NCBI GenBank assembly: GCA_001507425.1
Contig: LMAJ01000004.1
Span: 124,001 to 188,000 of the forward strand
DNA from: Flavobacteriaceae bacterium CRH
GTDB lineage: Bacteria; Bacteroidota; Bacteroidia; Flavobacteriales; Flavobacteriaceae
Length of the DNA stretch: 64,000 bases
Direction: 5' to 3'
The notes beneath the pieces are model-generated. The model saw only the letters and a program-made list of their open reading frames with translations, was not told where the DNA came from and searched no databases. Below, piece by piece: positions 1 through 64,000 of this stretch. The translations under genes and the position numbers were made by a program. Within the stretch, counting starts at the first letter, position 1. Every line of letters starts with the position of its first letter.

Positions 1-4
1 TGAA

Positions 5-307
5 ATGAAAAACTCATACCGATTGCTTTTAGTGATGGATGGCTTTTATTCTAATACATTGAATACTACAATGACAATTTCAGCAGTTTTGAATGATGGA
101 ACAGCTATCCAGGCTAAAAAAATTATCGAAGACGATGGTTTTTTTGATGGTGCCTGTACATTGAAAATTAAAGATCCGCAAGGTCTTTTAAAGGTTAATA
201 TCGTTAAAGTAATTGTTCATGCCGATAAAGATGTAGTTTATACTATATCAGATCAGAATAAAGCGATTTTTAAGAAGAACTTAAATGCAATTTTAATCGC
301 TAAATAA
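5..307 (+). CDS. hypothetical protein, possibly cut at its 5' end by the window edge
   Basis: This 100-residue reading frame starts at the first ATG in the window. The frame is still open to the window edge, so the real start may lie upstream. The N-terminus (MKNSYRLLLVMDGF) is mildly hydrophobic but is not a clear signal peptide, and I recognise no domain. The protein is small and beta-rich, with alternating hydrophobic residues. It ends at a strong hairpin terminator shared with the convergent sugar permease gene. Function unknown. Confidence 0.55.
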   Translation: MKNSYRLLLVMDGFYSNTLNTTMTISAVLNDGTAIQAKKIIEDDGFFDGACTLKIKDPQGLLKVNIVKVIVHADKDVVYTISDQNKAIFKKNLNAILIAK

Positions 308-324
308 AACTTAAACTTCAATAA

Positions 325-367
325 AAAAATCCCAAATTCCAATTTTAGATTGGAATTTGGGATTTTT
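325..367. terminator. bidirectional intrinsic terminator
   Basis: A perfect 18-bp inverted repeat (325-342 and 350-367) encloses a 7-nt loop, with A-rich sequence on the left and T-rich sequence on the right. It lies between two convergent genes, so it can end transcription from both sides. Confidence 0.85.
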
Positions 368-388
368 ATTTTTTATTTTTATTCAGTT

Positions 389-1825
389 TTAGTGACCTCC
401 TGAAAGTTTTTTGTCGAAATTAATTCCTTGTTTTCTAAGGATTCCGCTAACACTCCATGCGTAAAATGCAAGGTAAGCAAAACATAAAATTCCAACAATA
501 TAACTCGCTTGAATACCAATAAATTCAGATACAAAACCTTGTAGCCAGCTAATAACACCACCACCCATAATCATCATGATTAAGAAGCTACTACCCTGAC
601 TTGTGTTTTTTCCTAATCCGCTTACAGCCAATGTAAAGATACATGGCCAAAGTGTACTACAGAATAAACCAACACTTGTAAAAGCGTAAACGCTTACCAT
701 ACCACTAGTTGTGATTCCGATAGTTAAAGCGATAATTCCTAATACAGAAAATATAAGTAACATTCTGGCAGGATTTCCTTTACTTGCGATATCAGCAGCA
801 ATAAGTACCAAAATAATTAATCCGTAGATGTAGAAAGGAGTTAAATCATGTTTTGCAATTGCATTTACAGCTAAGAAAACTCCAAAAGCTAAATAAGGTG
901 CAACGAAACGTAATATTTGTTGTAAACTCGCTTTGTCTGTAAAAGCTTCGATAGCTCCTGTCCAGCGTCCGATCATTAAACTTGCCCAATATAAAGAGAT
1001 ATAAGGCGCAACTTCCTGAGTCAAAAATCCAAGTTTACTTTCCATATAGGCAGGTAAATTACTTGCTGTAGAAACTTCAACCCCAACGTAAAGGAAAATA
1101 GCGATCATTCCCATTACTAATTGTGGATATTGTAATGCAGATTTTTTTGCAGTTGATCCGTCGTGAATAATTTCTTCTTCAATTAATGCAGGTTTGTCCG
1201 GCAGCGAAGAGAATTTTAATAAAATAGCAACTAATAAAAAGGCTAATCCTAATATTAAATAAGGGATTTTTACACTTTCGATACTTAAAGTAGAAGAACC
1301 TGTACTAGATCCAAAAATCGCAAAACTCACAATAAGCGGCCCGATTGTAGTTCCTAAATTGTTGATTCCTCCCGCTAAAGTTAAACGTTGAGATCCTGTT
1401 GTAATTGGTCCAAGAGCAATTGCCAATGGGTTAGCAACAGTTTGTTGCAATGAAAATCCTAACGCTACTATAAATAATCCGGATAACATTAAAGGAAATG
1501 ATCCTGTATTTGCTGCAGGATAAAATAATAGTGTTCCAAGTGCAGAAATAAGCAAACCTAATGAAAGACCATTTTTATATCCTATTTTGTTCACTAAATC
1601 TTCTTTGATTAAAACGGAAATTCCCATATAAATCAACGATCCTACTGTATAAGCGATATAAAAAGCTAAAGATACTAATTGACTTTCTCCTTGAGATAAA
1701 TTAAAGGCTGTTTTAAAAACAGGAATTAAAATATCGTTACTGGCAGCAACAAATCCCCAAAAGAAGAATACTACGACTAGAGGAATAAACTGCCCCCATT
1801 TAGTTTGAACATTTTCTGAACTCAT
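389..1825 (-). CDS. nagP: FHS/MFS family sugar permease, probable N-acetylglucosamine transporter (NagP-like)
   Basis: This 478-residue polytopic membrane protein has about 12 hydrophobic segments. Its first helix carries the motif FFFWGFVAASNDILIP, typical of the fucose-hexose-hexosamine (FHS) branch of the major facilitator superfamily. A conserved glycine-rich segment around residue 100 and the GGGVISWLQG segment near residue 420 also fit. It lies downstream of and on the same strand as the kinase/regulator pair, at the edge of a chitin locus, so uptake of GlcNAc or chitobiose across the inner membrane is the likely role. That substrate is inferred from context; homologues also carry glucose, galactose or fucose. 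The 180-bp gap to the regulator gene suggests its own promoter, and it holds a half-site like those upstream of the two susC genes. Confidence 0.85.
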   Translation of the reverse strand: MSSENVQTKWGQFIPLVVVFFFWGFVAASNDILIPVFKTAFNLSQGESQLVSLAFYIAYTVGSLIYMGISVLIKEDLVNKIGYKNGLSLGLLISALGTLLFYPAANTGSFPLMLSGLFIVALGFSLQQTVANPLAIALGPITTGSQRLTLAGGINNLGTTIGPLIVSFAIFGSSTGSSTLSIESVKIPYLILGLAFLLVAILLKFSSLPDKPALIEEEIIHDGSTAKKSALQYPQLVMGMIAIFLYVGVEVSTASNLPAYMESKLGFLTQEVAPYISLYWASLMIGRWTGAIEAFTDKASLQQILRFVAPYLAFGVFLAVNAIAKHDLTPFYIYGLIILVLIAADIASKGNPARMLLIFSVLGIIALTIGITTSGMVSVYAFTSVGLFCSTLWPCIFTLAVSGLGKNTSQGSSFLIMMIMGGGVISWLQGFVSEFIGIQASYIVGILCFAYLAFYAWSVSGILRKQGINFDKKLSGGH

Positions 1826-1930
1826 AATTTTAATAAGTTAATTTTTAATTTTTTTATTGTTTTTTGAAGACCGTAAATATATTTCTTAACTATAGTAAAA
1901 AAAAATTAAAAGGCAAAAATAATGTTAAAA

Positions 1931-1943
1931 TTAAACCAACAGC
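1931..1943 (-). promoter_or_regulatory. possible single regulator half-site upstream of the permease gene
   Basis: Read on the minus strand this is GCTGTTGGTTTAA. It matches 11 of 13 bases of the copy at 9191-9203 in the second susC promoter. It lies 106 bp upstream of the permease start. A good second copy 21 bp away is not visible, so this is a weak site found only by comparison. Confidence 0.35.
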
Positions 1944-2005
1944 ATCATTTTTTCAACAATGTGTTAATTTTTACCTAGTTAGAAAATGAAAAATGGAAAT
2001 GTATT

Positions 2006-2707
2006 TTATTCAAGAATTTTGTTTTTTACGTCTTTACTGTAATTTCTACCAATAGGAATGGTGTAAGATTGTATTTGAATTCGGTTTCCTTCTATAGATT
2101 TGACTTTATTGAGAGCAATTACGTACGATTTATGAATTCTAAGAAAACGATCGGCAGGTAATTCTTCAGATAAAGAAGTTAAAGATTTGTGTGTAATATA
2201 GGTTTTATCAGGCGTCACAACTTTAATATATTCTTTCATGCCTTCAACAAATAAGATTTCTTCGATATTAATTTTCATCATTTTTTTGTCGACTTTGATG
2301 AAAATATGAGAATCACCTTTGGTATTTTCTACCTTAATGTTGTTTTTTAAATTGTATTCGGTTGTGATTTTGTTAATGCATTTTATAAATCTAGGAAGCG
2401 GAATAGGTTTTACTAAATAATCTAATACATCAAGATCATAACTTTCGGCCGCAAACTCTCTAAAAGCTGTGGTAATAATGACTTTGGTTTTATTTTCGAT
2501 TAAACTAATCAATTCAAATCCGGTCATCATAGGCATATTGATGTCTAAAAAGACAGCATCAACATGCGTACTGTTTATAAAATCAAGTGCTTCCAGAGAA
2601 TTATTGAACGTACCAATAACTTCAAAATCTGAAAAATTGTTGAAATAATTTTGCAAGACTTTGATAGCTAAAGGCTCATCATCAATCAATACGCATTTAA
2701 TTTTCAT
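2006..2707 (-). CDS. LytTR-family response regulator of the chitin locus
   Basis: This 233-residue protein has an N-terminal receiver domain: acidic pair DD at 9-10, phospho-acceptor D55 in FLDINMP, switch TT near 78 and lysine in LVKPI near 102. A C-terminal LytTR DNA-binding domain follows (about 130-233, with IHKSYVIALNKV). LytTR proteins bind paired direct repeats about two helical turns apart. It overlaps the upstream kinase gene by 11 bp, so the two are translationally coupled. It faces away from the first susC gene. Control of the chitin genes is inferred from location and from the 21-bp-spaced repeats in both susC promoters. Confidence 0.92.
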   Translation of the reverse strand: MKIKCVLIDDEPLAIKVLQNYFNNFSDFEVIGTFNNSLEALDFINSTHVDAVFLDINMPMMTGFELISLIENKTKVIITTAFREFAAESYDLDVLDYLVKPIPLPRFIKCINKITTEYNLKNNIKVENTKGDSHIFIKVDKKMMKINIEEILFVEGMKEYIKVVTPDKTYITHKSLTSLSEELPADRFLRIHKSYVIALNKVKSIEGNRIQIQSYTIPIGRNYSKDVKNKILE

Positions 2708-3749
2708 TATGAATTGGTATTTGCAAACGGATTATATAGTAATTTAATTTAGTTTTGTGTTTTAGGCTGAAATTGGTTTTATAGATTAACTTCAATCTCT
2801 TTTTGGTATTTACTAAGCCAATGCCGCTTTTTGGATTAAGACTTTGTGAAATTACAAAATTATTTAGGATTTCAAAATCTAACAATTTATTATCAATAAC
2901 CTTACAATTTATTTTAATTTTTAAATTAGAATTGTTTAAGCCTCCATGTTTAAAAGCATTTTCGACCAATGAAATGAAAATTAACGGAGGAACAACAACA
3001 TCTTCAATATCAGACTCAATGTTAACGGTAACTTCTACATTTTCAAACCGTAATTTTTCAATTTCGATGTAATTCTGAATATAATCTATTTCTTTTATCA
3101 GAGGTACAAATTTGGTTCCTTTTACATCATAAAGAACATATTCCATCAAATTCGATAATTTAATAATTACGTCCGGAACTTTATTCGAAGATTCTAGTGA
3201 TAACGCGTAAAGATTGTTTAAGGTATTGAAGAAAAAATGCGGCTGAATTTGATTTTCGAGATATTTCAATTTGATTTTAAACTGGTTTTCTCTTAACGAT
3301 CTGTTTCTCTCGCGTTCACGCAACCAGGTTAAAGTAAGATAAACCGACGAAGCCATTGCTAAAACGTAAAGTTCACCAATACAAACAGCTACAATATGAT
3401 TAATTTCAAATGGATGATATTCACGATTTGCTTCCGGCCAAATATTTTCAGAAATAATATAATAAGTAAGTGCCGTTTTTAATAAATAAATTCCAAACAA
3501 ACTCAACAGCAAAGCAAATGTATATTGAATATACTTCTGCTTTAAAACAAATTTCGGGACAAGAACAAAAAGATTGAAATATACTAACGGAATGTGTAAC
3601 GAAAATTCAATCAGATTCGATTTGAAAGAATACGGATAATCATTAAAATAAGCTCCCCATCGTAAAAAATTAAGAGTAAAATAGCCTCCCCAAAACCAAA
3701 TATGATTTTGAAGTTTTATGTCAAATTTTAATTTTTGAATTTCGTTCAA
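2697..3749 (-). CDS. LytS/YehU-type sensor histidine kinase
   Basis: This 350-residue membrane kinase has about four transmembrane segments in its first 145 residues and almost no periplasmic loop. A His_kinase domain follows: H171 in NQIQPHFFFNTLNNL, N-box N264 in VENAFKHGG and a glycine box GIGLVNTKKRL at about 309-319. This is the layout of intramembrane-sensing LytS-family kinases that pair with LytTR regulators. It is the first gene of the kinase-regulator operon and is divergent from the first susC gene. The signal is unknown; a sugar or cell-envelope cue would fit the chitin context, but that is inference. Confidence 0.92.
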   Translation of the reverse strand: MNEIQKLKFDIKLQNHIWFWGGYFTLNFLRWGAYFNDYPYSFKSNLIEFSLHIPLVYFNLFVLVPKFVLKQKYIQYTFALLLSLFGIYLLKTALTYYIISENIWPEANREYHPFEINHIVAVCIGELYVLAMASSVYLTLTWLRERERNRSLRENQFKIKLKYLENQIQPHFFFNTLNNLYALSLESSNKVPDVIIKLSNLMEYVLYDVKGTKFVPLIKEIDYIQNYIEIEKLRFENVEVTVNIESDIEDVVVPPLIFISLVENAFKHGGLNNSNLKIKINCKVIDNKLLDFEILNNFVISQSLNPKSGIGLVNTKKRLKLIYKTNFSLKHKTKLNYYIIRLQIPIHNEN

Positions 3750-3889
3750 TTTTAAATAATGGGGTTTTAGTGCTATTTATGGCTTAACATAAATATTCTG
3801 CAACTTTAAACAATTACTTGGTAAAACGCAATTCTTTTGAATAAAATTTTGAAAAAAAAGCAATATGATATTTTATTTTTCAGAAAGAA

Positions 3890-3906
3890 CGTTTTCGTAA
3901 AACGTA
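3890..3906. promoter_or_regulatory. palindromic operator-like element upstream of the first susC
   Basis: ACGTTTTCGTAAAACGT has 7-bp arms around a 3-base centre. The same 17 bases, with one change at the last position, occur at 9157-9173 upstream of the second susC. A separate half, GTAAAACGCA, lies at 3821-3830. The element sits between the divergent kinase and susC genes and could serve either one. The protein that binds it is unknown. Confidence 0.6.
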
Positions 3907-3922
3907 ATGTTGATTATTTCAA

Positions 3923-3956
3923 GTCGTTTGTTTAAGCATTTAAGTTGTTTGTTTAA
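3923..3956 (+). promoter_or_regulatory. paired direct repeats, candidate LytTR binding site
   Basis: GTCGTTTGTTTAA (3923-3935) and GTTGTTTGTTTAA (3944-3956) differ at one base and begin exactly 21 bp apart, two helical turns. LytTR regulators are known to bind direct repeats with this geometry. The same arrangement recurs at 9191-9224. The pair ends 64 bp before the preferred susC start, a position suited to activation. Confidence 0.65.
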
Positions 3957-4020
3957 AATATTTTATTTATGATAATTTTAACAATAGATTTATCGCTTAA
4001 CCAACAAAACCATGATTAAA

Positions 4021-7000
4021 ATGAAAAAAATTATGTTGATTTTTATTGTTTTTTTTATAGCGCAACTCACATTTGCTCAAGTAAAAACAATAAAAGGTTT
4101 AGTAAGCGATCAAAATGGGTTGCCACTGCCGGGCGTAACTGTTCTTATTCAGGGAACGGCAAATGCAACACAAACAGATTATGACGGAAAATATGCGATT
4201 GACGCAACTAAAGGAAATGTTTTGGTGTTTTCATACATTGGTATTAAAACCAAAACAATACTAGTTTCAGATGAAGTTCAAATAAATGTGACATTATCTG
4301 AAGATGCGCAAAATTTAAGTGAAGTTGTTGTGACTGCATTGGGTATCAAGAGACAAAAGAAAGAATTGGGATATGCCGTTCAGGATGTTAAAGGCGACCA
4401 ATTAAGTAAAGTAATTACAACCAATGTAGCATCTGCACTTTCAGGTAAAATTGCGGGTGTTGATGTTTCTGTTCCGGCTACAGGTGCCGGCGGAAGTACA
4501 AGAGTTATTATTAGAGGGATTTCGAGTATAGGCGAGAATAATCAACCGCTTTATATTGTAGATGGAGTGCCTATTGATAATACAGGTTTGTCTAATGACA
4601 GTGCAGCATCGAGCAAATGGTTTGATGGGAGAGATAACGGAGACGGAATTTCTAGTATAAATCCAAATAATATTGAAAGCCTGACTGTTTTAAAAGGGGC
4701 AGCGGCATCTGCTTTATATGGTTCCAGAGCGTTAAACGGTGTAATTTTAATTACAACTAAAAAAGGAAGTAAAGGAAAATTACAGGTAGAATTAACCAGC
4801 GGTGTTAGTTTTGACAGAGTAAATGCCAGATACGAAGATTTTCAAAGCGACTATGGTACCGGTTCTCATGGAATTTTACCGGATCCGTCAAAAGCACCTA
4901 ATGAATTATATGGATATACGACAAGTGCGTGGGGACCTAAATTCTCAGAAACAGTAGGGCAAGAGGTTAAAATATTTGATGGTTCGATGAAACCTTATGC
5001 TAAAGTTGATAATAATATTCAGGGGTTTTTCAAGACCGGATTTACAACGACTAATGGAATTTCGGTTTCTGGCGGAGGTGAGAATGCCTATGTTCGTTTT
5101 GGATTTAATAATCTGAAAAATGATGATGTTGTTCCGGGATCTGGTTTAGAAAGAAACGATGCAAGTTTGAATGCAACTTTAAAATCAGAAAAATTTACTT
5201 TGGATGCCAACGTAAATTACATGGTTGAAAATACAGAAAACAGACCCGGTTTGGGAGATTCGCCAAATAATGTTGGTTATTCTTTAAGCGGTCTGGCGCC
5301 AAATATTGATCAGGCGTGGTTAAAAAATTACGGAAATCCGGATACAGGAGAAATTTATAAATGGAATAGTAATATCTATCAATTGAATCCTTATTTTACG
5401 GTAGATGCAAACCACAACTCATCAAAGAAAAATCGTTTTATGGGCAATGTTACCGGAACGTATAAACTTGATAAATGGGTTGGATTAACTTTTAGAACAG
5501 GTTTAGATACTTATGTTTTTGGTTATAAAGATTTTATGGCGGCTGGAAGTACCTGGCCGGGAAGAGATACCGGTTATCTTGGATTGAATGATATTACGGT
5601 ATCTGAAATGAATACGGACATCATCGCTACTTTTACCGATATTAAATTGGCTACTGATTTTACCTTTTCAGGAATTTTAGGAACAAGCAGAAGAGATTTT
5701 AGAAGACAGGAAAATTCTAGTTCAGGAACCAATATTATTGAGCCGGGAACAGAATATATTAGTAATTTTTCTACTCACACCATAAATGCACCTTCAGAAA
5801 CTAAAACAAGAACAAATTCTGTTTACGGTTCTGCAAAGTTTGATTATAAAGGCTATTTATATGCCGAATTTACAGGAAGAAATGACTGGTTTAGTGTTAT
5901 AACCAAAGATGCTTTCTATCCGGCAGCTTCTTTAGGATTTATATTCTCAGATGCCTTTGGTATTCAGAGTGATAGTTTTTCTTATGGTAAATTTAGAGCA
6001 TCCTGGGCAAAAGTTTCGAATGCACCGGGAGCTTATAAAAATTCATTAAATTACACTACGTATTCTTCTTACGACGGGCAAAGTGTGGTGAACATCAAAA
6101 ATACATCGGCACCAAATGCTAACTTGACTTTTCAGTCAAAAACGGGAATTGAGTTTGGATTAGAAACGTCATTCTTTAAAAACAGATTAAAAGCAGATAT
6201 TACCTTTTATCGCGAAGATACTGCAGATCAAACGCTTGATTTGGCATCTTCGGCAACATCAGGATACGAATTTTTGTCTGTAAATGCCGGAGAATTGCGT
6301 AACGAAGGTATTGAGATATTTTTATCGGGCACGCCAATTAAAACAAAGAATTTTGAATGGGGAATTGATTTGAACTTTTCTAAGAATAAAAACTCAATTC
6401 TATCCTTACATCCGGATATTAATACATACACAATTTCTGAAGCGCGTTGGGCAGGAGCAGCAATTGTGGCACAGGTTGGCGGGCAATACGGAACTATTAT
6501 TGGAAAAGATTTTCAAAAAACACCATCTGGCGAAATGATTGTAAGTGCAAAGGGACTTCCTTTATACACAGATTCTAAAGTTGTTCTGGGAAAAGGTCTT
6601 CCGGATTGGGCAGCAGGTTTAACCAATAGATTTTCTTATAAAGGGATCACGCTTCAATTTTTACTGGACATGAAGTTTGGTATGGATGTATATTCTATGA
6701 CAAACTCTGTAGCCGCAGAAAAAGGATTATTGAATGTTACAACAGATGGAAGAGATGCTTATAATGCAGCAAGAGCAGCGGCATCTGCCAATAACCCGGC
6801 TTTTGATCCTGCAACCTGGGTTCCTACAGGAGGTTATGTAGTAAATGGGGTTGTAAATACCGGAACAGCCGAAAATCCAAAATATGTAAAAAATACAACT
6901 CCGGTAGATCCTCAGGCTTATTGGACCAGCGTTGCTCAAAATACACCAGCACCCTTTATTTATGATGCTTCATATGTTAAATTAAGAGAGGTAAGTTTAG

Positions 7001-7209
7001 GTTATACGATACCCAAAAGTGTTTTTAACGGTGCGAAAATAAGCTCCATTTATATTTCTGCATTTGCACGTAATCTATTGACTTTTAATAAAGATTTGCC
7101 AAACATAGATCCCGAGTCAATGTATACTTCAGGAAACGGACAAGGTTTTGAGTATGGTTCATTGCCATCAAGAAAATCGTATGGTTTTAATATTAAAGTG
7201 ACATTCTAA
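4021..7209 (+). CDS. SusC/RagA-family TonB-dependent outer membrane transporter (first pair)
   Basis: This 1062-residue protein imports large glycans across the outer membrane with its SusD partner. It has a signal peptide (MKKIMLIFIVFFIAQLTFAQ), a carboxypeptidase-regulatory-like domain at about 25-110, then the SusC hallmark VVVTALGIKRQKKELGYA, a plug domain to about 240 and a beta-barrel ending in an aromatic residue. An upstream in-frame ATG at 4012 would add MIK. I chose 4021 because it aligns with the start of the paralogue at 9287. Only 11 bp separate it from the susD-like gene. Chito-oligosaccharide uptake is inferred from the locus. Confidence 0.93.
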   Translation: MKKIMLIFIVFFIAQLTFAQVKTIKGLVSDQNGLPLPGVTVLIQGTANATQTDYDGKYAIDATKGNVLVFSYIGIKTKTILVSDEVQINVTLSEDAQNLSEVVVTALGIKRQKKELGYAVQDVKGDQLSKVITTNVASALSGKIAGVDVSVPATGAGGSTRVIIRGISSIGENNQPLYIVDGVPIDNTGLSNDSAASSKWFDGRDNGDGISSINPNNIESLTVLKGAAASALYGSRALNGVILITTKKGSKGKLQVELTSGVSFDRVNARYEDFQSDYGTGSHGILPDPSKAPNELYGYTTSAWGPKFSETVGQEVKIFDGSMKPYAKVDNNIQGFFKTGFTTTNGISVSGGGENAYVRFGFNNLKNDDVVPGSGLERNDASLNATLKSEKFTLDANVNYMVENTENRPGLGDSPNNVGYSLSGLAPNIDQAWLKNYGNPDTGEIYKWNSNIYQLNPYFTVDANHNSSKKNRFMGNVTGTYKLDKWVGLTFRTGLDTYVFGYKDFMAAGSTWPGRDTGYLGLNDITVSEMNTDIIATFTDIKLATDFTFSGILGTSRRDFRRQENSSSGTNIIEPGTEYISNFSTHTINAPSETKTRTNSVYGSAKFDYKGYLYAEFTGRNDWFSVITKDAFYPAASLGFIFSDAFGIQSDSFSYGKFRASWAKVSNAPGAYKNSLNYTTYSSYDGQSVVNIKNTSAPNANLTFQSKTGIEFGLETSFFKNRLKADITFYREDTADQTLDLASSATSGYEFLSVNAGELRNEGIEIFLSGTPIKTKNFEWGIDLNFSKNKNSILSLHPDINTYTISEARWAGAAIVAQVGGQYGTIIGKDFQKTPSGEMIVSAKGLPLYTDSKVVLGKGLPDWAAGLTNRFSYKGITLQFLLDMKFGMDVYSMTNSVAAEKGLLNVTTDGRDAYNAARAAASANNPAFDPATWVPTGGYVVNGVVNTGTAENPKYVKNTTPVDPQAYWTSVAQNTPAPFIYDASYVKLREVSLGYTIPKSVFNGAKISSIYISAFARNLLTFNKDLPNIDPESMYTSGNGQGFEYGSLPSRKSYGFNIKVTF

Positions 7210-7220
7210 AAAAGTAAATT

Positions 7221-8741
7221 ATGAAAATTAAACATATAATAGCCACACTTGCAGTACTCACACTTGTTGGCTGTACAGAAAATTTTGATGAACTGATAAA
7301 AGATCCGGTAGCGTTATCTCCAAACCCGGCAGGTCAGCTTACATTTACCCAATTGTGTATGTCGGGAGATGGATATTATCAACATAGAACTAATCTTATA
7401 TATTCCGGAGGATTTGTGCAGCATTATTCAGGTTCGTGGGCGGTAACAGAATATGGCGGTAAATTCAAGAAAAATGATGAATACGCGACAGCTTTATGGC
7501 GAAATGCCTATGCCAACGAAATAAAAAGTATTGTCGATATTCTTGAAAAAACCAGTGCAGATCCTGCGGCTGCAAATATGAATGCCGTGGCTAAAATTAT
7601 GAGAGTAATGATTGCACAGCGTTTAACGGATATTTATGGTGATGTACCTTACTCACAAGCTGGGTTAGGTTTTTCTCAGGGAATTGTAACTCCAAAATAT
7701 GATAAACAAGAAGATATTTATGCTTCTTTTTTCAAGGAGTTACAAGAAGCTTATGTTCAGTTAAGTGCCGGAGGAGGCAGTGTAAAAGGAGATTTGTTTT
7801 ATAACGGAGATATTTCAAAATGGAAAAAATTAGCCAATACCATGCGTTTGCGCCTGGCCATGAGAATTTCTGAAGTAAGCCCTGCAGAAGCTGAAAAACA
7901 AGCAAAAGCAGCGCTGCAAAATGGCGTTTTTGAAAGCAATGACGACAACTGTATTATGCATCATTTGGATTTTCCATTTAATGATAACCCTGCCACGCTT
8001 GATTTTAGAGGAAACGGATTGTCGTATGGTTTTATTTCTGATGAGCATGGTGATCATTTTAGTTCTTTATTAATAGATTATTTAAAAGATAATGGAGATC
8101 CCAGATTACCAATGATTGCAACGCCAAAAACGAGCAGTAGTATTGTGTACTGGTCGCCGTTGCAGCCAGGTGAAACATTATACGAAGGCGTAAAGCCGGG
8201 AGTTTTTAGATGGGAACTTCCCGGAGGATCAAATTCAGCCTCAGGAATTCAGCCTTATTTAAAACTAAGAACAACGCCTTTTTTACATGTTAGTTATTCA
8301 GAATCGCAATTGTTATTAGCAGAAGCTGCCTTTAGAGGCTGGGTTTCTGGCTCTGCGGCAGATTATTATAAAAAAGGAGTCGAAGCAGGTATAAAACAAT
8401 TAGAAATTTATGGAGCTACGGCTGCAACTCAAACAGATATTGATACTTATGTAAATGCTCATCCTTTAACGGCAGGAACAGAAAAAGAACAAATTGGTAC
8501 ACAAATTTGGGTTACTTATTTGTTTAATAGTATCGAAGCATATTCAAACTGGAGAAGAACAGGATATCCTCATTTGGTACCTATAACAAGCCCGGAATCT
8601 CAAACTGGCGGTGTGGTACCTACGCGTTTATATTATCCGAATGATGAAATGCAGAAAAATGAGAAAAACTATTTAGAAGCTATATCAAGAATGGGAGGAA
8701 AAAATGATTGGACAAGTAAAGTTTGGTGGGATGTAAACTAA
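7221..8741 (+). CDS. SusD-like outer membrane lipoprotein (first pair)
   Basis: This 506-residue surface glycan-binding lipoprotein has a lipobox ending in C18 (LTLVGC) and the usual acidic export stretch after it (TENFDE). The family's helical repeat pattern is visible: RVMIAQRLTDIYGDVPYSQ near 130 and KLANTMRLRLAMRISEV near 205. It belongs to the SusD-like 2 branch (end of chain KVWWDVN). It would cap the barrel of the preceding SusC protein. It follows that gene by 11 bp and is followed by a strong terminator, so the pair forms its own transcription unit. Binding of chitin oligosaccharides is inferred. Confidence 0.92.
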   Translation: MKIKHIIATLAVLTLVGCTENFDELIKDPVALSPNPAGQLTFTQLCMSGDGYYQHRTNLIYSGGFVQHYSGSWAVTEYGGKFKKNDEYATALWRNAYANEIKSIVDILEKTSADPAAANMNAVAKIMRVMIAQRLTDIYGDVPYSQAGLGFSQGIVTPKYDKQEDIYASFFKELQEAYVQLSAGGGSVKGDLFYNGDISKWKKLANTMRLRLAMRISEVSPAEAEKQAKAALQNGVFESNDDNCIMHHLDFPFNDNPATLDFRGNGLSYGFISDEHGDHFSSLLIDYLKDNGDPRLPMIATPKTSSSIVYWSPLQPGETLYEGVKPGVFRWELPGGSNSASGIQPYLKLRTTPFLHVSYSESQLLLAEAAFRGWVSGSAADYYKKGVEAGIKQLEIYGATAATQTDIDTYVNAHPLTAGTEKEQIGTQIWVTYLFNSIEAYSNWRRTGYPHLVPITSPESQTGGVVPTRLYYPNDEMQKNEKNYLEAISRMGGKNDWTSKVWWDVN

Positions 8742-8758
8742 AATTCAAACATTAATTT

Positions 8759-8826
8759 ATGCTCAATAAGGCATTGTTTTCATTCTAATTAAAAATTAGG
8801 ATAGAAAATTTAGTCTTATTGAGCAT
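8759..8826 (+). terminator. intrinsic terminator after the first susCD pair
   Basis: ATGCTCAATAAG (8759-8770) pairs perfectly with CTTATTGAGCAT (8815-8826), and a T-tract follows. A small inner hairpin (CTAATT...AATTAG) lies in the loop. Confidence 0.8.
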
Positions 8827-9156
8827 TTTTTTTTTAATTAAAAAATTGTAAAGGCTCTTTTAATTCTTTATTAGATATAATTCCCCAAAAATACGCACGC
8901 TTAAAATTGAAAAAATCAGGTTTGCGTGAAAATTAAAATCTTTAAAAACAAAAAAAACAGATTTTAAACTAAGATCATCTTGAAATACTTTTTTTGTTTT
9001 AATTAACACTATTTCAGGTCCTTAAGTGGACTTCTTTAAAAGAATATAATATCTTGAGTTTTTTTTATTTTAACTGATAATGTTTTAATGATTTAGCTTA
9101 TTTGTTAAATAAAATATTGGTAAAAGCGCAAAACCCTTAAATATTTTAACTGGAAA

Positions 9157-9173
9157 ACGTTTTCGTAAAACGC
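9157..9173. promoter_or_regulatory. palindromic operator-like element upstream of the second susC
   Basis: ACGTTTTCGTAAAACGC matches the element at 3890-3906 in 16 of 17 bases. Its distance to the first direct repeat is 34 bp here and 33 bp there, so the two-part layout is conserved and not a chance match. Confidence 0.6.
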
Positions 9174-9190
9174 ATTATTGAATGATTTAT

Positions 9191-9224
9191 GTCGTTGGTT
9201 TAAAAAACAAGGCTGTTTGTATAA
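9191..9224 (+). promoter_or_regulatory. paired direct repeats, second candidate LytTR site
   Basis: GTCGTTGGTTTAA (9191-9203) and GCTGTTTGTATAA (9212-9224) begin 21 bp apart, as at 3923-3956. The surrounding sequence has diverged, so conservation of spacing and core bases points to function. The pair ends 62 bp before the susC start, almost the same distance as at the first pair. Confidence 0.62.
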
Positions 9225-9286
9225 ATTATTTTTTTTAACAATCCCTTAAGAATAAATTTACGTCATAACTAACAAAATAAATAAAC

Positions 9287-12200
9287 ATGAAAAAAATTTT
9301 CTTAATCTTTATGATTGTTTTTACGGCGCAGGTTTCGCTTGCTCAGGTAAAGAATATCAAAGGTGTGATTACAGATTCTGATGGGATGCCGTTACCAGGG
9401 GCATCTGTTGCTGTACAAGGAGGTCAAAAGGGTTCAAGTACCGATTTTGACGGTTTGTACACAATTGAAGCACAAAAAGGACAGACTTTACTTTTTAGCT
9501 ATGTAGGTCTTGAAACACAAAGCATTGTTGTAGGTGATGAAACTACAATCAATGTAAAAATGGGACAAGCTAAATCAAATGCGCTTAGCGAAGTTGTAGT
9601 AACTTCATTAGGTATTAAGAAAACAAGAAAATCTTTAACATATTCAGCTCAGGAATTAAAAGGCGAAGAGTTAACACGTGTAAAAGATGCCAACGTTATT
9701 AATACTATTGCGGGTAAAATTGCCGGTGTTGCCGTAACTAAAAGTTCGGGTGGTACTGGAGGATCTACAAAAGTAGTTATTCGTGGAAATTCTTCAATTT
9801 CTAACAGTCAGCCTTTATATGTTATTGATGGTATCCCGATGTTAAACTCAGGTTCAGGTCAGCCAAATGATTCTTTTGGAAGTTTATCTGGAGGTAACCG
9901 TGATGGAGGTGATGTAATTTCTCTTGTAAATCCTGATGATTATGAAGGAATGACAGTTCTTAAAGGAGCTGCAGCTTCTGTATTATATGGATCTCAGGGT
10001 GCAAATGGTGTAATTTTACTTTCTTCTAAAAAAGCAAAAGCAGGAAAAGCAAATATTTCGGCTTCATCTGTAACCACTTTTGAAGAAGCGGCATACATGC
10101 CTAAATTTCAAACAGATTATATTGCTGCTCCAGGTGCAGATGAATCTTGGGGAGCTGCAGGAAAAACCAAAGATCACGTAAAAGATTTTTTTGAGACAGG
10201 AACTACTCAAATTACTTCAATAGGTTATTCACTTGGTAATGAAAATTCTTCAACTGCTTTTTCTTATGCAAATACTTCGGCTAGCGGAATTGTACCAGGA
10301 AATGGGTTAAAGAAAAACAACTTCGGAGTTAGACAAACAGCTAAATTTTTTGGAGATAAATTAACATTTGCCGCTAATGCAAATTATACATCTCAAACAA
10401 TTATAAATAAACCGGTGAATGGATTTTATTTTAACCCACTAACAGGAGTTTATTTGATGCCAAGAGGAAATGATTTTGATTATTACAAAGATAATTACGA
10501 AGTATTTAATCCTACACGAAATTTAATGGCGCAAAACTGGATGACAAATAGAGATATTATGCAAAATCCATATTGGGCTATCAACAAAAATAAATCTGAA
10601 GATAAAAATGATTTCTTTAATGGAGCAATATCTCTAAACTACAAAGCTAATAAATGGTTGAGTATTGCATCTAGATATAGTTATAATAGAGTAACTAGTA
10701 TTTTTGATAAAAAAATATACGCTACAACACAAGGAACTCTTTCTCATGTAAACGGAAGATATATTAACGAAAATTCTCTTAGTACACAACGTTATGCTGA
10801 TTTAATCGCTACAATTAATACAAAGATTGGTGCTGACTTTACTTTCAATGCTAATATTGGTACAAGTATTACAAACACCTTAACAAATCAAAAAACAATT
10901 TTAGATTCTGGAATTAGTGGAGGATTAGGTATTGCAAACTGGTTTACACTTCATAATTTTAATAACAATACAGGTAATTATCAAACAGTAGATTCTCAAA
11001 GAGAAGTTCAATCAGTTCTTGGTGCTGCTACTTTTGGATATAAAGATATGTTGTTTCTGGAACTTGCAGGAAGAAATGACTGGTCATCGACTGTATCAGA
11101 TCCTTATTTTTATCCATCTGTAGGTGTAACTGCTCTTATAAGCGAAATGACAACATTGCCAGAATGGATTAATTATGGTAAAGTTCGTGGTACTTACGGA
11201 AGAGTAGGTAATGATATTTATCCTTTTGTTACTAATCCTACTTATTATTCTGCTCCGGGTGTTTCAGGAATAAATCCTAAAGTAGGACCAAGACCGGGCG
11301 AAACATTGAAACCAGAATTAAAATCTGAATTTGAATTTGGTACTGAATGGAGAATGTTCAACAACAGATTAGGTTTTGAAATATCTTACTATAATTCTGA
11401 AACTAAAAATCAATACCTACAAGTTGTAGCTGGTGTAAATGACCTTGGATATGATTTTTATGGAATTAATGCAGGAAGTATAGAAAATAAAGGTATTGAA
11501 GTTGTTTTAAACGGTGGAATTATTAGAGGAGATAAATTTTCTTGGGATACTGCTATAAATTTTTCTCAAAATAAAAATAAAGTAAAAGAAATACCAACTG
11601 AATTGGGTGGTAGAGTTAATTTAACTGAAGCAGGTGTAAATAGTTACAGATATGCCTTGATTGAAGGAAAACCTTATGGAGTAATTGAAGGTATCAACTT
11701 TAAAAAAGATGCCCAAGGTAGAATTTTATTAAATGATGACGGAACTTTTCAAAAAACAGATTTCGAAGAAGTTGGAAACTCAAATCCGGATTTTATGTTA
11801 GGTTGGTCAAATTCATTTAAAGTTGGATCATTCTTCGCAAACATTTTAATTGATGGTCGTTTTGGAGGAGATGTAATGAGTTTAACTGAAGCACAAAATG
11901 ATGCTTTTGGAGTTTCAAAAGCTACGGGAGATGCAAGAAATGCGGGAGGAGTAGCAATAAATGGAGTTAGAGCAAGTGATGGTGTAGCAGTAACAAATGT
12001 TTCTGCACAATCATATTACACGCAAGTTGGAGGAAGAGCAGGTATTACAGGAGAGTATGTTTACGATGCAACAAATGTAAGTCTTAGAGAAGTTTCTATT
12101 GGATATAATTTCAATCCAAAAGCTTTACCTTTTATTCAATCTGCTAGTATCTCTTTAATTGCTAGAAACTTATTCTTTATCTATAAAGATGCGCCTTTTG

Positions 12201-12304
12201 ATCCAAACATTGCCTTAAGTACAGGTCAGGGTTTACAAGGAGTAGATATTTATGGTTTACCATCTACTAGAAGTATCGGTCTTAATTTAAACGTAACTTT
12301 CTAA
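9287..12304 (+). CDS. SusC/RagA-family TonB-dependent outer membrane transporter (second pair)
   Basis: This 1005-residue paralogue of the first SusC has the signal peptide [20 protein letters not shown], a carboxypeptidase-regulatory-like domain to about 105, the signature [20 protein letters not shown], a plug and a C-terminal beta-barrel. It is about 57 residues shorter than the first copy, mainly in the barrel. The two share the N-terminal region but differ strongly in the barrel, so they probably prefer oligosaccharides of different length or form. It precedes its susD-like partner by 10 bp. Confidence 0.92.
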
Positions 12305-12314
12305 AATTAAAAAC

Positions 12315-13904
12315 ATGAAACTAAATAATATAACAAAAGCAGCTGTCTGTATTTCATTGTTGACAACATTTGGTTGCACAGACAATTTTGAGGAAATTAA
12401 CACTAATAAGGAAGGGATTACACCAGAATTGTTAGAGCAGGATTTTAATCATATCAAACAAGGTTTTTCTCCAATATTTAATAATATTCAGGTAATCACT
12501 GCTAATTTCGAGTGGGTATATCAATTACAACAAAACTTAAACGCTGATATTTGGTCAGGATATATGGCTACGCCAACAGGTTTTGCAGGAGGGATAAATA
12601 ATACAACATATTCATTAGTTGATGGTTGGAACGGATTTATTTGGGATTATGCCTATAAAAATGTCATGTATAATGCAGTAGATATTGAAAGAAAATCTAA
12701 AGGAAAATTTGATCAGTTTTATGCTTTGTCATTGATTTTGAAAGTGGAAGGCATGCACAGGTTAACAGATGTTTTTGGTCCAATTATCTATTCAAAATAC
12801 GGAAATACGATTCCAACAGAATATGATAGTCAGGAAGAAGTGTACAACCAATTTTTTAATGAATTAGATATTGCCGTTGCAGATTTGACACAAAGAGTTG
12901 ATGATGGAGATACTGGAGAAAGTACTTTTAAAACAACTGATTTATCAGGATATAAAGGAAAATACAAGCAATGGGTAAAATTTGCTAACACGTTACGTTT
13001 AAGATTAGCCATGCGTATTGTAAAAGTAAATCCTGCATTAGCAAAAATTCAGGCTGAGAAAGCAGTATCGCATAAGTTTGGAGTTATGGAATCAAATGGA
13101 GATTTATTTAAAATTGTATCTCCAGTATACACAAACCCGCTTGCAACAATTAGTGGTTCATGGCTGGATATTCGTATGTCTGCAGATATGGAGTCTATTA
13201 TGGGCGGATATCAAGATCCTAGACTTGAAAGTTATTTTGATTTATCATCAGAATTTGCTGGTCAATACAAAGGAGTTCGTACAGGAATTGAAATTGGAGC
13301 AAAAGCAGATCACCAGGATTTTTCTGGTTTAGGAGCAGTTGCAAAATCAAACGAGATTGTTTTAATGACTACTGCTGAAGCCTATTTTTTAAGAGCCGAA
13401 GGTGCATTAAGAGGATGGGATATGGGCGGTGACGCTAAATCATTATATGAACAAGGTATTGCGGCATCATTTGGACAAAGAGATGCAGCAGGTGTAGCAG
13501 CATATATGGCTGATAATACAAAATTACCTAAAGCTTATGTTGATCCTGAGTTTCCTGTAAATGACTCTCCTGCAGTAAATAATGTTACGGTTGCTTGGGA
13601 TGCAGCTGCAACTAACGAAGTAAAATTGCAAAAAATTATTACTCAAAAATGGATCGCTGGTTTTCCTGAAGGGCAAGAAGCATGGTCTGATTACAGAAGA
13701 ACAGGTTACCCTAAATTGTTTCCGGTACTTAAAAATTACAGTGGAGGAACAATTAGTTCTGAACTAGGAGTACGTAGAATTAATTTTGTTCAATCTGAAA
13801 AATCAAGTAATCAAGCTGGTGTAGATTCAGGAATTGCAAAATTAGGTGGTCTGGACAATGGAGGAACACGACTTTGGTGGGATACTACAGCTCCAAATTT
13901 CTAA
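12315..13904 (+). CDS. SusD-like outer membrane lipoprotein (second pair)
   Basis: This 529-residue SusD-like 2 family lipoprotein has a lipobox ending in C21 (LLTTFGC). The acidic tail after the cysteine (TDNFEEIN) marks export to the cell surface. Family patterns include WVKFANTLRLRLAMRIV near 220 and a C-terminal EAWSDYRRTGYPKL. It is coupled to the preceding SusC gene. A hairpin in the next intergenic region separates it from the nagB fusion, which may still be reached by read-through. Confidence 0.92.
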   Translation: MKLNNITKAAVCISLLTTFGCTDNFEEINTNKEGITPELLEQDFNHIKQGFSPIFNNIQVITANFEWVYQLQQNLNADIWSGYMATPTGFAGGINNTTYSLVDGWNGFIWDYAYKNVMYNAVDIERKSKGKFDQFYALSLILKVEGMHRLTDVFGPIIYSKYGNTIPTEYDSQEEVYNQFFNELDIAVADLTQRVDDGDTGESTFKTTDLSGYKGKYKQWVKFANTLRLRLAMRIVKVNPALAKIQAEKAVSHKFGVMESNGDLFKIVSPVYTNPLATISGSWLDIRMSADMESIMGGYQDPRLESYFDLSSEFAGQYKGVRTGIEIGAKADHQDFSGLGAVAKSNEIVLMTTAEAYFLRAEGALRGWDMGGDAKSLYEQGIAASFGQRDAAGVAAYMADNTKLPKAYVDPEFPVNDSPAVNNVTVAWDAAATNEVKLQKIITQKWIAGFPEGQEAWSDYRRTGYPKLFPVLKNYSGGTISSELGVRRINFVQSEKSSNQAGVDSGIAKLGGLDNGGTRLWWDTTAPNF

Positions 13905-13944
13905 AAAATAATATCAAAGATTAAAGAATATAAGTTTGGTTAGT

Positions 13945-13980
13945 AAATGGTATAAGTAATGAAAGTTGCTTATACCATTT
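13945..13980 (+). terminator. hairpin between the second susD and the nagB fusion gene
   Basis: AAATGGTATAAG (13945-13956) and CTTATACCATTT (13969-13980) form a perfect 12-bp stem with a 12-nt loop. The T-run after it is short, so it may attenuate transcription more than stop it. Confidence 0.6.
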
Positions 13981-14019
13981 TAAAAAAATCATCTAGACAA
14001 CTCCAATAAAAAGAAAAAA

Positions 14020-15957
14020 ATGAAAAGTGCTTTAGAAATAAAACCTGATATCAGCTACAAAAGTGCGGGAAAATTTGAAGAAACCAGATTTGAGAAAATC
14101 CATAATGAAATTTTCAAAAGTTCTGCTGAAGCTTCGATAATTGTTGCGCAGGAAATTGCACAACTCATTAGAACCAGACAAGAGAAAGGTAAATCTTGCG
14201 TTTTGGGTTTAGCTACAGGATCTTCGCCTATAAAAGTTTATGAGGAACTGGTTAGGATGCACAGAGAAGAAGGCTTGAGTTTTAGCAATGTAATCACTTT
14301 TAATCTGGATGAATATTATCCGATGACCAAAGAGAACAATCAGAGCTACCATTATTTCATGCATCAGCATCTTTTTAATCATATTGATATTAGGCCTGAA
14401 AATGTTAATATTCCGGATGGTACTGTTTCTATTGATGAATTAAATCAATATTGCATTGACTATGAAATGAATATTAAAAATGCCGGAGGCCTTGACTTTC
14501 AATTATTAGGAATCGGGCGCACGGGTCACGTAGGTTTCAACGAACCGGGATCGCACATTAACTCCGGAACCAGAATTATTACACTGGATCACATTACAAG
14601 AGTAGATGCTTCATCTGACTTTAATGGTATAGATAATGTTCCGAAAAGAGCCATTACCATGGGGGTTTCTACCATTATGAGATCTAAAAGAATCGTATTA
14701 ATGGCTTGGGGACAAAACAAAGCCGATATCATCAAAAGAACAAGTCAGGGTGATATTAGTTCAGAAGTTCCTGCTACATTTTTACAAAACCATCCCAATG
14801 CAACTTTCGTATTGGATCAGTCTGCAGCATCTGAACTGACCCGTTTTAAAACACCGTGGTTAGTAGGAGAATGTTTCTGGACACAAGAATTAAAAAGCAA
14901 AGCGATTGTTTGGTTATGCCAAAAAACAAAACAATCGATATTAAAATTAACAGACCGTGATTACAACAACAACGGAATGTCTGATCTATTGGCACAAGAA
15001 GGTTCTGCTTATGATTTGAATATTAATATGTTCAACGTATTGCAGCATACCATCACAGGCTGGCCGGGTGGAAAACCAAATACAGACGATTCACATCGTC
15101 CGGAAAGAGCCAATCCTGCAAAAAAACGAGTGATTCTTTTTAGTCCACATCCGGATGATGATGTGATTTCTATGGGAGGAACTTTTTCAAAATTGATAAA
15201 ACAAGGTCATGATGTACATGTTGTATATCAAACCTCCGGAAATATAGCAGTTACAGACGACGAAGCATTAAAATTTGCTGAGGTTGCTAAAGATTTTGTT
15301 GGCGATGCTGCCACAGGAATTAATTTTAAAGCTGTAATTGAATTTTTGAATAACAAATCAGAAAATCAAATAGATTCTTTAGAAGTTCGAAAATTAAAAG
15401 GACTCATCAGAAGAAGAGAATCCTATGCAGCAACAAGATACATTGGATTAAAAGATGATAAAACACATTTTCTGGATCTTCCTTTTTATGAAACAGGACA
15501 AGTTAAGAAAAACCCGTTAGGGCCTGAAGATATTGCTATCGTAAAAGATATTATCTCCTTAATAAAACCGCATCAGGTATTTGCTGCCGGAGATCTTGCT
15601 GACCCGCACGGAACGCATGAAGTTTGCCTGAATGCAATTTTTGCAGCCATGAAAGAATTGAAATCACAATCTTACATGGATGATTGCTGGTTATGGCTTT
15701 ACAGAGGTGCATGGCAGGAATGGGATATTAATGAAATCGACATGGCCGTTCCGCTTTCTCCATCAGAAGTATTATTGAAACGTCACGCGATTTTATACCA
15801 TCAATCTCAAAAAGACAGAGTTATGTTTCAAGGAAACGACTCCAGAGAATTTTGGGTTAGGGCAGAAGACCGTAATAAAAATACAGCCATCTTATATGAT
15901 GAATTAGGTTTGGCTGAATATGAAGCTATCGAGGCGTTTAAGCGTTTTGACTATTAG
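14020..15957 (+). CDS. nagB: glucosamine-6-phosphate deaminase fused to a PIG-L/LmbE deacetylase-like domain
   Basis: This 645-residue cytoplasmic fusion has residues ~1-300 as NagB, which converts glucosamine 6-phosphate to fructose 6-phosphate and ammonia. Visible are the phosphate loop GLATGSSP (63-70), catalytic NLDEYY (95-100) and GIGRTGHVGFNEPG (164-177) with H170 and E175. After a linker, residues ~368-645 form a PIG-L domain with the zinc motif HPDDD (377-381) and a third metal-binding segment, DPHGTHEVC, near 527. PIG-L enzymes deacetylate GlcNAc-containing substrates, so the second half could do the NagA step that is missing from this locus. This long form is common in Bacteroidota; the deacetylase role is inference. 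Confidence 0.9.
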   Translation: MKSALEIKPDISYKSAGKFEETRFEKIHNEIFKSSAEASIIVAQEIAQLIRTRQEKGKSCVLGLATGSSPIKVYEELVRMHREEGLSFSNVITFNLDEYYPMTKENNQSYHYFMHQHLFNHIDIRPENVNIPDGTVSIDELNQYCIDYEMNIKNAGGLDFQLLGIGRTGHVGFNEPGSHINSGTRIITLDHITRVDASSDFNGIDNVPKRAITMGVSTIMRSKRIVLMAWGQNKADIIKRTSQGDISSEVPATFLQNHPNATFVLDQSAASELTRFKTPWLVGECFWTQELKSKAIVWLCQKTKQSILKLTDRDYNNNGMSDLLAQEGSAYDLNINMFNVLQHTITGWPGGKPNTDDSHRPERANPAKKRVILFSPHPDDDVISMGGTFSKLIKQGHDVHVVYQTSGNIAVTDDEALKFAEVAKDFVGDAATGINFKAVIEFLNNKSENQIDSLEVRKLKGLIRRRESYAATRYIGLKDDKTHFLDLPFYETGQVKKNPLGPEDIAIVKDIISLIKPHQVFAAGDLADPHGTHEVCLNAIFAAMKELKSQSYMDDCWLWLYRGAWQEWDINEIDMAVPLSPSEVLLKRHAILYHQSQKDRVMFQGNDSREFWVRAEDRNKNTAILYDELGLAEYEAIEAFKRFDY

Positions 15958-15972
15958 CGTTGTTTTAAAACC

Positions 15973-16055
15973 GATTCGGGTGAGAGCGAATCAAAACTAC
16001 AAAATTCAGAATGATGGTATTGTGATGAAGTGAGGTTCAAAAGAAATCATTCTGA
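15973..16055 (+). repeat. two successive hairpins between nagB and the hexosaminidase gene
   Basis: A short hairpin (GATTCG/CGAATC, 15973-15992) is followed by a 10-bp stem, TCAGAATGAT (16006-16015) with ATCATTCTGA (16046-16055), then a T-rich stretch. They may lower read-through into the hexosaminidase gene. Confidence 0.45.
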
Positions 16056-16112
16056 GTTTGTTTTATTCATTATTAATGTTGTCTCAGGATAACATCTTTC
16101 AAAAAAAATCAA

Positions 16113-18179
16113 ATGAAATATTTATTAGTCCTACTATTAGCAGGTTTAACTTCTAGTGCTCAAATTCAAAAAGAGCAACTAAATCTTATGCCCTGGCCTC
16201 AAAGTGTTGTATTAAACGACGGGAATTTTGCTTTAACCAAGAATTTTAAAGTAAACATTACCGGAAATCCAAATCAAAGAATTTTTGGTGGGGTGACTCG
16301 TTTTTTACGTCGTTTAGATGGTAGAACCGGTATTTTTTTCGAACAAAGTTACATTCAGAAATTAAATGAATTTCCAACAGCAGAACTTCAAATAAACTGC
16401 ACTAAAAACGGAAAAATTGGTTTATACGAAGATGAAAGTTATCATTTAGACATCAAACAAAATCAAATTATAATAAATGCAACCAGCGATTTAGGCGCTT
16501 TACATGGTCTTGAAACGTTATTGCAAATGTTGCAGAATAATAGTACATCATTTTATTTTCCGAACGCACAAATTTCAGATTTTCCAAGATTTACATGGAG
16601 AGGTTTAATGATCGATGCGGCAAGGCATTTTCAGCCTGTAGATGTCATTAAAAGAAATATTGACGCATTGGCCGCTATGAAAATGAATGTTTTTCACTGG
16701 CATTTAGTAGACGATCAGGGTTGGAGAATCGAAATGAAAAAACACACCAAGCTAATTGAATTAGCTTCAGATGGTGAATATTACACACAAGAGGAAATTA
16801 AAAATATCGTAAAATATGCAGACGAGCGCGGTATTTTGATCGTTCCGGAAATAGATGTTCCCGGTCACGGATCTGCAATACTTACGGCGTATCCGGAAAT
16901 TGGAAGCAAAGTGATGACAATAAACGGAGGAACTCAGGAAAAAAACATTCAGGGAACCGCAATTGCGACCTATGGAATTGAAAGAAATGCGGGTATTTTT
17001 TCGCCAACATTAGATCCTTCAAATCCTAAAACTTACCAATTACTTAGTGAAATATTCGATGAAGTGTGCCCACTATTTCCCGGGTCTTATTTTCATATCG
17101 GGGGAGATGAAAACGAAGGGAAAGACTGGGACGCAAATCCTAAAATACAAGAATTTAAAAAGAAAAATAAGTTAGCTACCAACCACGAATTGCAAACGTA
17201 TTTTACGATGCAATTGGTTCCGATGCTGAAAAAACACGGCAAACAATTGATGGGATGGGAAGAAATTTTGACAAAAAACATGTCAAAAGAAGCCATTATT
17301 CATTCGTGGAGAGGTCCAAATGAAGGCGTTGTAGCAGGACAATCATTAGTTGATGCCGTAAAAAAAGGCTATAAAACAGTATTGTCAAATGGTTTTTATA
17401 TTGATCTAATGTACCCGGTTGAAAGTCATTATTTAAATGACCCAATGCCAAAAGGTGCTGATTTAACAGCAGAAGAAAAAGCAAGAATTTTAGGCGGCGA
17501 AGCTACCATGTGGACAGAACTTGCAACACCAACGACAATAGATTCAAGACTTTGGCCAAGAACAGCTGCAATCGCAGAAAGACTTTGGTCAGCCGAAGAT
17601 GTTAAAGATGTCGCAAATATGCGAAAACGCCTTGAAACGGTTTCTTTTAGATTAGAAGAACTGGGATTAACCCACATTCGTAACAGAGCTGTTATTCTAA
17701 GAAACATTGTCAATAACCAAAATATAAAATCACTTAACGAATTTTCTAATGTTTGTGAGCCATTAAAAGGATATACACGAAATAAAGGAGGAACAGAATA
17801 TCAAATGTATTCTCCGTTGACGCTTTTTGCAGATGCCTGCACGCCCGATGCTAAAGATGCTCTAGCTTTTGATGATGCTGTAACAAAATATTTAGCCAAT
17901 AAAACACCAGAGAATAAAACAAAAGTAGCAGGATTTTTCAACAAATGGATTGCAGTAAATAAAGGCTTAAATGAGTTGAGTGCAAACGCTCCATTGGTTC
18001 AGGCAATTTTACCTTTATCTAAAAAGTTAACCGATGCATCGCAGGAATTGTTACTTGTTTTAGATAATAAACCGACTTTAAAAGCAGAAGATTTGAAGAA
18101 ATTAATTGAGCAATGTAATACAAAAGATCATGCTGATGTTGAGTTAGCAGTTTACAATAGCTTAAAGAAATTAATATAA
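16113..18179 (+). CDS. GH20 beta-N-acetylhexosaminidase
   Basis: This 688-residue exported enzyme removes terminal GlcNAc from chito-oligosaccharides. It has a signal peptide (MKYLLVLLLAGLTSSAQ), a GH20 N-terminal domain to about 155, and the catalytic TIM barrel from about 160. Substrate motifs are NVFHWHLVDDQGWRIE (192-207) and PEIDVPGHG (245-253). The catalytic Asp-Glu pair is D332-E333 in HIGGDEN. No sorting domain is present, so the enzyme probably stays in the periplasm and works on imported oligosaccharides. It sits between nagB and the chitinase gene and is followed by a hairpin terminator. Confidence 0.94.
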   Translation: MKYLLVLLLAGLTSSAQIQKEQLNLMPWPQSVVLNDGNFALTKNFKVNITGNPNQRIFGGVTRFLRRLDGRTGIFFEQSYIQKLNEFPTAELQINCTKNGKIGLYEDESYHLDIKQNQIIINATSDLGALHGLETLLQMLQNNSTSFYFPNAQISDFPRFTWRGLMIDAARHFQPVDVIKRNIDALAAMKMNVFHWHLVDDQGWRIEMKKHTKLIELASDGEYYTQEEIKNIVKYADERGILIVPEIDVPGHGSAILTAYPEIGSKVMTINGGTQEKNIQGTAIATYGIERNAGIFSPTLDPSNPKTYQLLSEIFDEVCPLFPGSYFHIGGDENEGKDWDANPKIQEFKKKNKLATNHELQTYFTMQLVPMLKKHGKQLMGWEEILTKNMSKEAIIHSWRGPNEGVVAGQSLVDAVKKGYKTVLSNGFYIDLMYPVESHYLNDPMPKGADLTAEEKARILGGEATMWTELATPTTIDSRLWPRTAAIAERLWSAEDVKDVANMRKRLETVSFRLEELGLTHIRNRAVILRNIVNNQNIKSLNEFSNVCEPLKGYTRNKGGTEYQMYSPLTLFADACTPDAKDALAFDDAVTKYLANKTPENKTKVAGFFNKWIAVNKGLNELSANAPLVQAILPLSKKLTDASQELLLVLDNKPTLKAEDLKKLIEQCNTKDHADVELAVYNSLKKLI

Positions 18180-18234
18180 TATTTGATTTGAATTAGTATA
18201 GAAGTTTAAGTTACCACATTGTTTTTAAAGGTTT

Positions 18235-18268
18235 AATTATCTCTGCCAGAAATCTGGTAGGGGTAATT
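18235..18268 (+). terminator. hairpin terminator after the hexosaminidase gene
   Basis: A 16-bp stem (18235-18250 with 18253-18268) forms with three G-U wobbles that exist only in the plus-strand RNA. T residues follow. It separates the chitinase gene from the genes before it. Confidence 0.6.
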
Positions 18269-18678
18269 TTAAAACTTCAAAAAAACTTTTTCAATCTTTT
18301 AAAATAACCAAGAACCATAACCAAAAAGCATATAAAAAAATAACCATCAAGGAGTATTAACCTTTAAAACCAAATAGCAGCATAACAAACATGACAATTA
18401 AAGTATTTAGATTGATGAGTTCTCCAAATTTATCATTTTATGTTCCACAACTAATTTTTAAAAGTATATAAATAGAAATGTACTACTTACTAATGATTAT
18501 GGTAGAATCAGTAATAGTAATATTTATTTATAGAAGTAATATGAATTAATTTCCAATGCGTTGCGATGTTTTTTATTCGCAAATTATTGAACCCTGATTG
18601 CTGTATTTTATGTGTCTTTTGACATGTAATCTATTGTAATTGGACTATTTATTTTCTATTAACCAATATTAATTAATT
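18269..18678 (+). promoter_or_regulatory. long AT-rich upstream region of the chitinase gene, no gene seen
   Basis: About 410 bp without a supportable gene. The only ATG-led frame noted is 26 codons (18391-18471) and looks random. The palindrome and paired repeats of the susC promoters are not found. The chitinase promoter must lie here, but I could not pick a convincing TAnnTTTG element. Confidence 0.4.
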
Positions 18679-21600
18679 ATGAAACATTATTACAGATTGC
18701 TTTTATTGTTACTGTTTCCCTTACTCGCGTCAGCACAACCGGCTCACGGAAAAAAAGTAGTAGGGTACTATGCGCAATGGTCTATTTATGCCCGGGATTT
18801 CAACGTTCCGAAAATAGATGGAAGTAAAATCACGCATTTGAATTATTCTTTTTATGGGACAACTTTTGATCCTGCCCATCCGGAGAATACTAAACTATTA
18901 TGTTTAGATACCTATGCTGATTTTGAGCATATGGAAGGCGGAATTCCGTGGGATGCTCCGGTAAAAGGAAATTTTTATGACTTGAAGAAGTTGAAAGAAA
19001 AGTATCCACACTTAAAAATCTTAATTTCTGTTGGAGGATGGACAAAAGGTCAGGATCTTTCTCCAATTGCAGCAAGTCCTGTTGCAAGAGCCGCTTTGGC
19101 TGCAGATATGGCAAACTTTATTGTAACCTATCCTTTTATTGATGGATTTGACATCGACTGGGAATATCCTCTTTCCGGAGGAACAGATGGTACAGAAGTT
19201 ATCAATGGAGCTCCAATTCCTCCACAAAAATACAGCCCGGACGACAATAAAAATTTAGTGTATTTATTGAAAGCAATGCGTCAGGCAATGCCAAATAAAT
19301 TAATCTCTATTGCTGCCGGAAACAATGTTCGAAAAGTGGCTTCTCAATATTTAGGACCAACAAACAGAGCACAATACGGAATGACAGAAGATATTTCGAC
19401 GTATTGTGATTATATCACTTATTTCGGATATGATTTTGGTGGAAACTGGTATGACAAAACATGCTACAATGCTCCTTTATACGCAAGTGGAAACACAAAC
19501 GATCCGCTTTACGGCGCAACTCAATCAGAATCATTGGACGAATTAACAAATCAGTATTTGAATGTTGTTGGTTTTCCTGCGAATAAATTAATCATGGGAT
19601 TGCCTTTTTATGGAAAAAAATTCGATAATGTTGCTACTAATTCCACAAACGGATTATTTGTTGCTGCACCAAGATATGTAGTTTCAGGATGTACAAATCC
19701 ACAAAATCCAACAGGAACCTGGGATGGTCCCGCAGCTTGTGAAAAATCAGGAAGTATCGAAATTTGCGATTTAGTCGGAAATCCGGTTACCAATTCACAC
19801 GCTTACTTAGATCCAAGTACCATGCAGGTTACACCAGCTGCAGCTTCTGCAGGATGGGTACGCTATTTTGACAATACAACAAAAGTTCCTTATTTATACA
19901 ATGCTACTTTAAAACAGTTTATCTCTTATGAAGATAAGCAATCAATGGATTTAAAAGTACAATATATTAAATCAAGAAATCTTGCCGGAGGAATGGTTTG
20001 GGAATTATCTCAGGATACCAGAGGTTCAATTCCTAATGCCTTATTAACTCAGGTAGATACTTCATTCGGAAGTGTTGTTCCGGGAACAGTAAGTATTTCA
20101 GGTTCTGTAAAAAACGGATCAGCTTTGATTCCGGATGTTACTGTCGAATTACGTAATTCAAGCAACGTAGTATTGCAAACAGTAGTTTCTACAGGCGGTA
20201 ATTTTACATTCAGCAATTTGACTTCGGGACAAAATTATATACTTACAGCTTTAAAAGCGACGTATACTTTTACTCCGGTAACTTTAACCAATGTTACAGT
20301 GAATCAAACTGCCGTTGTAATTAATGGAACACAGCAAACTTACACCGTTAGCGGAACAGTTCTTAACGGAGCAACTCCAGTTTCAGGCGTTACAGTTTCT
20401 GCAGTTTCAGGAAGTACTACATTAACTGCCGTTTCTAATGCAAGCGGTGTTTACAGCATTGCAGGTTTAGGAGCAGGTCTTAACTTTACTGTTACAGCTG
20501 CAAAAACAGGATTCTCATATACGCCAACTTCAACAGTTTATAATGCAATTGATGCCAATAAAACGTTGAATTTTGCTCAGGGTGCAGCAGTTGTAAATTA
20601 CACAGTAAGCGGAACGGTTCTAAACGGAACAACTCCAGTTTCTGGCGTAACAGTTACAGCAGCCTCTACAGCAGGAAATATCACAGCGGTTACCAATTCA
20701 AGCGGAGCATATACACTTACTTTAGTTTCAGGCGGAAATTATACCGTAACGGCAGCTTTAGCAGGACAAACGTATACTCCGGCTTCAACAGTTTATACGA
20801 ATCTAACGGCAAACAAAACATTAAACTTTACGCAAGATGTTATTGTAGTTCCTTCAAGTAAAATTAGCGGAACAGTTAAAAATGGATCAACTCCGGTTTC
20901 TGGTGCAAAAGTAGAAATCGTTTTACCTTGGACAGATAGTACACACAACTGGAAAAGCGTACTTGCAACAACAGATGCACAAGGAAAATACAGTTTTGAT
21001 AATGCAGTTGTAGCAGGTTATACAACCGTTACAAGTTTAAAACTAAACTCTTGGGAGAATGGAGAAACAGCTTATTTTCCAAATAATCTGGCAAACTTTG
21101 CTGTTCCTGCAAATCCAACAACTTACAATTTCAATACAAGTTCTACCGCAAAATCAGCACTAGCTGCCGCAAACTTAATTAGCGGAACCGTTAAAAATGG
21201 AACAACTCCGGTTGCAGGAGCAAAAGTAGAAATCGTTTTACCTTGGACAGACAATACACATAACTGGAAAAGTGTTCTGGCAACAACAGATGCATCAGGA
21301 AATTATACTTTCGATAATTCAGTTGTAGCAGGTTATTCACAAATTTTAAGTTTGAAATTAAATTCATGGGAAAATGGTGAATTAACTTATTATCCAAATA
21401 ACTTAGCCAACTTTGCAGTTCCAACAACTGCAACGGTTTATGATTTTAATAGACAAGCGGTTGTTGCGACTAAACCAGTCGTTACCATTACAGCGCCAAC
21501 GGCTTCGGCGATTGCTATAAATTTAGGATCAGCAATTAATTTTGTTGCAAGTGTTGGATTAAGTGCTGCTGATGCCACTACAATCTCATCTGTTGTATTT

Positions 21601-23415
21601 AGTTTAGATGGACAAAGCCTAAGTGCTACCAATTCTTCGGGAACTTATACATCGGTTTGGACACCAGCAGCAAATCAGTTTTCACTTTCTCATACGTTAA
21701 CTGTTACGGCTACTGCATCAAACGGAACAACAGATTCAAAAACATATAGTTTTACATTAAGTTGTTCAGGTGCAAACTGCCCAAATTCATTGCCGGTAAT
21801 TACTTGGAATTCACCATCGAATACTACTGTAAACCAAAGTTCTTTCCAGGTTGTGCCAATTTCAGTTACAGCTGTTGATAGTAACGGGTCAGTTTCAGGT
21901 GTTACCATTACAATAAACGGAGGTACATTTAACATGACAGCAGGTACAAATAATACTTATACGTATAATTTTACACCATCTGCTTATCAGGATTATCCGG
22001 TTGTAATCAAAGCGACTGATAATCAATCTGGTGTAACGACATTAAATAATACCATTAAAATTGCTGCGGTGAGTACCAATAGATTTATTCCGCTTCCATC
22101 TAAAATTATTTTAGGATACGCACATTCCTGGGAAAATGCTGGTGCTCCATTTTTATATTTTTCTCAAATGGTAGGAAGTAAGTTTAATGTAGTTGATTAT
22201 TCTTTCGTAGAAACCGTTAATCGTGATGGTTATACACCAGTATTAACTACAAATGACACTAGATATCTGACCAATGGAGTTTTCAATAAGCAATTGTTGA
22301 AAAATGATATAAAATCCTTAAGAGATAGCGGTGTTCCGGTTATTGTTTCTATTGGAGGTCAAAATGGTCATGTTGTTTTAGACAATGTAGCTCAAAAAAA
22401 TATTTTTGTTAATGGTCTGAAAGCAATTATTGATGAGTATCAATTTGATGGAGTTGATATTGATTTTGAAGGTGGATCGATGAATTTTAATGCAGGAGGT
22501 TTAAGAGATATTTCTTATGCGGGTATTTCTGCTTATCCAAGATTAAAAAACGTAGTAGATGCTTTCAAAGAATTAAAAGCGTACTATGGCCCAGGATTTT
22601 TATTAACTGCAGCTCCGGAAACACAATACGTACAAGGAGGATATTCTACCTACACGGATACTTTTGGTTCCTTCCTGCCAATCATTCAAAACTTGCGTAA
22701 TGATTTGGATTTGTTAGCTGTACAATTGTATAATACAGGAGGAGAAAACGGATTAGATGGTCAATATTATGGTTCAGCTAAGAAAGCAAACATGGTAACA
22801 GCCTTAACTGATATGGTGATAAAAGGGTATAACATTGCTACAACGGGAATGCATTTTGATGGTTTACCGGCCTCAAAAGTTCTTATTGCATTACCAGCTT
22901 GTCCAAGTGCAGCAGGCAGTGGTTATTTAACACCGGCAGAAGGAATTAGTGCTATGCATTATTTAAGAACCGGAACCACTTTTACAGGAAGAACATACAC
23001 TATGCAGGCAGGCGGACCATATCCTTCTTTAAGAGGTTTAATGACTTGGTCTGTAAACTGGGATGCATCTTCTTGTGGTAATTCATCTGAATTGTCTAAA
23101 GCGTATGCCACTTATTTCGCTTCGCAGTCTGCAGCAAAAACATTATCTCTGGACAAAATCGAAGTTAAAAGTAGTACTACAGTAGCTTATTTTAAAAACA
23201 GTTCATTATCAGTTACAAATGAAACTGAAGATATTGCTCAGGTTGATGTATTCAACACTATTGGGCAGGTTTTAGTAAGTCATAGAAATGTTCAGAATAA
23301 TAAAGAAGTACTGCTTCAAAATCCTAATTTCTCAACAAAGCAAATGTTTATAGTTGTAGTAACAGATAAAGCAGGAAATAAAAAATCATTCAAAGTAATC
23401 AACTTTTTAAACTAG
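18679..23415 (+). CDS. chiA: ChiA-type secreted chitinase with two GH18 domains and a T9SS sorting domain
   Basis: This 1578-residue multidomain enzyme degrades crystalline chitin outside the cell. After the signal peptide (to about 20) comes the first GH18 barrel, with SVGG at 117-120 and DGFDIDWE at 155-162 (catalytic E162). Residues ~470-950 are beta-sandwich repeats, including two near-identical 105-residue units (from I729 and I834). An Ig-like stretch leads to the second GH18 barrel, with FDGVDIDFE at 1256-1264 (catalytic E1264). The last ~90 residues form a type A T9SS sorting domain ending in SFKVINFLN. Length and layout match ChiA of F. johnsoniae as I remember it. There the two barrels act as exo- and endo-enzymes. 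Confidence 0.96.
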   Translation: MKHYYRLLLLLLFPLLASAQPAHGKKVVGYYAQWSIYARDFNVPKIDGSKITHLNYSFYGTTFDPAHPENTKLLCLDTYADFEHMEGGIPWDAPVKGNFYDLKKLKEKYPHLKILISVGGWTKGQDLSPIAASPVARAALAADMANFIVTYPFIDGFDIDWEYPLSGGTDGTEVINGAPIPPQKYSPDDNKNLVYLLKAMRQAMPNKLISIAAGNNVRKVASQYLGPTNRAQYGMTEDISTYCDYITYFGYDFGGNWYDKTCYNAPLYASGNTNDPLYGATQSESLDELTNQYLNVVGFPANKLIMGLPFYGKKFDNVATNSTNGLFVAAPRYVVSGCTNPQNPTGTWDGPAACEKSGSIEICDLVGNPVTNSHAYLDPSTMQVTPAAASAGWVRYFDNTTKVPYLYNATLKQFISYEDKQSMDLKVQYIKSRNLAGGMVWELSQDTRGSIPNALLTQVDTSFGSVVPGTVSISGSVKNGSALIPDVTVELRNSSNVVLQTVVSTGGNFTFSNLTSGQNYILTALKATYTFTPVTLTNVTVNQTAVVINGTQQTYTVSGTVLNGATPVSGVTVSAVSGSTTLTAVSNASGVYSIAGLGAGLNFTVTAAKTGFSYTPTSTVYNAIDANKTLNFAQGAAVVNYTVSGTVLNGTTPVSGVTVTAASTAGNITAVTNSSGAYTLTLVSGGNYTVTAALAGQTYTPASTVYTNLTANKTLNFTQDVIVVPSSKISGTVKNGSTPVSGAKVEIVLPWTDSTHNWKSVLATTDAQGKYSFDNAVVAGYTTVTSLKLNSWENGETAYFPNNLANFAVPANPTTYNFNTSSTAKSALAAANLISGTVKNGTTPVAGAKVEIVLPWTDNTHNWKSVLATTDASGNYTFDNSVVAGYSQILSLKLNSWENGELTYYPNNLANFAVPTTATVYDFNRQAVVATKPVVTITAPTASAIAINLGSAINFVASVGLSAADATTISSVVFSLDGQSLSATNSSGTYTSVWTPAANQFSLSHTLTVTATASNGTTDSKTYSFTLSCSGANCPNSLPVITWNSPSNTTVNQSSFQVVPISVTAVDSNGSVSGVTITINGGTFNMTAGTNNTYTYNFTPSAYQDYPVVIKATDNQSGVTTLNNTIKIAAVSTNRFIPLPSKIILGYAHSWENAGAPFLYFSQMVGSKFNVVDYSFVETVNRDGYTPVLTTNDTRYLTNGVFNKQLLKNDIKSLRDSGVPVIVSIGGQNGHVVLDNVAQKNIFVNGLKAIIDEYQFDGVDIDFEGGSMNFNAGGLRDISYAGISAYPRLKNVVDAFKELKAYYGPGFLLTAAPETQYVQGGYSTYTDTFGSFLPIIQNLRNDLDLLAVQLYNTGGENGLDGQYYGSAKKANMVTALTDMVIKGYNIATTGMHFDGLPASKVLIALPACPSAAGSGYLTPAEGISAMHYLRTGTTFTGRTYTMQAGGPYPSLRGLMTWSVNWDASSCGNSSELSKAYATYFASQSAAKTLSLDKIEVKSSTTVAYFKNSSLSVTNETEDIAQVDVFNTIGQVLVSHRNVQNNKEVLLQNPNFSTKQMFIVVVTDKAGNKKSFKVINFLN
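20863..21462 (+). repeat. tandem 315-bp intragenic repeat in chiA
   Basis: The unit starting at codon 729 (20863) is repeated from codon 834 (21178). Both encode SGTVKNG, GAKVEIVLPWTD, NWKSVLATTDA, SLKLNSWENGE and PNNLANFAVP with few differences. Nucleotide identity is high, which suggests a recent duplication or gene conversion. Confidence 0.85.
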
Positions 23416-23519
23416 AATACTATGAATGAAAAATCTAGAAATAAAAAATGGGACGGGTTAAAATTGAGTTTGGTTATTTATTTTTTAATCTAATTTTTAT
23501 TTCGAATAAATGCATTGAA

Positions 23520-23597
23520 TTCAGGTGATTTGTTATTTGGTTTTCACCTGAAGGAGAGCATTATGAACCTGGCAATTTTATTGCCAGGTTTTTTTTT
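23520..23597 (+). terminator. tandem hairpin terminator after chiA
   Basis: A first stem, TTCAGGTGA/TCACCTGAA (23520-23528, 23544-23552), is followed by AACCTGGCAAT (23566-23576) with ATTGCCAGGTT (23580-23590) and nine T residues. It is a strong intrinsic terminator on the plus strand only. Confidence 0.88.
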
Positions 23598-23793
23598 AAT
23601 GCATACCGCTCAATGAAAAATTGGCAGAACAAGTTCCAAAACCAATTACAAAAGCTATTACGGAATATAAAATAATTTTTAAAGATTTGTTTTTATTGTC
23701 AGATATAAAAATCAAACGGCAAACGCCAAATAAAAAAGTAAAAACACTTATTAAAGTGGTCATACCGCCAATTAAAACTAAAAATTCTCCCAT
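23596..23793 (-). CDS. small membrane protein B, paralogue of its upstream neighbour
   Basis: This 65-residue protein has two hydrophobic helices (about 4-27 and 39-55) joined by a charged turn, ISDNKNKSLK. The segment VIAFVIGFGTC (about 44-54) is nearly the same as in the 57-residue protein encoded just upstream, so the two arose by duplication. It is the last gene of a four-gene minus-strand operon, 32 bp after its twin. Function unknown; a subunit or anchor for the radical SAM enzyme is possible. Confidence 0.65.
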   Translation of the reverse strand: MGEFLVLIGGMTTLISVFTFLFGVCRLIFISDNKNKSLKIILYSVIAFVIGFGTCSANFSLSGMH

Positions 23794-23825
23794 ATCTTAT
23801 TTTTGTTTCATTTTTAAATCAAAAA

Positions 23826-23999
23826 TCACAAATTGCTTATAATTACAACGCAAGTTCCAAATCCAATAACAGCAATAATTATAGGAATCAGTAAAAGTCT
23901 TAAATAAAATTTTTTGTTGTCCTGGGCAAAAATTAAACCACCAAGGCCAATTATAAACATCATTACCAAAATAAAACCAAAAAACATTAAAAGCTCCAT
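23826..23999 (-). CDS. small membrane protein A
   Basis: This 57-residue protein begins MELLMFFGFILVMMF. It has two predicted helices separated by FAQDNKKFYLR, and the second helix ends IIIAVIGFGTC. The pattern of aspartate-asparagine-lysine turn, second helix and VIGFGTC is shared with the next gene downstream. Translation starts 19 bp after the radical SAM gene ends, so co-expression is very likely. No signal peptide or lipobox. Function unknown. Confidence 0.65.
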   Translation of the reverse strand: MELLMFFGFILVMMFIIGLGGLIFAQDNKKFYLRLLLIPIIIAVIGFGTCVVIISNL

Positions 24000-24018
24000 A
24001 TCTTAATAGGTTAGTAAA

Positions 24019-25407
24019 TTAAACATTCAGTTTTTCTCTTATTTGATCAATTTTATTATCTCTGTAAAACAAATTCATGGTTTCAAAAGGAATAATTTTC
24101 ATTTTGTCGCTTACAATGTGTACACATGATTTTTTAACAGCCCTCACATCAAAATCGTGAGCATCCATAAAATTCATAATCAGGATTCGAAATAAGTTAT
24201 TGTAGTTTAAGGTATCTGATTGAACTCTGGGTAAACAACACATGAGTTCATTAAATTCGCCTTCTGCACAATCAACAGAAATACCTGTACTAAATAAATT
24301 CAGCATATGGGTTTTTAGTTTTTCGTCATGCTCAAAAACTATTGTGTTCTTAGAGTTATTTAATAAATCTTCCGGATTTATCAAATGTGTCATCGGGAAA
24401 ACTTCTCCGTCAATTTTCAAGGCATAGGCCATGCACAAAGCATCAGGATTACAAGGAACCGGAATTAAATCTTCTGGAGTAAAAACAGGATATTGTTCGT
24501 AAATTTTTCTGCGTACTTCCGTTAATGTTATCCTTCCGGAAATATCATCGTAATTGTCATTTCGGCCGGCAACCTGTGTAGGCTGAAAAGTAACACCACG
24601 CACGCATTTTTGCTGTAACGCATATTCAATTATCTGACCAATTTCATCATCATTTTGCCCTTTTTGAAGCGTGATTACCAATGTGGTCGAAATATTAAAT
24701 TGATTCAAATTTTCGATAGCTTTTTTACGCACCTCAGTTAAATCTTCTCCTCGCAATTTTTCAAGTACTTCAGGTTTAAAACTGTCAAATTGCAGGTAAA
24801 TTTCAAAATCAGGCATATAACTCGCCAGCGTTTCTACAAATTTAATGTCTTTTGCAATTCTAATACCATTGGTATTGACCATTAAGTGTTTGATAGGTTT
24901 ACTTTTGGCAATATCTAAAATTTTAAAAAATTCCGGATGCACGGTTGGTTCTCCCCCGGAAATCTGAACGACATCCGGCTCGCCTTCGTTTGCTACAACA
25001 GTATCAAACATTTTTTCAATTTCTTCTAAAGTTCGGTGTCTTCCGTAATTTGGAGCTGAACTGGCATAACAAGTAGGGCAGGCGAGATTACAACGATCTG
25101 TAACTTCTACAATTGTTAAACACGAATGCTGTTCATGGTCTGTACACAATCCGCAGTCATAAGGACAGCCATAATGCACTTTTGTGTTGAATTTTAATGG
25201 CATTTCAGACTGTTTATTGTAATTACGCAATTGCTTGTAATAATTAACGTCATCAGCAATCATAGACTTTAATTCGCCATGGGTTTTACAATATTTATGC
25301 ATCCAGACCTTATCATCCTGAAATACGATTTTGGTGTCTACAAGTGCTAAACAATGGTGACATAAACTTTTAGTATAATCGTAAAAAATATAATCGCGCG
25401 TTTTCAT
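24019..25407 (-). CDS. radical SAM enzyme of the tetraether-synthase (Tes)-like family
   Basis: This 462-residue protein starts with a zinc-ribbon-like segment (C16, C19, C40, H43 in SLCHHCLAL and KYCKTHGE). Next is a second cysteine cluster, CPYDCGLC (C81, C85, C88), then the radical SAM motif CNLACPTC (C106, C110, C113), the GGEP motif near 156 and a C-terminal cysteine-rich part (MCCLPR). This order is the known layout of the Tes/GDGT-MAS and bacterial membrane-spanning-lipid synthase family, which joins unreactive lipid carbons. It lies 30 bp after an Lgt-like gene, which also points to lipid substrates. The actual substrate is unknown, and homologues include unrelated methylases. Confidence 0.82.
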   Translation of the reverse strand: MKTRDYIFYDYTKSLCHHCLALVDTKIVFQDDKVWMHKYCKTHGELKSMIADDVNYYKQLRNYNKQSEMPLKFNTKVHYGCPYDCGLCTDHEQHSCLTIVEVTDRCNLACPTCYASSAPNYGRHRTLEEIEKMFDTVVANEGEPDVVQISGGEPTVHPEFFKILDIAKSKPIKHLMVNTNGIRIAKDIKFVETLASYMPDFEIYLQFDSFKPEVLEKLRGEDLTEVRKKAIENLNQFNISTTLVITLQKGQNDDEIGQIIEYALQQKCVRGVTFQPTQVAGRNDNYDDISGRITLTEVRRKIYEQYPVFTPEDLIPVPCNPDALCMAYALKIDGEVFPMTHLINPEDLLNNSKNTIVFEHDEKLKTHMLNLFSTGISVDCAEGEFNELMCCLPRVQSDTLNYNNLFRILIMNFMDAHDFDVRAVKKSCVHIVSDKMKIIPFETMNLFYRDNKIDQIREKLNV

Positions 25408-25437
25408 TAGAAATTTTTTAAGGTGTAAAGTAAACTT

Positions 25438-26178
25438 TTATTTGTTTTTATAAGCGGTTATTCTGCAAAGAAACTTCCGGTAATATAGGAAGATGAAGAG
25501 CGAACTCCATTGTATACTGCTCAAATTCAGGAATAATGGTTTGTAAGGTTTTAGGAATTCGACTAAAAACCGAAACAGGAAATATAAAACCATAAAAAGC
25601 TTAAATCGATCGCCGTTAAGCATAGGTTTATTTTTTATATTTTGATAAAAGATAAAAAGCAAAATCATAAATACCATTTCATACAATGCTACAGGATGTC
25701 TTTGTAGCCCGTCGCCTAAATTCATTCCTGTAATAAAGGTAGTTTCATTACCAAATGTAGGTTCGGCAATTCCCATAGAAAAACAGCCAATCCTGCCAAC
25801 AAAGAGCGCTACTATGATTGGAATTACATATAGGTCTCCTGAAGCTATTTTTACGCCAATAATTTTTTTGATTATTTCAACACCCAATAATCCGCCCAGA
25901 AAACCTCCCGCAACAGTTTTATTTTGATAAAAAGTTAGAAAAGTTTGATTGCTAATCGCAGCAGGATCTTCTAATAAAGCTATTATTCTCGACCCTAATA
26001 ATGCGCCAATCATGGCACCAATCATAATAATTAAACGATTAGTATCGGATATGGGATCTTGTGTTCTTTTTTTAAGAAAATAATAAATCCTGATACCAAT
26101 AAAGAAAGCTAAAGTTTCAAATATGGAATGCCAATAAAAAGTTTTTTCAAAGATTTCAAATTGAAAAGGAAATGTCAT
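25438..26178 (-). CDS. divergent Lgt-like (prolipoprotein diacylglyceryl transferase family) membrane protein
   Basis: This 246-residue protein has about seven transmembrane segments. Lgt-family hallmarks are GGFLGGLLG (about 91-99), GRIGCFSMG near 129-137, HPVALYE near 161-167 and a C-terminal FRFLVEFLKPY. The GRxGN(F)xNGE signature of true Lgt is altered: the two asparagines are replaced by C and M, so normal lipoprotein acylation is doubtful. It is the first gene of the operon with the radical SAM enzyme and the twin small proteins. A transferase acting on phospholipid head groups or glycerol is a reasonable guess. Confidence 0.78.
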   Translation of the reverse strand: MTFPFQFEIFEKTFYWHSIFETLAFFIGIRIYYFLKKRTQDPISDTNRLIIMIGAMIGALLGSRIIALLEDPAAISNQTFLTFYQNKTVAGGFLGGLLGVEIIKKIIGVKIASGDLYVIPIIVALFVGRIGCFSMGIAEPTFGNETTFITGMNLGDGLQRHPVALYEMVFMILLFIFYQNIKNKPMLNGDRFKLFMVLYFLFRFLVEFLKPYKPLFLNLSSIQWSSLFIFLYYRKFLCRITAYKNK

Positions 26179-26400
26179 TTTTTAATAAGAATTTGTGCTA
26201 ATATAAAGAAATCGGATTGATTATTTCAATGCTTTTTTTAAATTCAGGATATCTGTCTGGGATTTTGCAATTTGAGTTTTAATTTTTAATATAAGAAGGG
26301 AAGTTTTTTATAATTTACAGTTTTCATTTATAAGCTTTAGCAAAATAATTTTCAGGTATGATCTTACTTTTATATAAAAAAAGATTAATGAATTTTTAAG

Positions 26401-26408
26401 TACTTTTG
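26401..26408 (+). promoter_or_regulatory. -7 promoter element of the thioredoxin-like gene
   Basis: TACTTTTG fits the Flavobacterium -7 consensus TAnnTTTG and lies 26 bp upstream of the chosen start. No clear TTG is seen at the -33 position. Confidence 0.5.
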
Positions 26409-26434
26409 AATCCCAATTATTGCATCAAAATTTC

Positions 26435-27208
26435 ATGAAGAAATCAATCACTCTTATACTATTATTTTTTATTTTCACTTCCTGCAATAGTCAGACTAAA
26501 TACAGCAAACCAGAAGTCGATCCCATTCTAATTCAAAATAAATACAGTGATTGGTGGAATTATCAAAGCAAAAACATCATGCTTTCGAGAGATTTTGTGG
26601 CGCTTGATCTTCTTTCAAAAGAAATTTCAAAAGAGCAATTTCTAAACGAACTGGTAAACGGAAATTACATTCCAATCCGATTAAAATCTGAAGATTCTAT
26701 TTATTACTACAAGTTGTTTAAAATTCAGCCAAAATCAGATACCAGTATAAAAGCAACCATAAATCAGGAAGCTTTTGATGCAGTAAAGAATTTTGAAATG
26801 GAAGGAAAGCCTTTTCCTGAATTCTCTTTTAAAGATTTAGACGGAAATTTAGTTTCAAACGAATCTATGAAAGGAAAAATCATCGTTATAAAATGCTGGT
26901 ACATTCATTGCGCCGCGTGCATCAAAGAATTTCCTGAAGTAAATCAATTGGTTGAAAAATACAAAGACCGAAAAGATATTGTCTTTTTAAGTTTGTCCGA
27001 AGATACGCCCGACCAATTAAAAACATTTCTGGCAAGAAAACCACTTTCATATTCAGTCATTCCAAACATGAAAATTTACATGAACGAAACCTTGCAGCTG
27101 AATGCTTTTCCAACGCATTTTATTCTCAATATAGAAGGTATGATTGCTAAAGTTTTACCTAATTATAGAAGTTTAGAAGTGGCTTTGGAGAAGGAAAGCA
27201 AACTGTAG
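26435..27208 (+). CDS. thioredoxin-like (TlpA/redoxin family) lipoprotein
   Basis: This 257-residue envelope protein has a lipobox with C17 (FFIFTSC) and a C-terminal thioredoxin fold. The redox motif is CAAC (C159, C162), with the cis-proline segment FPTHF near 226. The N-terminal ~120 residues are a poorly conserved extension. A TTG at 26420 could extend the frame by five residues. I chose the ATG at 26435 because it begins a standard lipoprotein signal (MKKSITLILL) and sits at the right distance from the -7 element. Disulfide reduction in the periplasm is likely; the partner is unknown. Confidence 0.85.
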   Translation: MKKSITLILLFFIFTSCNSQTKYSKPEVDPILIQNKYSDWWNYQSKNIMLSRDFVALDLLSKEISKEQFLNELVNGNYIPIRLKSEDSIYYYKLFKIQPKSDTSIKATINQEAFDAVKNFEMEGKPFPEFSFKDLDGNLVSNESMKGKIIVIKCWYIHCAACIKEFPEVNQLVEKYKDRKDIVFLSLSEDTPDQLKTFLARKPLSYSVIPNMKIYMNETLQLNAFPTHFILNIEGMIAKVLPNYRSLEVALEKESKL

Positions 27209-27219
27209 ATTTTTGAAAC

Positions 27220-27342
27220 CATATAAGTTCATATAAGAGATTATAAGTTTGATTTAAATGAACTTACATCACTTATGTGGTGGAAATCAATTGCTGAGAA
27301 TTGTAAGTTTAACTTTGATAAACTTATATCACTTATATGGTG
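27220..27342. repeat. imperfect tandem and inverted repeats
   Basis: AACTTACATCACTTATGTGG (27261-27280) and AACTTATATCACTTATATGG (27321-27340) are direct copies 60 bp apart. An inverted relative, ACCATATAAGTTCATATAAG, lies at 27219-27238. The region probably folds as a terminator-like structure after the thioredoxin-like gene. Confidence 0.6.
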
Positions 27343-27343
27343 A

Positions 27344-29017
<1,674 letters not shown>

Positions 29018-29038
29018 GCATCGCTTTATATAAAAAAG

Positions 29039-29069
29039 AAATCCCGTTAACCAAAAGCTAACGGGATTT
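29039..29069. terminator. bidirectional intrinsic terminator
   Basis: An 11-bp stem, AAATCCCGTTA with TAACGGGATTT, has T residues after it on the plus strand and A residues before it. It separates the ABC-F gene from the convergent small-protein gene. Confidence 0.85.
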
Positions 29070-29077
29070 TTTTATGT

Positions 29078-29251
29078 TTATTTCCTGCCGAGGAATTTGC
29101 TGATAATGAAGATAATAATAGCAATAACGAAAATTACTATAAATATCCCAACACCCATTCCGGCTTTAAAAATACCTCCAATAACTTCGCAGCTTGTAAA
29201 TGAAAATAGTATTACGAATACCATTAACAAACGTGTAATGATCTTTTGCAT
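29078..29251 (-). CDS. small lipoprotein-like membrane protein
   Basis: This 57-residue protein was found by reading the minus strand. It begins MQKIITRLLMVFVILF, carries a lipobox-like FTSC (C21), then a glycine-rich segment (VIGGIFKAGMGVGIF) and a strong transmembrane helix ending SKFLGRK. The gene ends 8 bp after a bidirectional terminator. Similar tiny proteins are widespread in flavobacteria, but I know no function. An opposite-strand frame of similar length overlaps it and lacks these features. Confidence 0.65.
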   Translation of the reverse strand: MQKIITRLLMVFVILFSFTSCEVIGGIFKAGMGVGIFIVIFVIAIIIFIISKFLGRK

Positions 29252-29375
29252 GATTTTGCTTTTTTTAATTGTTTTAAAAAGAATTTAGTATTCTGATTAT
29301 CGTAGAATAAAATTACTCCAAACATCAAAAAAACGTCTTATATAATTTTAGAGAAAAGTTCTAATATTTAGTGAT

Positions 29376-29408
29376 TTGTTTTTTGGATGCAGGAATTTCG
29401 TAATTTTG
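29376..29408 (+). promoter_or_regulatory. promoter of the first AraC-family gene
   Basis: TTG (29376-29378), a 22-bp spacer and TAATTTTG (29401-29408) match the Flavobacterium consensus TTG-N17-23-TAnnTTTG. The start codon lies 60 bp further on. Confidence 0.6.
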
Positions 29409-29468
29409 AAGATGATTTAGTAAAAATCTAATTAGCATATCTTCCTTTTTTCAATAATAAACTCTAAT

Positions 29469-30296
29469 ATGCATCAGGAATTTGAATCTCCTCAGGAATT
29501 ACGTGATACCATAAAATGCTTTTGGTATGACCGAATTGAATTTGGAGAACAGGAATCTGCTTTTGAAGTCGTGCCTGATAGTTATGCTGAAATTATTTTT
29601 CACTTCGGAAATACCTGTAGCATTTCTTATAACGGAGATCTACAAGCATTGCCATCGCCATTTATGATAGGATTGCTAAATCAGCCTGTTCATTTTTTTT
29701 CCAAAAACAATTTACAAATTATTGGTATCCGTTGTTTTCCGTGGACGGTTTTTGATTTACTTGGGTTAGAATCTGGTAAAGGTGGCGTTCAGGAATTCGA
29801 ACATCCTCTTGCACAACTTCAACCTAAATTAGATAAGCTTATTCAATCCGGAAATATTGAAGAAGCAATTGCCGAAGTAAAGCAGTATTTTCTCAATACA
29901 CATTCGCAAATTCCAAATAACAGTACATTGTTGAAAGCCGGAAGTGCGATGCGGGAAACAAATGGCTCGATGCCGGTAAGTGAGGTGGCAGATGCAGCAC
30001 ACGCAACGATTCGTACACTCGAAAGAAAATTTAAACAATCTTCCGGATATACCGTAAAAGATGTTTCAGCCTTAATACGTTTTGAACAAGTGAGAAACGA
30101 ATTATTACTCAATCCAAATGCAAACCTCGCATCTTTAGCGCATGATTTAGGCTATACAGATCAATCGCATCTTAGTAGAGAATTTAAGCGCTACAGCGGA
30201 ACAACACCGTCGGCATTTGCACGCAATTCTAAGAAACAAATTATAAGTGACAATTTTATAGCTTTTGTGCAAAGAAATAACGATTCGGAAAGCTGA
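29469..30296 (+). CDS. AraC-family transcriptional regulator with DUF6597-like sensor domain
   Basis: This 275-residue regulator has an N-terminal domain with FEVVPDSYAEIIFHFG (DUF6597 pattern, about 35-50) and IIGIRCFPW near 79. The C-terminal AraC DNA-binding domain covers about 165-262: the first helix-turn-helix around VSEVADAAHATIRTLERKFKQ and the second around LASLAHDLGYTDQSHLSREF. It starts a plus-strand run of two AraC genes and two FAD monooxygenase genes, which it may control. Effector unknown. Confidence 0.88.
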   Translation: MHQEFESPQELRDTIKCFWYDRIEFGEQESAFEVVPDSYAEIIFHFGNTCSISYNGDLQALPSPFMIGLLNQPVHFFSKNNLQIIGIRCFPWTVFDLLGLESGKGGVQEFEHPLAQLQPKLDKLIQSGNIEEAIAEVKQYFLNTHSQIPNNSTLLKAGSAMRETNGSMPVSEVADAAHATIRTLERKFKQSSGYTVKDVSALIRFEQVRNELLLNPNANLASLAHDLGYTDQSHLSREFKRYSGTTPSAFARNSKKQIISDNFIAFVQRNNDSES

Positions 30297-30345
30297 AAAG
30301 CTGATGTGGAAAACCATTAAATTTATAGCGTGAACAAAATAAATA

Positions 30346-31227
30346 ATGAGTAAAAAAAGACAATCAATTCCTGTAAATGCAATGACCGACAATTTTGACG
30401 GCGATATTTCTATTGAAAGAATTTGTATTGATGATTTACTCACTTTAGATAAAATAAATTCACCCAATTTCGAAGAAGCAACAGGAACGCATCGGCATGA
30501 TAGTCATTCCTTTTTTCTGCTTGAGAGCGGAACAGTTCAGCTTGATATCGATTTTCAAAAATATAGTATCAAAGCTCCGTCACTTATTTATGTTCACCCT
30601 GATCAGGTACATCATACACTAGCATCAAAAAATGTAATAGTGAGCAGTTGGGCCATTAGCAATGAAAGCCTGAATCCTGAATATCTTAAATTATTACTGG
30701 AGATTACACCGGCAAAACCTTTAGAATTAACAAACGAAATGTTTTTAATGCTATCAGAAGCAGTATCGGTTTTTATACAATTTTCTGAGCGCAAAAACGA
30801 CAAACTAAATCATTCCATATTAAAAGACAGCTGTAATGCATTAGTAGCATTGGTTATTTCACAATATCTGGAACAATCTAAAGCTACAGATAAACCTTCA
30901 CGATTTGAAGTAATTACAAAGGCTTTCAGGCAACTATTAGAAAGTAATTATACCATAGCGAAACGCCCATCAGACTATGCTCAAAAATTACATTTATCTA
31001 CGCCATACTTAAACGAATGCATTAAAAATACAACAGGATTTTCAGTTTCTTATCACATACAACAACGTGTCATTTTAGAAGCAAAACGCTTACTTTACCA
31101 TTCTGATAAATCAGTAAAAGAAATTGCATCAGATTTGGGTTACGACGATTATCCTTATTTTTCAAGATTATTTACCAAAGTTACCGGAATGACCGCTTTA
31201 ACTTTTCGAAGCAAAAACCTCGATTAG
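30346..31227 (+). CDS. AraC-family transcriptional regulator with cupin domain
   Basis: This 293-residue protein has an N-terminal cupin sensor (GTHRHDSHSFFLLESG near 46-61, HPDQVHH near 84) and a C-terminal AraC domain (about 195-290). The second recognition helix region reads VKEIASDLGYDDYPYFSRLFTK. It follows the first AraC gene by 49 bp and precedes the FAD monooxygenase gene by 78 bp. Such cupin-AraC regulators often control neighbouring oxidoreductases, so control of the next two genes is likely. Confidence 0.88.
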   Translation: MSKKRQSIPVNAMTDNFDGDISIERICIDDLLTLDKINSPNFEEATGTHRHDSHSFFLLESGTVQLDIDFQKYSIKAPSLIYVHPDQVHHTLASKNVIVSSWAISNESLNPEYLKLLLEITPAKPLELTNEMFLMLSEAVSVFIQFSERKNDKLNHSILKDSCNALVALVISQYLEQSKATDKPSRFEVITKAFRQLLESNYTIAKRPSDYAQKLHLSTPYLNECIKNTTGFSVSYHIQQRVILEAKRLLYHSDKSVKEIASDLGYDDYPYFSRLFTKVTGMTALTFRSKNLD

Positions 31228-31305
31228 TCCAATGCTTACTTTGTATTGTTATTTTCTGTCTTTGTCATACGTTGTTTATTTGCAGAAACAAATAACACGT
31301 ATACA

Positions 31306-32430
31306 ATGGAATCATTTAAAAATAAAAAAGTACTCGTTTCCGGAGCAAGCATAGCCGGACTTTCAACTGCATACTGGATGAACAGATTAGGGTATCAGGT
31401 AACGGTTGTTGAAATGGCAAGTGAACCCCGAACTGCCGGAGCAGCAGTTGATTTGCGCGGAATTACCGTAAATATTGCGAAACGCATGGGGATTTTTGAG
31501 CAATTAAAAGCACACCGGTTATATGTCGAAAAGGTAGAATTTAAAAATGCCCAAGATGTTACCGAAGGCTCTATAATGCTTGCAAATGATGATACTGAAC
31601 TTCCCGAAGATGAAATCGAAATAGAACGCGATAAATTTATTCCCTATTTATTTAATGAGTTAAAAAATGATGTTGCATTTATTTTCAAAAATAGCATCAC
31701 AGCATTAAATGAAACAGAAGACAATATAGAAGTTACTTTTAAGGATGGTTCGCAAAAAGCGTTTCATTTAGTATTGGGCTGCGACGGAATGCATTCAGGA
31801 GTAAGGAAAATTTGGTTTGGCGATGAAACCGAATATGCACATTTTCTTAACGCGTACTTTTCGCTCACCATTGTAAACAAATTGCTGGTCAAACAAAAAA
31901 CAATGCAAATGTACAATGTGCCGGACAAAGCCATTACGCTTAATGCTTACAACAATAAAACCGATATTATTTTTTGCTTTTATTCAGAAAATGAAATTCC
32001 ATACGATTATCGCGATATTGAACAACAAAGAAAAATTATTATGGAACAGTTTTCGGGACAAAGCTGGAGAACTTCAGAATTATTAGAAGAAGTACAACAA
32101 TCGGAAAACTTTTACTTCGATAAATTTTGCCAGATAAAAATGCCATCATGGACAAAAGGCAGGGTTGCATTAGTGGGCGATGCGGGTTATTGTGCTTCGC
32201 CAGCTGCAGGAATGGGCGCATCATTAGCAATGAATGGAGCTGCCGCATTAGCAGATGCTTTAGAAAAATACAACGGAAATTTTAATCTGGCATTTGAGGA
32301 TTACAACAAAAACCTGCGTCCATTTATTGAAGAAGTTCAGGCTATGGCCGAATTGAATGTAAAAGAAAATTTTATTCCAAGAACCGAAGAAGAGATTAGA
32401 AAAAGAAACGCTCAGACACAACCTTTTTAG
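31306..32430 (+). CDS. FAD-dependent monooxygenase
   Basis: This 374-residue class A flavin monooxygenase has an N-terminal FAD-binding Rossmann motif in VLVSGASIAGLSTAYWM (about 9-25), a DG motif LGCDGMHSGVR near 158 and the GD motif GRVALVGDAGYCASP near 280. An in-frame TTG at 31246 would add 20 residues. I chose the ATG at 31306 because the FAD motif then begins about ten residues in, as in the family. The substrate is not predictable. The next gene encodes a relative, and two AraC regulators lie upstream. Confidence 0.86.
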   Translation: MESFKNKKVLVSGASIAGLSTAYWMNRLGYQVTVVEMASEPRTAGAAVDLRGITVNIAKRMGIFEQLKAHRLYVEKVEFKNAQDVTEGSIMLANDDTELPEDEIEIERDKFIPYLFNELKNDVAFIFKNSITALNETEDNIEVTFKDGSQKAFHLVLGCDGMHSGVRKIWFGDETEYAHFLNAYFSLTIVNKLLVKQKTMQMYNVPDKAITLNAYNNKTDIIFCFYSENEIPYDYRDIEQQRKIIMEQFSGQSWRTSELLEEVQQSENFYFDKFCQIKMPSWTKGRVALVGDAGYCASPAAGMGASLAMNGAAALADALEKYNGNFNLAFEDYNKNLRPFIEEVQAMAELNVKENFIPRTEEEIRKRNAQTQPF

Positions 32431-32517
32431 ATTTATCTAATCGATAACAATGCGGCAAAATTATTTAAAAATAGATTTTGTCGCATTTATACAATCCTAA
32501 AACAATAGTAAAACTGA

Positions 32518-33666
<1,149 letters not shown>

Positions 33667-33706
33667 GTTATGATGTTAACACTTTAGATGCAATAGTAAA
33701 ATTTCA

Positions 33707-33842
33707 TTAACACATAGAAACATAGATTTTTCCTTTTTTAAAGAAGATTAAAATAAATGACACATCATTAACACATAGCTATGTGCATTTAAATAAGTGA
33801 AACGCCTTTTGAACGCAACTACACTATGTTTCTATGTGTTAA
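33707..33842. repeat. 19-bp inverted repeat between convergent genes
   Basis: TTAACACATAGAAACATAG (33707-33725) pairs perfectly with 33824-33842. A small palindrome, CACATAGCTATGTG (33772-33785), inside the loop shares the same words. It sits between the TetX-like gene and the convergent DHFR-like gene and probably terminates both. Confidence 0.7.
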
Positions 33843-33883
33843 ATAATTACTCAACGAATTATTTATTATTAAAAACGATTTTC

Positions 33884-34477
33884 TTATTCTCCAATAGTAC
33901 CAGTCTTAACTTCTCCGGCTCGTTTATAACTTAGAGCAATTACGCCACTTGGTGTAACCGTAATTTCTATTAATGTAAAACCTGACGGACTTGCACTATC
34001 ATCAAACAATTTTTTTCCTTTGCCCAGAATTATAGGATAAATTAATAATCCAATTTCATCAACTAAATCATGTTGAAGCAAAAGCTGAACAAGTGTTGCG
34101 CTTCCCCAAACTTTAATGTCCCCGCCTTCGTAATTTTTTAGTTTTTGGATTTCTTCTACAGTCGAAAGAAATTCGGAGTTTCCCCAATCAGAACTTTTTC
34201 TGGTAGAAGACAAAACGTATTTAGTAACGTCATTAATTCCCGGCCAGCCTTCTGCATGTTTTGGCCAATAATCTTCAAAAATATCAAATGTTTTTCTGCC
34301 TAAAAGAATATCAGCAGGCTCCATTTGTTTTTGCATGACGTTGCCATATTCTTCATCGCCAAAAGGCGCCACCCAACCTCCATATTCAAAACCATTTGAT
34401 GTATCTTCTTCAGGTCCGCCCGGTGCCTGCATTACTCCATCGATTGTAATCATCGATATGACAATTATTTTTCTCAT
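33884..34477 (-). CDS. dihydrofolate reductase family protein (RibD C-terminal-like)
   Basis: This 197-residue protein starts MRKIIVISMITIDGVMQAPGG, the usual opening of the small RibD/DHFR-fold reductases. The nucleotide-binding pattern ILLGRKTFDIFEDYWP is near 57 and VWGSATLVQLLLQHDLVDEIGL near 122. These proteins bind NADPH; most have no known substrate. It stands alone on the minus strand and is not the housekeeping DHFR. Confidence 0.88.
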   Translation of the reverse strand: MRKIIVISMITIDGVMQAPGGPEEDTSNGFEYGGWVAPFGDEEYGNVMQKQMEPADILLGRKTFDIFEDYWPKHAEGWPGINDVTKYVLSSTRKSSDWGNSEFLSTVEEIQKLKNYEGGDIKVWGSATLVQLLLQHDLVDEIGLLIYPIILGKGKKLFDDSASPSGFTLIEITVTPSGVIALSYKRAGEVKTGTIGE

Positions 34478-34598
34478 AGTCGTAAATTTTTCTGTTTATC
34501 AAATATATAGAAATTGCAGAAATGTTTTTTAATGTTATGTATTATATACATACGGGTGATAAAATAATCTATTCTGTACATTCGAGATATCAGGAAAT

Positions 34599-35042
34599 TT
34601 AAAGATTTAAATGTGTTGTTGATTTAAGACAAACCATCTTTACTAAATTTGAAGAAAAAGTAATTTTAAAATTTTGATACTTTTTATTATATTCTAAAGT
34701 GTCTATTTTTACACTATATCTTCCATTTAAAAATTGTTGGTTTGATTTTGTTATAATCATAACTATTTTTCCATCATTTTCTTCTTCAAATTCATATTTT
34801 CCAATGAGAATTTTGTCCTTTTCAATTGTATCATCATAAATATTTCCAATATTTATTCCATTTGATAAATTATCAATTAACAGAATAGTATTTTGAAAAT
34901 TTTCATTTGATTCATTTTTATACAGAAATTTAACGACTCCATATTTTCCTTTAAAAAAATCGAAATGTCTGACATCAGTTCTGGTGAACACAAATATTAC
35001 CAATACAATAAATAGAAATAAAAGTACATTCGTTTTGTTCAT
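34599..35042 (-). CDS. hypothetical protein with N-terminal membrane anchor
   Basis: This 147-residue protein begins with a hydrophobic segment, NVLLFLFIVLVIFVFT (about 4-19). The rest is polar and lysine/asparagine-rich, with beta-strand patterns and no domain I recognise. It is very AT-rich and belongs to a small group of orphan genes on the minus strand (34.6-37 kb). Confidence 0.55.
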   Translation of the reverse strand: MNKTNVLLFLFIVLVIFVFTRTDVRHFDFFKGKYGVVKFLYKNESNENFQNTILLIDNLSNGINIGNIYDDTIEKDKILIGKYEFEEENDGKIVMIITKSNQQFLNGRYSVKIDTLEYNKKYQNFKITFSSNLVKMVCLKSTTHLNL

Positions 35043-35121
35043 TTAAAAATCAAGAATTGTTAGACAATGTTTTTTGAATACGTTAGAATATTTATGAATC
35101 ATTGAAAGGTAATGTTTTATT

Positions 35122-35820
35122 CTAATTAAAGCTTTCCATTATTTTGGAGTATTCTTTTTTACTTAAATATCCTTTTAATTTTAAGTCCATTTTTTTTAAA
35201 ACAGGATTATAAAAAACTTCTATTTTTTCACCGTGTAAAAAATGAAACCAAGTAGACGCTAGTATAAAAGTATCTTGCTCTTTTGATAACGTTTTATAAT
35301 CAGTGTCTTTATTATAATCATATTTTTCAGAAAAATATTCTGTTTCTGTAATATGTATATCACAAGGCTTAAAATAACACATTGCTGATTCTCCTGCAAA
35401 AATAACTTTCTTTTTTCCCGTTGCGACAGTATCAGATTCATATCCGGCAATTAAACATAAATCTCTTTTGGTTTTATTTTTAAATGTTACAGTTCCTCTT
35501 TCTGCATTTTTTTCAGCTTCTAAAGTAAAATCTGCACAACAACATCCTTGTTTTATTTCATAAGTTTCATTTTCTTTGAACTTAGTTATAAAATCAAAAC
35601 CGTAATTTTTATATATAACTTTGCACGAATCAAATCCAGATGTATTTATTTTGATTTGAATTATCGTGTCTTTTTCTCCAAAGGCTTGACCGTTAAAATT
35701 AAATTTTAATGAATTTTTGGTTTCATTCTCACTGAATATCTGATTTTTTAATTTTATTGTTGCCGTTTGTCCAAAACTGTTTGTGCAAATAAAAAGGATT
35801 AAAAGTAATAGTTTTTTCAT
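35122..35820 (-). CDS. hypothetical secreted protein
   Basis: This 232-residue protein starts with a standard signal peptide (MKKLLLLILFICTNSFGQ). A GTG 36 bp upstream would lengthen it, but the ATG gives the proper signal sequence. It has a mostly beta N-terminal domain with a cysteine cluster, KQGCCCADF, near 78, then KRDLCLIAGYES and FAGESAMCYFKPC. The cysteines suggest disulfides or metal binding outside the cytoplasm. No family recognised. Confidence 0.6.
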   Translation of the reverse strand: MKKLLLLILFICTNSFGQTATIKLKNQIFSENETKNSLKFNFNGQAFGEKDTIIQIKINTSGFDSCKVIYKNYGFDFITKFKENETYEIKQGCCCADFTLEAEKNAERGTVTFKNKTKRDLCLIAGYESDTVATGKKKVIFAGESAMCYFKPCDIHITETEYFSEKYDYNKDTDYKTLSKEQDTFILASTWFHFLHGEKIEVFYNPVLKKMDLKLKGYLSKKEYSKIMESFN

Positions 35821-35906
35821 TTGTAAATGTTTAAAGGTTATATACTTTGCAGGCACGAAACAAATTTCTGAAGTAACGTTATACGAGCAATCGGTTTTTG
35901 AATTGA

Positions 35907-36539
35907 TTATGCTGTTTTCTTGGCAATTATTATAGTATGAATTTCTACATTTTCACCTTTTGGATAATTTACGTTGAATAGTTTAATAACTTCAAAATTA
36001 TTTATAAAAAGTTGATTACTTATATTTTCTAAAGTGTGATAGTAAAAATAGGTACGGTCGCCAGTGCTTCCGGAAATAAAACCTGATTTAGACAGGCTTC
36101 CTTGAACAAAACTTAAGTATAAGATTCCATTATTGAAAAGTGTTTTTGCTGAATCGACCATAAGTTTAGAACAATCAATATCTGATAAATAAGGCAAACA
36201 AAAGCCACACATAATTGCATCAAATTTTTGATTTAATGTACCAAGCTCTCTTGTGTCCATTACTTCAAAGTTGGCAGAAGGATTGTTTGCTTTTGCCAAT
36301 TCAATCATTTTTGGAGCAACATCAATACCTTTAATTATTAGGTTTGGCTTTTTTGACAATAAATATTTTGTAATATTTCCTGGTCCGCAGCCAATCTCAA
36401 ATATGTTTATTTGTTCTGCTTTTAGCGCTTCACAAAAAAAATCATACGTTTCGTCATACAAACTTAAATTCATAAACTTATCTTGATAGAGACTGGCAAT
36501 TTTATTCCAGGTTTCGAAAGTTTCTTTGTATTTGTCCAT
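35907..36539 (-). CDS. class I SAM-dependent methyltransferase
   Basis: This 210-residue protein has the Rossmann-fold methyltransferase motif I IFEIGCGPGNITKYLL (about 45-60), motif II GIDVAPKMIELA near 75 and a post-motif region, FDAIMCGFCLPYLSD, near 105. Substrate unknown. It follows the gene at 36545 by 5 bp, so the two form an operon. Confidence 0.85.
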   Translation of the reverse strand: MDKYKETFETWNKIASLYQDKFMNLSLYDETYDFFCEALKAEQINIFEIGCGPGNITKYLLSKKPNLIIKGIDVAPKMIELAKANNPSANFEVMDTRELGTLNQKFDAIMCGFCLPYLSDIDCSKLMVDSAKTLFNNGILYLSFVQGSLSKSGFISGSTGDRTYFYYHTLENISNQLFINNFEVIKLFNVNYPKGENVEIHTIIIAKKTA

Positions 36540-36544
36540 AGATT

Positions 36545-36952
36545 TTATTCAATATCAATTATGATTGGTTCAGATTCAGAAATTACGCTAACGCAATCAT
36601 TTATTCCTAAAATTAAATATTCATTATGACTAGTTGCATGATGCTGAGCTAGGAAACCAGAGCGTAATTTCTCGAGTTCAAACCATCCCCCGCTTTCAAT
36701 TTTCCAGATCCAACCAGGAACTCTAATGTCGTTATCCCAGAATTCTAAAAGATTTCCCTCATCTAAAACCCTAAAACCTACTATGTTTTTAAAAATAATA
36801 TACACTGGACTAGGGTGGTCGCTAAATGATAAAGTTATTTTTAAAGTCCATAAATCATAATTTACATTGCATATTTCAGGATTGGAATTAGTAGAGAAAT
36901 TTGTATCAAATCCTTTAACTTTTGGCTTTAATAGATTTTGGATGTTTTCCAT
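36545..36952 (-). CDS. hypothetical protein
   Basis: This 135-residue protein is acidic and tryptophan-rich, with no signal peptide. Motifs such as GWIWKIESGGWFELEKLRSGF and a tail EPIIIDIE are visible. The size and beta-rich look resemble immunity or accessory proteins, but I cannot assign a family. It is translationally linked to the methyltransferase gene (5-bp gap). Confidence 0.55.
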   Translation of the reverse strand: MENIQNLLKPKVKGFDTNFSTNSNPEICNVNYDLWTLKITLSFSDHPSPVYIIFKNIVGFRVLDEGNLLEFWDNDIRVPGWIWKIESGGWFELEKLRSGFLAQHHATSHNEYLILGINDCVSVISESEPIIIDIE

Positions 36953-37083
36953 AATTTTTGGTTAGATTTTGTATTCCTCTAAAATATAATTTTTGTAAAA
37001 GAAGTTTTAAAAGTAATTTTATTTCTCTGAACAAAAAAAAATATTTACAACCCAATTTATCCAACAAATAAATTCTGATTTCG

Positions 37084-37091
37084 TATATTTG
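37084..37091 (+). promoter_or_regulatory. -7 promoter element of the pyr operon
   Basis: TATATTTG matches TAnnTTTG and lies 23 bp before the start codon, leaving a leader of about 15-17 nt. That is too short for an attenuator. Confidence 0.5.
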
Positions 37092-37114
37092 CCAACCAAA
37101 CATTACAACTAATT

Positions 37115-37654
37115 ATGGGCCAAAAAGTATTACTTAATTCAAAAGAAGTTACTATCATACTTCATCGTTTGGCTTGTCAATTGATTGAAAAACACCTTGA
37201 TTTTTCGGATACCATTTTAGTCGGAATTCAGCCAAGAGGTGTTTTTTTAGCGGAACGTTTAAAACAAATCTTAGAAAGCGAATACCAAACACCTGAAATT
37301 CAGTTAGGATATCTTGATATCACTTTTTTCAGGGATGATTTTCGTCGTACAGATAAACCGCTTGAAGCCAATAAAACACAAATAAATTTTATAGTCGAAA
37401 ATAAAAAAGTTATTTTTATAGATGACGTTTTGTTTACCGGACGAAGCATTCGTTCTGCCTTAACCGCAATTCAGTCTTTTGGGAGACCTTCAGAAATTGA
37501 ATTATTAGTGTTAATCGACAGACGTTTTAGCCGTAATTTACCTATTCAGCCCGATTATCGTGGCCGTCAGGTAGATGCCATTAATGGAGAAAAAGTAAAA
37601 GTGAGCTGGAAAGAAAATGAAGGTGAAGACGTTGTGCATTTAGTAACCAATTGA
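37115..37654 (+). CDS. pyrR: PyrR-like phosphoribosyltransferase
   Basis: This 179-residue protein has the PRPP-binding motif VIFIDDVLFTGRSIRSAL (about 107-124) and the PyrR-type N-terminal pattern LVGIQPRGVFLAERLK. PyrR proteins convert uracil to UMP and in some bacteria regulate pyrimidine genes. It precedes pyrB with one gene between. The leader is too short for PyrR-type RNA attenuation, so a purely enzymatic role, or control by another route, is likely. Confidence 0.88.
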   Translation: MGQKVLLNSKEVTIILHRLACQLIEKHLDFSDTILVGIQPRGVFLAERLKQILESEYQTPEIQLGYLDITFFRDDFRRTDKPLEANKTQINFIVENKKVIFIDDVLFTGRSIRSALTAIQSFGRPSEIELLVLIDRRFSRNLPIQPDYRGRQVDAINGEKVKVSWKENEGEDVVHLVTN

Positions 37655-37689
37655 AAAGTTTAATCGATAAGTCGTTTAACTGGTAAATC

Positions 37690-37733
37690 GTTTAACCGTT
37701 TAATCGCAAAATGAGACGATTAAACGGTTAAAC
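37690..37733. repeat. 17-bp inverted repeat in a GTTTAATCG-rich spacer
   Basis: GTTTAACCGTTTAATCG (37690-37706) pairs perfectly with 37717-37733 around a 10-nt loop. More degenerate copies of the word GTTTAATCG extend on both sides (37660-37775). It lies inside the pyr gene run and may attenuate transcription. Confidence 0.7.
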
Positions 37734-37781
37734 AATCAAACAAATCAACGATTAAACAATTAAACGAATAAACATTAAACC

Positions 37782-38423
37782 ATGTCAGAGAACGAAGCGT
37801 TTATTTATGAATCAATTTTTAATCAGGTTAGAATGGGATTTCTTTCTCTTGATGAGATTCAGGAAAACATCATAGAAGAAATTGAAGACAACGAATTTGA
37901 AGATGAAATCTCAGAAGAATGGGCTTTCGATAAAATAAGAGAAGAATACCAAAAGTTACTTGCAGAAAGTAAACAATGGAAAAGTCCAACAGATACTGAA
38001 AGGCTAATAAAAGCGTTTGATGAGTTGTGTGACGAGAATATTATTGCGCTTCACAATGCGGGTTTCACCACAAGTGATGGCGAAAGTGAAGTTGTTGAGG
38101 TTGAGACAGAACTTCGCGAAAACGAAGTAGAGTCTGATGGGTATTGTTTTTATCACGAACAGGATTTGGCGAGAGCTGTTGCCGTAGAAGATCCGGGTTT
38201 GTTTATCGCTTTTCAAAAAGTAGATAATGAAGATGCGGAAACGACAATCGAGGTTGGAAAAAAAGTTGCTGAAGTTTTAAGAAATAACGGTTTTGATGTA
38301 AATTGGAATGAATCTCCCAAAACAAAAATAGAAATTCCGGGTTTCAGATGGCAGAAGATTTTTAATGAAGACGACAGAGATTTGCAGGATTACGGCGAAG
38401 TTATAGAAAGAATGATTCGATAG
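37782..38423 (+). CDS. DUF6891-like acidic protein
   Basis: This 213-residue, strongly acidic cytoplasmic protein has helical N-terminal patterns (IIEEIEDNEFEDEISEEWAF), a central GYCFYHEQDLARAV segment near 126 and a C-terminal GFRWQKIFNEDDRD. This resembles DUF6891 proteins, which have no known function. It lies between the pyrR-like gene and pyrB, though the repeat before it may uncouple it from pyrR. Confidence 0.7.
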   Translation: MSENEAFIYESIFNQVRMGFLSLDEIQENIIEEIEDNEFEDEISEEWAFDKIREEYQKLLAESKQWKSPTDTERLIKAFDELCDENIIALHNAGFTTSDGESEVVEVETELRENEVESDGYCFYHEQDLARAVAVEDPGLFIAFQKVDNEDAETTIEVGKKVAEVLRNNGFDVNWNESPKTKIEIPGFRWQKIFNEDDRDLQDYGEVIERMIR

Positions 38424-38507
38424 AGTAGCTGCTCATAAAAGAAGCATTGAAGGACTGAAAATTTCAGAAATTCAGGAATTTGACAAATAAATATTAAAGA
38501 AATAAAA

Positions 38508-39434
38508 ATGAAAGAATTAAGCGTAAATCATTTATTAGGAATTAAATACATCAACGAGAATGATATTAACCTGATTTTTGAAACTGCCGATCATTTTAAA
38601 GAAGTCATTAACAGACCCATTAAAAAAGTTCCTTCATTACGAGATATTACGATTGCCAATATATTTTTCGAAAATAGTACCAGGACAAAACTTTCTTTCG
38701 AATTAGCGCAGAAACGTTTATCTGCAGATGTTATCAGTTTTTCGGCAGCCCAGTCATCCGTTAAAAAAGGAGAAACACTAATCGATACTGTAAACAATAT
38801 CCTTTCCATGAAAGTTGACATGGTTGTAATGCGCCACTCCAATCCCGGAGCGGCTTATTTTTTATCTAAAAATGTCAAAGCAAGTATCGTAAATGCCGGA
38901 GACGGAGCACACGAACATCCAACTCAGGCTTTACTGGACAGTTATTCGATCAGAGAAAAACTGGGCGATGTAGCCGGAAAAAAAGTAGTTATTGTAGGTG
39001 ATATTCTGCATTCGAGAGTTGCCTTATCAAACATATATGCTTTGCAAATGCAGGGCGCTGAAGTTAAGGTTTGCGGACCAAAAACACTGATTCCAAGATA
39101 TATTGAATCACTTGGGGTTACCGTTGAACCAAATTTAAGAAAAGCATTAGAATGGTGTGATGTTGCCAATATGCTTCGCGTACAAAACGAACGTATGGAT
39201 GTCAACTTTTTCCCTTCAACACGTGAATATGCACAACAATACGGAGTTGATAAACCGCTTTTGGATTCCCTTGGAAAAGAAATCATAATCATGCACCCGG
39301 GACCCATCAACAGAGGAGTGGAGATTACATCTGAAGTGGCAGACTCTAATCATTCGGTGATTTTGAATCAGGTAGAAAACGGAGTTGCCATTAGAATGGC
39401 AGTGATTTATTTATTGGCTTCTAAGATTCAATAG
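38508..39434 (+). CDS. pyrB: aspartate carbamoyltransferase catalytic subunit
   Basis: This 308-residue enzyme makes N-carbamoyl-aspartate from carbamoyl phosphate and aspartate, the first committed pyrimidine step. The carbamoyl-phosphate motif is FENSTRTKLSFELA (53-66); others are the 80s-loop QSSVKKGETL, MRHSNPGA near 108, GDGAHEHPTQALLD near 127 and HPGPINRG near 262. Length is typical. No regulatory subunit (pyrI) gene is nearby. Confidence 0.96.
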   Translation: MKELSVNHLLGIKYINENDINLIFETADHFKEVINRPIKKVPSLRDITIANIFFENSTRTKLSFELAQKRLSADVISFSAAQSSVKKGETLIDTVNNILSMKVDMVVMRHSNPGAAYFLSKNVKASIVNAGDGAHEHPTQALLDSYSIREKLGDVAGKKVVIVGDILHSRVALSNIYALQMQGAEVKVCGPKTLIPRYIESLGVTVEPNLRKALEWCDVANMLRVQNERMDVNFFPSTREYAQQYGVDKPLLDSLGKEIIIMHPGPINRGVEITSEVADSNHSVILNQVENGVAIRMAVIYLLASKIQ

Positions 39435-39439
39435 TTTCG

Positions 39440-39580
39440 GTTTAGTTTTTTTTGTTTTGTTTCATGTTTCATGTTTCAAGTTTCAAGTTTTGGAACGTCT
39501 GGCTTGGCAAACATGAAACATGAAACATGAAACCTGAAACCTGAAACTTGAAACCCAAAATAACAAACTAAAAAAATCTT
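39440..39580. repeat. large palindrome made of heptamer repeats
   Basis: The left arm repeats GTTTCAT/GTTTCAA (about 39458-39490). The right arm repeats the complementary GAAACAT/GAAACCT/GAAACTT (about 39511-39556). The outer flanks (TTTAGTTTTTTT and AACTAAAAAAA) also pair. It may end transcription after pyrB. Confidence 0.75.
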
Positions 39581-39626
39581 CGTACCTTAGCTCTTAAAAT
39601 TATTTACTAGCCCTATACATTATAAA

Positions 39627-39959
39627 ATGAAAGTAGATCAAAAAGGACATACCGTTATCATTAAAAATACCCAAGGAGATGTAAATTCTTTTTTGGAGAA
39701 AGTAACGCAGCAGTTTAAAACCTTTGAAAAACAAAATATTATAATCGATTTAACTTCAGATTCAAATTTGTCTGAAAATGATCTGAAACTTTTTTTACCA
39801 CTTTCTAAGCAACAAAAAAAGGCAAAAAAATCATTTGTAATTGTGGTTTCTGAGCTTGATTTTAATGCTATTTCTGATAAATTAACGGTTGTTCCTTCTC
39901 TTTTAGAAGCAAACGACATTATCGAAATGGAAGAAATCGAGAGAGACCTCGGGTTTTAA
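39627..39959 (+). CDS. small STAS-like protein upstream of rnz
   Basis: This 110-residue protein alternates strands and helices in the STAS order (NIIIDLTSDSNLSENDLKLFLPLS, SFVIVVSELDF). It lacks a clear conserved phospho-site serine. It precedes the ribonuclease Z gene by about 80 bp in the same direction. No function is known; an anti-sigma-antagonist-like protein interaction role is a guess. Confidence 0.65.
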   Translation: MKVDQKGHTVIIKNTQGDVNSFLEKVTQQFKTFEKQNIIIDLTSDSNLSENDLKLFLPLSKQQKKAKKSFVIVVSELDFNAISDKLTVVPSLLEANDIIEMEEIERDLGF

Positions 39960-40044
39960 TTTTAGATTTTAGAGTTCAGATTTTAGATTTTTGAATGCTA
40001 ATAAATCTTAAATACTACTCAATCTAAAATCAACAATCTAAAAT
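39959..40044. repeat. AATCTAAA-type repeat palindrome before rnz
   Basis: TTTTAGATTTTAGA words on the left face AATCTAAAATCAACAATC (from 40021) on the right. The last 24 bases (40021-40044) are identical to 41069-41092. The right arm overlaps the start of rnz, so it may also affect translation. Confidence 0.65.
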
Positions 40045-40948
40045 GAAGCTTACTATACTCGGCTGTTACGCAGCAACTCCCAGAACCATTACCAATCCTA
40101 CTTCACAGGTTTTAGAAATTAAAAACAGATTGTTTTTAATAGATTGTGGAGAAGGAACTCAGGTGCAATTGCGTAAAAACAAGATTAAATTCTCAAAAAT
40201 TAATCACATTTTTATTTCACATTTGCATGGCGATCACTTTTTTGGATTAATTGGTACTATTTCGACTTTTGCACTTTTAGGCCGCACAACAGATCTTCAT
40301 ATTTACGGACCAAAAGGAGTAAAGGAAATCATTACACTACAATTAAGATTATCAAATTCCTGGACCACTTATGAATTGTTTTTTCACGAATTAGAATCGA
40401 CTGAAAGCGAAGTTATTTTTGAAGACACTAAAGTTATTGTTAAAACGATTCCGTTAAAACATCGTGTTTACACCAACGGATTCTTATTTCAGGAAAAACC
40501 GGGAGAAAGAAAACTAAATATTGAAGCTGTTCAAAAATATGATATTCACACCGCTTATTATCAAAAAATAAAAAACGGAGGAAATGTTACGCTTGACGAC
40601 GGAACCATAATCGAAAACGAAAAATTATCATTCGATCCAATTCCGGCAATGAGTTATGCTTTTTGTTCAGATACCGTTTATCACGAAGCCATTATTCCGA
40701 TAATCGAAAACGTAGATATTTTATATCATGAATCGACGTTTTTACAATCAGAAGCAGCGTTGGCCCTAAAAACATTGCATTCAACCGCTATAGAAGCCGC
40801 AACAATCGCCCTTAAAGCAAATGCAAAACAATTGGTTTTAGGACATTATTCGACAAGATATGATGGCATAAAAACTTTTAAAGCAGAAGCAGAAACCGTT
40901 TTCCCAAATGTACTTTCAGGAGATGACGGGGTTTCTTTTGAATTTTAG
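40043..40948 (+). CDS. rnz: ribonuclease Z
   Basis: This 301-residue metallo-beta-lactamase-fold nuclease matures tRNA 3' ends. The zinc motif is HLHGDH (60-65), with the family pattern CGEGTQVQLRK at 35-45. Further metal ligands lie in SDTVYHE near 210 and LGHYSTRY near 267. Length and order fit the short bacterial RNase Z (RnzZ-S). Confidence 0.94.
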   Translation: MKLTILGCYAATPRTITNPTSQVLEIKNRLFLIDCGEGTQVQLRKNKIKFSKINHIFISHLHGDHFFGLIGTISTFALLGRTTDLHIYGPKGVKEIITLQLRLSNSWTTYELFFHELESTESEVIFEDTKVIVKTIPLKHRVYTNGFLFQEKPGERKLNIEAVQKYDIHTAYYQKIKNGGNVTLDDGTIIENEKLSFDPIPAMSYAFCSDTVYHEAIIPIIENVDILYHESTFLQSEAALALKTLHSTAIEAATIALKANAKQLVLGHYSTRYDGIKTFKAEAETVFPNVLSGDDGVSFEF

Positions 40949-41023
40949 AAGAGTTAGGAGTTAAGAATTATAAGTTATGAGTTTGTAATTAAAACGATTC
41001 ATATAAATTATAATATCTAAGAA

Positions 41024-41092
41024 GTCTAACATCTAAGAAGTCTAAAATTCCAACAATCTAAAATCTAAAATCTAAAATCAACAATCTAAAAT
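41024..41092. repeat. AATCTAAA-type tandem repeat before pdxH
   Basis: Words TCTAAGAAG and AATCTAAA are repeated several times. The segment 41069-41092 is identical to 40021-40044. It appears to be another copy of the same intergenic element. Confidence 0.65.
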
Positions 41093-41100
41093 AATAAATC

Positions 41101-41745
41101 ATGAACGATTTAAGTAATTATAGAAAGTCTTACGAGAAAAGCGAATTATTAGAAACCAATATTCCGGAAGATCCAATTAACTTGTTTAACAGATGGTTTC
41201 ATGAAGTAGAAGATTTCGGCGCAAGTGGAGAAGTCAACGCAATGACCGTTTCTACAATTGGTTTAGATAGCTTTCCGAAATCAAGAGTAATCCTTTTAAA
41301 GAAATTCTCAGAAGAAGGATTTATTTTTTACACCAATTATAATTCAGAAAAAGGAAAAGCAATTGCAGCAAATCCTCATGTTTGTCTGTCATTTTTTTGG
41401 CAGGAAATGGAACGTCAGGTTATTATAAAAGGAATTGCACAGAAAACTTCTGAAAATATATCAGATGCTTATTTTGATTCCCGTCCTGACGGAAGCAAGT
41501 TAGGCGCCATTGTTTCCAATCAAAGCGAAGTAATTCCGTCAAGAACATTTTTAGAAGAAAACTTAAAAAAATTAGAGGCATCATTTGAAGGAAAGGCAAT
41601 TCCGAGACCGGAAAATTGGGGAGGCTTTTTAGTAACTCCATTAGAAGTAGAATTCTGGCAGGGAAGACCTAACAGGTTACACGACAGAATTCGCTATACA
41701 AGCCAATCTGATTTCTCCTGGAAAATCGATCGATTGTCGTCTTAA
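41101..41745 (+). CDS. pdxH: pyridoxamine 5'-phosphate oxidase
   Basis: This 214-residue FMN enzyme makes pyridoxal 5'-phosphate. Family motifs are MTVSTIGLDSFPKSRVILLK (about 48-67), FYTNYNSEKGKAI and the C-terminal FWQGRPNRLHDRIRY. Length is typical. It appears to be single-cistron. Confidence 0.95.
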   Translation: MNDLSNYRKSYEKSELLETNIPEDPINLFNRWFHEVEDFGASGEVNAMTVSTIGLDSFPKSRVILLKKFSEEGFIFYTNYNSEKGKAIAANPHVCLSFFWQEMERQVIIKGIAQKTSENISDAYFDSRPDGSKLGAIVSNQSEVIPSRTFLEENLKKLEASFEGKAIPRPENWGGFLVTPLEVEFWQGRPNRLHDRIRYTSQSDFSWKIDRLSS

Positions 41746-41762
41746 TTGTAAGATAAATACTT

Positions 41763-41770
41763 TATATTTG
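41763..41770 (+). promoter_or_regulatory. TAnnTTTG element upstream of the CAP-domain gene
   Basis: TATATTTG lies 18 bp after pdxH and 146 bp before the next gene. If it is used, the mRNA has a long leader. No TTG is at the ideal -33 distance. Confidence 0.35.
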
Positions 41771-41916
41771 TAAATTGTTGTGTATTTCGTCGATTTTTTT
41801 TGTCGTTTAACGGTAAATTAATTATGTTTGACATGAATTAGAACACAATCTATCAATATAAATATTAGAGAATTTGCCCCAACATTTACTTTAAAATAAT
41901 AAACTACTATATTGAT

Positions 41917-42423
41917 ATGAAAAAGGTTATGTATGTCATGATGTTCGTTGTAACGTCGTTTACAATGAACTCATGTTCTGCAGAAAATGCAGTAAAAGAA
42001 GAGTTTGAAAATGTTATTACAGATGAAACTCTGGTTGTGAATTACAATTACAGTAATGAAGAATTAGAGCTCATGAAGTTAATAAATGAATATCGTAAAA
42101 GTATAGGATTAAATGCTTTAGAGAAAATTAATCATATTTCTTATAAATGCCAGGAGCATAATAAATATATGATTAAGAATAATGTAATGAATCATGATAA
42201 TTTTGATTCGCGTGCTAAGAACATTATGAAATTAGTTAAAGCAACGAGTATTGCAGAAAATGTTGCTCATAAATATAACACGCCTCAGGCAGCATTAAGC
42301 GGATGGCTTAATAGTTCAGCGCACAAAGTAAACATAGAGGGAGACTATACTCATTTTGGTATTGCAGTTACAGCTGATGCTTCCGGACAAAAATATTACA
42401 CAAATATATTTGTTAAAATTTAA
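41917..42423 (+). CDS. CAP/SCP-domain lipoprotein
   Basis: This 168-residue lipoprotein has a lipobox-like NSC at C20. Its CAP (cysteine-rich secretory protein) domain covers about 50-168: LMKLINEYRKSIGLNAL, then NNVMNHDNFDSR, IAENVAH and GWLNSSAHKVNIEGDYTHFG. The histidine/glutamate pocket is present. Function of bacterial CAP lipoproteins is unclear. Confidence 0.85.
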   Translation: MKKVMYVMMFVVTSFTMNSCSAENAVKEEFENVITDETLVVNYNYSNEELELMKLINEYRKSIGLNALEKINHISYKCQEHNKYMIKNNVMNHDNFDSRAKNIMKLVKATSIAENVAHKYNTPQAALSGWLNSSAHKVNIEGDYTHFGIAVTADASGQKYYTNIFVKI

Positions 42424-42766
42424 AGAATTATTGGACTGGTTTTTTAGTTAGTCGTTGTAGCTCTTTTGAGTTACAACGATTTTTTTTATTGTAGAAAAAG
42501 CTGTCTGGAAACAGGCAGCTTTACTATTTTAAAGCCAATAATTATTAGTTTGTAAAAATAAACTAATCGATTTTAACAATGAAGCATATAAAATGTAAAC
42601 AAATAATTTTTAAGGTTGAATTTTAAAATTAAGACTTTTCATACACTTTTTAAAATTCTTTAATGTTAACAGAGTTAAAAAATGGATAACTATTAAAATT
42701 TCTTTTGTAAATTAGAACTTCAATAAATAGAAACTTCTCTATTAAAGTTTCTAAATCTATCCATTT
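42424..42766 (+). terminator. tandem hairpins, then AT-rich spacer, after the CAP gene
   Basis: CGTTGTAGCTC (42453-42463) pairs with GAGTTACAACG (42468-42478), with one wobble, and an 8-T tract follows. A second hairpin at about 42498-42522 (AAAGCTGTCTG with CAGGCAGCTTT) comes next. The remaining 240 bp are AT-rich and must hold the sixA promoter; no gene is seen. Confidence 0.75.
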
Positions 42767-43252
42767 ATGAAAAATTTAATTTTAATAAGACATGCAAAAT
42801 CGAGTTGGGAAGCACCTTTAAAGGATTTTGACAGACCTTTAATGAAAAGAGGAATTCTTGATGCTCATGAAGTGTCTGTAAATATTTCAAAATTTCTTCC
42901 AAAAACCTATATAATCTGGAGTAGCACCGCTGCACGTGCTTCTGAAACAGCTCTTATTTTTGCTCAAAATTTATCTTATCCTATAGAGAGCATCGTTTAT
43001 AGAGACGATCTTTATACTTTTGATGAAAAACAACTCGAAAAAGTTATCAAATCATGTGATAATAGTTTAGAAAGCGTTATTCTTTTTGGACATAACGAGG
43101 CTATTACAAATTTTGTTAATAAATTTGGGGATGTTTTTATCGAAAATGTACCTACTTCCGGATTCGTTTCACTTAAATTTGACAACGATGCCTGGAATAC
43201 AATCGACAAAGGCAAAACCCAAAAAACAATTTTCCCCAAAGATTTAAAATAA
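42767..43252 (+). CDS. sixA: SixA-type histidine phosphatase
   Basis: This 161-residue histidine-phosphatase-fold protein begins MKNLILIRHAKSSWE, with the catalytic RHA motif (H8). It has STAARASETALIF near 53 and FGHNEAITNFVNKFG near 106. SixA in E. coli acts on phosphohistidine proteins. It ends 5 bp before ppk1, so it probably shares an operon with the polyphosphate genes. Confidence 0.88.
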   Translation: MKNLILIRHAKSSWEAPLKDFDRPLMKRGILDAHEVSVNISKFLPKTYIIWSSTAARASETALIFAQNLSYPIESIVYRDDLYTFDEKQLEKVIKSCDNSLESVILFGHNEAITNFVNKFGDVFIENVPTSGFVSLKFDNDAWNTIDKGKTQKTIFPKDLK

Positions 43253-43257
43253 ATAAA

Positions 43258-45342
43258 GTGTACGAGCAGAAATATATCGATAGAGAGAAAAGTTGGTTAG
43301 CGTTTAATGCAAGAGTACTTCAGGAAGCTGGAGACAATACGGTGCCGCTTTTAGACAGGTTGCGTTTTGTTGGAATTTTTTCTAACAATTTAGATGAATT
43401 TTTTAGAGTTCGCTATGCCGCAATCCGGAGATTGAGTCTTTCTGGAATTTCTGGCGAAAAATATTTAGGAGGTGTCTCTGCACATCAATTAATTAAGGAT
43501 ATTACCGAAATCGTAATTCAGCAGCAATCTGAAAGTTTACGAATTTTAGGCAATATTGAGTCAGAATTAGAAGCTGAAAATATCTTTATAATCAACGAAG
43601 ATCAAATTACAGTAGAACAGGAAATATTTCTGAAAGACTTTTTTGTTCAGAGATTAAGTCCGGAATTAGTAACCATCATTTTGAATGATCTGGCAGAATT
43701 TCCGGTTCTTAAAGATACTTTAGGATATCTTGCTATTCGTTTAGAAATGAATACCAACGACGAGGTTCGATACGCCGTTATCGAAATACCTAAAACCATA
43801 AACAGGTTTGTTGTATTACCTTCTCATGATGATAAACATTATGTTATTTTAATTGATGATGTTATACGTCATAACCTGAAAAACATCTTTAATATTTTCG
43901 ATTATAAAAGTGTTTCTGCGCACATGATCAAAATTACGCGAGATGCACAATTAGATATTGATAGCGATTTGAGTAAAAGTATGCTCGAAAAAATTGCTAC
44001 ATCGGTAAAAGACAGACGAATAGGTGAGCCAGTTCGTTTTATTTACGACAGTTTAATCGAAGAAGACACATTGCGTTTCTTTTTAGATAAAATGAAAATT
44101 GTAGCCACAGATAGTATAATTCCAGGAGGAAGATATCATAATCGCCGTGATTATATGAGTTTTCCAAATTTAGGAAGATATGATTTACTGTATAAAACAA
44201 ACGATCCGTTACCAATTCCGGGCTTGAGTCTGGGAGGAAGTATTTTAGAGAAAATCAGCAAAAAAGATTATTTACTGCACGCTCCGTATCAGTCGTTTTC
44301 ATACTTAACGAAGTTTTTACGTGAAGCCGCTTTAGATCCAAAAGTTACGAGTATCAAAATCACATTATATCGTTTGGCTAAGAATTCGCAAATCATTAGT
44401 TCATTGATTAATGCGGCCAAAAACGGTAAAAAAGTTGTCGTACAAATCGAACTTCAGGCGCGTTTTGATGAGGCAAGTAATATTTCGTATGCCGAACAAA
44501 TGCAAACGGAAGGAATTGAACTTATTTTTGGAATTAAAGGTCTTAAAGTTCACAGTAAAATTTGCGTTATAGAAAGGGTAGAAGAAGGTAAAAGTCGTCG
44601 TTACGGATTTATTTCTACCGGAAACTTCAACGAAGCAACGGCTAAAATTTATACCGATGTTACGCTGTTTACCTGCCATCAGGGAATTCTGAAAGACATT
44701 ACCAAAATATTCGAATTTTTCGATATCAATTATAGAGTACACAGGTACAAGCATTTAATTGTATCGCCACATTATACACGAACGAAATTCATTAAGTTGA
44801 TAGATCGCGAAATCCTGCACGCTCTTGCTGGAAGAAAAACGCATATAAAGCTTAAAATGAATAGTTTGTCTGATTTTAAAATGATTGATAAATTATACGA
44901 AGCCAGTAATGCAGGAGTAAAAATTCAGCTTCAGGTAAGGGGGATTTGCTCTTTGATTCCGGGAATTCCGGGAATGAGCGAAAACATCGAAGCGATAAGT
45001 ATCGTAGATAATTATCTGGAACATACAAGAGTTTATATTTTTGGTAACGCCGGTTTAACCGAAGTTTATATTTCATCTGCCGATTTCATGACACGAAATC
45101 TGGATGGAAGAGTCGAGGTAACATGCCCAATTTACGATCTTGAAATCAAAAAAGAATTAATAGATAATTTTAATATTGCATGGAAAGGGAATGTTAAAGT
45201 GAGATATCATTCCTATAAATTAGACAATAAATATAAGCCTAGAAATCATCATGCCCCTTTTAGAGCTCAATTGGAAACCTATAAATATTATCAGAATAAA
45301 ATTTCGATGTTAGAACAGGTTCCGCAGAAAATAGAAGAATAA
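43258..45342 (+). CDS. ppk1: polyphosphate kinase 1
   Basis: This 694-residue enzyme makes polyphosphate from ATP. The family order is visible: N-terminal domain YIDREKSWLAFNARVLQEA, head domain, then two C-terminal phospholipase-D-like domains. The phosphorylated histidine is H432 in KVHSKICVIERV. The second domain has EVYISSADFMTRNLDGRVE. Translation starts at GTG (43258), which leaves 5 bp after sixA and gives the usual MYxxKYIDREKSW start. Confidence 0.95.
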   Translation: MYEQKYIDREKSWLAFNARVLQEAGDNTVPLLDRLRFVGIFSNNLDEFFRVRYAAIRRLSLSGISGEKYLGGVSAHQLIKDITEIVIQQQSESLRILGNIESELEAENIFIINEDQITVEQEIFLKDFFVQRLSPELVTIILNDLAEFPVLKDTLGYLAIRLEMNTNDEVRYAVIEIPKTINRFVVLPSHDDKHYVILIDDVIRHNLKNIFNIFDYKSVSAHMIKITRDAQLDIDSDLSKSMLEKIATSVKDRRIGEPVRFIYDSLIEEDTLRFFLDKMKIVATDSIIPGGRYHNRRDYMSFPNLGRYDLLYKTNDPLPIPGLSLGGSILEKISKKDYLLHAPYQSFSYLTKFLREAALDPKVTSIKITLYRLAKNSQIISSLINAAKNGKKVVVQIELQARFDEASNISYAEQMQTEGIELIFGIKGLKVHSKICVIERVEEGKSRRYGFISTGNFNEATAKIYTDVTLFTCHQGILKDITKIFEFFDINYRVHRYKHLIVSPHYTRTKFIKLIDREILHALAGRKTHIKLKMNSLSDFKMIDKLYEASNAGVKIQLQVRGICSLIPGIPGMSENIEAISIVDNYLEHTRVYIFGNAGLTEVYISSADFMTRNLDGRVEVTCPIYDLEIKKELIDNFNIAWKGNVKVRYHSYKLDNKYKPRNHHAPFRAQLETYKYYQNKISMLEQVPQKIEE

Positions 45343-45380
45343 AACCAAAAAAAAAATCCAATTCAAAATCATAAGTGAGC

Positions 45381-46271
45381 ATGATTAATATAAAGAAATT
45401 TGCAGCAATAGATATCGGTTCAAATGCCATGAGGCTTCTGATATCCAATGTTGTAGAACAAGATGGCAAAGAACCGCAATTCAATAAAAGTTCGCTTGTT
45501 CGTGTGCCAATTCGTTTGGGACAAGATGCCTTTACCGTAGGAGAAATTTCAGAAGAAAATATAGAACGAATGGTTGATGCGATGAAAGCATTTAACCTTT
45601 TGATGAAAGTACATAAAGTAGAACGTTATATGGCGTTTGCCACTTCGGCAATGCGTGAGGCCTATAATGCCAAAGAAGTTGTAGCTTTAATTAAGAAAAA
45701 AGCCGACATTAAAATCGAAATTATTGATGGTAAGAAAGAAGCCGCCATTATTGCTTCAACCGATTTGCATCATTTATTAAAAACAGACGAAACCTATCTT
45801 TTTGTAGATGTGGGCGGTGGAAGTACAGAGTTTACTTTATTTTCTGATGGAAAAATGATCAATTCAAGATCATTTAAAGCAGGAACCGTTCGTTTATTAA
45901 ACAACATGGTACACGACGTAGTTTGGGATGAAATTGAAAAATGGATTAAAACCAACACGGCAGATTATGATGAAGTTACACTTATTGGTTCTGGCGGAAA
46001 CATCAACAAATTGTTTAAAATGTCCGGAAAGCAACAGGAAAAACCACTTTCGTACATTTATATCAATTCGCAATATGCGTTTTTAAATTCTCTAACGTAC
46101 GAACAAAGAATCGCAGAATTAGGTTTAAACTCAGACCGTGCCGACGTAATTATTCATGCTACCAGAATTTATCTGAATGCTATGAAATGGAGTGGAGCAC
46201 GCCAAATTTACGTTCCAAAAATAGGACTTTCTGACGGAATCGTAAAAGCAATGTATTACGGTAAAATTTAA
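45381..46271 (+). CDS. ppx: Ppx/GppA-family exopolyphosphatase
   Basis: This 296-residue protein has an ASKHA-fold phosphatase: FAAIDIGSNAMRLLI near 6, FATSAMREAYN near 92 and the phosphate loop VDVGGGSTEFTLF near 150. A GTG at 45375 would add two residues; I prefer the ATG at 45381. It is short compared with E. coli Ppx (no C-terminal domain), as is normal for this branch. It follows ppk1 by 38 bp, so polyphosphate synthesis and breakdown are paired. Confidence 0.92.
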   Translation: MINIKKFAAIDIGSNAMRLLISNVVEQDGKEPQFNKSSLVRVPIRLGQDAFTVGEISEENIERMVDAMKAFNLLMKVHKVERYMAFATSAMREAYNAKEVVALIKKKADIKIEIIDGKKEAAIIASTDLHHLLKTDETYLFVDVGGGSTEFTLFSDGKMINSRSFKAGTVRLLNNMVHDVVWDEIEKWIKTNTADYDEVTLIGSGGNINKLFKMSGKQQEKPLSYIYINSQYAFLNSLTYEQRIAELGLNSDRADVIIHATRIYLNAMKWSGARQIYVPKIGLSDGIVKAMYYGKI

Positions 46272-46281
46272 TAAAAAGTTA

Positions 46282-46362
46282 GCCACAGATGGCACAGATT
46301 TGCACAGATTGTTTTTTTTAGGATTTAAATAAAAAATCTGTAAAAATCCTTTAACCTGTGGC
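46282..46362. repeat. CCACAGAT-type inverted repeat after ppx
   Basis: GCCACAGAT (46282-46290) with its inner repeats of CACAGATT pairs with ATCTGT...CCTGTGGC (46336-46362). The same words form a perfect 18-bp stem at 62871-62954, so they belong to one dispersed family. Confidence 0.7.
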
Positions 46363-46394
46363 AAAAAAAATGATGCAACAATAATAAATATCAA

Positions 46395-46976
46395 ATGAAT
46401 AAAACAAGACTCGAAGCCTTTAGTGATGGTGTATTAGCAATTATAATCACCATTATGATTTTAGAAATTAAAGTTCCTGAAGGACATGAGTTCGCCGATT
46501 TAAAACCACTTATTCCTAAGTTTTTAAGTTATATCTTAAGTTTTATTTACGTTGGAATTTACTGGAACAATCACCATTACCTATTTCAAGGATTAACAAA
46601 AGTAAACGGAAAAGTACTTTGGAGTAATCTTCACTTACTTTTCTGGTTGTCCTTAATTCCCGTGTCAACAGGCTGGATGGGAGAGCATAATTTTGCAAAA
46701 GCATCAATGGCTTTATATGGCCTTGTATTGTTTTTATCTTCAGTAGCTTATTTTATTTTGCAAAGAGTTGTAATAGTTAATGAAGGTGAAAATTCAATAC
46801 TAGCAAAAGCTATAGGAAAAGATTTAAAAGGAAAAGCATCCTCTGTTTTATATCTTATCGGAATAATTTCTTCTTTTTATAACGAATGGATTTCAGGTGC
46901 CGCTTATTTTACTGTTGCCTTGCTTTGGCTAATTCCGGATAAAAGAATTGAAAGAGCTTTTGATAAGAAAAATTAA
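46395..46976 (+). CDS. TMEM175-family (DUF1211) potassium channel-like protein
   Basis: This 193-residue protein has about five to six helices. It carries the family motif RLEAFSDGVLAIIITIMILEI (about 5-25), in which FSD forms the pore signature, and YWNNHHYLFQ near 55. Bacterial TMEM175 proteins are weakly selective potassium channels. It overlaps the end of the convergent dnaX frame by 4 bp. Confidence 0.88.
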   Translation: MNKTRLEAFSDGVLAIIITIMILEIKVPEGHEFADLKPLIPKFLSYILSFIYVGIYWNNHHYLFQGLTKVNGKVLWSNLHLLFWLSLIPVSTGWMGEHNFAKASMALYGLVLFLSSVAYFILQRVVIVNEGENSILAKAIGKDLKGKASSVLYLIGIISSFYNEWISGAAYFTVALLWLIPDKRIERAFDKKN

Positions 46977-48741
46977 GAAAGTAAATCCAATCCAAATGTA
47001 GAACGCAAAAGTTCAATATTTGGGTTGATTTGTAATAAACGATTGTAACGATCCTGGTCGTTAAAGCTTCTTTTGGTTTCTACAGATTCGTTTACAATAA
47101 TTTCAATTGTAATATCGTGATTGTGTAAATGTCCTTTCAAATGTCCTAAAAGACCATTAAGCTGACTCTCAAGATCTAATTTAGAACCTTCATTTGGTAA
47201 TTCAAGCGTAATAGTTGTTCCGTTCAACGTTGGGTCGTTAATCAAAAGTATCGATTCCATGATTTTTAAACCTTTTTCGCCCAAACGCTGTGCATATTTA
47301 TTCCATTGCACTAACATTTCTGTTTCTGTAAATTCCTCTGTAGGCAAAACCGTAGAAGGTTTTACATAAGATTTACTGCTTTCTTCCATCGCCTTCTTCG
47401 CGCGAATACTCGCCAGAGAAAACGCAGAAACTTTAGTTTCACCATTTATTTGCGCTCGTGGAGTTTCAGGAGTTTCAACATTTGGGGTTACAATTGCGGC
47501 AGTTTCAGTTTTGGCTACAACATTAACATTGTCATTTTGATTGACATTCTGCTCCGCATTTGGAATTTGGGATTTAGTATTTGGAATTTCAGATTCTTTC
47601 GCCTTTGGACTTTCAACTATAGAGTAGCCGCTATTTTTATAATAAGTAGGCGGAATTATGAATTGCTCAACTTTTTTTTTTCTCCATCAAAGTTGATAGA
47701 GGCCAATTGCATCAAACATAATTCGACCAAAAGACGCTGATTCTGGCTTAATTTATATTTTAAATCACAATCGTTTGCAATGTCAATTCCTTTTAATAAA
47801 AAGTCTTGCGAGCATTTTTGAGCCTGCACACCGTACATTTGTTGCGCTTGTTCGCCAACTTCCAGTAAACTTAAAGTAGCAGGAGTTTTGCTTACCAGTA
47901 AATCTCTAAAATGCGAAGCTAATCCGGCAATAAAATGGTGTCCGTCAAATCCTTTTGAAAGAATATCATTGTATGCTAACAAAAGATCCGGTATTTTATT
48001 TTCTAAAAGTAAATCAGTAATACTGATGTAAGTTTCGTAATCTAAAACATTTAGGTTTTCGGTTACAGCCTGACGTGTTAAGTTTGTTCCGCAATACGAA
48101 ACTACACGGTCAAAAATAGATAAAGCATCACGCATGGCACCATCTGCCTTTTGAGCGATAATGTGCAAAGCATCGTCTTCAAAATTAATTCCCTGACTTG
48201 TAGCAACTTCTGCTAAATGTTCTTTAGCATCTTTTACGGTAATTCTCTTGAAATCAAATATCTGGCAACGAGATAAAATCGTTGGAATAATTTTATGTTT
48301 CTCTGTAGTTGCTAAAATGAAAATAGCATGTTTTGGCGGTTCTTCTAATGTCTTCAAAAAAGCATTAAAAGCAGCCGAAGACAACATATGAACCTCGTCA
48401 ATAATATAGACTTTATATTGTCCGGTTTGTGGCGGGATTCGAACCTGATCTATAAGGCTACGAATGTCATCAACCGAGTTGTTTGAAGCCGCATCTAACT
48501 CAAAAACGTTAAAAGCAAAATCTTCATTTGGATCATCATATCCGGGCTGATTTATTTTACGAGCCAAAATACGGGCGCAAGTTGTTTTTCCAACACCACG
48601 CGGTCCGGTGAATAAAAGGGCAGAAGCAAGGTGATTGCTTTCTATAGCATTCAGCAAAGTGTTGGTAATGGCTTTCTGGCCTACAACATCCTTAAAGGTC
48701 TGCGGGCGATACTTACGAGCCGATACTACAAATTGTTCCAT
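46973..48741 (-). CDS. dnaX: DNA polymerase III tau subunit, made by a -1 frameshift in dnaX
   Basis: With a -1 shift in the A10 run, the reading frame goes on without a stop for another ~230 residues, giving about 589. The gamma part carries the AAA+ clamp loader domain: GPRGVGKTTCARILA, DEVHMLS and the zinc cysteines around CARIL...KIN. The tau-only part is a proline/asparagine-rich linker followed by a folded C-terminal domain (from about MEESSKSYVKPS), which would bind the polymerase or helicase. The start MEQFVVSARKYRPQTF (48741) is chosen over upstream options as the family start. Confidence 0.8.
47656..48741 (-). CDS. dnaX: DNA polymerase III gamma subunit, unshifted dnaX product
   Basis: Without frameshift, translation passes the A10 run and stops five codons after its last A-containing codon (…GEKKKLSNS), giving 361 residues. 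This holds the complete AAA+ domain with DnaX signature (SARKYRPQTFKDVVGQ, RILARKIN, FKRITVKDAKEHL). Its upstream region has TTG-N20-TATATTTG, the standard promoter. Gamma alone can build clamp loaders without tau's polymerase tether. Confidence 0.82.
   Translation of the reverse strand: MEQFVVSARKYRPQTFKDVVGQKAITNTLLNAIESNHLASALLFTGPRGVGKTTCARILARKINQPGYDDPNEDFAFNVFELDAASNNSVDDIRSLIDQVRIPPQTGQYKVYIIDEVHMLSSAAFNAFLKTLEEPPKHAIFILATTEKHKIIPTILSRCQIFDFKRITVKDAKEHLAEVATSQGINFEDDALHIIAQKADGAMRDALSIFDRVVSYCGTNLTRQAVTENLNVLDYETYISITDLLLENKIPDLLLAYNDILSKGFDGHHFIAGLASHFRDLLVSKTPATLSLLEVGEQAQQMYGVQAQKCSQDFLLKGIDIANDCDLKYKLSQNQRLLVELCLMQLASINFDGEKKKLSNS
47672..47681 (-). other. dnaX slippery site, A10 run
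   Basis: On the coding strand the sequence is GGA GAA AAA AAA AAG TTG. The run allows a -1 ribosomal shift or RNA polymerase slippage; adding one A gives the same result. The unshifted frame ends 14 bp further on. Confidence 0.78.
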
Positions 48742-48759
48742 GTTCTTTTTATTCGATAG

Positions 48760-48790
48760 CAAATATAGGCTGAAAATTACCAAAACACAA
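48760..48790 (-). promoter_or_regulatory. promoter of dnaX
   Basis: On the minus strand: TTG (48790-48788), a 20-bp spacer and TATATTTG (48767-48760), a full match to TTG-N17-23-TAnnTTTG. The leader is about 12 nt. Confidence 0.65.
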
Positions 48791-48889
48791 ATCTCAAATC
48801 AACAATTATGATTGCGATTTTTGAGTGATTTGAATATGAGAAAGTAAGAGTTTCAAATTGATAAAATTTAATAATTGGCTGACTGAATT

Positions 48890-48996
48890 GAACGCTGATG
48901 AAACGGATTCGCTATCGCGAAAACGCCGATTTACACGGATTTTTTCTTTTAGTATTGTCTTCCTGAGCGTCCCGACACTTCGGGAGAAGGATCACA
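48890..48996. repeat. dispersed repeat fragments upstream of the NIPSNAP gene
   Basis: GAACGCTGATGAAACGG... (48890-48941) resembles 53104-53159 closely (shared words ACGGATTCGCTA and GCGAA). It is followed by a CCCGA/TCGGG hairpin (48971-48984) and AGAAGGATCACA (48985-48996), which recurs at 50985-50996. No gene was supported between 48784 and 49171. Confidence 0.6.
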
Positions 48997-49171
48997 ATCA
49001 AAATCGACAATCAAAGTCTTTGCGAGGAACTCAGATGATGATAAAACTAACTTTTAAAAGATTGGATTTTTAAAGACATATTGATTTAATTTCTATTTTT
49101 GTTTAGATCAAATTGCTTATTATCAGTGTTTAAGGTGGGTTTTTGGAATATTAACTAATAAATTAACAAAC

Positions 49172-49570
49172 ATGAAATTATTTCTATTGACTTTATTACT
49201 ACTTACAACATCTATTGTAAAATCTCAAACTGTAACGCAGTCTACTCCGGTTTATCAATTGCGGATTTATGAAATTTTCGAAAATAATAAAAACCATTTT
49301 CATGAGCGTTTTCGTGACAATGCAATGCGTATTATGAAGAAATACAATTTTAAAATTACTTCTATCTGGGAATCAAAATCAGATAAAAAAACCGAATTTG
49401 TTTATTTTTTAGAATGGCCGGATGAAAAAACCATGAAACAAGCTTGGGAAGGTTTTAAAACGGATAAAGAATGGATTGAAATTAAAAAACAATTTACTGC
49501 AAAATACGGCGATGTGGTGGGGAATGTAGAAGATCGGGTTTTAACTAAGGTTGATTATTCTCCTAAATAA
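49172..49570 (+). CDS. secreted NIPSNAP-family protein
   Basis: This 132-residue protein has the signal peptide MKLFLLTLLLLTTSIVKSQ. A NIPSNAP/dimeric alpha-beta barrel fold follows (VYQLRIYEIFENNKNHFHERF, then YFLEWPDEKTMKQAWEGF). The function of the family is unknown. The pseudogene of a cupin protein lies right after it. Confidence 0.85.
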   Translation: MKLFLLTLLLLTTSIVKSQTVTQSTPVYQLRIYEIFENNKNHFHERFRDNAMRIMKKYNFKITSIWESKSDKKTEFVYFLEWPDEKTMKQAWEGFKTDKEWIEIKKQFTAKYGDVVGNVEDRVLTKVDYSPK

Positions 49571-49611
49571 AAATATCATTTTCGGTAATAAAAAATTGAA
49601 TGATATTGTAA

Positions 49612-49855
49612 TTTTTAAGGCAAGCTAATTTTATTAATATTCCAAAAGGTGGCATTATTCACAGTTTTAAAAACCTTAGTGATCAACCAGCTAAATTATT
49701 ATGCAGGGTAACGCCTGCCGGACTAGATGATTTGTTTGAGAAAATCGCCGGATATTTAGATACAAATTCAGATAGACCAAGGAAAAAGTATACTCATTTT
49801 TGAAAAATATTGCCAAAAAATGTTTCCTCCAAATTATCCGGATAAAGTTAAGTGA
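49612..49855 (+). pseudogene. remnant of a cupin-domain protein
   Basis: An open stretch without a start codon encodes INIPKGGIIHSFKNLSDQPA and LLCRVTPAGLDDLFEKI, the last strand and tail of a cupin. It stops early at 49801. In the next frame, PPNYPDKVK and a stop (49853-49855) match the normal end of such proteins. So the N-terminal half is deleted and the tail has a frameshift. Confidence 0.7.
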
Positions 49856-50001
49856 GTTTTTAACTACAAATAAAACAATGCATTAGCTCTTATTCCAAAT
49901 CTTCAAATGGGAAAAATATAAAAATTGTAAGATTATTTTGTAATATTTGATTAATTTATTCGTTTTAACTTTAATAATAAATTAATTAAAAAAATATCAT
50001 T

Positions 50002-50481
50002 ATGAAATTCAAATCTATTTTATTGGGAACGGTTCTTGCCTTTTCATTATTGGCTTGTACCCCTAAAGATGCAGATATTCAAAAGGAAATTGCTGCAAAA
50101 ATTGCTGATACACCAGGAGTACAAGTAACAGTTGTCGATGGTGTCGCAACTATTTCAGGTACTTGCAAAGACGATGCTGTAAAACAAAATGTTGAACGTA
50201 CTGTTCAGGCAGTTAAGGGAGTTAAATCAGTTGTAAATAGCTGTGAAATTCCAGCACCGGAACCTGAGGTTACAACAGCTCCAGTTGAAATTAATGCTGA
50301 TAGTGTTTTAAATACTTCGGTAAATGAAGTCGTAAAAACATATAATGGAGTAACTGCTACTGTTGCAAATGGTGTGGTAACGCTTTCAGGAAACATCAAA
50401 AGAGATCAATTGCCAAACTTGATAAAAAGCGTTCAGGAACTGAAACCTAAAAAGGTAGAAAATAAGTTAACCATTAAATAA
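50002..50481 (+). CDS. BON-domain lipoprotein
   Basis: This 159-residue lipoprotein has lipobox LLAC (C19). Two BON domains follow (about 27-85 and 105-159), each with a VDGVATISG or VANGVVTLSG strand, separated by a proline/glutamate linker. BON domains bind membranes or ligands in the envelope. It is coupled to the next gene with a 6-bp gap. Confidence 0.85.
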   Translation: MKFKSILLGTVLAFSLLACTPKDADIQKEIAAKIADTPGVQVTVVDGVATISGTCKDDAVKQNVERTVQAVKGVKSVVNSCEIPAPEPEVTTAPVEINADSVLNTSVNEVVKTYNGVTATVANGVVTLSGNIKRDQLPNLIKSVQELKPKKVENKLTIK

Positions 50482-50487
50482 GAAGCC

Positions 50488-50859
50488 ATGAGTTTACAAG
50501 ATAAATACAAAGAGTTAACAGATTTGGCTACTAATTTAGGAATAGCTAATTTACAGGTAAGAGAACAAGATAATGTTTTGTATGTTGACGGAACTGCAAA
50601 ATCAGCAGATGACAAAGAAAAACTTTGGGATGCTTACGGAAAAATTGATCCTGAATTCAGATCAGCAGACGTTGTTATGAATATTGAGGTTTCTCAGGGA
50701 ACAACTACAGATTACACCGTTAAAAGTGGAGATTCTTTATCTAAAATAGGAAAAGAACACGGCGTTTCATGGCAGACAATTTACGAAGCCAATAAAGACG
50801 TTATTAAAAATCCGGACCTGATTCAGCCAGGTTGGAAATTGAAAATACCAACGACATAA
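50488..50859 (+). CDS. BON-LysM protein (Kbp/YgaU-like)
   Basis: This 123-residue protein has an N-terminal BON-like region ([20 protein letters not shown]) and a C-terminal LysM domain (about 72-121, [17 protein letters not shown] to QPGWKLKIP). This is the architecture of E. coli Kbp (YgaU), a cytoplasmic potassium-binding protein; here it lacks a signal peptide too. It is in an operon with a BON lipoprotein. Confidence 0.86.
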
Positions 50860-50977
50860 TTTTGGTTGTGTTGTTTTGAAAAGCCTGTCCTTGTGATGGG
50901 CTTTTTTGTGGATTAACCGCAAAGAGCGCAGATAATTTCCGCAAAGTTCACAACAGTTATTCTCATTTTTGCCATCC

Positions 50978-51061
50978 TGACGGAAGAAGGATCACACTAG
51001 AAACTCCGCAAAGTAAATCTTTAATCTTTGTCGATTTACGAGTGTGATCCTTCTTCCGTCA
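50978..51061. repeat. 21-bp perfect inverted repeat between convergent genes
   Basis: 50978-50998 (starts TGACGGAAGAAGGATC) pairs perfectly with 51041-51061. Its inner part, AGAAGGATCACA, recurs at 48985-48996. It can act as a terminator for the genes on both sides. Nearby words (CCGCAAAG) belong to the same vocabulary as the repeat at 59641. Confidence 0.75.
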
Positions 51062-51082
51062 GAAATGACAAGATTGTGTAAT

Positions 51083-51376
51083 TCACCTTCCTTTAATACT
51101 CAAATCAAATAAAAACTTTGCAGTTTCCTGATCTGAATCGGCAGAGAAACCTGCTACATAAACACCTTTTTTGCCTGATGTTGATTTAATTCCGTATACA
51201 ACTGCCTCATCGCCCGGGTCTGAATCCCCTTCGTATCGATACACATGTACAATTTCAAATTTTTCAGGATTTTTTCTAATTAAACTGGAGTTCAAATTAA
51301 AATCACAAGTAAATCCTTTTTCATTTAATTGATCCAAAGCTTTTGAAACAGTTGCGTAATGATACATTTTAGTCAT
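51083..51376 (-). CDS. conserved hypothetical protein
   Basis: This 97-residue protein starts [22 protein letters not shown] and has [19 protein letters not shown] near 50. Such short flavobacterial proteins are sometimes labelled as phosphoribosylpyrophosphate synthetase, but no such domain is visible. Probably cytoplasmic; function unknown. It is divergent from rnpB. Confidence 0.7.
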
Positions 51377-51490
51377 AATAAAAGAATTTAAAATTATGGA
51401 TTTTAAAGATAACCAATTTAAAATTAAATCGTTATGAAAATTTTATAAAAAACAGAAATTTAAATGCTCGTTTCTTCGTTCATAAATCGC

Positions 51491-51498
51491 TACTTTTG
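51491..51498 (+). promoter_or_regulatory. -7 promoter element of rnpB
   Basis: TACTTTTG matches TAnnTTTG and lies 5 bp before the P1 helix begins, the distance expected for transcription starting at the RNA's 5' end. Confidence 0.65.
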
Positions 51499-51502
51499 CC
51501 GC

Positions 51503-51810
51503 GCAGACCGCCTTATCGTCGCTCAATTCGTTGAGGGGAGGAAAGTCCGGACACCACAGAGAAGCATAGCGGGTAACACCCGTCGGTCCCGATTTATCGG
51601 GATTAGGACAAGTGCAACAGAAAGTATGTACAGGTAATGCTGTAGTGAAACCAGGTAAACTCTATGCGGTGAAATACCAAGTATATCAGCATTTAAGGGC
51701 TTCTCGTCCGTTGTTGAAGGGTAGGTAGCTTGAGTCATGCAGCAATGCATGATCTAGATAAATGATAAGGCCCTGATTTATCAGGGACAGAATCCGGCTT
51801 ATAGGTCTGC
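51503..51810 (+). ncRNA. rnpB: RNase P RNA, class A
   Basis: The catalytic RNA of ribonuclease P, which cuts tRNA 5' leaders. The 5' core GAGGAAAGTCCGGACACC (51536-51553) and 3' core ACAGAATCCGGCTTAT (51787-51802) are the universal P4-forming regions. Ends are set by the P1 helix GCAGACC (51503-51509) with GGTCTGC (51804-51810). At about 308 nt it is compact. A T-rich run follows. Confidence 0.93.
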
Positions 51811-51818
51811 ATTTTTTA

Positions 51819-51826
51819 TATATTTG
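51819..51826 (+). promoter_or_regulatory. -7 promoter element of the symporter gene
   Basis: TATATTTG matches TAnnTTTG, 18 bp before the start codon and 8 bp after rnpB, within its terminator T-run. Confidence 0.5.
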
Positions 51827-51844
51827 TGAAACTAACTTACTTTC

Positions 51845-53098
51845 ATGAATATACCTTCAACTCCAAATCCTGTCAACAAGCCAAAGAAAAGTACTTTTCT
51901 GGCAATCGTTACCAATCTTACTTTTTGGGTTTTAATTGCCATTATTGCAGGCGTTTTACTCGGACATTTTTCTCCTGAGAATGCTGTAAAAATGGAAATT
52001 ATCGGAAAAACTTTTGTCGATATTATCAAACTTTTTATCGGGCCAATTATATTTCTGACCATTGTTTTGGGAATTTCAGGAATGGGAAACCTCAAAAAAG
52101 TAGGCCGAATTGGTATAAAAGCGTTGGGTTATTTTGAAGTAGTTTCTACAGTAGCTTTGGCAATAGGAGTGGGAGTCGCTTATTTTTTTCAACCCGGAAA
52201 AATAAACAGATCAGGTTTAACTTTGCAAGATCCCAGTAAATACACCAATAGCGCTGCAGAACATTTTTCGTGGTGGCATTTTTTCCTTTCCAATTTTACA
52301 TTGCAGGTTTTATTAGCAGCAATTGTTTGTGGAATTGCGTTGAATTTTTATCAGAAAAGAGAACAGACTATTTTAGTTTTAGAGCGATTTTCGAAAGTCG
52401 TATTCCTGGGTTTAAAATATGTTATGTATCTCGCTCCGCTTGGTGCTTTTGGCGGAATGGCGTACACGATTGGTAAATTTGGTTTAGAAACTTTAATTCC
52501 TCTTGGTAAATTAATGTTATGCGTTTATCTCACGATGGCTTTGTTTGTGTTTTTGGTTTTAGGAAGTATTCTGCGCTATTATAAAATCAATATTCTTTCG
52601 ATTCTAAAATATATAAAAGAAGAACTTTTATTGGTTCTCGGAACTTCATCTTCTGAAGCTGCTTTGCCAAGTATTATGGTAAAACTGGAAAGAATGGGCT
52701 GTAGTAAATCAGTTGTTGGATTGGTAATTCCAACAGGATATTCATTTAATCTCGACGGAACTTCAATTTACTTGTCAATGTCCGTAATATTTCTGGCGCA
52801 ATTGTATGATGTTCATTTGAGTTTTTTCGAAATTCTAAGTGTAATCGGGATTTTGATGATTACCTCAAAAGGAGCGGCGGGCGTAACCGGAAGCGGATTT
52901 ATTGTTTTAGCTTCCACTTTAACAGCGTTGCATAAAATTCCTGTAGAAGGTTTGGCTTTTTTATTAGGAGTTGATAAATTTATGAGTGAAGCAAGAGCGA
53001 TTACAAACTTGATTGGAAATACGGTTGCAACGATTATAATTTCGAAAACAGAACATGATTTTACGGAGTTGAATTTAGATGTTGTCGTGGACGAGTGA
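51845..53098 (+). CDS. dicarboxylate/amino acid:cation symporter (DAACS family)
   Basis: This 417-residue inner membrane transporter has the family hairpin LGTSSSEAALPSIM (about 261-274) and the substrate motif GYSFNLDGTSIYLS (about 298-311), then TSKGAAGVTGSGF near 340. It imports aspartate, glutamate or C4-dicarboxylates with Na+ or H+. Substrate not clear from sequence. Confidence 0.92.
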   Translation: MNIPSTPNPVNKPKKSTFLAIVTNLTFWVLIAIIAGVLLGHFSPENAVKMEIIGKTFVDIIKLFIGPIIFLTIVLGISGMGNLKKVGRIGIKALGYFEVVSTVALAIGVGVAYFFQPGKINRSGLTLQDPSKYTNSAAEHFSWWHFFLSNFTLQVLLAAIVCGIALNFYQKREQTILVLERFSKVVFLGLKYVMYLAPLGAFGGMAYTIGKFGLETLIPLGKLMLCVYLTMALFVFLVLGSILRYYKINILSILKYIKEELLLVLGTSSSEAALPSIMVKLERMGCSKSVVGLVIPTGYSFNLDGTSIYLSMSVIFLAQLYDVHLSFFEILSVIGILMITSKGAAGVTGSGFIVLASTLTALHKIPVEGLAFLLGVDKFMSEARAITNLIGNTVATIIISKTEHDFTELNLDVVVDE

Positions 53099-53103
53099 TA
53101 ATA

Positions 53104-53159
53104 GAACGCGGATGATACGGATTCGCTAAAGCGAAGACGCAGATTGAACGCGGATTTTT
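53104..53159. repeat. second copy of the GAACGCGGATGATACGG dispersed repeat
   Basis: GAACGCGGATGATACGGATT... is closely related to 48890-48941, and GAACGCGGATT is itself repeated inside. It lies in the spacer after the symporter gene. Confidence 0.6.
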
Positions 53160-53216
53160 ATTGGTTTGTTTCACGCAGATTTTTTATTGGAATTTGGAAT
53201 TTTTTAATTGGAATTT

Positions 53217-54131
53217 ATGACAAAAATTGGAATTTTGGGACTCGGTGGAGTAGGTGGTTATTTTGGTGGACTTTTAGCGAAAGCGTATTATAAATCAACG
53301 GATGTTGAAGTCATTTTTATTGCGCGTGGAGAAACCCAAAAAGCGATTGCCGAAAATGGTTTGAAAATTATAACAGATGATTCTGAAACAGTCGTTTTTC
53401 CTAAATTGGTTTCTAATAATCCCGATGAAATTGGCGTATTAGATTATTTAATTTGTGCCACAAAAACGTATGATATTGCAGAAAGTTTACTTTCATTAAA
53501 ATTATGCATTACACCAGAAACTGTAATTCTTCCTTTATACAATGGCGTTGATGCGCCGGAACGCATACAAAAGATTTATCCTAAAAGTACTGTTTTGCAA
53601 GGTTGTGTATATATTGTTTCGATGATTTTTTCGCCTGGAACAATTCGTAAAATTGGTTTTTTCGAAAAGTTGTTTTTTGGATCACAAACAGCTTCAGTTA
53701 CAAAACTTCAGGAATTGAATGCTATTCTTCAGAAAGCTAAAATCGAAACCCATTTAGTCGAAAATATCGAAGAAACCGTTTGGGAGAAATTCATTTTTAT
53801 TTCTGCATTAGCTTCTGCAACTTCTTATCTCAATAAAAATATTGGTGAAATTTTAAGCAATCCAAAATCAAAACAAATTTATATAGAATTGCTAAAAGAA
53901 ATTGAAGCCGTTGCAAAAGCGAAAGGTTTACAATTACCAGAGGATATTGTAAACCAGACTATTTTGAAATTAGAAAAATCGCCTAAAGAAGCGACTTCAT
54001 CTATGCACAGAGATTTATTAGCAGGCAAAAATATTGAAGCTATTTCGCTGACGCAATTTGTTGTAAACGAAGGGATAAAGTATAATGTAAAAACGCCACT
54101 TTACGAAAAAATAGCAAATACTTTATTGTAG
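53217..54131 (+). CDS. panE: 2-dehydropantoate 2-reductase (ketopantoate reductase) family protein
   Basis: This 304-residue NADPH enzyme reduces ketopantoate to pantoate in the pathway to coenzyme A. Visible are the nucleotide motif GILGLGGVGGYFGG (about 5-18), TKTYD near 83 and the catalytic lysine segment VWEKFIFISAL near 182. A TTG at 53208 would add three residues; I chose the ATG. Related reductases exist with other substrates, so the symbol is by family. Confidence 0.82.
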   Translation: MTKIGILGLGGVGGYFGGLLAKAYYKSTDVEVIFIARGETQKAIAENGLKIITDDSETVVFPKLVSNNPDEIGVLDYLICATKTYDIAESLLSLKLCITPETVILPLYNGVDAPERIQKIYPKSTVLQGCVYIVSMIFSPGTIRKIGFFEKLFFGSQTASVTKLQELNAILQKAKIETHLVENIEETVWEKFIFISALASATSYLNKNIGEILSNPKSKQIYIELLKEIEAVAKAKGLQLPEDIVNQTILKLEKSPKEATSSMHRDLLAGKNIEAISLTQFVVNEGIKYNVKTPLYEKIANTLL

Positions 54132-54135
54132 TAAT

Positions 54136-54330
54136 CTACGATTCATCTTTTGTTGCACGAACTAAACTAATTCCTGACATAAAGAAAACGATTCCCAAAA
54201 TTCCGTAAATAATTAGCGATTTAATATCTCTGGTTGCTCCGGTTGTGCCGGCGAATATTACAGCAGTGTAAATTAGCCCCACGATTCCTAGAATTGTCAA
54301 CAATCCTCCGAAAAATCTTTTTAGGTTCAT
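54136..54330 (-). CDS. small membrane protein
   Basis: This 64-residue protein has two transmembrane helices (about 7-26 and 38-56) separated by TGATRDIKS. It is common in flavobacteria; function unknown. It is convergent with and 4 bp from the PanE-like gene. Confidence 0.7.
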   Translation of the reverse strand: MNLKRFFGGLLTILGIVGLIYTAVIFAGTTGATRDIKSLIIYGILGIVFFMSGISLVRATKDES

Positions 54331-54517
54331 GATTAATGTTTTTATGGTTTAGATCAAATTTACCTCTCAAATAGATTTTAACTGTTATACAATTGTTTAT
54401 GAAACTTATATGATTTGCAGTATTGTATTTATCAAACTATAAGAGTAACATTCTTATAAAAAATAAATAATTGAATTTAATTTTAAGTATGTTTGGTAAT
54501 AATAAAATTTAGCATTT

Positions 54518-55180
54518 ATGCCGCAATTATACAAGGAATTAAAAAAAATCATTTTCATTTTTTTTATTTTGGTTACCACTTCAAATAGTAATGCACAAGA
54601 ACTTCGTCCTTTTGTTGGAGCTGGATTTCTTTTTCAACTGTATTCGTTTGAAAAAGATTTAGAAACTTCACCTGCTATTAGTTTTTCTGCTGGTTCAGAA
54701 TATAGGGCAACTGATTTTTTAATTCCGGAAATAGAAGTGAATTATATGTTTGGAAATTTAAAAGACAATCCCGGCTCAAATACCTCAATTACTTCTGAAA
54801 AATCTTTTTCTAATTTTAATTTTAGTTTTTGTTCCAAAATAGTTTTGGGCGATTATCATGACTCTGGTTACATACAAATACTTCCTAAATATATTTATTC
54901 ATTAATTGATGTTACAGAAACCAAAGGTAACAATACATTAGGTTCAGTTCAGACAAAAAGAAGTTTGTCAGCCTCGCAGCATAATTTTGGATTGGGCTTG
55001 GGATATGTTTTCAACTTTGATTCGTGGTATTCCAACTCAATGGCGATAAATCTATACTACAACACCATCAGGGTTTCTGATGTTTTTAATCAATTGAACC
55101 CCGGTACAGAAAAAGCTGATAATGTAGGTGTTTTTGGATTAGGATTTAATTATTATTTTGGTGTTAAACGACTTAAATAG
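54518..55180 (+). CDS. outer membrane beta-barrel protein
   Basis: This 220-residue protein has a signal peptide ending NSNAQ near 27. Alternating beta-strand patterns end in VFGLGFNYYFGVKRLK, the typical last strand of an outer membrane barrel. No TonB plug. Function unknown. Confidence 0.75.
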   Translation: MPQLYKELKKIIFIFFILVTTSNSNAQELRPFVGAGFLFQLYSFEKDLETSPAISFSAGSEYRATDFLIPEIEVNYMFGNLKDNPGSNTSITSEKSFSNFNFSFCSKIVLGDYHDSGYIQILPKYIYSLIDVTETKGNNTLGSVQTKRSLSASQHNFGLGLGYVFNFDSWYSNSMAINLYYNTIRVSDVFNQLNPGTEKADNVGVFGLGFNYYFGVKRLK

Positions 55181-55183
55181 CGT

Positions 55184-55885
55184 TTAAGTTGATGCATTTT
55201 CTATTTTAAATTCAAGCCCAATGTTGCGCAGACTTTCAATGCTGATACTTGAATCAAGTTTAAAATATTTTCTGATTTTACTGATATAAACATCCATACT
55301 TCTGCCCGAGAAAAAATCATCGTTTCCCCAAATGGCTTTCAGGATTTGTTCCCTTTTTAGCAATTGATTTTGATGCAAATAAAAATACTGAATCAAAGCT
55401 GCTTCTTTCTCCGTAAGTTGTTGTGTTTGATTACCTATTTTTAGAGAAAGCCGTTTAGTATCAAAAGAATATAAACCAATTTGTATTATGGGATTTTGAT
55501 TCAAAATATCTTTTTGCTGGCTCCTTTTTAATATATTTTGCAAACGCAAAATCAATTCTTCGGCTTCAAAAGGTTTCACGATATAATCATCTGCGCCCAA
55601 TTTTAATCCGATGATTTTATCTTCCTTTAATTTTTTGGCAGTCAAAAAGATAAAAGGAATATCGGGATTTATTTTGATGATTTTTTCAGCCAGCGAAAAT
55701 CCGTCAAGTTTAGGCATCATAACATCAAAAACACAAATATCAAAAGTTTGATTTTTAAAATACTCCAAAGCTATTTCGCCATCTTCGGCCCAAATAACTT
55801 CATATTTATAAAGCTCTAAATATTGCTTTAAAACATTGGCAAAATCAGTATCGTCTTCGGCTAAAAGAATCTTTTTCAATGGCAA
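55184..55885 (-). CDS. OmpR-family response regulator
   Basis: This 233-residue protein has a receiver domain with D54 in CVFDVMMP, switch T near 82 and K near 107 (YIVKPF), and a winged-helix DNA-binding domain (about 130-230, LTEKEAALIQYFYLHQNQLLKR, GRSMDVYISKIRKYF). It is 5 bp after the kinase gene and forms a two-component pair with it. Confidence 0.93.
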   Translation of the reverse strand: MPLKKILLAEDDTDFANVLKQYLELYKYEVIWAEDGEIALEYFKNQTFDICVFDVMMPKLDGFSLAEKIIKINPDIPFIFLTAKKLKEDKIIGLKLGADDYIVKPFEAEELILRLQNILKRSQQKDILNQNPIIQIGLYSFDTKRLSLKIGNQTQQLTEKEAALIQYFYLHQNQLLKREQILKAIWGNDDFFSGRSMDVYISKIRKYFKLDSSISIESLRNIGLEFKIENAST

Positions 55886-55890
55886 ATCAA

Positions 55891-57249
55891 TTAAACTTTA
55901 AACATAAAAGTAAACTCAGCACCTTTTCCTAATTCGCTAATAACCGCAACCGAACCCTGATGTGCCTTTATAATCTGATTAACATAATAAAGCCCTAAAC
56001 CAAGTCCTTTTGTATTGTGAAGATTGCCTTGTTCTACACGATAAAATTTTTCAAAAAGAAGCGATTGTTTGTTTTTAGAAATTCCAATTCCATCATCAAC
56101 AACGCTTAAAGAAAATTGATTTTCAATAGTTTTGGTTTTTATGCAAATGTTGTTAGAACCGTATTTTACAGCATTTTCCAATACATTTAAAATGGCCGTT
56201 GTTAAGTGGAATTTATCCAAAACCAAAATCGTTTTCTGAGTCTCAAAATCAGTATAAATTGTAATTTTCGGATTTCCAATTCTAAAATCTTCAATAATTG
56301 AAAGTAAAAACGCCTCTGTATTAATCTTTTCTTTCTGCAATTCAATTTCATTTTCGGCCAAAGAATTGGCCATTACCTGATCGATTAAATGTTGGAGACG
56401 ATTGTTCTGACGAGAAATTGTATTGATAATGGAAGTGAAATTTTCCTCGTTTTCGCGAATATCTTTTTGCTCTAAAATTTTAGTCGAAATGCTTAAAGTT
56501 GCCAAAGGCGTTTTGAGCTCGTGCGTAATATTATTGATAAAATCGGTTTTAATATCGCTCACCTTTTTTTGTTTTATTAAAGCTTTTATGGCGATAACAA
56601 AAAGCGTTATCAGCGTTAAAATCGAGAGTAAAGACAAAACGAGAATAAAGGTCATTCGTTTTAAAATGATCATTTCCCAATCGATTACAGAAATGTACAT
56701 TGAATCTTCGGTCAATAATTTATAATCCTGATTTTGATACGTTACATTCGTTGTTTCAACATAATTCCGCACCAGAAAAGCATGGTTTAAAGAAGCCAAA
56801 TTGCCGTATAATTTATTTTGGATAAAAGGCTTTTCGGAGAAAATAGTGTCTGTTTTTTTTGTGTTTTGATAGAGAATAAATTTATTCAGTACAATCGCAA
56901 AATCAATTTTAAGATTAGGAAGTTCTCTATCAAATTTCTGTTGAATTTTTAGCGTTAAAGCATCCCGAAAAGCATTTTCAAGAACACCTTTTTTAATATC
57001 AGTTTTAGCATTTTTCCCCTGAATATAATTTTCCGTCAATTGCTTGTAAAGCGCTTCTTTTTTAGAAACTATTACCGAATCAATATCACTGTAATTGTTT
57101 GAGATTTGACCAATTTCATTCTTAATTTCAGTATGAAACTGCGCCACTTTATAATCGTAAGCTGTCTTTACCAAATAGCATTGCACTGTCGACAAAACGA
57201 TCAGGGCGATAACTGAAAAAGCGATTAATAAATTGATTCTTTGTTTCAT
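55891..57249 (-). CDS. sensor histidine kinase
   Basis: This 452-residue membrane kinase has two transmembrane segments (about 6-26 and 199-222) around a ~170-residue periplasmic sensor. H-box H243 lies in NNITHELKTPLA; the N-box LNVLENAVKYG is near 351 and the G-boxes VDDGIGI and GLGLGLYYV follow. It is divergent from the receptor at 57523, which it may control. Confidence 0.93.
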   Translation of the reverse strand: MKQRINLLIAFSVIALIVLSTVQCYLVKTAYDYKVAQFHTEIKNEIGQISNNYSDIDSVIVSKKEALYKQLTENYIQGKNAKTDIKKGVLENAFRDALTLKIQQKFDRELPNLKIDFAIVLNKFILYQNTKKTDTIFSEKPFIQNKLYGNLASLNHAFLVRNYVETTNVTYQNQDYKLLTEDSMYISVIDWEMIILKRMTFILVLSLLSILTLITLFVIAIKALIKQKKVSDIKTDFINNITHELKTPLATLSISTKILEQKDIRENEENFTSIINTISRQNNRLQHLIDQVMANSLAENEIELQKEKINTEAFLLSIIEDFRIGNPKITIYTDFETQKTILVLDKFHLTTAILNVLENAVKYGSNNICIKTKTIENQFSLSVVDDGIGISKNKQSLLFEKFYRVEQGNLHNTKGLGLGLYYVNQIIKAHQGSVAVISELGKGAEFTFMFKV

Positions 57250-57278
57250 AGGTTGTGTGTAATGGCACGCAGATGACG

Positions 57279-57365
57279 CGGCTTAAACTGATTTACACAG
57301 GTTTTATTGTTTTAATAAATCTGGCACAAATAAAATATAAAACCTGTGTAAATCAGTTTAAGCCG
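57279..57365. repeat. 29-bp perfect inverted repeat between kinase and receptor genes
   Basis: 57279-57307 (starts CGGCTTAAACTGATTT) pairs perfectly with 57337-57365 around a 29-nt loop. Unlike most such repeats here it lies between two divergent genes, where a terminator is not needed. Confidence 0.8.
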
Positions 57366-57522
57366 TAAAAACCCGTGGCCCATTCTCTCCATACTTTTCG
57401 ATTCAAAAATAATGCTTTTATCAAACAAAAAAGACATTAACCGCGCATTAACCTCCAATTAACTTTCGCAACACTTTTTTAGAAGCATTTTTGCAGCATC
57501 TCAAACCGAAAACCTTTTTAAA

Positions 57523-59634
57523 ATGAATATTTATTTGCCGCTGAAACTTTTTCTGATACTCTTGCTATTTTGTTTTTCATTTGTTGTAAAAGCACAAAAT
57601 GAAACTCCAAAAGACAGCATTTCAAACCAATTAAATGAAGTCGTTATCAATCAAAATAAAAAAGCCTTTTCAAATCAAAATGGAAATATAAAATTAGATG
57701 TTGCCAACTCGATTTACAATTCAATTCCGAATACTTTAGATTTATTATCGAAATTACCAACGGTTCAAATTAGTTCTGATAAAGAGAATGTTACTGTTAT
57801 CGGAAAAGGAAATCCGCTGATTTATATTGACAATCAAAAAGTAGGAATCAACGATTTGAATGCTTTGGCAGTCGCCGATATTAAAACTATTGAAATCATT
57901 CAGAATCCATCTTCTAAATATGAAGCCGAAGGTCGCGCCGTGATTTTGATCACCAGGAAATTTAGCAAAAAAGACAGTTTTAGAACTGAAATTTCTGAAG
58001 TTGCCTCTTTCAAAAAGAATTACAATAATTATCTCGGATTCAATTCAAATTTCAGGAAAAACAAACTTGAGTTGAAAGCGAATTTTAATTATAACAAACT
58101 ACAACCGTGGGAAAGCCACAGCATTAAATATCAAATTCCGCAGGCTAATATTGCTTCAGATTATGATGTTAACGCTACCACAAAAAGAAATCAATTTGTT
58201 TTTGGCGGAGGCTTATTTTATAAAATAAATGACGATGATTATTTTTCGATTAGTGTCAACAGCAAACTGCAAAACGATACTTTTGACATTAACACATTTA
58301 CTTATAATAAGAACAATGAAGATGTAAATAATGTTATAACGTTGACTGATAATGCCAATAAAAAGAATTTTGTAAATTCATTTTTAAATTATCAGAAAAA
58401 AATAAAGTCGATTGACACACAGATTTTTACAGGCTTGCAATATTCTAATCTTGATCAGCGATTGTTTACGGAAGTAAATGATAATTATAATGATACACAA
58501 TTTGAATTGACACAAATCAGGGATCAGAAATTTCAAATTAATTATTTTTCAGGAAGAATTGATGTTGAAAAAAAGTTTAAAAATGAAATGAAATTTGAAT
58601 TCGGCGGATTATATTCATCGGCAGATTCAAAATCGGATGTTGACATTTTTGACAATGAAACCAATTTAAACGAAGTAAGCTTTTACGACTTTAAAGAAGA
58701 AAATGTATCAGGATATACGCAATTATCAGGAAAAATTAAAAAGGTCGATTTCTCACTTGGTTTTAGAGTTGAAAACTCAAATGTAATAGGAAAATTTAAA
58801 ACAGAAGAATTGCCATTACTCGATAAAAATTACACGAATTTCTTTCCGAAAATGCAATTATCATTTGCAATAGATAGCACTAAAAGCATTTCTGTAAACT
58901 ATGCTAAAAGTATTTCGAGACCCAATTATTCGTCTTTAAGTCAGGGTGCGACTTATATTAATCCGTATTTTTTATATGCCAGAAATATCAATTTAGGTCC
59001 AACAATTATTGATGAAATTTCGACTACTTTTCAATATCATGATAAGTCGGTTAAGTTTAGTTTTACGAAGGCTAAACATCCGGTTCACAACAGTTTCTCT
59101 TTTGATGGTCAAAATAATGTAATGACTTTTAAGGATATTAATTTTGATAAAAGTTCCGGGTTTACAGCCGATTTTACATTGCCTTTTACCTATAAATTCT
59201 GGACAACAACGAATTCTATGGTTTTTATTTTAGAAAAAATTGAAGATGAAGCTGCTGTATTTATGGCTTCAAAACCTTACTTATATTATACTTCAAATAA
59301 CGAATTTAAACTTCCAAAAGAATATTCTTTTATGTTGAATTTTTGGGGATTAACAAAGCAAAATACTGGTGTTTTTGAAACAAACCCCAGATTTAGAGTT
59401 GATATGGCCGTTTCAAAAACGTTTTCAAAAAAATGGAATTGTACTTTGAGTTGCAATAATGTTTTTAAAAGTACGATTGAAGAAGAAAAATTCACGATCA
59501 ATACTATTAATTCTAATACAAGATATATAGTTGACAGTCATGAAATTTCACTTTCAATTCGATATTCTTTCGGAAAAATAAAAACAGAATTTAATGAAAA
59601 AAACAACGACGAAAACCAATATAGAGTTAATTAG
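57523..59634 (+). CDS. TonB-dependent-receptor-like outer membrane beta-barrel protein
   Basis: This 703-residue protein has a signal peptide (ending VVKAQ near 26), a plug domain (TLDLLSKLPTVQISSDKENV to IEIIQNPSSKYEAEGRAVILI, about 66-145) and an OMP_b-brl_3 barrel ending in LSIRYSFGK. No carboxypeptidase-like N-terminal domain or SusD partner. Substrate unknown; its neighbour is a two-component system. Confidence 0.88.
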   Translation: MNIYLPLKLFLILLLFCFSFVVKAQNETPKDSISNQLNEVVINQNKKAFSNQNGNIKLDVANSIYNSIPNTLDLLSKLPTVQISSDKENVTVIGKGNPLIYIDNQKVGINDLNALAVADIKTIEIIQNPSSKYEAEGRAVILITRKFSKKDSFRTEISEVASFKKNYNNYLGFNSNFRKNKLELKANFNYNKLQPWESHSIKYQIPQANIASDYDVNATTKRNQFVFGGGLFYKINDDDYFSISVNSKLQNDTFDINTFTYNKNNEDVNNVITLTDNANKKNFVNSFLNYQKKIKSIDTQIFTGLQYSNLDQRLFTEVNDNYNDTQFELTQIRDQKFQINYFSGRIDVEKKFKNEMKFEFGGLYSSADSKSDVDIFDNETNLNEVSFYDFKEENVSGYTQLSGKIKKVDFSLGFRVENSNVIGKFKTEELPLLDKNYTNFFPKMQLSFAIDSTKSISVNYAKSISRPNYSSLSQGATYINPYFLYARNINLGPTIIDEISTTFQYHDKSVKFSFTKAKHPVHNSFSFDGQNNVMTFKDINFDKSSGFTADFTLPFTYKFWTTTNSMVFILEKIEDEAAVFMASKPYLYYTSNNEFKLPKEYSFMLNFWGLTKQNTGVFETNPRFRVDMAVSKTFSKKWNCTLSCNNVFKSTIEEEKFTINTINSNTRYIVDSHEISLSIRYSFGKIKTEFNEKNNDENQYRVN

Positions 59635-59640
59635 GATTAA

Positions 59641-59687
59641 TTTACCGCAAAGAACACAAAGGTTTTCGCAGGGTTCTTTGCGGTAAA
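59641..59687. terminator. terminator after the receptor gene
   Basis: TTTACCGCAAAGAAC (59641-59655) pairs perfectly with 59673-59687. Convergent with rsmD, so it works for both. Confidence 0.75.
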
Positions 59688-59711
59688 AAATACTTAGTAA
59701 ATAAAACGAAA

Positions 59712-60314
59712 TTATCCTTCGTCTTCTTCTGTAGCTTTAGTCGATAAATCATCAAGTTCTTCGTCGTCGTCAGTAGAATTCAATTCGAAGAAACTGAAAA
59801 AGGAACCACCGTAATTTTTCTGAAAAGAGAAATTACTTAAATGTTCCATTTTGGTATATTTTGAATGTTCGATAATCATCATTCCGTCTTCATTCAATAA
59901 TTCTCTTTCAAAAATCAATAAAACAATTTTTTCAAAAGTGGCCTGATCCAAACCGTACGGAGGATCGGCAAAAATAATATCGTAAGACGTTTTGCAGTTT
60001 TCAAGAAATTTGAAAACATCACTTTTGGTCGCTGCAATATCAAAATCATATTCTGATGCAACTTGTTTAATAAATTTCACGCAACCAAAATCGCCATCTA
60101 CAGATGTGATAGGAGCGCTTCCGCGTGAAGCGAACTCAAAACTAATATTGCCCGTTCCCGAAAACAAGTCTAAAACCTTTAAGCCTTCAAAACTAAAATG
60201 ATTATTCAAAACATTAAATAATGCTTCTTTGCTCATGTCAGTCGTAGGTCTTACAGGAAGGTTTTTAGGTGGAAAAATGCGGCGCCCTTTGTATTTTCCT
60301 GAAATAATTCTCAT
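59712..60314 (-). CDS. rsmD: 16S rRNA (guanine-966-N2)-methyltransferase
   Basis: This 200-residue methyltransferase has motif I LDLFSGTGNISFEFASRG (about 48-65), catalytic DPPYG at 117-121 and the RsmD start MRIISGKYKGRRI. The C-terminus adds an acidic tail (DDDEELDDLSTKATEEDEG). It overlaps the previous gene by 4 bp (ATGA). Confidence 0.94.
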   Translation of the reverse strand: MRIISGKYKGRRIFPPKNLPVRPTTDMSKEALFNVLNNHFSFEGLKVLDLFSGTGNISFEFASRGSAPITSVDGDFGCVKFIKQVASEYDFDIAATKSDVFKFLENCKTSYDIIFADPPYGLDQATFEKIVLLIFERELLNEDGMMIIEHSKYTKMEHLSNFSFQKNYGGSFFSFFELNSTDDDEELDDLSTKATEEDEG

Positions 60315-61132
60315 GATTGAAATAAGATATAATGTTTTTGATTTTGAGCAGTTGAAAAGCTATTTTTTTGTTGTAAAGTGCTTACATCCAAAAAAGAAAC
60401 GTTACGAATGTATTTATATGCAATGGCATAAAAAGCATCGTTTTTTGTTATGGTGCCTAATAATTCGAGTGGAAAACTTTCCGGGTTTAAACTCAATTGT
60501 TCGGCTGTAAAAAGTAAATAATAAATAAAGTCTTCCGGTGTTTGATATTCGAAAGAATTAAATAAAAGCAATTTTTGATTCTGAACAACGATGATTTCAA
60601 AATGGCCAACATTAAAATTGACAACCATTTTTTTGTCGTCATTATTTTTGGAACCTTCCAAAATTTTCTCAATCAAAATACTGTTGGAATGCTTGTAATC
60701 AAACGAACCAACCTGATCAATTAAGAAATTATTGATGTTTACATACGGAATGTAAACGGAATTCATCTGGTAATTTGTAATTTGATCGTATGTAAAAAAA
60801 TCAGTTTCAAAAACTTTAGTATTGTATTGTAAATAACTGCCAAGATAATCCTCATCAAAAAGCGCAGTAGGCACAAAAGTCGACAGATTGTTATTATGAA
60901 TGACCATAATATCGTCGTAAGTATCTTTTAGTTCAGCAAATTTTTTGAAATTATCATGATACAAATCTTCAATTTTTATGTTTTTTACTGAAGGATCAAA
61001 CAAGACTTCATTAAAAGAAGTAATCGTGTTATTTAAGGTATCAAAACAACAAAATGAGAATCCGCTCAGCGAAACCTGAATAGAAAGTTTTTTGTATTTT
61101 TTTGATGTAATATTGGTATTTTGTAATGACAT
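60311..61132 (-). CDS. DUF3822 family protein
   Basis: This 273-residue protein has the DUF3822 features LSIQVSLSGFSFCCFD (about 16-31) and a two-part ASKHA-like layout (MVVNFNVGHFEIIVVQNQKLLLFNSF near 167). It always seems to precede rsmD in flavobacteria and overlaps it by 4 bp. An actin-like fold scaffold role is possible; function unknown. Confidence 0.8.
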   Translation of the reverse strand: MSLQNTNITSKKYKKLSIQVSLSGFSFCCFDTLNNTITSFNEVLFDPSVKNIKIEDLYHDNFKKFAELKDTYDDIMVIHNNNLSTFVPTALFDEDYLGSYLQYNTKVFETDFFTYDQITNYQMNSVYIPYVNINNFLIDQVGSFDYKHSNSILIEKILEGSKNNDDKKMVVNFNVGHFEIIVVQNQKLLLFNSFEYQTPEDFIYYLLFTAEQLSLNPESFPLELLGTITKNDAFYAIAYKYIRNVSFLDVSTLQQKNSFSTAQNQKHYILFQS

Positions 61133-61189
61133 AATTTGATTTTCAATTCGTTACCTGCTTCGGCGTAAATAAAGAATTTAATTCGAACA

Positions 61190-61219
61190 CAAACTTACAA
61201 ATAATAATTTCAATATCAA
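61190..61219 (-). promoter_or_regulatory. promoter of the DUF3822-rsmD operon
   Basis: On the minus strand: TTG (61219-61217), a 19-bp spacer and TAAGTTTG (61197-61190), a full consensus match. The leader is about 50 nt. Confidence 0.6.
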
Positions 61220-61372
61220 TTATCAATGTCAAATTCAAAAATCAATATCAATGGCAATGAAAATATCAATTGAAATATTAAAAATCAATATAGATAGTTT
61301 GTAAAGTGAGTTATTGAAATTGATATTGATAATTGATATTGATTTTTGGATTTGATTTTGCCATTGATATTG
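61206..61372. repeat. AATATCAAT-type repeat palindrome
   Basis: Words ATATCAAT and ATCAATAT fill 61206-61275 and their complements fill 61313-61372, a nearly perfect arm pair of about 54 bases. It lies between divergent genes and includes the -33 part of the DUF3822 promoter. Confidence 0.65.
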
Positions 61373-61442
61373 CAATTGATTTTTGATGTTGTAATTGGGA
61401 TTGCCATTAAAAAAGCCGAACTTTGTATTTCAATTTTTCCCT

Positions 61443-62867
61443 ATGAATTCATCCCTTTTTTACGGCGTTTTACAAAAAAGATTTCCCTTTGCACCAACTT
61501 ACAAACAAGATATCTTTTTTCAAAAAATTGCTATTTTTTTAACTGATACGCATAACGATACAATTTTTGTACTGAAAGGTTATGCCGGAACGGGAAAAAC
61601 AACGGTGATTTCGACAATTGTAAATAATCTGGGGGATATCAATAAAAAGTTTGTTTTGCTGGCTCCAACTGGGCGCGCTGCAAAAGTAATTGCCAATTAT
61701 TCGAATACGCCTGCTTTTACGATTCATAAAAAAATATATTTCCCAAAGAAATCAGCCGGCGGTGGCATAGCGTTTACCAAACAACTCAACAAACATAAAA
61801 ACACCATTTTTATCGTCGATGAGGCGTCTATGATTTCAGACAGTAATTCTGATTCGAAATTGTATGATAACGGATCGCTTTTAGACGATTTGATTTCATA
61901 TGTTTATTCCGGAACAAACTGCAAAATGATTTTATTGGGAGATACCGCACAGCTTCCTCCTGTAAATTTAGATATTAGCCCGGCGCTTGATACGCACACT
62001 TTGGGCATTCATTATAATAAAGAAATTGAACATATCGAACTTGATGAAGTAATGCGTCAGGAAGAAAGCTCAGGAATTTTATTCAATGCAACAGAATTGC
62101 GCGAATTGCTGAAAGAGAGTTTTATTACAGAGTTTAAATTCAATGTAAAAAAATTCAAGGATATTGTTCGTTTAACCGATGGTTATGATATTCAGGATGC
62201 CATAAATACGGCGTACAGCAATTATAGTATTGAAGATACAGCGTTTATTGTTCGTTCGAATAAAAGAGCGAATCAATACAACGAACAAATCAGAACCAGG
62301 ATTTTGTTTAAAGAAAGTGAACTTTCGGTTGGAGATTTTTTAATGGTCGTAAAGAATAATTATTTCTGGTTAAAAGAAACCGATGAAGCCGGATTTATTG
62401 CGAATGGAGATATTATTGAAGTTTTGGAACTTTTCGGAATCAAAGAATTATATGGATTTAATTTTGCGAAAGTAAAAATCAGAATGGTCGATTATCCGGA
62501 CCAGAAACCTTTTGAAACGGTTTTGATTTTAGATACGATAAAAAGTGAATCTCCGTCATTAACGTACGAAGAATCAAATCGTTTGTATGAAGAAGTGATG
62601 AAAGATTATGAAGGTGAATCGACGAAATACCAAAAATTTCAGAAAGTAAAAGCGAACGAATATTTTAACGGTTTGCAAGTGAAATTCTCGTATGCCATTA
62701 CGTGTCATAAATCACAGGGCGGGCAGTGGGATACGGTTTTTGTAGAACAGCCGTATTTGCCAAACGGAATTGATCGTGATTACATCAGATGGCTTTACAC
62801 GGCTATGACGCGTGCCAAAAATAAATTATATTTGATAGGTTTTAAAGACGAGAGTTTTGAAGAATAA
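61443..62867 (+). CDS. RecD-like ATP-dependent DNA helicase
   Basis: This 474-residue SF1 helicase has Walker A LKGYAGTGKTTVIS (near 44), Walker B IFIVDEASMIS, motif III LLGDTAQLPPV and a C-terminal YAITCHKSQGGQWDTV with WLYTAMTRAK. A frame start at 61395 adds 16 residues; I chose the ATG at 61443, where homology is expected to begin. It is shorter than RecD2, lacking its N-terminal domains. Confidence 0.9.
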   Translation: MNSSLFYGVLQKRFPFAPTYKQDIFFQKIAIFLTDTHNDTIFVLKGYAGTGKTTVISTIVNNLGDINKKFVLLAPTGRAAKVIANYSNTPAFTIHKKIYFPKKSAGGGIAFTKQLNKHKNTIFIVDEASMISDSNSDSKLYDNGSLLDDLISYVYSGTNCKMILLGDTAQLPPVNLDISPALDTHTLGIHYNKEIEHIELDEVMRQEESSGILFNATELRELLKESFITEFKFNVKKFKDIVRLTDGYDIQDAINTAYSNYSIEDTAFIVRSNKRANQYNEQIRTRILFKESELSVGDFLMVVKNNYFWLKETDEAGFIANGDIIEVLELFGIKELYGFNFAKVKIRMVDYPDQKPFETVLILDTIKSESPSLTYEESNRLYEEVMKDYEGESTKYQKFQKVKANEYFNGLQVKFSYAITCHKSQGGQWDTVFVEQPYLPNGIDRDYIRWLYTAMTRAKNKLYLIGFKDESFEE

Positions 62868-62870
62868 AAA

Positions 62871-62954
62871 TTTTTGCCACAGATTAAAATGATTCTCAAA
62901 GATTTAAAAATACATAGTAGGAAATCTTTTTAATCCTTTAATCTGTGGCAAAAA
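62871..62954. repeat. CCACAGAT-type 18-bp inverted repeat
   Basis: TTTTTGCCACAGATTAAA (62871-62888) pairs perfectly with 62937-62954. Same family as 46282-46362. An inner AAAGATTT/AAATCTTT pair extends it. It lies between two genes on the same strand. Confidence 0.75.
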
Positions 62955-62969
62955 AGAAAACATTTTACA

Positions 62970-63800
62970 ATGACAACACTAAACGATTTACATTCGATTT
63001 CTTCTACGTTTTCGAATACAGATAAAATGCCGGTTTTGTTTTTAGGACACGGCAGTCCAATGAATGCCATTGAAGAAAATCAGTTTGTGGCTGGTTTTCG
63101 CGATTTAGCGAAAACGTTACCACAACCAAATGCTATTTTATGTATTTCAGCGCATTGGTTTACAAACGGAACCAAAGTGACTTCGATGCAAATGCCGAGA
63201 ACAATTCATGATTTTGGAGGATTTCCGCAAGCACTATTTGATGTTCAATATCCAGCACAAGGAAGCCCTGAATTAGCAGTCGAAACTAAAAAGATACTAG
63301 AACCTGTTCATGTTGATTTGGATGAACATTGGGGTTTAGATCATGGTGCGTGGAGCGTGATTAAACATTTGTATCCAGAGGCAAATGTTCCTGTAATTCA
63401 GTTAAGTATAGATTATACAAAGTCGGGACAATATCATTTTGAGTTGGCTCAGAAGTTGCAATCGTTGCGCCATAAAGGTGTTTTGATTATTGGAAGCGGG
63501 AATATCGTTCACAATTTACGTTTGGTTGATTTCAGAAATTTTGATAAGGATAATTATGGCTTCGATTGGGCGATTGAGGCTCGTGAAACCGTTAATAATT
63601 ATTTGTTGGATGGAAATTTTCAGCCTCTGATTAATTTTGAAAAAATGAGCAAAGCCGTTCAGATTGCAATTCCAACTCCTGATCATTATTTGCCTTTATT
63701 GTATACTTTAGGTTTAAAACAAGAATCAGAAGAACTTAGTTTGTTTAATGATAAATTATTGGCGGGTTCGTTAAGTATGACATCGGTAAAAATCATGTAA
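62970..63800 (+). CDS. ygiD: 4,5-DOPA dioxygenase-type extradiol enzyme (YgiD family)
   Basis: This 276-residue protein has LFLGHGSPMNAIEEN (about 25-39), AHWF near 63 and HWGLDHGAWSVIKHLYP near 119, which carry the metal-binding histidines and glutamate of LigB-type dioxygenases. YgiD opens catechol rings such as DOPA. The physiological substrate is unknown. Confidence 0.9.
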   Translation: MTTLNDLHSISSTFSNTDKMPVLFLGHGSPMNAIEENQFVAGFRDLAKTLPQPNAILCISAHWFTNGTKVTSMQMPRTIHDFGGFPQALFDVQYPAQGSPELAVETKKILEPVHVDLDEHWGLDHGAWSVIKHLYPEANVPVIQLSIDYTKSGQYHFELAQKLQSLRHKGVLIIGSGNIVHNLRLVDFRNFDKDNYGFDWAIEARETVNNYLLDGNFQPLINFEKMSKAVQIAIPTPDHYLPLLYTLGLKQESEELSLFNDKLLAGSLSMTSVKIM

Positions 63801-63812
63801 GATAGCTTTGTA

Positions 63813-63888
63813 AAACTCTGTGTAAATCTTTGCGAATCTCTGTGGTATAATTATAACACAAAGTTGCACAAAGATTTACACAGAGTTT
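63813..63888. repeat. 20-bp inverted repeat between ygiD and kdsB
   Basis: AAACTCTGTGTAAATCTTTG (63813-63832) pairs perfectly with 63869-63888. Words GTAAATC and CGCAGAG recur in the other intergenic repeats. Confidence 0.75.
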
Positions 63889-63922
63889 CGCAGAGAGAAA
63901 ATTAATAAATAAAGATATTAGA

Positions 63923-64000
63923 ATGAAGATAATAGCTGTAATTCCAGCGCGATACGCATCAACACGTTTTCCTGCGAAACTAATGCAGGATTTAGGAGGA
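63923..64000 (+). CDS. kdsB: 3-deoxy-manno-octulosonate cytidylyltransferase, N-terminal part
   Basis: Only the first 26 codons are in the window. They encode [20 protein letters not shown], the nucleotide-binding start of KdsB, which makes CMP-Kdo for lipopolysaccharide. The rest lies past the edge. Confidence 0.88.

What the first reader, a model, noticed from the sequence alone, without database searches (positions are those of the whole stretch)
23596..26178. Four-gene operon joining an Lgt-like protein, a Tes-like radical SAM enzyme and twin tiny membrane proteins
Seen: four minus-strand genes with gaps of 30, 19 and 32 bp. The radical SAM protein has an N-terminal zinc-ribbon pattern, CPYDCGLC, then CNLACPTC, which is the layout of the tetraether/membrane-spanning lipid synthase family. 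The first gene belongs to the Lgt family but has lost the signature asparagines. Known: Tes enzymes join lipid tails, and Lgt moves diacylglyceryl groups. Inference: the operon makes or attaches an unusual membrane lipid, and the two tiny proteins are subunits or lipid-presenting partners. I know of no description of this set.
Basis: partly seen in the sequence, partly recalled or inferred. Interest (0 to 1): 0.78.

Follow-up and report, generated by a model that had tools for sequence, protein, structure and literature searches.

The report
Three-part membrane lipid-modification gene set
Many soil and water bacteria carry an undescribed set of three partner genes - a lipid-attaching enzyme, a radical enzyme related to those that weld lipid tails together, and tiny membrane proteins ending in a conserved cysteine - that probably makes an unusual protein-linked or tail-modified membrane lipid.

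Summary
The four genes are real and where stated. They are one copy of a conserved three-part module: an Lgt-family membrane enzyme, a Tes-type radical SAM (rSAM) enzyme, and tiny 2-3-TM proteins sharing a C-terminal G-x-[G/S]-x-C motif. Of 395 Bacteroidia genomes, 25 have the rSAM and all 25 also have the Lgt-like gene, in one on another contig. The Lgt-like gene lies in the fetched stretch in 26 of 27 and 71 of 80 loci. A small TM gene follows the rSAM in 73 of 77 named loci; 71 of 73 have the motif, against 6 of 55 control ORFs. The set also occurs, reordered, on two Mycobacterium plasmids and in Nonomuraea. The Lgt-like proteins keep Lgt's R143/R239 equivalents but have N146C and no His at position 103. 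The rSAM keeps Tes cofactor ligands but misses the Tes and TrsS cut-offs. The Cys is predicted at the periplasmic end of the last helix, the side on which Lgt acts. Best reading: the Lgt-like enzyme lipidates the tiny proteins and the rSAM modifies alkyl tails. Conservation is shown; chemistry is inferred.

The parts
25438..26178 (-). Lgt-like integral membrane enzyme (246 aa): predicted glycerolipid transferase with altered acceptor site
   Evidence: Pfam LGT 6e-25; the only PDB fold match with E<0.001 is E. coli Lgt 5azb; below the TIGR00544 cut-off; in the rSAM-linked Lgt group
25783..25797 (-). GRIGC: Lgt signature core with R129 (=R143) kept and N146 replaced by Cys132
   Evidence: R and C in 71 of 72 rows, the other row (L073) an incomplete ORF with a gap
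25903..25917 (-). TVAGG: HGGL-motif equivalent, His103 replaced
   Evidence: V/M/A/I/L in 71 of 72 rows, the other (L094) a gap from an incomplete ORF; Thr in the distant L180
24019..25407 (-). Tes-type radical SAM enzyme (462 aa)
   Evidence: relatives at 66-84% identity in 24 other Bacteroidia genomes
25279..25362 (-). C16-X2-C19-X20-C40-X2-H43, rubredoxin-type iron site
   Evidence: spacing equals C9X2C12X20C33X2H36 of GDGT-MAS (PMC9433317); C40 and H43 in 28 of 28, C16 and C19 in 27 of 28 with one gap; H43 is Cys in the distant L182
25144..25167 (-). CPYDCGLC, [Fe4S4]N ligands
   Evidence: 28 of 28; absent from the actinobacterial-type relatives
25069..25092 (-). CNLACPTC, radical SAM CX3CX2C
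   Evidence: Cys in 28 of 28
24175..24177 (-). Met411, aligned with the labile Met439 cluster ligand of GDGT-MAS
   Evidence: Thr or Lys in the distant relatives
24115..24129 (-). SCVHI: C428, likely [Fe4S4]C ligand; I431 stands where Tes has Tyr459
23826..23999 (-). tiny membrane protein 1 (57 aa, two predicted TM, GFGTC near the C terminus)
23850..23864 (-). GFGTC motif of tiny protein 1 (Cys50)
23596..23793 (-). tiny membrane protein 2 (65 aa, two predicted TM, GFGTC near the C terminus, C-terminal His)
23629..23643 (-). GFGTC motif of tiny protein 2 (Cys55)
   Evidence: Cys is the only invariant column among 20 tiny proteins
23565..23591 (.). hairpin between the operon end and the convergent gene; scored as terminator-like on + only, not above the shuffled expectation (1 found, 1.8 expected)

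Best explanation
The operon encodes a lipid-modification module with a dedicated small membrane-protein acceptor. Inferred steps: (1) tiny 2-3-TM proteins insert with the loop before the last helix in the cytoplasm and their conserved Cys at the periplasmic end of that helix; (2) the Lgt-like enzyme, which keeps Lgt's lipid-binding arginines but has lost the His proposed to bind the lipobox, transfers a glycerolipid (diacylglyceryl or similar) to that Cys; (3) the Tes-type radical SAM enzyme, on the cytoplasmic side, acts on saturated alkyl tails of the same lipid (C-C coupling or a related radical modification), before or after the transfer. The product would be a small membrane protein, or a carrier intermediate, bearing an unusual radical-modified lipid. 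Shown: the parts, their conservation, co-occurrence, invariant residues and Tes-like cofactor ligands. Inferred: topology, acceptor role, donor lipid and reaction.
For: Co-occurrence: rSAM in 25 of 395 Bacteroidia genomes, own included; Lgt-like in 26 of the same 395, including all 25. Linkage: Lgt-like in the fetched stretch in 26 of 27 and 71 of 80 loci, 61 of these 71 overlapping by under 100 nt or within 150 nt. Presence without adjacency: rSAM, Lgt-like and tiny genes on three contigs each in G306 and G699; of 8 further genomes with none in the stretch, 6 have a copy of 288-339 bits elsewhere, one of them 3.9 kb upstream. Across phyla: M. avium and M. branderi plasmids have lgt-like, two tiny Cys proteins, rSAM; Nonomuraea has tiny, lgt-like, rSAM. 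Acceptor: small TM ORF after the rSAM in 73 of 77 loci, chosen by position only; 72 of 73 have a Cys in the last 35 residues (control small TM ORFs 35 of 55); [GS]x[GASP]xC in 71 of 73 (control 6 of 55); G 69 or S 3 at -4 of the last Cys; K+R 2.46 before the last helix, 0.25 after the Cys. Tiny profile: E<=1e-5 in 10 of 15 rSAM-bearing genomes not in the profile (some of them close kin of profile genomes) and 0 of 21 without rSAM. Enzymes: R143 and R239 equivalents kept, N146C and no His at 103 in the rSAM-linked Lgt group, split from 11 other Lgts at 95/97; Tes cofactor ligands kept; folds match 5azb and 7tom. In E. coli Lgt, R143/R239 are essential and HGGL is proposed to bind the lipobox peptide (PMC4728403, passages).
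Against: No biochemistry or lipid data. The tiny motif is not a lipobox: -1 is often T, I or V and residues after the Cys are hydrophobic, whereas putative true lipoproteins of the same loci have S at -1 in 18 of 24. Y26, H103 and N146 are each essential in E. coli Lgt (PMC13251419, passages), so the Lgt-like protein could be inactive or do another transfer; and N146C is not special to it (4 of 11 other Lgts have it). Tes is a soluble Fe-S enzyme while the Lgt site faces the periplasm. No tiny gene was found beside the enzymes in L047 (G021), L049 (G294), L132 and L135, nor credibly by profile in G021, G294 and G701 (= L132) or G477. G076 has the Lgt-like gene with neither rSAM nor tiny hit. 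G700 has the rSAM but no Lgt-like hit. Actinobacterial rSAMs lack the [Fe4S4]N Cys and Met411; L175 and L180 lack Met411. Tes Tyr459 is Ile/Val here.
Confidence: 0.42

Rival explanations
1. Free-lipid pathway: the rSAM couples or otherwise modifies fatty-acyl tails of ordinary phospholipids (iso-C15 tails, recalled as common in this phylum, would give iso-diabolic-type chains), the Lgt-like enzyme moves the modified glycerolipid to a small-molecule or lipid acceptor, and the tiny proteins are non-covalent subunits that hold the soluble rSAM at the membrane.
For: Nearest solved relative is GDGT-MAS; bacterial Tes homologues have been proposed to make membrane-spanning lipids (PMC8941075, PMC11868695, passages); a few genomes with both enzymes show no recognisable tiny gene.
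Against: Does not explain why a single Cys at a fixed place is the only invariant residue of the tiny proteins.
Confidence: 0.27
2. Ribosomally made lipopeptide: the tiny proteins are precursors on which the rSAM acts directly (for example at or near the Cys) and which the Lgt-like enzyme lipidates.
For: Small, variable, often repeated genes (one copy in 42, two in 25, three in 4 and none in 9 of 80 loci by the motif search) beside a radical SAM gene; one invariant Cys.
Against: Pfam finds no SPASM domain in the rSAM at E<=1, and by fold it ranks GDGT-MAS far above the peptide maturases (1.7e-32 against 1.6e-8 for SkfB). A protease or exporter nearby was not searched for systematically.
Confidence: 0.12
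3. The tiny proteins' Cys (in part with a C-terminal His) is a metal, haem or redox ligand, and the set serves electron supply or cofactor assembly rather than lipid transfer.
For: C-terminal His in 30 of 103 distinct motif-bearing tiny proteins against 16 of 560 longer ORFs (many of the 30 are close relatives).
Against: Most tiny proteins lack the His; an Lgt-family partner would be unexplained.
Confidence: 0.1

Closest known systems
GDGT-MAS / Tes (MJ0619; PDB 7TOL/7TOM; NF045702)
   Same: Rubredoxin-type site, [Fe4S4]N Cys, CX3CX2C, a C-terminal cluster Cys and the labile Met align; closest solved structure
   Different: Tyr459 is Ile431; 276 bits against a 450-bit cut-off; linked to an Lgt-like gene and tiny TM proteins; hosts are bacteria with no tetraethers known to me (recalled)
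TrsS radical SAM (seleno)protein (NF045646)
   Same: Best curated model, full length, 320 bits
   Different: Below the 490-bit cut-off; 0 of 296 Bacteroidota-phylum genomes reach it. Seen in print only as one table row of PMC13188914 (passages; searches)
Lgt, prolipoprotein diacylglyceryl transferase (E. coli 5AZB)
   Same: Family, fold, R143, R239, E202 and G154 equivalents
   Different: No His at 103, Y26H (Tyr kept in distant L175 and L180), N146C; misses the TIGR00544 cut-off; the genome holds two canonical-type Lgts besides
M. smegmatis MSMEG_5408 and Leptospira Lgt (PMC13251419, passages)
   Same: N146C (both) and Y26H (MSMEG_5408), as reported there
   Different: Genomic neighbourhood not examined here; Leptospira Lgt partly complements E. 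coli, so N146C alone does not mean loss of activity
DltX (search listing only; role as covalent acyl relay recalled)
   Same: Tiny operon-encoded TM protein with a functional C-terminal motif (recalled)
   Different: Residue here is a Cys and the partner an Lgt-type, not an MBOAT, enzyme; no sequence relation tested

Membership tests
Tes / GDGT-MAS | Rubredoxin-type C-X2-C-X20-C-X2-H | tested here: met
   against PMC9433317
Tes / GDGT-MAS | [Fe4S4]N Cys3 + His and radical SAM CX3CX2C | tested here: met
   28 of 28; which His (91 or 94) is the ligand is not settled
Tes / GDGT-MAS | C-terminal cluster Cys and labile Met439 | tested here: met
   By alignment only: C428 and M411; the other ligands not assigned
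Tes / GDGT-MAS | Tyr459, conserved in 1,000 archaeal homologues | tested here: not met
   I431; the paper reports that Y459F and Y459L stay active
Tes / GDGT-MAS | NF045702 curated cut-off (450 bits) | tested here: not met
   276.3 bits
Tes / GDGT-MAS | Tail-to-tail C-C coupling of lipid | not testable with these tools
   needs enzyme assay or lipid MS
TrsS | NF045646 curated cut-off (490 bits) | tested here: not met
   320 bits
Lgt | Pfam LGT domain and fold | tested here: met
   88.4 bits against 24.9; 5azb E 2.1e-5
Lgt | R143 and R239 | tested here: met
   R129 and R203 in 71 of 72, one gap
Lgt | H103 (or Y/W), Y26, N146 | tested here: not met
   V/M/A/I/L, H and C, each in 71 of 72 with one gap
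Lgt | Transfers diacylglyceryl to a lipobox Cys | not testable with these tools
   needs assay
Lipoprotein (type II signal) | N-terminal signal peptide with lipobox ending G/A/S-C | tested here: not met
   The Cys lies at the end of the last helix near the C terminus; -1 is T 23, A 15, I 12, V 10, S 5 of 72
Lipoprotein (type II signal) | Cys at the periplasmic end of a helix preceded by positive charge | tested here: met
   K+R 2.46 before the helix, 0.25 after the Cys; loop above tail in 62 of 72, equal in 9, below in 1; a prediction from charge only

The most novel reading that the evidence does not exclude
The module makes a protein-bound membrane-spanning lipid in mesophilic bacteria: the Lgt-like enzyme attaches diacylglycerol to the periplasmic Cys of a tiny hairpin protein, and the Tes-type enzyme welds a tail of that lipid to a tail from the opposite leaflet, a staple that fixes the small protein across both leaflets.
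Probability: 0.1. Interest if true: 0.95.

Novelty: new variant of a known kind. Interest (0 to 1): 0.74.

Why it matters
It links two enzyme families that I found nowhere described as working together, attaches a new family of tiny Cys membrane proteins to them, and gives a culturable bacterial system (Flavobacterium, Pedobacter, Mucilaginibacter, Chitinophaga) in which to ask what bacterial Tes relatives do, a question left open in print (PMC8941075, PMC11868695, passages seen). If the tiny proteins are lipid acceptors, lipidation by the Lgt family is not limited to N-terminal signal peptides.

Tried and rejected
Considered and dropped: (a) filing the rSAM as Tes or TrsS (both cut-offs missed); (b) filing gene 1 as a spare Lgt (two canonical-type Lgts exist in the genome; the rSAM-linked group is separate); (c) naming the tiny proteins from weak hits (none over cut-off: Pfam; NCBIfam for the two window proteins only); (d) chance adjacency. 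A first alignment of the genome's other Lgts took wrong reading frames and was replaced. Weak tiny-profile hits inside 476-, 608- and 241-aa ORFs were not counted. The rSAM model is middling (mean pLDDT 68, 132 residues under 50), so only its overall fold match is used; 72 chains, mostly other radical SAM enzymes, also match it at E<=0.001.

Counting notes. The 8 genomes without a copy in the stretch are G477, G673, G696-G700 and G502; misses are G700 and G502 (whose rSAM groups with Tes). Of the 12 handles given to one (L169) was not searched for size. The tiny-profile count (10 of 15) leaves out rSAM-bearing genomes whose own proteins built the profile; misses are G257, G021, G294, G701 and G477, though G257 has a motif-bearing small ORF about 2 kb from the rSAM that the profile missed. 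The E<=1e-5 line was drawn after seeing the scores. One partial Lgt hit (L199) was left out of the 'other Lgt' rows. I had written that Y26H holds in the whole Lgt-like group; searches show Tyr in L175 and L180 and Gln in G076, and this is mended.
Full report
OBSERVATION. Four minus-strand ORFs occupy window 23596-26178 exactly as described, gaps 30, 19 and 32 nt. In a named collection the window's rSAM matches Flavobacterium sp. LC2016-13 at 100%, whose Lgt-like protein is 92% identical, so that record is a near relative rather than the same strain. Gene 1 is a Pfam LGT member (6e-25); gene 2 a radical SAM protein whose closest solved relative is the archaeal tetraether synthase GDGT-MAS (7tol, 3.9e-64); genes 3 and 4 are 57- and 65-aa hydrophobic proteins that match no Pfam or NCBIfam model over cut-off.

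CONSERVATION IN BACTEROIDIA. Of 395 sampled Bacteroidia genomes (own included), 25 have the rSAM, all at 66% identity or more, with no hit between the E 1e-30 limit and this close family; of 60 relatives (own included), 6. The same 395 searched with the Lgt-like protein give 26 genomes, which include all 25; the odd one, G076, has neither rSAM nor a tiny hit. In the 27 other-genome stretches fetched, 26 hold the Lgt-like ORF; the exception, G306, has it on another contig. Of the 71, 61 overlap by under 100 nt or lie within 150 nt, commonly overlapping by 8 or 11 nt (starts as called mechanically), which suggests translational coupling; in the window the gap is 30 nt. All 80 titles are Bacteroidota but one Limnohabitans MAG (L062), probably misbinned.

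TINY PROTEINS. Choosing only by position (first same-strand ORF of 45-160 aa with two or more hydrophobic segments starting -60 to +300 nt from the rSAM stop), 73 of 77 loci have one. Of the 73, 72 have a Cys in the last 35 residues (control small TM ORFs elsewhere in the loci 35 of 55) and 71 the motif [GS]x[GASP]xC (control 6 of 55); the one without Cys (L119) has a second copy with it. Around the last Cys: [LVI][LVI][IV]-G-[FL]-[GS]-[TAIV]-C, with G at -4 in 69 and S in 3 of 72. Cys is the only invariant column of a 20-sequence alignment at 24% mean identity. By the motif search 42 of 80 loci have one copy, 25 two, 4 three and 9 none. The stretch before the last helix averages 2.46 K+R against 0.25 after the Cys, so by the positive-inside rule the Cys faces the periplasm. 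A tiny-protein profile finds hits at E<=1e-5 in 10 of 15 rSAM-bearing genomes not used to build it, and in 0 of 21 genomes without the rSAM. In G306 and G699 (draft assemblies) rSAM, Lgt-like and tiny genes lie on three different contigs yet all are present. No tiny gene was found in the stretches L047, L049, L078, L132 and L135.

BEYOND BACTEROIDIA. Eleven more rSAM stretches from the phylum (L175-L185, some from Flavobacteriaceae) hold an Lgt-like ORF in 8 and a motif-bearing small TM ORF in 8 of 11 (L181 ends at the contig edge; L177 and L178 have their Lgt-like copy elsewhere; L176 has neither). Orders vary: lgt-rSAM-tiny (L179, L182), lgt-tiny-rSAM (L183), rSAM-ICMT-DUF4395-lgt-tiny (L175, L180). 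A plasmid search with the rSAM (10 records matched) found M. avium pS2b and M. branderi pJCM12687, each with an annotated 'prolipoprotein diacylglyceryl transferase family protein', two 'hypothetical' small TM proteins ending [GA]G[ILY]CTGLNP or VGVCTGLNP, and the rSAM at 28-31% identity; Nonomuraea has tiny, lgt-like, rSAM. The haloarchaeal stretches opened (L166, L171, L172) and M. vanbaalenii (L165) have the rSAM beside a methyltransferase and no annotated Lgt.

ENZYMES. In 72 Lgt-like sequences (window plus 71 named loci) the equivalents of E. coli R143, R239 and G154 are kept, while Y26 is His, N146 is Cys and H103 is V/M/A/I/L, each in 71 of 72 with one gap from an incomplete ORF; seven copies found by whole-genome search agree (one is the copy beside the L132 rSAM). 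Farther out, N146C and both arginines hold in all eight sequences looked at, but L175 and L180 keep Tyr26, L180 has Thr and G076 Met at 103, and G076 has Gln for Y26. Eleven other Lgts from seven of these genomes have H or Y at 103, Y or F at 26, and N (7) or C (4) at 146. In a 35-row tree the rSAM-linked proteins, actinobacterial ones and G076 included, split from those eleven at 95/97. In E. coli, R143 and R239 are essential and H103/HGGL is proposed to hold the lipobox peptide (PMC4728403, passages); Y26H with N146C is reported for MSMEG_5408, and N146C for the Leptospira Lgt, which still has some activity (PMC13251419, passages). So lipid binding looks kept and acceptor recognition changed (inference). 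The window-type rSAM keeps the rubredoxin-type ligands, [Fe4S4]N ligands, radical SAM Cys, C428 and Met411 (=Met439); Tes Tyr459 is Ile or Val in all Lgt-linked rows. Tyr459 and Met439 variants of GDGT-MAS stay active (PMC9433317, passages). Actinobacterial-type rSAMs have lost the [Fe4S4]N Cys and Met411, L175 and L180 Met411. A 29-row tree puts Lgt-linked rSAMs on one side (24 rows, 92/80, under the 95 line) and Tes, L176 and the methyltransferase-linked proteins on the other; the tool warned of long branches, and the root is a midpoint. Predicted folds match 5azb (the only PDB hit under E 0.001) and 7tom (1.7e-32).

MECHANISM. Best reading: the Lgt-like enzyme puts a glycerolipid on the periplasmic Cys of the tiny proteins and the Tes-type enzyme radically modifies or couples alkyl tails. 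The motif is not an ordinary lipobox: -1 is often T, I or V whereas putative true lipoproteins of the same loci have S at -1 in 18 of 24, and the Cys is followed by a short hydrophobic tail, so signal peptidase II cleavage is not expected (inference). Main difficulties: Lgt works in the periplasm and a Tes-type enzyme in the cytosol; three residues essential in E. coli Lgt are changed; and a few genomes show both enzymes without a recognisable tiny gene. Both enzymes of the window fall in a lineage that mixes Flavobacterium and Pedobacter (rSAM 82-88%, Lgt-like 63-70% to the Pedobacter ones) and are far from those of other Flavobacterium such as F. salmonis (68% and 51%), which suggests joint transfer.

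NOVELTY. Nine paper searches were run. The five aimed at such a set listed no paper whose title or abstract start describes it; 11 and 68 returned nothing, and the three papers of 101 were not opened. The library lacks most subscription journals and preprints. Enzyme families are known, both in variant form; the tiny family, the three-part association and its spread across two phyla appear undescribed.

Noticed in passing
L175:4986-8588; L180:3435-6941: In two distant phylum members an ICMT-family methyltransferase and a DUF4395 protein stand between the rSAM and the Lgt-like gene, hinting at extra steps in that subtype.
   Followed up: partly
L165, L166, L171, L172: Plasmid-borne Tes-like rSAMs of haloarchaea and M. 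vanbaalenii stand beside a methyltransferase gene, some near redox or sulfur-type genes (DsrE, TauE/SafE, thioredoxin, CcdA), with no annotated Lgt.
   Followed up: no
tiny proteins of L059-L138: 30 of 103 distinct motif-bearing tiny proteins end in His, against 16 of 560 ORFs of 150 aa or more; many are close relatives; unexplained.
   Followed up: partly
L195, L196, L197, L203: Some Bacteroidota genomes hold a further Lgt paralogue group with Tyr at position 103 and Cys at 146, separate from both canonical Lgt and the rSAM-linked group.
   Followed up: no
L056, L057: The window's genome has two canonical-type Lgts with HGG/HGA and RLGNF motifs.
   Followed up: no
L174 (G076:C10:163739-164461): Orphan member of the rSAM-linked Lgt group in a genome without rSAM or tiny hit.
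   Followed up: partly
L176 (G502): A Bacteroidota-phylum rSAM that groups with M. jannaschii Tes (100/98, on a long branch) and keeps the Tyr459 equivalent, without Lgt-like partner: a better bacterial Tes candidate than the window protein.
   Followed up: no
L059 against window 24019-26178: Against the nearest named record the rSAM is 100% identical but the Lgt-like protein only 92%, an uneven divergence inside one operon.
   Followed up: no
window 18679-23415 and 26420-27208: The operon lies between a convergent 1578-aa chitinase-like gene and a divergent lipoprotein-type thioredoxin-like gene; names are from reading the sequence, not from a search.
   Followed up: no
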